A stretch of DNA of 20,439 nucleotides from IMG/VR virus record IMGVR_UViG_3300010300_000161, positions 1 to 20,439 of that record. One strand, written 5' to 3'. The position numbers and the translations under genes were made by a program. Below, in pieces: positions 1-20,439 of the stretch; within the stretch, counting starts at the first letter, position 1, and the number at the start of each line of letters is the position of its first letter. The notes beneath the pieces are model-generated. The model was not told where the DNA came from and did no database searches. It worked only from the letters and a program-made list of their open reading frames with translations. Origin of the DNA: a virus.

Positions 1-58
1 CTCTTCTTTTTTTCGCGTCTACTTGAAACCTAAAGGGAAACGCCCGTAAATTGGGCGC
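1..58. other. Short leader before the terminase genes
   Basis: I see no gene here. There is a T-rich run at 7-13. A promoter-like pair follows: TTG at 23-25 and TAAATTG at 47-53, separated by 21 nt. The TAAATTG lies in the loop of a short inverted repeat, CGCCC at 41-45 with GGGCG at 53-57. The start codon of the first gene is only 5 nt after the box. Confidence 0.5.
23..53 (+). promoter_or_regulatory. Promoter-like element before the small terminase
   Basis: TTG, 21 nt, then TAAATTG. This resembles the Bacteroidota sigma factor pattern (TTG near -33, TAnnTTTG near -7). The ATG follows 5 nt later, so a transcript starting at the normal distance would have almost no leader. The box sequence recurs before other genes in this window. 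Confidence 0.45.
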
Positions 59-382
59 ATGAACGACGCACAATTCCAACGATATACCGAGCGCGTAGCG
101 GAATACAGCACGCGCAGCGATCTAACCAGCGGCGTAAAGTCGCTAATTCAAACGCTGGCTTGCGTGGAAGTGGAAGAAGAAATGCTGCAAGCGTACTGCA
201 ACGAAAACGGCACGTGCTACATGGTGACGGGCAAAAGCGGCGACGTGTACAGCAGGGCGCGCCCCGAATGGCAGCAACTCAAAGAGGCGCGAATGCGTAA
301 ACAAGCTATGATCGCGACCCTTGAAAGGTTGGTAGGGACGACGACGGAAACCGAAGAAAGCGTTGACGGATATTTCTCATGA
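59..382 (+). CDS. Terminase small subunit (P27-like, probable)
   Basis: A 107-residue protein directly before the large terminase, the usual place for the small packaging subunit that recognises phage DNA and passes it to the motor. Its C-terminal half (YMVTGKSGDVYSRARPEW, then a helical KEARMRKQAMIATLERL segment) resembles the P27 family: a small 'xxTxxGxxxxxP' turn followed by a helix ending near 'L'. It is shorter than typical P27 proteins of about 150 residues and I see no clear N-terminal helix-turn-helix. The ATG at 59 is preceded by a TAAATTG box. Its end overlaps the start of the large subunit by 20 nt, which suggests coupled translation. Position supports the call more than sequence does. 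Confidence 0.65.
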   Translation: MNDAQFQRYTERVAEYSTRSDLTSGVKSLIQTLACVEVEEEMLQAYCNENGTCYMVTGKSGDVYSRARPEWQQLKEARMRKQAMIATLERLVGTTTETEESVDGYFS

Positions 383-1925
383 ATACTACTTCGACGAAGA
401 GAGCGCAAACCGCGCGGTTGACTTCATCGAAAAGTTCTGCACCCACGTCAAAGGCGAGTTGGGCGGGCAGCCGTTCCTGCTGGAGGACTGGCAAAAAAAC
501 GATATTATTCGGCCTTTGTTCGGTTGGAAGAAAGCCGACGGCCGTAGGAAATACCGCACATGCTACGTTGAAATCCCAAGGAAGAACGGCAAGTCGAATC
601 TAAGTGCAGCGATTGCGCTGTACATGCTTTTCGCCGATAACGAACCCGGCGCGGAAGTGATAAGCGCAGCGGGCGACCGCAACCAAGCGAATATCGTTTT
701 CAGCATCGCGCAGGAAATGATTCACAACAACAAGCATTTGAGCCAGCGCGCCAAGGTGTTGCGTTCGCAAATCGAATACAAATCCAGCTTTTACAAGTCC
801 ATAAGCGCAGAAGCCAGCACAAAACACGGCTTCAATTGCCACGCCGTTATATTTGACGAATTGCACACGCAGCCCAACCGCGACCTTTGGGACGTTCTCG
901 TTACGAGTACGGGCGCGCGTACGCAGCCTTTGATTATCGCACTAACCACAGCAGGCCATGACCGTAATTCGATTTGTTTTGAAGTTCATGAGTACGCTCG
1001 GCAAGTACAGGAGGGCAGCATACGCGACGAAACTTTTTTACCGGTACTTTATGCCGCTGATGAAAGCGACGATTGGACAGCTGAGGCAACATGGCGAAAA
1101 GCCAATCCGGGATATGGCACGATCTGCACGAAAGCGTACTTTGAACAAGAAAGCAAGAAAGCGCAGAACGTCCCGTCGTACCTGAACACGTTTCTACGGC
1201 TTAACCTCAATATTTGGACGAGCGCAGAAACGGCATGGATTCCCGACGACGTTTTCATGCGCGGCGCAGACCCTATACCGTGGGAGAAGCTGCCCAGCTT
1301 GCCGGCCTTTGGCGGCCTCGACCTTGCAAGTACGCAGGATTTGACCGCCTTTGCTTTGCTATTCAGGGACGACGAATGCGATTGCTTTTACTTGATCGTT
1401 CACCAGTTCGTAAATCAGGACAAAGCCGATTCGAAGAAACTAAGCGCGGGCATTGATTACCACCGGTTCGCCAAGGGCGGGCATATAACGATAACGCCCG
1501 GCAACGTAACCGACTTTCGTTACGTCAAAGAACACATAGTCGAGGCTTGCAGCAAATACGACGTGCGGTCAATCGGCTACGACCCGAGGTTCTCCACCTA
1601 CATCGTTAGCGAGCTGATACAAGACGATATTGAAATGCACCCAATGGCGCAGAACATTACGACGATGAACGGCCCGACGAAGGAATTTGAAATGCAAATG
1701 ATGAAAGGCAACATAGTCCACGGCGGCAATGAGGTGCTGCGCTGGCAGATGGGTTGCGCCGTGGTTTACACCGACGTAAACGAAAACAAGCGAGTCACGA
1801 AGGAGAAGCACGAAAGCAAAAAAGTCGACGGCGTTATAGCTTCAATTATCGCCATGAACGAATACGGCCACCACAAAACGAGCGGCGCGAACGACACGAT
1901 ATTCGACATAATTTCCCTTTCGTAA
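363..1925 (+). CDS. terL: Terminase large subunit (Terminase_1 family)
   Basis: The ATPase and nuclease that pumps DNA into the prohead and cuts concatemers. This 520-residue product has the family's Walker A-like motif IPRKNGKS (residues 71-78), preceded by the adenine-binding type segment around FLLEDWQ, and Walker B AVIFDELH (161-168, with D165/E166). The C-terminal RNase H-like nuclease shows GGLDLASTQDLTAF, SIGYDPRF and KVDGVIASIIAM, which carry the expected acidic residues. The start is a TTG at 363: there is an upstream stop at 333-335, no ATG in the open stretch, and the N-terminal sequence EESANRAVDFIEKFC already matches where family members begin. It overlaps the small subunit by 20 nt. 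The stop codon TAA at 1923 is also the first part of the next TAAATTG box. Confidence 0.95.
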   Translation: MTDISHEYYFDEESANRAVDFIEKFCTHVKGELGGQPFLLEDWQKNDIIRPLFGWKKADGRRKYRTCYVEIPRKNGKSNLSAAIALYMLFADNEPGAEVISAAGDRNQANIVFSIAQEMIHNNKHLSQRAKVLRSQIEYKSSFYKSISAEASTKHGFNCHAVIFDELHTQPNRDLWDVLVTSTGARTQPLIIALTTAGHDRNSICFEVHEYARQVQEGSIRDETFLPVLYAADESDDWTAEATWRKANPGYGTICTKAYFEQESKKAQNVPSYLNTFLRLNLNIWTSAETAWIPDDVFMRGADPIPWEKLPSLPAFGGLDLASTQDLTAFALLFRDDECDCFYLIVHQFVNQDKADSKKLSAGIDYHRFAKGGHITITPGNVTDFRYVKEHIVEACSKYDVRSIGYDPRFSTYIVSELIQDDIEMHPMAQNITTMNGPTKEFEMQMMKGNIVHGGNEVLRWQMGCAVVYTDVNENKRVTKEKHESKKVDGVIASIIAMNEYGHHKTSGANDTIFDIISLS

Positions 1926-1929
1926 ATTG
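1923..1929 (+). promoter_or_regulatory. TAAATTG box before the portal gene
   Basis: A TAAATTG box that includes the terminase stop codon, 8 nt before the portal ATG. No TTG lies at the expected distance (a TTC is at 1902-1904, 18 nt upstream), so promoter activity is less certain here. A role in translation initiation is also possible. Confidence 0.3.
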
Positions 1930-1937
1930 CGAACCAT

Positions 1938-3134
1938 ATGGCAACACTTCGCGACAGATTCAACGCGCTTTTTCGTTACCGCGTAGGCAAATACGACAGC
2001 CAAGCAATTCCAAATGAACTGGGGATTTACGGCCACACGATTAGCGGCGCGAACGTAAACGAAGCGACGGCCCTTACGATAAGCACGGTTTACGCTTGCA
2101 CGTACAAAATCGCAAGTACGCTTGCCAGCTTGAACTTAGATATTTACGAGCGCAACGGCCGAAACATTGACGTTGCCAACGTGCATCCAGCGTTCGACGT
2201 TATCAAATACAAGCCGAACGAATACCAAACGGCGTTTGAATTTTGGGAAACCATTATTAGCCACGCCGTGTTAAACGGCTGCGGTTACGCGCTGATTGAA
2301 CGCGACGCACGCGGCTACGCAACGCAGCTTATTTGCTTGGACTATTACGACGTCGACCGCAAGTTCGTCAACGGCCAGCCCGTGTTTAGCGTTAAAAACG
2401 TCGGCATGGTGCAGCCCGAAAACATGCTCGAAATCTGCAACCTTCAACGCAAAAGCCCGATCCGTTTGCACCGTGAAAACCTCGGATTAGCGAAAAGCGC
2501 GGAAGAGTTCGGCGCGGAATACTTCGGTAGCGGCGGGCAAATGACCGGCATACTATCCAGCGACCAGCCTTTGAAAAAGGAACAAATGGATATTATCCAA
2601 CAAAGCTGGAACAAGGCGCAGAACCAAGCCGGCACGAAGCTTTTGCCGTTCGGGTTCAAGTATTCGCGTATTTCCATTAGCCCCGACGAAGCGCAATTCA
2701 TCGAAACGCGCAAGTTTCAGGCCGAAGAGATTTGCCGCATTTTCAGCGTGCCGCCAGCCTTGGTGCAACTAGAATCGCAAACGACGTACAACAACGTCGA
2801 GCAACAAAATTTGCAGTTTGCACGCCATACGGTTACGCCATGGGCCAAGCGCATCGAACAAGAAATTGACCGAAAGTTATTGCAGGCACGCGAGCGGCCG
2901 GAGCTGTACAGCAAGTTCAATTTGAACGATCTGTACCGGGGCGACATGCAAAGCCGTGCGGCGTTCTATACTCAGATGCTCCAAAACGGCGTGTTGAACA
3001 TTAACGAAGTGCGGCAAAAAGAGGATATGAACCCGACCGAGGGCGGCGATACGCACGTAGTTCAGGTTAACCAAATTGCCCTTGACAGGCTCGGCGCGTA
3101 CTCGGATAAACTCAGCACGGATGGCGTTCAATGA
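1938..3134 (+). CDS. HK97-family portal protein
   Basis: A 398-residue protein in the canonical place after the large terminase. Portal proteins form the dodecameric ring at the head vertex through which DNA passes and to which the neck attaches. Recognisable family features are the N-terminal LRDRFNALF start, the AL.ISTVYACTYKIASTLASLNL helix region (about residues 45-69), the HPAFDVIKYKPNEYQTAFEFWE segment, and the middle portion with FETR/EICRIFSVPPALV (about 255-275), which is highly characteristic of HK97 portals. The C-terminus carries GVLNINEVRQKEDMNPTEGGD, the usual ending. Length is typical. The next frame starts at 3121 inside this gene, an overlap of 14 nt. Confidence 0.95.
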   Translation: MATLRDRFNALFRYRVGKYDSQAIPNELGIYGHTISGANVNEATALTISTVYACTYKIASTLASLNLDIYERNGRNIDVANVHPAFDVIKYKPNEYQTAFEFWETIISHAVLNGCGYALIERDARGYATQLICLDYYDVDRKFVNGQPVFSVKNVGMVQPENMLEICNLQRKSPIRLHRENLGLAKSAEEFGAEYFGSGGQMTGILSSDQPLKKEQMDIIQQSWNKAQNQAGTKLLPFGFKYSRISISPDEAQFIETRKFQAEEICRIFSVPPALVQLESQTTYNNVEQQNLQFARHTVTPWAKRIEQEIDRKLLQARERPELYSKFNLNDLYRGDMQSRAAFYTQMLQNGVLNINEVRQKEDMNPTEGGDTHVVQVNQIALDRLGAYSDKLSTDGVQ

Positions 3135-5340
3135 TTACCCCGAAAGCGCGGTAAATAACGCCAAACGCGCCCTAAAATGGGCCGATGAAAACGGCTGGGG
3201 CAGTTGCGGAACGCCGGTAGGTAAGCAGCGAGCCAACCAAATCGCCAGCCGGGAAAAGCTATCTTTGGACACAGTAAAGCGCGTTTACAGCTTTTTGAGC
3301 CGTCACGCACAAAACGCGGACGTACCTTACGACGAAGGGTGCGGCGGTTTAATGTATGACGCATGGGGCGGTAAATCTATGCTGCCTTGGGCGCGCAAAA
3401 CAATTAATAAAATGGAAGAAAAGAACAACAACCACGAAGCCGAATTGCGGGCGCAGTATGGCGACGACGTGGAATTAAGAACCGCCGAAGTGCGGGCCGC
3501 CGGCGACGATTCGTTAATCGTGGAAGGCTACGCCAGCAACTTCGAAGTAGAGTACGATCTAGGGTATTTCAAAGAATCCGTAGCGCGCGGCGCGTTCGAC
3601 GACGTGTTAGGCGACGACGTGCGGTTCTTGCTGAACCATACCGGCGCGCCCTTGGCACGAACTACCAACGGTACTTTGGAATTGACAGTCGACGAAACCG
3701 GTTTACGATACCGTGCGGCACTGGCCGACACGCAGGACGGGCGCGACCTTTACAAGCTGATCAAGCGAGGCGATATTACCCAAAGTTCGTTTGCGTTTAC
3801 GATTGACGCGGACGAATGGAGCGAAGACCGTAGCACGCGGACAATTACCAAAATCGGCCGTTTGTTGGATACGTCAGCGGTGACGTACCCAGCAAGCCCC
3901 AGTACGACAGTAGCAGCGCGAAATATGGCAGCGGCGGCGCAGGAAGCGGAGGAACTGAATGACGAACAGGAAGCAGCAGAACCGGCAACGGAAGAACGCG
4001 CAGAACCTGAAACCATAAAAACCGAAGCGCGTAACTTTACGCCAACAACTAAGAACAATTTTTCAAATATGACTCTTAACGATTTAAAGGGCCAGCGATC
4101 CGCATACTACGAAGAGTTCGTAGGTATCGGACAGAAGGCCGACAGCGAAGGCCGTTCATTGACTGAGGCCGAACAAGAACGATGCGACAAGCTCGACAAC
4201 ATGGTAGCCGACTTGGACGTAAAAATTAAGCACAAGCAGCGCGAACAGGAAATGGTTGCACGCATGGCGCAAAGCGGCACGGCATCGAATGCTGAGCAGC
4301 GCGAAGTTGAGCGCGTACACGGCGCATTCTCTTTGTCGCGTGCAGTTGCACAAGTAGCCAACGGCCGCAACTTGGAAGGCGCGGAAGCTGAATGGGCGCA
4401 GGAAGCCGCAAAGGAAGCGCGTTCGCAGGGGTTGCAGCTCGCAGGACAAATTGCAATTCCTTCAATGGCTTTGCGTGCTTTGGGCGACGCTGACGAACAC
4501 AGCGCGACCACAGGTTCGGGCGCAGGCTTTGTACCTGAAGTTGTACCGGCAGCAATCGAGGCGCTGCGCGCACCTACCGTTGTTGAAGGTTTGGGCGCTA
4601 CGGTAATTCGTAACGCAGTCGGAAATTTGCAGTTTCCACGCGTAAGCACGAAGGCGACAGGAACGGGCGAAGGCGAAGCCGATGCAAACGCCGATTCCGG
4701 TTTGTTGCTCGACGAAGTGTCAATGACACCGGAGCGCGTCAGCGCGAAGACGACGTACACCAAGCAATTGATTTTGCAAGGTGGTGCGGCAGTCGATTCG
4801 TTGATTGCAAACGACCTCACAGCAGCAATGAATGCATTCATTGACGACCGCGCGTTCGATGTCATTCTCGCCGATTCTGATGTTGCAGACAAGTCGAATG
4901 CAACAGCAGGCGAAGCTATCGTAGGCGATGCAGAAATTGCAGCTATGGCCGTACAGATGGAAAGCAGCGTATTGGCAGCGGGCGGCAACTTGGCCGGCGC
5001 AACGTACGTTATGTCGCCACTTGCATACGAGTTGACCAAGCACGCAGTTGGCGTTACAGGCGTTAAAGCTTTGTTCGAAAACGGCGAGTTCAACGGATTC
5101 CCAGCAATTGCAACACCTTACTTGGTGAACGCATCTGCAACTTTGGGGCAGGTTGTATTCGGTAACTTCGCGCAGGGCCTTATCTTGGCTTACTTCGGTG
5201 GTCTCGACTTGTTGGTTGATCCATACAGCGCAGCAGGCAACGCGCAAGTCACCTTGCACGCCAACCGTTTCTTCGACGTTGCAGTACGTCAGCCGGGCGC
5301 GCTCGCTATGGCGAAGGACGTTGCAGCAGCAGACGAGTAA
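3121..5340 (+). CDS. Prohead protease - scaffold - major capsid fusion protein
   Basis: One uninterrupted 739-residue frame joins three functions. Residues about 1-98 form a conserved head-associated domain (YPESAVNNAKRALKW, SCGTPVGKQRANQIA, EGCGGLMYDAWGG) that I recognise from phage head proteins but cannot name. Residues about 120-280 are an S78 (HK97 gp4-like) prohead protease with its catalytic His in FLLNHTG (H173) and Ser in QSSFAF (S223). An acidic Ala/Glu-rich linker follows. From residue 317 there is a charged coiled coil like the HK97 delta scaffold, then the HK97-fold capsid. The ATG at 3121 is preferred to the ATG at 3076, which lies deeper in the portal gene. HK97 itself encodes protease and capsid separately. 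An internal ATG at 4069 may give the capsid on its own, and a strong terminator follows the gene. Confidence 0.9.
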   Translation: MAFNDYPESAVNNAKRALKWADENGWGSCGTPVGKQRANQIASREKLSLDTVKRVYSFLSRHAQNADVPYDEGCGGLMYDAWGGKSMLPWARKTINKMEEKNNNHEAELRAQYGDDVELRTAEVRAAGDDSLIVEGYASNFEVEYDLGYFKESVARGAFDDVLGDDVRFLLNHTGAPLARTTNGTLELTVDETGLRYRAALADTQDGRDLYKLIKRGDITQSSFAFTIDADEWSEDRSTRTITKIGRLLDTSAVTYPASPSTTVAARNMAAAAQEAEELNDEQEAAEPATEERAEPETIKTEARNFTPTTKNNFSNMTLNDLKGQRSAYYEEFVGIGQKADSEGRSLTEAEQERCDKLDNMVADLDVKIKHKQREQEMVARMAQSGTASNAEQREVERVHGAFSLSRAVAQVANGRNLEGAEAEWAQEAAKEARSQGLQLAGQIAIPSMALRALGDADEHSATTGSGAGFVPEVVPAAIEALRAPTVVEGLGATVIRNAVGNLQFPRVSTKATGTGEGEADANADSGLLLDEVSMTPERVSAKTTYTKQLILQGGAAVDSLIANDLTAAMNAFIDDRAFDVILADSDVADKSNATAGEAIVGDAEIAAMAVQMESSVLAAGGNLAGATYVMSPLAYELTKHAVGVTGVKALFENGEFNGFPAIATPYLVNASATLGQVVFGNFAQGLILAYFGGLDLLVDPYSAAGNAQVTLHANRFFDVAVRQPGALAMAKDVAAADE
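4069..5340 (+). CDS. Major capsid protein from a probable internal start
   Basis: The ATG at 4069 lies in frame inside the fusion gene. It sits exactly where a separate capsid gene would begin: MTLNDLKGQRSAYYEEF is a standard start for an HK97-type coat protein with an N-terminal delta coiled coil. The 20 nt before it are A+T-rich (AACAATTTTTCAAAT), the favoured initiation context in Bacteroidota, in a region that is otherwise rich in G and C. Codon choice changes near here: Ala moves from mostly GCG/GCC towards GCA and Leu towards TTG, as in a strongly expressed gene. The product would be 423 residues, close to HK97 gp5 plus a few extra. Capsids need hundreds of copies per head and the protease far fewer, so a second start makes sense. 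This is inference from sequence context. Confidence 0.55.
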   Translation: MTLNDLKGQRSAYYEEFVGIGQKADSEGRSLTEAEQERCDKLDNMVADLDVKIKHKQREQEMVARMAQSGTASNAEQREVERVHGAFSLSRAVAQVANGRNLEGAEAEWAQEAAKEARSQGLQLAGQIAIPSMALRALGDADEHSATTGSGAGFVPEVVPAAIEALRAPTVVEGLGATVIRNAVGNLQFPRVSTKATGTGEGEADANADSGLLLDEVSMTPERVSAKTTYTKQLILQGGAAVDSLIANDLTAAMNAFIDDRAFDVILADSDVADKSNATAGEAIVGDAEIAAMAVQMESSVLAAGGNLAGATYVMSPLAYELTKHAVGVTGVKALFENGEFNGFPAIATPYLVNASATLGQVVFGNFAQGLILAYFGGLDLLVDPYSAAGNAQVTLHANRFFDVAVRQPGALAMAKDVAAADE

Positions 5341-5362
5341 TATTGAGTGAATTCTAAGAAAG

Positions 5363-5389
5363 GGGCGGCTTCGGTCGCCCTTTTTTTTT
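5363..5389 (+). terminator. Intrinsic terminator after the capsid gene
   Basis: A 7-bp stem (GGGCGGC at 5363-5369 with GTCGCCC at 5374-5380, one G-U pair) closes the very stable TTCG tetraloop and is followed by nine T residues at 5381-5389. This is a textbook rho-independent terminator placed 23 nt after the capsid stop. It probably separates highly expressed head transcripts from the neck and tail genes. Confidence 0.9.
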
Positions 5390-5394
5390 GTCCG

Positions 5395-5402
5395 TATTTT
5401 AG
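5395..5402 (+). promoter_or_regulatory. Promoter-like box before the connector gene
   Basis: TATTTTAG lies 4 nt before the ATG at 5407 and directly after the terminator. It fits TAnnTTTG at all but one position, and its distance from the start codon matches the other boxes in this window. A terminator followed at once by a start implies either a new promoter here or partial read-through. I see no good upstream TTG. Confidence 0.35.
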
Positions 5403-5406
5403 CGAC

Positions 5407-5970
5407 ATGATGACCGTTGAAATAACAGGTACGCCGACGCTCGACAGCGTGATAACGGTTGCCGACCTTAAGGCGCATTTGCGCGTCGATCACAGCGACG
5501 AAGACACGCTAATAACGAGCCTTCGCGCGGCCGCCATTTCGTGGATTGAGGACTATTGCAATACGCGGCTGGGCGACGTTACTGCCGTGGGCTACCTCGA
5601 CTTTTTTTACAACGCGCGTTTTCCCGTCGGGCCGGTGAATTCTATTTCTTCAGTTACGTACACCGACGCGAATGGCGACACGCAGACGCTGGCCGCAGCG
5701 AAGTATTGGTACGACATTAAAACGAAGTCGGCGCGCATCACCTTCGACAACGTGCCACAGCTTTACGACGACACTTTCCACGCGGTGCAAATCAACATGA
5801 ACGTAGGATACGCCGAAGCCGACGTACCCGAACCGGTTTTGCACGCCATCCGTTTACTTGTTGGGCATCTGTACGAGAACCGCCAGCAGGTAACGCGCAC
5901 CAAGCTAAACGAGTTGCCGTTAGGTATTCATTCCCTTATTTCACCTTACCGCAATATTTTGGCTGTATGA
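5407..5970 (+). CDS. Head-tail connector, gp6-like
   Basis: A 187-residue protein of the phage gp6 connector family, which forms a ring under the portal. The diagnostic N-terminal helical part is VADLKAHLRVDHSDEDTLI followed by a second helix AAISWIEDYCNTRL. The C-terminal helix VLHAIRLLVGHLYENRQQ and the final PLGIHSLISPYR motif are also typical. I use the ATG at 5407 because anything further upstream would run through the terminator hairpin, and a promoter-like box precedes this ATG. A second ATG follows immediately (5410). The stop overlaps the next start in ATGA. Confidence 0.9.
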   Translation: MMTVEITGTPTLDSVITVADLKAHLRVDHSDEDTLITSLRAAAISWIEDYCNTRLGDVTAVGYLDFFYNARFPVGPVNSISSVTYTDANGDTQTLAAAKYWYDIKTKSARITFDNVPQLYDDTFHAVQINMNVGYAEADVPEPVLHAIRLLVGHLYENRQQVTRTKLNELPLGIHSLISPYRNILAV

Positions 5971-6299
5971 GGTTCGGCACAATGGACAGGCGAATAACGT
6001 TGCAACGCGCTACGTTGGCGGCGAATGCGTACGGCGAACGCGCGGAAACGTGGGGCACGCTAGCGACGGTATGGGCGGAAATCCAGTACAAGGAAGGCAG
6101 CGGCCGCGAAGCTGTACAAAGCGACCAACTTTACAGTCGGCAACCCGTGCATTTTATTATCCGTTATTCGTCCGACGTTAGCGGCGTACGCCCCAGCGAC
6201 CGCGTAAGCTACAACGGCGATATTTACGAAATTGAAGGCGTGCAGGAAATCGGACGCGGCGAAGGCTTAAGAATTGTAACCAGCTTGCGAGGTGAGTAA
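5967..6299 (+). CDS. Head-tail adaptor (phage_H_T_join type)
   Basis: A 110-residue protein with the family's small beta-barrel signature. It starts with DRRITLQRATLAANAYGERAETW, continues with WAEIQYKEGSGREAVQSDQ, and ends with DRVSYNGDIYEIEGVQEIGRGEGLRI. These correspond to the HK97 gp7 / SPP1 gp16 stopper-type proteins that close the connector after packaging. It overlaps the previous gene by 4 nt (ATGA), and its stop shares a base with the next start (TAATG). Neck genes in this order are standard for siphoviruses. Confidence 0.9.
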   Translation: MRFGTMDRRITLQRATLAANAYGERAETWGTLATVWAEIQYKEGSGREAVQSDQLYSRQPVHFIIRYSSDVSGVRPSDRVSYNGDIYEIEGVQEIGRGEGLRIVTSLRGE

Positions 6300-6826
6300 T
6301 GGACGACATGCAACGACAATTGCGAAAAATCGAAAAGCGTTTAGATCGCGCTGCACGGTTTGGAAGCATCCAGCACAAAGAATTGAAAAAGGTAAACCGT
6401 AAGGCGGCAAAAGTTTACGTTCCTATTCAGCGCAAAGAGATTACGAACTACCCCGACGACATCATAATAAAGCGTAAAGGCAGCAAGCCCGTAATAGTTC
6501 GCAGCGGCCAATTAAAAGCGTCTATTGGCGTTTGGTTCAGCAAGGGTAGCAATACCGCCATAGCAGGGCCGCGAGTCAATCCGGGCGGCGGTAAACGCTT
6601 TAAACGCAAAGTTCGCGAAAGCGCCGACGGTTGGTTCGCTCACATCGTAGAAATGGGCGCACGGCCTTCGCAGATGGAAAAAGGAATGATTCCCGGCCGA
6701 CGCGGGGCACGCTTAAAGACCAAAAACACAGGCGCGTTCAAGCGCGGTTTGACCTTAGCACAACCAGCGGTAAAAAAGGCGCAGGTAAGTTTGTACCGAA
6801 GCGAGTTTAAACGATACATGAAATGA
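6299..6826 (+). CDS. HK97 gp10-like neck/tail completion protein
   Basis: A 175-residue basic protein in the position of the HK97 gp10-like family, between the adaptor and the tail terminator. Supporting features are an N-terminal helix (MDDMQRQLRKIEKRLDRAA), the central RSGQLKASIGVWFSKGSNTAIAG strand region, and the WFAHIVEMGARPSQMEKG segment, which matches the family's 'YAxxvExGT' type core. The C-terminus is a helix (GAFKRGLTLAQPAVKKAQVSL). It probably acts at the head-tail interface or in tail completion. It overlaps the next gene by 4 nt (ATGA). Confidence 0.8.
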   Translation: MDDMQRQLRKIEKRLDRAARFGSIQHKELKKVNRKAAKVYVPIQRKEITNYPDDIIIKRKGSKPVIVRSGQLKASIGVWFSKGSNTAIAGPRVNPGGGKRFKRKVRESADGWFAHIVEMGARPSQMEKGMIPGRRGARLKTKNTGAFKRGLTLAQPAVKKAQVSLYRSEFKRYMK

Positions 6827-8823
6827 TTGTAGGAAAAGCGATATACTACCTTTTAACGAATGCGACCGACGTTACGGACGTAGTAAGTACGCGCGTTTAC
6901 CCGGAAATAGCGCAGCAGGACGCTGACTTGCCGTATATCGTTTACGCCATTGCCAACAACGAGCCGACCGATACGAAGCCCGAACCGTCGAAGCTGGATA
7001 CCGCGCAAGTTGAGGTTAATATTTACTCGCAAAGTTACACGGAATGCATCGACTTAGCCGTAGCCGTTCGCGCTGCTTTGGATCGTGTTAAGGGCACGTA
7101 CAACGGCGTCAACGTGCAAAGCATTCAGTACCTAAACGAAGTAATCGACTTCGACGAACCGCAACGCGCTTACAACATTAACGCCGACTACGACGTACGC
7201 ATAAGCCGCAGCGGTTTCGAGATTGCGCAAGGTTCACCGATTACCGGCGTGCAGCTTGGCGAGCTTTCCGATGTAGATGTAACCGGCGTCACAAACGGGC
7301 AACTAATTGCATACAACGACGCCACGGGCAACTGGGAAGCGGCAGACGACGCAGGCGGCGCTAACGAACTAAGCGATCTAAGCGACGCAAGTGTAAGCCT
7401 ACCGAGCGACGGCGAAGTGCTGATCTACAGCGGCGGCGAGTTCGTCAATGACAACATCGCAATCAGCAACGTAACGAATTTGCAGAGCGAGCTGGACGCC
7501 ACGCCTGACAGCCTCGACGACCTGACCGACGTAAAGATTGTAGGCGCGCCACAAGCAGGTGAAGCATTGGTTTACAGCAGTGGTTTCTGGCAGCGAGGTA
7601 CTGCAGGCGCTTCAACGCTTGGCGACCTTACCGACGTAAACACGACGGGTGCAGGCGTTGGTTCGCTTATCCAGTACAACGGCGCGTCGTGGGATATTAG
7701 TGCAGCCGAGTTGCCGAGTGATGCGGTATACTACCATAACCGCTATGCAAGCGAGGCGGAAACGCTGCTGGACGGCGCTACGGAAACGGTAGAACTGTAC
7801 TATACGGCACAGGCTGACGGCGACGGTTTGCACGAAGACGCGCAGACGGACACGGCGCAAAGCGGCTACGACATTCGGCGAAAGCTGTACTATGCAGAGA
7901 AGGCGCAGGCCGATCCAAACACCAGCGGCGATTGGACGCAGTTCACCGCCATCGCCGACAACACGACGTACGCAAATGCCAAGGCGGCTTTGCTTGCTTA
8001 CCTGAAGGAGCGCACGGGCGGCACTGTACCGATTAGTTTGAAAATGACGTGGGAGGAGGTAGCGGAAGCGACGTTGTTGCTTGATACATACACAGGCGCG
8101 GCGGCGGCTTATTCGCTGCGCAAATTGAGGACAGCGTACACGGGCGACGCTATTAACGTATGGAACGGCACGAGTTACGCAGACATCGGATTTGACGGAA
8201 GCGGTGAACTTGACACGGTTGCCTTGGCTGCCCACTGTGGGTCAAACGATGGGTTCATTCGTTACTGGTATGACCAGTCGTCCAACTCAAACGACGCGGC
8301 GCAAACGACTACGGCGAATATGCCGAAGATTTACGACGGGACGACGGGCGTGGTAACGGAGAACGGGAAGCCCGCGGTTGATTTTGATAGTGGAGATTTA
8401 ATAAACACAGGTTTAAGTATTAGCGGGGATTTAGACACGTTTTCTGTTATTGCAATCGACGGCGCAGACACGCGAGCCATTTTGCTGTCAGACATTGGTG
8501 GCAGTACAGGCTCCTATTTTTTGCAGAGCCAGTCAGGAAGCACAAGCACAGGTGTAACATCAAATGCCTTTTCGGTTTCAACTTATTATCAAAATGGCGC
8601 AAGCCAAACTTTTAGCACTCGTGGGGACGCTTTTACCAAATTAAGCGGACAACAAAACTTGATTTCTACGGATGGTACGGTTTCAATTGTTGGGAGCATT
8701 GGAATACCATACAGCGGTATTGCAGGATATAAATCACAAGAAATTATTCTTTACAACTCCGACCAATCCAGCAACCGCGCGAACATCGAGGACAACATCA
8801 ACACCTTCTACAACATCTACTGA
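6823..8823 (+). CDS. Tail terminator (gp17-like) fused to a fibre/adhesin-like C-terminus
   Basis: A 666-residue protein in which an ordinary neck protein is only the first fifth. Residues 1-130 match the gp17-like / DUF3168 tail-completion family (MIVGKAIYYLLTNATDV, RVYPEIAQQDADLPYIVYAI, VEVNIYSQSYTECIDLA). Residues 145-290 hold four degenerate repeats of the type L-x-D-L-[ST]-D-V with an aromatic end, near 145, 180, 231 and 266, as in fibre shafts. About 415-525 resembles the arabinofuranosidase-B-like domain of phage structural proteins (AYSLRKLRTAYTGDAI, DIGFDGSGELDTVAL, GFIRYWYDQSSNSNDA). About 522-666 is a LamG/concanavalin-like beta-domain ending EIILYNSDQSSNR. The C-terminal parts probably bind carbohydrate on the host or sit on the virion surface. 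Whether the fibre part is enzymatically active is unknown. The last 130 codons are distinctly more A+T-rich. Confidence 0.8.
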   Translation: MIVGKAIYYLLTNATDVTDVVSTRVYPEIAQQDADLPYIVYAIANNEPTDTKPEPSKLDTAQVEVNIYSQSYTECIDLAVAVRAALDRVKGTYNGVNVQSIQYLNEVIDFDEPQRAYNINADYDVRISRSGFEIAQGSPITGVQLGELSDVDVTGVTNGQLIAYNDATGNWEAADDAGGANELSDLSDASVSLPSDGEVLIYSGGEFVNDNIAISNVTNLQSELDATPDSLDDLTDVKIVGAPQAGEALVYSSGFWQRGTAGASTLGDLTDVNTTGAGVGSLIQYNGASWDISAAELPSDAVYYHNRYASEAETLLDGATETVELYYTAQADGDGLHEDAQTDTAQSGYDIRRKLYYAEKAQADPNTSGDWTQFTAIADNTTYANAKAALLAYLKERTGGTVPISLKMTWEEVAEATLLLDTYTGAAAAYSLRKLRTAYTGDAINVWNGTSYADIGFDGSGELDTVALAAHCGSNDGFIRYWYDQSSNSNDAAQTTTANMPKIYDGTTGVVTENGKPAVDFDSGDLINTGLSISGDLDTFSVIAIDGADTRAILLSDIGGSTGSYFLQSQSGSTSTGVTSNAFSVSTYYQNGASQTFSTRGDAFTKLSGQQNLISTDGTVSIVGSIGIPYSGIAGYKSQEIILYNSDQSSNRANIEDNINTFYNIY

Positions 8824-9218
8824 TGCAGTACATCATAGTTCTACCAACCGCCACGCAGACAAGCGAACGAAGAGCGTACCAAATCACGCGAGAACTCTAC
8901 AACATCTCGCGACCCGTACTCATTCAGGCAGAAGGCGAAGCGGCTTCAACCGTCTTTGGAATCGTCACGCATCCTGACGGAATCCAAAACGCGCTCCAAG
9001 TCGATACCGAGTACCTCATCCACGTCCACGAAGCGGCGACGCTCGAGAAGCTCGTGGCGTGCTTTCCTGAACTCAGCAACGACGAGCGGTATGAACTCAG
9101 CGCATACGTGCAGACGAATCACAGCTTTCCGTTTGAACACATCATACCCAGCACGACGACGGTGCGGGATCATGATTACATGGTGCAAAACGGTTGGTTC
9201 GAAATTGACGAAATTTAA
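8823..9218 (+). CDS. Unknown protein downstream of the adhesin fusion
   Basis: I do not recognise this 131-residue protein. It starts in a TGATG overlap with the adhesin-like gene, so the two are probably translated together. It has no signal peptide or membrane segment. It looks like a small alpha/beta protein: MQYIIVLPTATQTSERRAYQ at the N-terminus, a middle stretch DTEYLIHVHEAATLEKLVACF, and an acidic C-terminus. By position it could be a chaperone or an accessory subunit for the fibre-like domain next to it, since tail fibres often have a dedicated helper encoded immediately downstream. That is inference from order only. Confidence 0.7.
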   Translation: MQYIIVLPTATQTSERRAYQITRELYNISRPVLIQAEGEAASTVFGIVTHPDGIQNALQVDTEYLIHVHEAATLEKLVACFPELSNDERYELSAYVQTNHSFPFEHIIPSTTTVRDHDYMVQNGWFEIDEI

Positions 9219-9231
9219 ATTCAGTAAATTG
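9205..9231 (+). promoter_or_regulatory. Promoter-like element before the 51-residue gene
   Basis: TTG at 9205-9207, then 17 nt, then TAAATTG at 9225-9231, with the ATG 5 nt later. The spacing is slightly short compared with the other pairs. The box lies in a short A+T-rich gap after the stop at 9218. Confidence 0.4.
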
Positions 9232-9236
9232 CACCC

Positions 9237-9392
9237 ATGAAGGTAACAATCCAAAAACCATACAACAAGGACGGCTGGAAATGGCCTGCCGGTACGGTTG
9301 TAGATGTATCCAACAAATTCGCAGCAAAGTTGAAGAAAGGCGGATACTTGGACAAGCCCGAAAAGACAGAACCAAAAAAATCTAAGAAATAA
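9237..9392 (+). CDS. Small lysine-rich protein before the major tail protein
   Basis: A 51-residue protein starting MKVTIQKPYNKDGWKWPAGT and ending in a charged PKKSKK tail. It contains the sequence pattern 'G-T-V-V-D-V-S..F..KL.K.GYL', which looks like the small phage proteins of the type 'xxGxvvevxxxxAxxLixxGxA' that are found near tail and head-tail genes. Function is not known. The ATG follows a TAAATTG box by 5 nt and its stop overlaps the next ATG (TAATG). The tight packing and clean frame argue that it is real despite its size. Confidence 0.7.
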   Translation: MKVTIQKPYNKDGWKWPAGTVVDVSNKFAAKLKKGGYLDKPEKTEPKKSKK

Positions 9393-9838
9393 TGGCCCAA
9401 ACAACAGGCATCATTAACAGCTCATCCATTCGCGTCTTTTTGGGCACGACGGACGACAGCGAAGTAGTAGTTGACCACGTAACAGAATGCAGCATTTCCA
9501 TGAGCACGGACATGCGCGACATCACCACAAAGACAAGCGGCGGTTGGCGCGAGCTTTTGCCCGGCCTTAAGTCGGCAAGCCTGAGCCTTTCCGGTTTGTT
9601 TGCTGAGGATGCAACGAACGGATTTAATGCTTTGGTTGACCACCAAATTGCAGGCGACAAATTGTACGTAATCTTCACGAACACGGGTTCGGGTTCAACT
9701 GCAAACGCAGGCGACGAGCAGTTCGACGTTGCAGGCTACATCACCAGCCTCGAACAAACAGCCGGCGTGGAAGACAACGTAGGCTTTTCTATGACAATCG
9801 AAGTTACCGGCACAGTTGTACGCGAAGTAATTGCGTGA
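9392..9838 (+). CDS. Major tail (tube) protein
   Basis: A 148-residue protein of the major tail protein class that polymerises into the tail tube of long-tailed phages. It opens with MAQTTGIINSSSIRVFLG and contains the family's typical CSISMSTDMRDITTKTSGGWRE turn, followed by GLKSASLSLSGLF and a C-terminal TSLEQTAGVEDNVGFSMTIEVTG. The latter segments match the TP901-1-like tail tube pattern ('tkd..g...el.pg....ts.s..gl'). It lies before the tail chaperone pair and the tape measure, as expected. It overlaps the previous small gene by one base. Confidence 0.9.
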   Translation: MAQTTGIINSSSIRVFLGTTDDSEVVVDHVTECSISMSTDMRDITTKTSGGWRELLPGLKSASLSLSGLFAEDATNGFNALVDHQIAGDKLYVIFTNTGSGSTANAGDEQFDVAGYITSLEQTAGVEDNVGFSMTIEVTGTVVREVIA

Positions 9839-9846
9839 TAACTTTG
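9816..9846 (+). promoter_or_regulatory. Promoter-like element before the tail chaperone
   Basis: TTG at 9816-9818, exactly 20 nt, then TAACTTTG at 9839-9846, a perfect TAnnTTTG. The ATG at 9851 is only 4 nt after the box. This is the best match in the window to the Bacteroidota promoter consensus. The -33 part lies inside the end of the major tail protein gene. Confidence 0.55.
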
Positions 9847-9850
9847 CTGC

Positions 9851-10153
9851 ATGATTGAAATTAAGCTTGACGGCAAGACGTTTCCGGTGCGCGCTACTAT
9901 GCGAGCTTGGAAACGTTTTGAAGACAACACCGGCAAAAAGGTTGCCGAGGTTGACAGCAACGACGTTACGTTAATTCCTGAGCTGGTGTATTACTTTGTT
10001 CAGGAAGGTTGCAAGGCGCAAGGCATGGCGTTCGAAATGGACGTTGACGATTTTTTAGGGTTAATCGAAATTGCCGACTTGCCTGCACTTAGCAAAACCG
10101 TTGCCGACTGCATGGGCACTCAAAAAAAAACGAGGGCCAAGGCAAGCCGTTGA
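9851..10153 (+). CDS. Tail assembly chaperone (gpG-like)
   Basis: A 100-residue protein between the major tail protein and the tape measure, where siphoviruses keep the gpG/gpGT chaperones that coat the tape measure before tube assembly. The N-terminus MIEIKLDGKTFPVRATMRAWKRFED is a familiar chaperone start ('tf.lr.t..al..le...g'), and the rest is helical and acidic. Near its 3' end lies a run of nine A residues where ribosomes can slip by -1 into the next frame. The frame-0 product ends KKTRAKASR, a short basic tail. The ATG follows a perfect promoter-like box by 4 nt. Confidence 0.8.
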   Translation: MIEIKLDGKTFPVRATMRAWKRFEDNTGKKVAEVDSNDVTLIPELVYYFVQEGCKAQGMAFEMDVDDFLGLIEIADLPALSKTVADCMGTQKKTRAKASR

Positions 10154-10437
10154 GTTGGGACGAAATTGAGGAAATGGGGTTAGGCCAATTGCGGCTTAAC
10201 CCCGTTTTGCTTTACGATCTGACGTTCTCGGAATTTGGTAACGCCATGCGCGGGCACTACAAACAAATCGAAGAACGCGAAAAGGCGGAATGGGAGCGCA
10301 CGCGCTGGCTGGCTGCCATCGTGGTAAATCCACACGTAAAGAAACGGATCACACCAAAAGACCTTGCTACGTTTCCTTGGGAGAAGAAAGAAAAGGCCGC
10401 CGACGGGTTTAGTATCTTGCGTTCATTAGCACAATGA
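9851..10437 (+). CDS. Tail assembly chaperone, -1 frameshift product (gpGT-like)
   Basis: The second frame (open to 10437) has no convincing start: only a TTG at 10150. Read through a -1 slip on the A run, it extends the first frame as KNEGQGKPLSWDEIEEMG. The GKPLSWDE-type sequence and the LGQLRLNPVLLYDLTFSEFGNAM that follows are characteristic of tail assembly chaperone C-terminal domains. Slippage at AAA AAA (10124-10129) would give a 195-residue fusion of 93 codons from frame 0 and 102 from frame -1. The conserved part begins upstream of the TTG, which favours the fused product over an independent gene. The frequency of the slip cannot be read from the sequence. Confidence 0.8.
10121..10131 (+). 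promoter_or_regulatory. Programmed -1 frameshift slippery site
   Basis: C followed by nine A residues and C. In frame 0 the codons are CAA AAA AAA ACG. A slip back by one base re-pairs Lys tRNAs on AAA AAA and continues AAC GAG GGC CAA GGC AAG, entering the frame of the chaperone C-terminal domain. I did not find a clear stimulatory hairpin or pseudoknot close downstream, but I could not fold the RNA. Confidence 0.8.
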
Positions 10438-10438
10438 C

Positions 10439-12484
10439 ATGGCGAAACTAGGCGATTTAATTTTACGGGTTGGCGCGGATACTTCGCAGCTCAACAAAAA
10501 CCTCGGCGACGCGCGCAAAAGCATCGCGAAGAACACGCGCGAAATCCAAAACCTAGGGCGCAACCTTACGGTAGGAGTTACCGCGCCACTTGCCATTATG
10601 GGCGCGACCAGCGTGCAGGCATTCCGCGAACAAAATAAAGCGATTGCACAGGTCGAAGCCGGTTTAAAATCTACGGCTGGTCAAGTCGGCTTTACTTCGC
10701 AGGAGCTGCAAAAGATGGCCAGCGACTTGCAGAACAAAACGCTGTTTGGCGATGAAGTTATTTTAAAGGATGCGACGGCGCAGCTTTTGACGTTTACGAA
10801 TATCAGCGGCCAAAATTTCGCACGTACGCAACAAGCGGCCTTGGATTTGGCTACGCGATTAGATGGCGATTTAAAGGGCGCAAGTATTCAGCTAGGCAAA
10901 GCATTAAACGATCCAGTTGCAAACCTGAGCGCGTTAAGCCGTTCGGGTATCCAGTTTAGCGAAGACCAAAAAGCGGTAATAAAGAGCCTAACGGAAACGG
11001 GCAACCTTGCCGAAGCGCAAACACTGATACTTGACGAATTAAACAAGCAATACGGCGGCAGTGCCGAAGCAGCAGCCGAAGCCGACGGCGGGTTCACGCA
11101 GCTCGCTAATTCGTTTGGTGATTTGCAAGAAGAAATTGGCCGCCTTTTGGTGCAGTACCTGCGCCCGATCGTGGACCGCTTGAAATCGTTTGTGCAGTTT
11201 TTGCAAGGAACGAGCGACGGCACAAAAACTTTGGCGCTTGCCATTGCCGGCGTTGCTGCGGCGATTGGCCCGGTGCTAATTATTTTACCCAACCTCGTAA
11301 GCGGTATAAAGATGGCGCGCACGGCCTTCGCTTTGCTCAACACTACAATGCTTGCAAACCCGTTTGGCCTTGTTGCCGCTGGGCTTACCGTTCTCGTTGG
11401 CGCAATCATAATGCTAACGGATGAAACGAAGGACGCGGTAAGCGCGGTCGATAAGCTTGCAGAAGCAAACAAGGGTTTAGGCCTTGAAGAGCAAAAGCGC
11501 AATATTGAAAAGCAGATTGAAGACCAAGAAAAGTTGGTCGAAGAACTGGAAAAGGAGCGCGACGCCAAGCAAGCATTGGTTGACCAAAATTACGGCGGTA
11601 AGGCGATAAAGGAAGCGAAAGAATCCGCAGCAGCATACGCGGCAGCAACGGCCGAGCTGGACGAGATGAACGCAATGTTGACCAACGTCAACGAGCAGTT
11701 GAACAGCAACGCAGAAAGCACAAACGGCGCAGCGGGCGCAACTAATGTGCTGACGCTCGAAATGGTAAAGGCATCGGCCGAAGCGTACAAGTTGCAACAG
11801 GAACTCGCGAAGCTTGGCACGCAAGCCGACGAACTTGTAGATAATGATTTCGATTTAGGAACGGCGTTTTTTGGTCAAGGCGGCGCGGATTTGGTGTTAG
11901 AAGAATTTGAAGACATCGAAGAAAGCATAGACGACGGCACAGATGCAATGATTGAAAATTTTGCCAAGCTGAAAGAGGCCGCAACTAATTCTATGATGCG
12001 AGCGGCCGAGGTTAGCAACGCTTTCGGCATGGCCTTCGGTGGGGCAGTTGCCGACGTAGTAAGCGGCGAGAAAACAGCGGCGCAAGCCCTGAAAGGTTTA
12101 GCCTTGCAAGCCATTCGCGCAGTGATTCAAATGGCAAAAGCAAACGTAATTGCAAACGCAACAAGTCCGGCAAACGCGGCTAACTTGTTAAGCGGTGGAC
12201 TTGCAACGCCTGCATTTATTGTTGCCGGTCTTTCGATGCTCGAAGGCTTTTTAGGCGGTATTAACGCTTTTGCCGATGGCGGCATAGTAAGCGGCCCGAC
12301 GCTTGGCCTTGTAGGTGAATACCCCGGCGCAAAGACGAACCCGGAAGTAATCGCGCCACTCGACAAGTTGCGCAGCATGATCGGCGGGCAGGCGGTACAA
12401 GTTACCGGCCGTTTGTCAGGGCGCGACATTTTGTTGAGCAGCGAATACAGTGCAATTGACCGAAACCGCGTAAGAGGATTTTAA
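10439..12484 (+). CDS. Tail tape measure protein
   Basis: A 681-residue tape measure, the elongated protein inside the tail tube that sets tail length. The N-terminal GDLILRVGADTSQLNKNLGDARKSI pattern and the following TLFGDEVILKDATAQLLTF segment are typical. Two hydrophobic stretches lie at about 265-291 and 308-326, and a long heptad-like charged region at about 343-395 (QIEDQEKLVEELEKERDAKQ) suggests coiled coil. The C-terminus FADGGIVSGPTLGLVGEYPG is the very common tape-measure ending. With the usual rule of about 0.15 nm per residue, the tail would be roughly 100 nm long (inference). The ATG is directly after the chaperone stop, and the stop overlaps the next ATG by one base. Confidence 0.95.
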   Translation: MAKLGDLILRVGADTSQLNKNLGDARKSIAKNTREIQNLGRNLTVGVTAPLAIMGATSVQAFREQNKAIAQVEAGLKSTAGQVGFTSQELQKMASDLQNKTLFGDEVILKDATAQLLTFTNISGQNFARTQQAALDLATRLDGDLKGASIQLGKALNDPVANLSALSRSGIQFSEDQKAVIKSLTETGNLAEAQTLILDELNKQYGGSAEAAAEADGGFTQLANSFGDLQEEIGRLLVQYLRPIVDRLKSFVQFLQGTSDGTKTLALAIAGVAAAIGPVLIILPNLVSGIKMARTAFALLNTTMLANPFGLVAAGLTVLVGAIIMLTDETKDAVSAVDKLAEANKGLGLEEQKRNIEKQIEDQEKLVEELEKERDAKQALVDQNYGGKAIKEAKESAAAYAAATAELDEMNAMLTNVNEQLNSNAESTNGAAGATNVLTLEMVKASAEAYKLQQELAKLGTQADELVDNDFDLGTAFFGQGGADLVLEEFEDIEESIDDGTDAMIENFAKLKEAATNSMMRAAEVSNAFGMAFGGAVADVVSGEKTAAQALKGLALQAIRAVIQMAKANVIANATSPANAANLLSGGLATPAFIVAGLSMLEGFLGGINAFADGGIVSGPTLGLVGEYPGAKTNPEVIAPLDKLRSMIGGQAVQVTGRLSGRDILLSSEYSAIDRNRVRGF

Positions 12485-14382
12485 TGGCTACGATACGTTT
12501 CTACGGAGAATTTCAAGACGAGGTTGGCGATGTTTGGCGCATAAACCTGCACGACACCAGTTACAACGGCAGCGCAACCGAAGTTACGTTAGGCGCGGAA
12601 GGTTTTGCGCTTACGTATTCCGGCAATAACGAAGACCGCCACCAACCAATAATTGGCAGCAGCGTAGAATTTACCGTTTTAAATGCCGGCGGCACGTTTG
12701 ACACGTTTTTAAATAGCGTTTTGCCAGCCGCCGAGGAAGGGCGTATGCAAGTCGAAGTACGCAAAGACCCCGACAACGTGAACAGTTTGTACTGGGCCGG
12801 CATCCTTGCCGCCGAGCAGGTAGAACAAGACGACGCGCCAGCACCGAACCCTGTACGCATGACGGCCACGGACGACCTCGGCAATTTGCAACGGCTTTTG
12901 TTTGACCAAACGGACGGCAGCGGCGCAAACGAGATTCGCACGCCCGTTGAACACATGGTGCAGATCCTGAACCAAATGCGCACCGAAAATTTGTGGGGCG
13001 CTACCGACGGTTTTTTCAGGTACGTAAATGACGTAGAGATGAACGGCTACACGGGCACGGACTGGCTGGATGACGTGCAGTTAGACAACCCGTTCATTTT
13101 TGACGACAACGAGATTTACGAAGGCTCGCGAGGTTATAACAGTTACGAGATTTTAGAAAGCATTGCGCGCAGCTTGAACGCGCGCGTTTTTCAGGCCAAC
13201 GGCTATTGGTGGTTCATGCCGGTCAATTGTTACTTGCGTGCAGCCGATTCGGACGATTGGACGACTGACGTAGTACAAGTAGATAAGAGCGGCACGGCCG
13301 CCGCTTTGACTACGGGCGAAACAGCAGAATTGCAAAACGGTTACGTAAACGAAACGGACGCGGATTTTGTTAAGATGGCCGGCGGCATCATTACATACTT
13401 GCCGCCATTAAAGCGCGTGCGCCGAACCCGTGATTACTTTGGCAATCAACTCGCCGTTACACAGTACAGCCAAGCCATAACGACGGGCGACAACATCGTA
13501 TACAACGACACCGACCGCACGTACATTTCCGGCCTTGCCTTTTCCATTAGCGGCGGTTGCCAAATAGCACTTGATCCCGCAAGCGTTTCAAACGTCCCAA
13601 TCAATAACGCCTTTTTGCAGTTGCAGCTTACCATAAAATGCGGCACGCTTTATTTCACTAACACGGGTTGGGGTTCGACTGCTGGCGAGTACGTTTTGAG
13701 CATTGCACAGTTTAACCAAAGCGACGGATTTAACGCCGGTTTGCCTTGGTCGGTTGCAACGGATGACCTGCCTTCGCAACAAGTCGGATTAGATGTAACA
13801 ATACAGCTGCGCATAATTAGCGCGCTCGGCACGGACATAACAAGCAACTACGTAGGCGACTACCTTTTTTTGAGCAGCGGCATACAGCTGACCGGCGACC
13901 AAGGTTTACTTGGCGATGAAATTCTATTCGAAGCGGAAACCAGCGACGACAACCGCGTAGAGATTAACCAAGGGAAGGTACTGCACGGCGATCCTGAAGG
14001 CACTATTTTAGGTTCGGCGTATCCAATCCCGTACGGAAATTTCAGCTTAACGGGTTACGGCAATACGTACACCAGCAGCCAAACAAGTACGGCGGTAAGC
14101 TTGCACCGTTTAGGCGTTGCCGAAGCTATGGCGTTAGGGCAATTCCCCACGCAGATACGCAAAGGCCGGTTATATGGCCGTCGCTTTGAGCTGTGGCAAA
14201 CGATAAAGGAAGGCACGCAGTATTTTGCGCCGTTCGAATTTAATGTCGTAATGAACAGCCGCGAAAGCGACGTGCAGCGGTGGTTGCTAAACTTTGACGA
14301 TACGAACGTAACGTCGTCAGAATTGGCCGTAAATAATGACAACGGAAGCGTTGACCCGAATTTATTTAACTTCAACTTATGA
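12484..14382 (+). CDS. Distal tail / baseplate hub protein (probable)
   Basis: A 632-residue, beta-rich protein directly after the tape measure, where distal tail and tail-hub proteins are encoded. The start MATIRFYGEFQDEVGDVWRI, the early PIIGSSVEFTVL and the LYWAGILAAEQVEQDDAP followed by PVRMTATDDLGNLQ pattern resemble large tail-tip proteins seen in Bacteroidota siphophages. I could not identify an enzymatic domain. The protein has few cysteines and no membrane segments. Its likely role is to form the tail tip on which other adsorption proteins sit. The C-terminal part shows low similarity to anything I know. The stop overlaps the next gene (ATGA at 14379). Confidence 0.6.
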   Translation: MATIRFYGEFQDEVGDVWRINLHDTSYNGSATEVTLGAEGFALTYSGNNEDRHQPIIGSSVEFTVLNAGGTFDTFLNSVLPAAEEGRMQVEVRKDPDNVNSLYWAGILAAEQVEQDDAPAPNPVRMTATDDLGNLQRLLFDQTDGSGANEIRTPVEHMVQILNQMRTENLWGATDGFFRYVNDVEMNGYTGTDWLDDVQLDNPFIFDDNEIYEGSRGYNSYEILESIARSLNARVFQANGYWWFMPVNCYLRAADSDDWTTDVVQVDKSGTAAALTTGETAELQNGYVNETDADFVKMAGGIITYLPPLKRVRRTRDYFGNQLAVTQYSQAITTGDNIVYNDTDRTYISGLAFSISGGCQIALDPASVSNVPINNAFLQLQLTIKCGTLYFTNTGWGSTAGEYVLSIAQFNQSDGFNAGLPWSVATDDLPSQQVGLDVTIQLRIISALGTDITSNYVGDYLFLSSGIQLTGDQGLLGDEILFEAETSDDNRVEINQGKVLHGDPEGTILGSAYPIPYGNFSLTGYGNTYTSSQTSTAVSLHRLGVAEAMALGQFPTQIRKGRLYGRRFELWQTIKEGTQYFAPFEFNVVMNSRESDVQRWLLNFDDTNVTSSELAVNNDNGSVDPNLFNFNL

Positions 14383-14771
14383 ACGTAACGGCAGACATTT
14401 ACGAGCGCATCAGCGAATTAAAGCGCGGCGCCTTGGCTACGTTTTGCGAGTTGCTGACGATCACCAACCGCGACACGCTAACCACAACAATAGGCGACAA
14501 CACAAGCCACGTTATGAACACGTGGACTGGGCCGAATGGCAGCAGCGGTATTTTGTTACCGCCAGTAAGCGAGAGCGAAGGCCGTTTAATTGCTTTTCAT
14601 TCTGACAGCACAATAAGCGCAAACACGTACGTTCGATTGCGCCCGGCAACGGTCGATACAAGCGCAACCATTGACGGCGCAGGCACTTACGATTTCAACA
14701 GGGCCTATGATGGAATCACTATCTTGTGCGACGGCTCGAACTGGTTTATAATCCAAAAGAAAGAAAAATGA
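14379..14771 (+). CDS. Small tail-tip protein (probable)
   Basis: A 130-residue protein that overlaps the hub gene by 4 nt and is followed by a small membrane protein. The N-terminus (MNVTADIYERISELKRGALA) is helical. The rest is beta-rich, with PPVSESEGRLIAFHSDSTISANTYVRLRP and a final YDGITILCDGSNWFIIQKK strand. The ending 'G..i.i.cdG.nW.ii' is the type seen at the C-terminus of phage fibre and baseplate appendage proteins. By position it is a minor tail-tip or fibre-related component. I am not able to name a family. Confidence 0.6.
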   Translation: MNVTADIYERISELKRGALATFCELLTITNRDTLTTTIGDNTSHVMNTWTGPNGSSGILLPPVSESEGRLIAFHSDSTISANTYVRLRPATVDTSATIDGAGTYDFNRAYDGITILCDGSNWFIIQKKEK

Positions 14772-14971
14772 TGTATGAAATTATGCTGGCTTTGTTACCC
14801 GTAATTGCTGGCATTGTGGGCGTTTGGGTGAACCTCAACAGCACGGTCGCACGATTGAAAAGCCGCGTGATACAATTGGAACTTGAAAACAATGAGTTTA
14901 AAAACGTCGCCAAAGAGTTGTTGGAAAGCGTTCACCGGCTCGAAATCATGATCACCAAAATGCAAAAATGA
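14768..14971 (+). CDS. Small membrane protein with coiled coil, lysis-cassette member
   Basis: A 67-residue protein with one N-terminal transmembrane helix (YEIMLALLPVIAGIVGVWVNL) and a heptad-like cytoplasmic or periplasmic tail (ARLKSRVIQLELENNEFKN, then LESVHRLEIMITKMQK). It comes just before a second small membrane protein and the endolysin. This layout suggests a holin, holin accessory or spanin-like role. I take the ATG at 14768, which overlaps the previous stop (ATGA), although an ATG follows directly at 14771. There is no lipobox, so a lipoprotein o-spanin is unlikely. Confidence 0.75.
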   Translation: MMYEIMLALLPVIAGIVGVWVNLNSTVARLKSRVIQLELENNEFKNVAKELLESVHRLEIMITKMQK

Positions 14972-15090
14972 TTTACGTTATCTTGGCTACGGTGTTTGCA
15001 AACATGATTTACAAGGCGCGCGAGTATGGCCGCGCCGACATTGCCGACCTCATTATAGCAATTGCCGCCCTTTCGATTCTATTGTTTTGA
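14968..15090 (+). CDS. Tiny two-segment membrane protein, holin candidate
   Basis: A 40-residue product with two hydrophobic stretches (MIYVILATVFANMIY and IADLIIAIAALSILLF) on either side of a short charged loop KAREYGRAD. This is a hairpin-like layout seen in small holins. It overlaps the previous gene by 4 nt (ATGA) and the endolysin start by 4 nt (TTGA), so all three are translationally coupled. It is smaller than most characterised holins, so the role is inferred from context and hydropathy. Confidence 0.6.
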   Translation: MIYVILATVFANMIYKAREYGRADIADLIIAIAALSILLF

Positions 15091-15452
15091 GATACTTCAA
15101 CTACCATGAGTTCGACAGCCCCGACGCAATCGGCAGCGGCGAACACATGATGGACGAAGATTTTTTGCAGATGCTCGACCGCGCCCGGCACTTAGCCGGC
15201 GTACCGTTTAAAATAAACAGCGGCTACCGTACCAAAGAACACAACAAGAAAGTAGGCGGCAAGCCGAACAGCGCCCATACAATGGGTTGCGCGGCCGATA
15301 TTCATTGCGTAGACAGCCGCAACCGTTGCTACATATTGGGCGCGCTCTTAGAAGTCGGTTTCAACCGCATAGGCATCGCAAAGACGTTTATTCACGTCGA
15401 CAATTCGTACGATGCCAGCCATGACGAGGATGTAATTTGGCTTTATGATTAA
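15087..15452 (+). CDS. Endolysin, M15-family peptidase
   Basis: A 121-residue peptidoglycan peptidase of the M15 (VanY/peptidase M15A-like) class, which cleaves peptide bonds in the host cell wall during lysis. It shows NSGYRTKEHNKKVGG, then SAHTMGCAADIH with zinc ligands H and D (SxHxxGxAxD), and the C-terminal FIHVDN with the third ligand H. The start is TTG at 15087, overlapping the previous stop: the conserved family N-terminus ('RYFNYHEFDSPD') begins right here, and the next ATGs (15147 and 15150) would delete it. There is no signal peptide, so export through a holin is expected. The gene overlaps the phosphoesterase gene by 8 nt. Confidence 0.9.
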   Translation: MRYFNYHEFDSPDAIGSGEHMMDEDFLQMLDRARHLAGVPFKINSGYRTKEHNKKVGGKPNSAHTMGCAADIHCVDSRNRCYILGALLEVGFNRIGIAKTFIHVDNSYDASHDEDVIWLYD

Positions 15453-16158
15453 ACCACACCGGCCAAGATTAAGCGCGCAGCAAGTCAAAGCCTTGGACTT
15501 CATCCGGGCGAACGAACGGCGCATCTTGGTCGTGGGTGATTTGCATTGCCCGTTCGAACTCGACGGGTATTTCGAATTTTGCGTTGAGCAGTACGAAAAC
15601 TTTAACTGCAATCACGTTGTTTTCATTGGCGACATCCTCGATAACCATTACAGCAGTTACCACGAAACCGACCCAAATGCGCTTGGCGGATCGTACGAAC
15701 TCAACGAAGCCATAAAGCACGTTGCGAAATGGGCAGACGCGTTTCCGGTCGCCGACGTAATCATAGGCAACCATGACCGACTAATAATGCGCAAGGCGTT
15801 CAGCTCATCCGTGCCCAAGGAATGGATAAAGGACTACAACGAAGTATTGGGCACAAGCTGGCATTGGTGCGACCGCAAAGAATACGACGGGGTGCAATAC
15901 GTTCACGGGGAAGGCGGCACGGCACGCAACAAGGCAAAAAACGATATGCAAAGCACGGTGCAGGGACATATTCACACGCAAGCTTATTGCGAATGGATGG
16001 TAGGGAACAACTTTAAGATTTTCGGCATGCAGGTAGGCTGCGGCATTGATCGCGACAGCTATGCGGCGGCATACGCCAAGCACTTTAAAAAGCAGGCCAT
16101 AGGCTGCGGCGTAGTGTTGGGCGGGCATACCGCTATTAATTGTTTGATGCCTTTGTAA
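15445..16158 (+). CDS. Calcineurin-like metallophosphoesterase
   Basis: A 237-residue enzyme with all the metal-binding blocks of the calcineurin-like superfamily: GDLH (D and H), GDILDNH (D), GNHDR (N and H), YVHGEGG (H) and GHIHTQ (two H). Such phosphoesterases hydrolyse phosphomono- or diesters, from nucleic acid ends to cyclic nucleotides or small metabolites. The substrate is not visible here. It sits between the endolysin and a small membrane protein and overlaps the endolysin gene by 8 nt, so it is likely expressed late. Possible roles are nucleic-acid processing or removal of a host signal molecule, both inference. It belongs to a group common in phages but rarely placed in a lysis cassette. 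Confidence 0.9.
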   Translation: MIKPHRPRLSAQQVKALDFIRANERRILVVGDLHCPFELDGYFEFCVEQYENFNCNHVVFIGDILDNHYSSYHETDPNALGGSYELNEAIKHVAKWADAFPVADVIIGNHDRLIMRKAFSSSVPKEWIKDYNEVLGTSWHWCDRKEYDGVQYVHGEGGTARNKAKNDMQSTVQGHIHTQAYCEWMVGNNFKIFGMQVGCGIDRDSYAAAYAKHFKKQAIGCGVVLGGHTAINCLMPL

Positions 16159-16179
16159 CTTGCGTTCAAATTCTTAAAC

Positions 16180-16365
16180 ATGGGAGAACTGATCCAAACG
16201 TACTGGGCCGAGATTGCTTTGGCGCTTATGGCCTTTATAAAGGTTATTGTAAACCTTACACCGACCGAGGCAGATAACAAGGTATTCGGCTGGCTTGACA
16301 CGCTTATAAACGCCATTGTAGCCGACCGGCGAAAGGAACGTCGAGAAGCGCGAAAAAATGACTAA
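16180..16365 (+). CDS. Small membrane protein, second holin candidate
   Basis: A 61-residue product with one hydrophobic segment (YWAEIALALMAFIKVIVNL), the motif TPTEADNKVFGWLDTLINAI and a strongly basic C-terminus (RRKERREARKND). Short proteins of the pattern 'LTPTxxDNxxxGWxxxLIxxI' occur in many phages near lysis genes and are sometimes called holin-like. It follows the phosphoesterase by 21 nt, a gap that begins with TAACTTG at the phosphoesterase stop. Its own stop codon TAA at 16363 is part of another TAAATTG box. Confidence 0.7.
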   Translation: MGELIQTYWAEIALALMAFIKVIVNLTPTEADNKVFGWLDTLINAIVADRRKERREARKND

Positions 16366-16369
16366 ATTG
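16363..16369 (+). promoter_or_regulatory. TAAATTG box in the junction region
   Basis: TAAATTG overlapping the stop of the membrane protein. Unlike the other boxes it is not followed by a useful start: the GTG at 16375 meets a stop codon at once. It could drive a short untranslated transcript that ends at the terminator about 80 nt further on. I see no good -33 element. Confidence 0.25.
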
Positions 16370-16418
16370 CAGCCGTGTAGACATTAGAAGTTACAGGTTT
16401 GTTTTTGTTTCAGCAGCG

Positions 16419-16454
16419 AAAAGGGGTTTATCCAACGGGGTAGCCCCTTTTTTT
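16419..16454 (+). terminator. Probable intrinsic terminator
   Basis: An AAAAGGGG segment (16419-16426) can pair with CCCCTTTT (16444-16451), giving an 8-bp stem with a 17-nt loop. Inside the loop, GGGG at 16437-16440 could pair with the same CCCC as a shorter alternative stem. Seven T residues end at 16454. The position, after the last late gene and before a promoter, fits. Confidence 0.65.
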
Positions 16455-16466
16455 GTGCGCAAATTG

Positions 16467-16497
16467 TTGCGTAAACGAAAAAGCTTTCGTAATGTTG
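16467..16497 (+). promoter_or_regulatory. Promoter-like element opening the DNA-metabolism genes
   Basis: TTG at 16467-16469, 20 nt, then TAATGTTG at 16490-16497, with the ATG 4 nt later. It differs from TAnnTTTG at one position. Placed directly after a terminator, it is a good candidate for the promoter of the whole block that follows. Confidence 0.5.
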
Positions 16498-16501
16498 CCG
16501 C

Positions 16502-16618
16502 ATGAGACAACAAAACCTATGGCGCGAAGGGTACGACTACCCCAGCGACGACGAAGAACACGAAGACGATTTTTTCGAGCGCGCCGATCACGATTACGAA
16601 CAACTAAACGACAAGTAA
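16502..16618 (+). CDS. Very small acidic protein of unknown function
   Basis: A 38-residue product, MRQQNLWREGYDYPSDDEE and onward, rich in Asp and Glu with several Tyr and His. It starts 4 nt after a promoter-like box and is followed within one base by the next small gene. Small acidic proteins at the head of an early operon are sometimes inhibitors or DNA mimics, but nothing here shows that. I recognise no family. Confidence 0.5.
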   Translation: MRQQNLWREGYDYPSDDEEHEDDFFERADHDYEQLNDK

Positions 16619-16619
16619 C

Positions 16620-16775
16620 ATGAGCAAACCAATTTGCGTACGCAGCAGCGTACACGTAAAGCCAACAAGCGACTTCAATGCTTGGCAACAAGAACTGGCC
16701 GAGGAACGCCGGTTTAAACGATTGATGGAACAATTTAAAACCGACCTGATTGCGGCATACACCAAGAACCGATGA
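16620..16775 (+). CDS. Small basic protein of unknown function
   Basis: A 51-residue product, MSKPICVRSSVHVKPTSDF then a charged helix WQQELAEERRFKRLMEQFK. It overlaps the next gene by 4 nt (ATGA). No family is recognised. The helical, Arg/Lys-rich C-terminal half could bind nucleic acid or a partner protein (inference). Its place in a tight chain of small genes with clean overlaps supports it being real. Confidence 0.55.
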   Translation: MSKPICVRSSVHVKPTSDFNAWQQELAEERRFKRLMEQFKTDLIAAYTKNR

Positions 16776-16876
16776 AAGACGAACTAAGCACGTGCTGCGG
16801 AGCACCTAGATATGGCGATTGGGAATTGTGCTCTGAATGTTTGGAACATGCTGACTTTACAATAGAAAAATCATGA
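16772..16876 (+). CDS. Mini zinc-ribbon protein
   Basis: A 34-residue product with the cysteine pattern CCGAP...CSEC, in STCCGAPRYGDWELCSECLEH. Two Cys (or one of CC) and the CxxC pair can hold a zinc ion. Small proteins of this 'CCGAP...C.eC.eHa.f' type occur in Bacteroidota phage genomes without a known function. It is joined to its neighbours by 4-nt overlaps on both sides (ATGA at 16772 and 16873). It may bind nucleic acid or act as a small protein-protein adaptor. Confidence 0.65.
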   Translation: MKDELSTCCGAPRYGDWELCSECLEHADFTIEKS

Positions 16877-17244
16877 GCGCAATTGACGAACTGAAAGCGT
16901 TATCGGACAAATACGATATGCGCGCCGATCACTTCCACAAAGACCAACGCGGCTTTGTGATTATGACCCGCCGAGGCGTTGAACACGTACAAGCCAAAAT
17001 AAAGGCCGTGGTGCGCTTCGAAATAGTGCCGGAATGGTCTGACCCCTCAGAGGGGAGATATTGCATTAAAGCGCACGCAAAATGCGAAATTGGGCAGGTA
17101 GAAACGTATGGCGAGGTAAGCAAAGGCAACAACCGGAATGCGTACCCGATTGCGATGGCCGAAAAGCGGGCGTTGTCCAGGGCGGTTTTGAAGCTTGCCG
17201 GCTTTTACCAACATAACGTTTACGGCGAAGACGAGGTAGAATGA
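16873..17244 (+). CDS. Possible recombination / single-strand annealing protein
   Basis: A 123-residue protein placed before a DNA methyltransferase and upstream of an SSB-like gene. The C-terminal half reads AKCEIGQVETYGEVSKGNN, then AYPIAMAEKRALSRAVLKLAGF. The 'tyGE....n....yp..maeKRAl.Ravlkl.g.y' pattern is a recurring one in phage DNA-metabolism proteins and resembles the core of Erf/Sak/Rad52-like annealing proteins, which also contain a conserved 'xxAxT.A.kRAl..af' type helix. The assignment is tentative. It overlaps the previous gene by 4 nt and the methyltransferase by 4 nt (ATGA at 17241). Confidence 0.45.
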   Translation: MSAIDELKALSDKYDMRADHFHKDQRGFVIMTRRGVEHVQAKIKAVVRFEIVPEWSDPSEGRYCIKAHAKCEIGQVETYGEVSKGNNRNAYPIAMAEKRALSRAVLKLAGFYQHNVYGEDEVE

Positions 17245-18248
17245 AACACGGAAGCCTATTTTCCGGAATCGGAGGCTTTGACCTCGCCGCCGAATGGATG
17301 GGATGGGAGAACCTGTTCAATTGCGAGTGGGAAGAGTTCCCGCGCAAAGTTCTAAAGCACCACTTTCCAAACGCCAAACAATATGGAAACATCAAAGAAT
17401 TTAACGCGGCAACTTACGCTGGACGAATTGACATACTTACAGGAGGATTCCCCTGCCAACCTTACAGCACCGCAGGAAAACGAAAAGGAAAGGAAGACGA
17501 ACGCCATTTGTGGCCGGAGATGCTTAGAGTTATTCGAGAGTGTTCGCCCCGTTGGATCGTGGGAGAGAACGTTCGCGGGCTTGTTAATTGGAACGGAGGG
17601 CTGGTTTTCGAGGAGGTGTGCGCTGACTTGGAAGCTTGTGGGTACTCCGTACAACCGTTTATTCTTCCAGCTTGCGCCGTCAACGCTCCCCACCGCCGCG
17701 ACCGAGTTTGGTTTGTTGCTCACGCCAACGACAAGGAAAGAAGTAATGGATACGGAGAAATTCAAGGCACGAATGGAGAAGTACGACAACGGAACGACTG
17801 TCCCGAATTTAGCGACACAAATTCACGGAATGCTCCCGACACCAAACACAATGGACAGCCTTCCACCGAAGGAGGGCAAAGCGATGGAACGAATAGCCAA
17901 CGGAGCGAGAAAGGGCAGGAAGTCCCCGAGCAATTTGAGGGAGTACGTAAATCCCAAAAGTTGGGAAGCGTATATGCTCCCGACACCGGTAGCGAGCGAC
18001 CATCAGAATCGATGGCCGACAGAAAATTGGAAGGGCGACAGCGACCTGCCGAGCGTGGTGAACGGAGAACTTGGGACGCGTTCCCAACTGTCCCCCCTGT
18101 TTGTGGAGGAGATGATGGGCTTCCCAAAAAACTGGACGGTATCACCTTTCCAAAGTGGAGAAGAGAATCAATCAAAGCCTACGGAAACGCAATAGTACCA
18201 CAGATAGCATTGCAAATATTTAAAGCAATTGAAGCCTATGAATCTTGA
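17241..18248 (+). CDS. dcm: C5-cytosine DNA methyltransferase
   Basis: A 335-residue enzyme that methylates cytosine in DNA with S-adenosylmethionine. Motif I is LFSGIGGFDLA (residues 6-16), motif IV GGFPCQPYS with the catalytic Cys72, motif VI ENVRGL (109-114), motif VIII HRRDRVWFV (151-159), and motif X SIKAYGNAIVPQIA near the C-terminus. Between about 163 and 285, where a target recognition domain should be, the protein is unusually polar and low in hydrophobic residues (many N, D, S, G, E, R). That stretch coincides with a second, conserved-looking frame. The gene may protect phage DNA against host restriction. It uses GGA, AGA and CGA codons more than its neighbours. It overlaps both neighbours. 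Confidence 0.95.
   Translation: MKHGSLFSGIGGFDLAAEWMGWENLFNCEWEEFPRKVLKHHFPNAKQYGNIKEFNAATYAGRIDILTGGFPCQPYSTAGKRKGKEDERHLWPEMLRVIRECSPRWIVGENVRGLVNWNGGLVFEEVCADLEACGYSVQPFILPACAVNAPHRRDRVWFVAHANDKERSNGYGEIQGTNGEVRQRNDCPEFSDTNSRNAPDTKHNGQPSTEGGQSDGTNSQRSEKGQEVPEQFEGVRKSQKLGSVYAPDTGSERPSESMADRKLEGRQRPAERGERRTWDAFPTVPPVCGGDDGLPKKLDGITFPKWRRESIKAYGNAIVPQIALQIFKAIEAYES
17383..18195 (+). CDS. Second protein encoded in the +1 frame inside the methyltransferase gene
   Basis: A 270-residue frame lies entirely within the methyltransferase gene, shifted by +1, with an ATG in an A-rich context (AAACAATATGG). Its translation does not look random. It has TYLQEDSPANLTAPQE and CGRRCLELFE near the N-terminus, WFSRRCALTWKLVGTPYNR in the middle, then LLLTPT (about 111), MLPTPNTMD (150) and MLPTPVASD (198), and a final SQLSPLFVEEMMGFPKNWT (233-252). 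From memory, proteins of this pattern exist in other phages, often next to or annotated as cytosine methylases, and the last block resembles the 'mGFP..WT' block of such enzymes. Function is unknown; a partner or modulator of the methyltransferase is a guess. I cannot search databases here. Confidence 0.65.
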   Translation: METSKNLTRQLTLDELTYLQEDSPANLTAPQENEKERKTNAICGRRCLELFESVRPVGSWERTFAGLLIGTEGWFSRRCALTWKLVGTPYNRLFFQLAPSTLPTAATEFGLLLTPTTRKEVMDTEKFKARMEKYDNGTTVPNLATQIHGMLPTPNTMDSLPPKEGKAMERIANGARKGRKSPSNLREYVNPKSWEAYMLPTPVASDHQNRWPTENWKGDSDLPSVVNGELGTRSQLSPLFVEEMMGFPKNWTVSPFQSGEENQSKPTETQ

Positions 18249-18507
18249 CGAATTTTTCGACGCCGTAGAAGCCGACCAGGAGGCGCAGCAGGACAACCTG
18301 CGGGATTACGCGCTGCACCTGCTCAGTACGTCCACGATGAAGGACGACGACGAAGGTTTAACGGACGAAATAATAGAAACCGATCCCACGCCGCACCGTT
18401 GGCGCGAGATATTCGAACGACTACAATTAAACCAATTGCGGGCGATTGACCTGCCGAATTGGTCGCAAACAGAATTCACTAAATCCTATAAAAAACATGG
18501 AGTTTAA
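18238..18507 (+). CDS. Small acidic protein of unknown function
   Basis: An 89-residue protein: MNLDEFFDAVEADQEAQQD, then LRDYALHLLSTSTMKDDDEG and a C-terminal HRWREIFERLQLNQLRAIDL region. It is mostly helical and strongly acidic in the first two thirds, with no membrane or signal features. I use the ATG at 18238 rather than the TTG at 18229; either way it overlaps the end of the methyltransferase gene (11 or 20 nt). It also overlaps the next gene by 11 nt. I do not recognise a family. Confidence 0.6.
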   Translation: MNLDEFFDAVEADQEAQQDNLRDYALHLLSTSTMKDDDEGLTDEIIETDPTPHRWREIFERLQLNQLRAIDLPNWSQTEFTKSYKKHGV

Positions 18508-18937
18508 AACACCAAAAACACCAAAAGAGTTGAACGCTTTGTTCTTAAAAATTCACGAAGTTGCTGAATCTGAAAACAGCGACACAAGCAACGGTTTTAT
18601 ATGGCAAAGCGGTGAGCAAATTGGTAATATGTGGGACACAATTAATTCCGCAAAACAAAGTGTTGTTGATGCCTTGAACAAAAATCGCCAAGACGGAAAC
18701 AAAGCAGTATCATTTTACGGGCCTTGGATTGCTTGCGAAGATGGCAGCATTGATTACGGGCCAAACGAATTTTATTATTTAAAAGCCGGTTGGCATACGG
18801 ATCAATGGGTACTGCCTCACGTATTGCGTAAGCCTTGGCGTGTTGGCAGTTCGGTTGATTTATTAAGAGCGATGCGCGACGCTGGAAAAGCAATAGGCGT
18901 TGAAAATTTGAATGTAAACCTTTCCAAAATTTACTGA
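18497..18937 (+). CDS. Unknown protein, A+T-rich gene
   Basis: A 146-residue protein with no family that I recognise: MEFKTPKTPKELNALFLKI at the start, then IWQSGEQIGNMWDTINSAKQ, YGPWIACEDGSIDYGPNEFYY and a KPWRVGSSVDLLRAM end. I use the ATG at 18497, in an A-rich context, rather than the ATG at 18446, which would overlap the preceding gene much further. Base use differs from its neighbours: many AAA, TTA, ATT and GAA codons and fewer GCG/CGC codons. This suggests a more recent arrival. It overlaps the previous gene by 11 nt. Confidence 0.65.
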   Translation: MEFKTPKTPKELNALFLKIHEVAESENSDTSNGFIWQSGEQIGNMWDTINSAKQSVVDALNKNRQDGNKAVSFYGPWIACEDGSIDYGPNEFYYLKAGWHTDQWVLPHVLRKPWRVGSSVDLLRAMRDAGKAIGVENLNVNLSKIY

Positions 18938-18938
18938 T

Positions 18939-19292
18939 ATGGAATTAATAATTGAAGGCGTGGTACGCCGAATCAACCAGCCGCAAGAATTTGCAAGCGG
19001 CTTTCGCAAATGCGAAGTTCACGTAGAAGTGCCCGACGGCGAATACAAGGATATTTTTCCGGTCGAGTTCATTAAAGACATGGCCGACGAAGCCGGTACG
19101 CTGACGCCCGGAATGCAAGTAAAGATGCGTTGCAACGTGCGCGGCCGCGAATGGGACGGCGGTGAAAAAGGCTGGCGCGCCTTTATTAGCTTGACCGTAT
19201 GGAAGTACGAGATACTGACCGAAACGAAAGAGATGAAGCAACAAGCGGCGGCAATCGAAAAACTGGCAAAAGACGATGGATTCCCGTTCTAA
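18939..19292 (+). CDS. SSB-like OB-fold protein (DUF3127 type, probable)
   Basis: A 117-residue protein that looks like a single-stranded-DNA-binding protein of the DUF3127 type: LIIEGVVRRINQPQEFASGF, then a strand KCEVHVEVPDGEYKDIFPVEF, a GMQVKMRCNVRGREWDGGEKGW block, and an IS(L)TVWKYEI strand. The C-terminus ends KDDGFPF, an acidic tip with a final Phe like the one by which bacterial SSBs recruit partners. It probably covers single-stranded DNA during phage replication. It follows the previous gene by one base and overlaps the next small gene by 17 nt. Confidence 0.8.
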   Translation: MELIIEGVVRRINQPQEFASGFRKCEVHVEVPDGEYKDIFPVEFIKDMADEAGTLTPGMQVKMRCNVRGREWDGGEKGWRAFISLTVWKYEILTETKEMKQQAAAIEKLAKDDGFPF

Positions 19293-19452
19293 GGTGCGAT
19301 GGGTGGTAAAGCTGCCCGAACACAAAACGCAGGTACGATTTGAAAACCTTAAAAGCTGCCAACGTTACTGCCGCGATCTGTACCAAAAAAAAATTAAGTA
19401 TGAATGCAACTTCTATTATGAACCTGAAAGAGTTTCTGAAACATCACTTTGA
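19276..19452 (+). CDS. Small basic protein after the SSB-like gene
   Basis: A 58-residue product: MDSRSKVRWVVKLPEHKTQV, then RFENLKSCQRYCRDLYQKKI and a YECNFYYEPE segment. It has two Cys-containing stretches and a strongly basic centre. It fills what would otherwise be a gap between the SSB-like gene and the HTH gene. It overlaps the SSB-like gene by 17 nt and the following gene by 53 nt, which is more than usual here and lowers my confidence. No family is recognised. Confidence 0.55.
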   Translation: MDSRSKVRWVVKLPEHKTQVRFENLKSCQRYCRDLYQKKIKYECNFYYEPERVSETSL

Positions 19453-19645
19453 CAACCTCGATGAAGCCGCCGAAGTGATGGACGTGAGCCGGCGCACCGT
19501 CGAAAACTACATCTACGTAAACCCGTGCGGCATCTTAAGGCACAGCGCCAAATTCGTCCAGCGCAAAGACGTTAACCCGCTCGACCTATTCGACGCGGTT
19601 GCGGAAAGCATGGAACAGATTAATGAAAACAGAGCGAAACAGTAA
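19400..19645 (+). CDS. Small helix-turn-helix protein
   Basis: An 81-residue protein with a helix-turn-helix-like segment: DEAAEVMDVSRRTVENYI, where 'xxAAxxMxVSRRTVxNYI' is a typical recognition-helix pattern. The rest is helical. It is likely a small DNA-binding regulator of the early genes. The ATG at 19400 follows an A-rich stretch and is preferred; an alternative in-frame ATG is at 19418, and an upstream ATG at 19340 would overlap the previous frame heavily. Its stop overlaps the next gene by 23 nt. Confidence 0.65.
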   Translation: MNATSIMNLKEFLKHHFDNLDEAAEVMDVSRRTVENYIYVNPCGILRHSAKFVQRKDVNPLDLFDAVAESMEQINENRAKQ

Positions 19646-19937
19646 ACCAAACCAAAAACAAATGTGGCGACCAAAAATATATAGCATACGTTGGAATGCA
19701 GAATTGTGGACTATCCAATGGGAAGAATTTGAACAATCACAGAAGGACGACATTGGTTATTTTTTGGATTGTGATAGCGGAAAAGCAAACGCAATTCATT
19801 GGGCCTTAGAATTTGCAAATGGTCGCAGTAACCATTTGGATAAAAAAGCAGCTAAAGCGTTGTGTCAATGCGTTTGGCCGTATATGAGGAAAACGAAACG
19901 TATGCAGTTAAGATACTTGGAATCATTGCGTGGATGA
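19623..19937 (+). CDS. Unknown protein before the replication initiator, A+T-rich
   Basis: A 104-residue protein: MKTERNSKPNQKQMWRPKIY, then IRWNAELWTIQWEEFEQSQ, and a basic end RKTKRMQLRYLESLRG. It has several Trp residues and no membrane or signal features. I do not recognise a family. The ATG at 19623 lies just before the previous gene's stop; an in-frame ATG at 19662 is a second possibility. It overlaps the replication initiator by 4 nt (ATGA at 19934), so the two are probably co-translated. Like the unknown gene at 18497 it uses A+T-rich codons. Confidence 0.6.
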   Translation: MKTERNSKPNQKQMWRPKIYSIRWNAELWTIQWEEFEQSQKDDIGYFLDCDSGKANAIHWALEFANGRSNHLDKKAAKALCQCVWPYMRKTKRMQLRYLESLRG

Positions 19938-20439
19938 ATCGCAAGTACGTGAGCATACCAATCGACATTTGGAATCTTGGCGAGCTGCACCCCAACGAAC
20001 GGGTGCTGCTGGCCGAGGTTCTGAACTTCGAAGCGCAGGGCAAAGAATGCTTTGCGAGCAACGCGCATTTTGCCGATCTGCTGAACGTATCAGAAGCGAC
20101 CGCACGCGGATACATTTCCAAGCTTTGCAACGCCGGTTTTTTGATCCGCGAAGGCGACAGGTACAACAGGCGACTGCGTAAATCTGCGCAAACGAGTGCG
20201 CAAATCCGCGCAGACGAGTGCGCAAATCCACGCAAACGAGCGCGTAAATCTACGCAAACGAGTGCGCAGAATTCAGCACATAATAAAACATATAATAAAA
20301 CAGAGAATAAAACACTTAATAAAAGCGCGCAGGCGCGCGAGGTTGTTTTACCCTTCCAAACCGACACCTTCGAAAGTGCATGGAACGAATGGAAGGAATA
20401 CAAGCGCACCGATCACCGATTCAAATACAAAACCGCCCA
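19934..20439 (+). CDS. Replication initiator, winged-helix, cut by the window edge
   Basis: The first 168 codons of a longer gene. The N-terminal part is a winged-helix DNA-binding domain: VSIPIDIWNLGELHPNERV, then SNAHFADLLNVSEATARGYISKL and CNAGFLIREGDRYNRR. This is the type used by phage replication initiators and DnaD/O-like proteins. The middle (about residues 82-132) is a low-complexity region encoded by two kinds of tandem repeat. After it comes FESAWNEWKEYKRTDHRFKYK, a helical start of a C-terminal domain typical of such proteins. As in lambda O, the origin of replication may lie inside this gene. The stop codon is not in the window. Confidence 0.8.
   Translation, partial: MNRKYVSIPIDIWNLGELHPNERVLLAEVLNFEAQGKECFASNAHFADLLNVSEATARGYISKLCNAGFLIREGDRYNRRLRKSAQTSAQIRADECANPRKRARKSTQTSAQNSAHNKTYNKTENKTLNKSAQAREVVLPFQTDTFESAWNEWKEYKRTDHRFKYKTA
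20176..20263 (+). repeat. Four 22-bp tandem iteron-like repeats
   Basis: Four direct repeats of exactly 22 bp: 20176-20197, 20198-20219, 20220-20241 and 20242-20263, plus a 5-bp start of a fifth. Each unit begins GCGYAAATCY and ends RACGAGY; only a few positions vary. Because 22 is not a multiple of 3, each unit is read in a different frame, so conservation is of DNA rather than of protein. This is expected for binding sites of an initiator protein. Confidence 0.9.
20282..20325 (+). repeat. Four 12-bp A+T-rich tandem repeats, possible DNA unwinding element
   Basis: Units of AATAAAAC plus four variable bases start at 20282, 20294, 20306 and 20318; the last ends AATAAAAG. They follow the iterons after 18 bp. 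In protein they read as NKT repeats. A block of short A+T-rich direct repeats next to iterons is the classic layout of an origin where strands first open. Confidence 0.8.

Follow-up and report, generated by a model that had tools for sequence, protein, structure and literature searches.

Within a viral DNA of 20,439 nucleotides (IMG/VR record IMGVR_UViG_3300010300_000161; the whole stretch is called the window here), a C5-cytosine methyltransferase gene at positions 17241-18248 contains a second long open reading frame. This frame, at +1 relative to the methyltransferase, runs from an ATG through 270 codons and a stop (17383-18195) and lies wholly inside the larger gene. Is a protein encoded there and, if it is, what could it contribute to a DNA-modification enzyme? 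A sequence-only reading of the window had proposed true dual coding over more than 800 bp, and had guessed that the inner product was either a specificity or a regulatory partner of the methyltransferase. Here the products of the outer and inner frames are called alpha and beta, respectively, and their features are collected in Table 1.

Table 1. Features of the methyltransferase gene and of the frame nested in it (window positions).
Feature	Positions	Strand	Basis
Alpha, predicted catalytic chain of a C5-cytosine methyltransferase, 335 aa	17241..18248	+	PF00145, TIGR00675, phrog_363, AlphaFold2, Foldseek
Alpha motif I (SLFSGIGGFDLA)	17253..17288	+	Family alignments, alignment to M.HhaI
Alpha motif IV (GGFPCQPYS, catalytic Cys72)	17442..17468	+	PCQP invariant in family alignments; aligned to M.HhaI
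Alpha motif VI (GENVR)	17562..17576	+	ENV invariant in family alignments; aligned to M.HhaI
Alpha motif VIII (HRRDRVW)	17691..17711	+	Family alignments, alignment to M.HhaI
Alpha residues 163-285, polar variable linker; putative target-recognition region in the beta frame	17727..18095	+	Alignment, pLDDT, substitution pattern
Alpha motif X (KAYGNAIVPQIA)	18174..18209	+	G315, N316, A317 and P320 invariant in family alignment
Beta, putative second subunit, 270 aa plus stop, nested in alpha in the +1 frame	17383..18195	+	phrog_1008, conservation
Beta ATG start codon	17383..17385	+	Kept ATG, Tyr48 codon bias
Beta N-terminal domain (CGRRCLELFE ... ALTWKLVGTPYNRLFFQLAPS)	17500..17712	+	Conserved residues, predicted beta hairpin
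Beta putative recognition repeat 1 (LLLTP), from beta residue 111	17713..17727	+	Family alignment
Beta putative recognition repeat 2 (MLPTP, then NTMD), from beta residue 150; copy 1 of the 14-nt repeat	17830..17844	+	Alignment, repeat scan
Beta putative recognition repeat 3 (MLPTP, then VASD), from beta residue 198; copy 2 of the 14-nt repeat	17974..17988	+	Alignment, repeat scan
Beta predicted motif IX (SQLSPLFVEEMMGFPKNWT)	18082..18138	+	hhalign against one-chain methyltransferases; conservation

Some other features of the window deserve mention. At 3076-5340 a single 754-aa ORF combines a prohead protease (PF04586) with a major capsid protein (PF05065), and a long antisense ORF of 328 aa (4107-5093, minus strand), probably a by-product of codon bias, crosses the capsid part. 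A DUF3127 protein is encoded close to the methyltransferase, at 18939-19292. Five iteron-like 22-bp tandem repeats of the CAAACGAGTGCGCAAATCCGCG type (20167-20276) are followed by 12-bp AT-rich repeats at 20270-20317, possibly a replication origin.

Openness of, and selection on, the inner frame

The +1 ORF in the methyltransferase gene is a conserved protein, and its frame is open far above chance. When the codons of the window's methyltransferase were shuffled synonymously, the +1 frame was open in 0.1% of trials and contained a mean of 5 stops. The reciprocal shuffle, in which synonymous codons of the inner frame were exchanged, left the outer frame open in 0 of 5000 trials. Relatives have nearly no stops in their inner frame: 65 distinct genes contained 4 stops at +1 where synonymous shuffling predicted 305, and their +2 control frame was ordinary (941 stops observed, 1037 expected). 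Because these loci had been found with the inner protein, the test was repeated on loci retrieved with an alignment of the methyltransferase only. All 80 of the 80 loci of this beta-blind scan carried the inner protein at +1 according to a profile search, and the 78 distinct genes together contained 1 in-frame +1 stop where synonymous shuffling predicted 339.

The pattern of substitution also separates the two frames. Changes between close pairs (85-98.5% DNA identity) were counted by alpha codon position. In the N-terminus, outside the overlap, 15, 5 and 81% of them fell at positions 1, 2 and 3; the corresponding shares were 37, 13 and 51% in the overlapped motifs II-VIII and 48, 21 and 32% in the variable region. 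Position 3 exceeded position 1 in all 28 informative pairs outside the overlap, and position 1 exceeded position 3 in 23 of the 29 informative within the variable region. Alpha position 1 is the wobble position of beta, so the inner frame is more constrained than alpha in the variable region; elsewhere in the overlap both frames are constrained. Synonymous variation of the methyltransferase is not normal either, since alpha third-position variation in the close pairs drops from 0.21 to 0.12 per site within the overlap (nominal p = 4.5e-12; kinship among the loci makes this and the other nominal p-value optimistic).

The beta start codon itself is under selection. Of 136 distinct alphas, 135 have a +1 ATG near the beta start, where 95 would be expected. 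Where the codon after Tyr48 begins with G, so that TAT creates an ATG, the ratio of TAT to TAC is 60:6 (nominal p = 1.4e-6), and TAT accounts for 41% of alpha Tyr codons overall. The proposal of dual coding over more than 800 bp is supported: both frames are under selection, and it is from this selection that we infer translation of the inner one.

Division of the methyltransferase motifs between the frames

The alpha ORF matches PF00145 of Pfam (5e-47), TIGR00675 of NCBIfam and phrog_363 of PHROG. According to the family alignment and the model it contains motifs I-VIII and X, which were correctly described as intact and are conserved among relatives, and it has no motif IX. All of the AdoMet-binding and catalytic motifs expected of a PF00145-type enzyme (I, IV, VI, VIII and X) are present. 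Conserved alpha columns are nearly absent from residues 163-285, the stretch that had been read as a linker where a folded domain would be expected. AlphaFold2 agrees with that description: its alpha model is confident for most of residues 1-162 and 303-335, comprising the catalytic domain and the motif-X helices, and is disordered over residues 168-291, with pLDDT below 50 over nearly the whole stretch. In Foldseek, the match of this model to M.HhaI is confined to about 165 columns of the catalytic domain. Given this disorder and this restricted match, alpha appears to be devoid of a folded target-recognition domain as well as of motif IX.

Beta belongs to a PHROG distinct from that of alpha, phrog_1008 (2.3e-22, residues 12-257), and, as the sequence-only reading had stated, related alternative-frame products occur in other phages, the inner frame having homologues of its own. 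Near-invariant residues of its N-terminal domain in the beta family alignment are G44, C47, W74, S76, LTWK81-84 and R92, and a beta hairpin is predicted by AlphaFold2 at residues 80-100. The three LLxTP/MLPTP blocks noticed in the sequence-only reading are confirmed (beta residues 111, 150 and 198), with D after the second and third, and the exact DNA repeat reported there is 14 nt long (ATGCTCCCGACACC), its copies starting at 17830 and 17974. Relatives carry 0 to 5 LPTP-type units per beta, and the count follows beta length (r = 0.75), as would be expected of a modular recognition region from which no specificity is predictable.

The most conserved part of beta in the family alignment is the block assigned to motif IX. 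Comparison of the beta family with seven one-chain methyltransferases by hhalign aligned a single block, placing beta 233-253 opposite motif IX (RRLTPRECARLQGFPDNF). This match alone is modest (E = 0.0034, probability 9.5%), and the stronger link is provided by the mycobacteriophage enzyme described below. Beta ends at 18195 and has no motif X, which sits in the alpha frame. Neither Pfam nor NCBIfam gave a credible family for beta or for 93 members of its family, the matches being weak and unrelated, and no match for beta was found in the PDB by sequence. Modelled alone with AlphaFold2, beta gave a low-confidence structure (pLDDT 59) for which Foldseek returned no fold match. A fold that depends on the partner chain would explain this poor model.

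Fused, split and overlapped relatives

The C-terminal half of beta is homologous to the recognition and motif-IX part of a one-chain methyltransferase. The gp66 protein of Mycobacterium phage DillTech15 (L172:1257-2600) contains, in one frame, the catalytic motifs, four LLPTP..D repeats, FPEWMMGWPAGW and motif X. The beta family aligned by hhalign to gp66 residues 222-410 (E = 4e-10), and the segment opposite the C-terminal half of beta sits between motifs VIII and X. This order and this alignment suggest that the LPTP..D repeats take the place of the target-recognition domain and that MGFP..W corresponds to motif IX. In addition, phrog_1008 matches gp66 in frame (residues 247-446) and, within this gene, a second ORF at +1 (L172:1609-1914; 7e-17), meaning that in DillTech15 the two halves of beta lie in two frames. 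Such a distribution suggests that an indel in an overlapped ancestor gave rise to the fused form. One-chain actinophage methylases of this kind share with the window's pair the catalytic motifs, the LPTP..D repeats and a motif IX (MMGWP). They differ in that the alpha frame of gp66 encodes the recognition part and motif IX, part of the beta N-terminal domain being left at +1.

The actinophage-type loci inspected (L270-L299, n = 30) comprise 27 with one frame and three (L286, L296 and L297) with the recognition part in another frame. Most one-frame actinophage methylases retain a +1 ORF with the beta N-terminal domain, often ending 9 nt before the in-frame LPTP. Other arrangements were observed as well. 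In Streptomyces phage Darolandstone (L185 1471-2340) the recognition repeats are in the +1 frame, but it is the alpha frame that encodes motifs IX and X. On a Bacteroides finegoldii plasmid (L189 1362-2478) alpha ends after motif VIII and the beta frame is still open, a locus annotated as a methyltransferase fragment and a hypothetical protein.

Among two-polypeptide C5-methyltransferases, M.EcoHK31I is the closest in description. The gene for its small chain presumably lies inside that for the large chain, in another frame; we take this chain to be about 176 aa long, compared to 270 aa for beta, and M.EaeI to be an enzyme of the same kind. As presented in the part of PMC3404938 that cites Lee (1995), the large chain of M.EcoHK31I carries motifs I-VIII and X and a separate small chain carries motif IX, the target-recognition domain being placed in the large subunit. 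The window's pair is similar to this enzyme (which recognizes YGGCCR) in having a large chain with motifs I-VIII and X but not IX, and motif IX on the small chain. It differs in that the published recognition domain is in the large chain, whereas here the corresponding alpha region is predicted to be disordered and the repeats are in beta. Going by the published description, we would call the pair a variant that may work like M.EcoHK31I. What is different here is the apparent location of the recognition region in beta, the wide conservation in phages and the alternation with fused forms. The split enzyme M.AquI likewise has catalytic and recognition parts on two polypeptides, but its small subunit holds motifs IX and X, whereas motif X here stays with alpha, which sets the pair apart from the M.AquI type. 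Genes 6 and 5 of Mycobacterium phage Krili, which overlap by 209 nt, are AquI-like.

The overlapped form is widespread. Beta is conserved at the same +1 offset in 83 phage and phage-contig loci, and nearly all of 56 bacterial-genome loci, mostly from Bacteroidota and found with the inner-protein alignment, show the same relation. The phages concerned infect Bacteroides, Paenibacillus, Lacticaseibacillus, Synechococcus, Microcystis, Microbacterium, Stenotrophomonas and Salmonella, and the inner frame is also present in an Acinetobacter phage. The two ORFs of the Salmonella phage overlap almost completely (L179:1197-1931 and 1201-1944), and a relative of this gene occurs in 4 of 5426 E. coli genomes. 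In the bacterial loci and in the beta-blind scan, beta was always accompanied by alpha or by remains of alpha. In Sphingobacterium and Porphyromonas genomes a few copies of the pair (L134, L135 and L136) look broken. Both ORFs are annotated in Paenibacillus phage Leyra (gp61 and gp62) and in Krili (gp6 and gp5), and a table in PMC6070908 lists the two Leyra ORFs as methyltransferases. Some phages thus already have both ORFs annotated in this way, and phrog_1008, the family of beta, is itself labelled 'DNA methyltransferase'. Our literature search found no paper describing the pair as overlapping subunits in phages.

A probable two-subunit enzyme and its alternatives

It is highly probable that a C5-cytosine methyltransferase of two polypeptides has both of its subunits encoded in this one segment. 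Alpha would perform AdoMet binding and provide the catalytic cysteine. Beta, translated from its own internal ATG, would supply the target-recognition repeats and motif IX that are absent from alpha. The two chains would then assemble into one enzyme methylating DNA at a sequence set by beta. Methylation would probably shield the phage DNA from host restriction, since no restriction gene was identified nearby among the window genes examined. A scan for promoters and terminators gave nothing above chance. Regarding the two functions guessed earlier for the inner product, the presence in beta of the repeats and of motif IX, and their absence from alpha, favors a specificity partner; a regulatory partner is less supported.

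Overlapping frames of conserved proteins are partly conserved themselves, and the open +1 frame could be viewed as a by-product of alpha amino acids and codon bias from which no protein is made. Synonymous shuffling, however, predicted 305-339 stops where 1-4 were observed, and in the variable region alpha changes faster than the inner frame. Unless these tests share an unrecognised bias this explanation is refuted, and we give it practically no weight. It is improbable, too, that beta is not a separate protein and that ribosomes translating alpha change frame once past motif VIII, giving a long chain with motifs I-VIII, the repeats and motif IX. The order of blocks in beta would agree with a recognition domain that follows motif VIII, and one-frame relatives do exist. 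However, constraint on the +1 frame is seen well ahead of any useful slip site (the share of changes at position 3 already falls from 81% to 51% in motifs II-VIII), and this frame has a conserved N-terminal domain and a kept ATG of its own; moreover, the shifted product would be without motif X.

A somewhat smaller chance still is left to beta being translated and selected, but as a regulator or an unrelated phage protein, for instance one for counter-defence, that overlaps alpha by happenstance. The missing Pfam and NCBIfam match and the model of beta alone, with no clear fold, would be compatible with such a protein. Yet the C-terminal half of beta aligns to the part of a one-chain methyltransferase that separates motif VIII from motif X, alpha is without that region, and each beta in the bacterial loci and the beta-blind scan was accompanied by alpha or its remains. 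All three alternatives were rejected on the grounds given here.

Beyond the two-subunit enzyme of this window, we consider it likely that the pair represents an ancient C5-methyltransferase lineage in phages of many bacterial phyla. The gene for its catalytic subunit would enclose, in a different frame, the entire gene for its recognition subunit, and small indels would convert overlapped two-chain forms into fused one-chain forms, or the reverse, among close relatives.

Long dual coding on the same strand is seldom seen, and most cases are young or difficult to prove. In this family, about 800 bp are selected in both frames in very distant hosts, and both products are apparently parts of one enzyme. 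If the reading as an ancient lineage is true, few dual-coding gene pairs of tailed phages would be longer or more widely conserved. The overlapped, split and fused versions are natural controls for studying how overprinting arose and what it costs. The inner gene is usually missed or mislabelled by gene finders, and Pfam and NCBIfam do not match it. Many phage methyltransferases may therefore lack their specificity subunit in current annotation, in which case assays of alpha by itself would fail.
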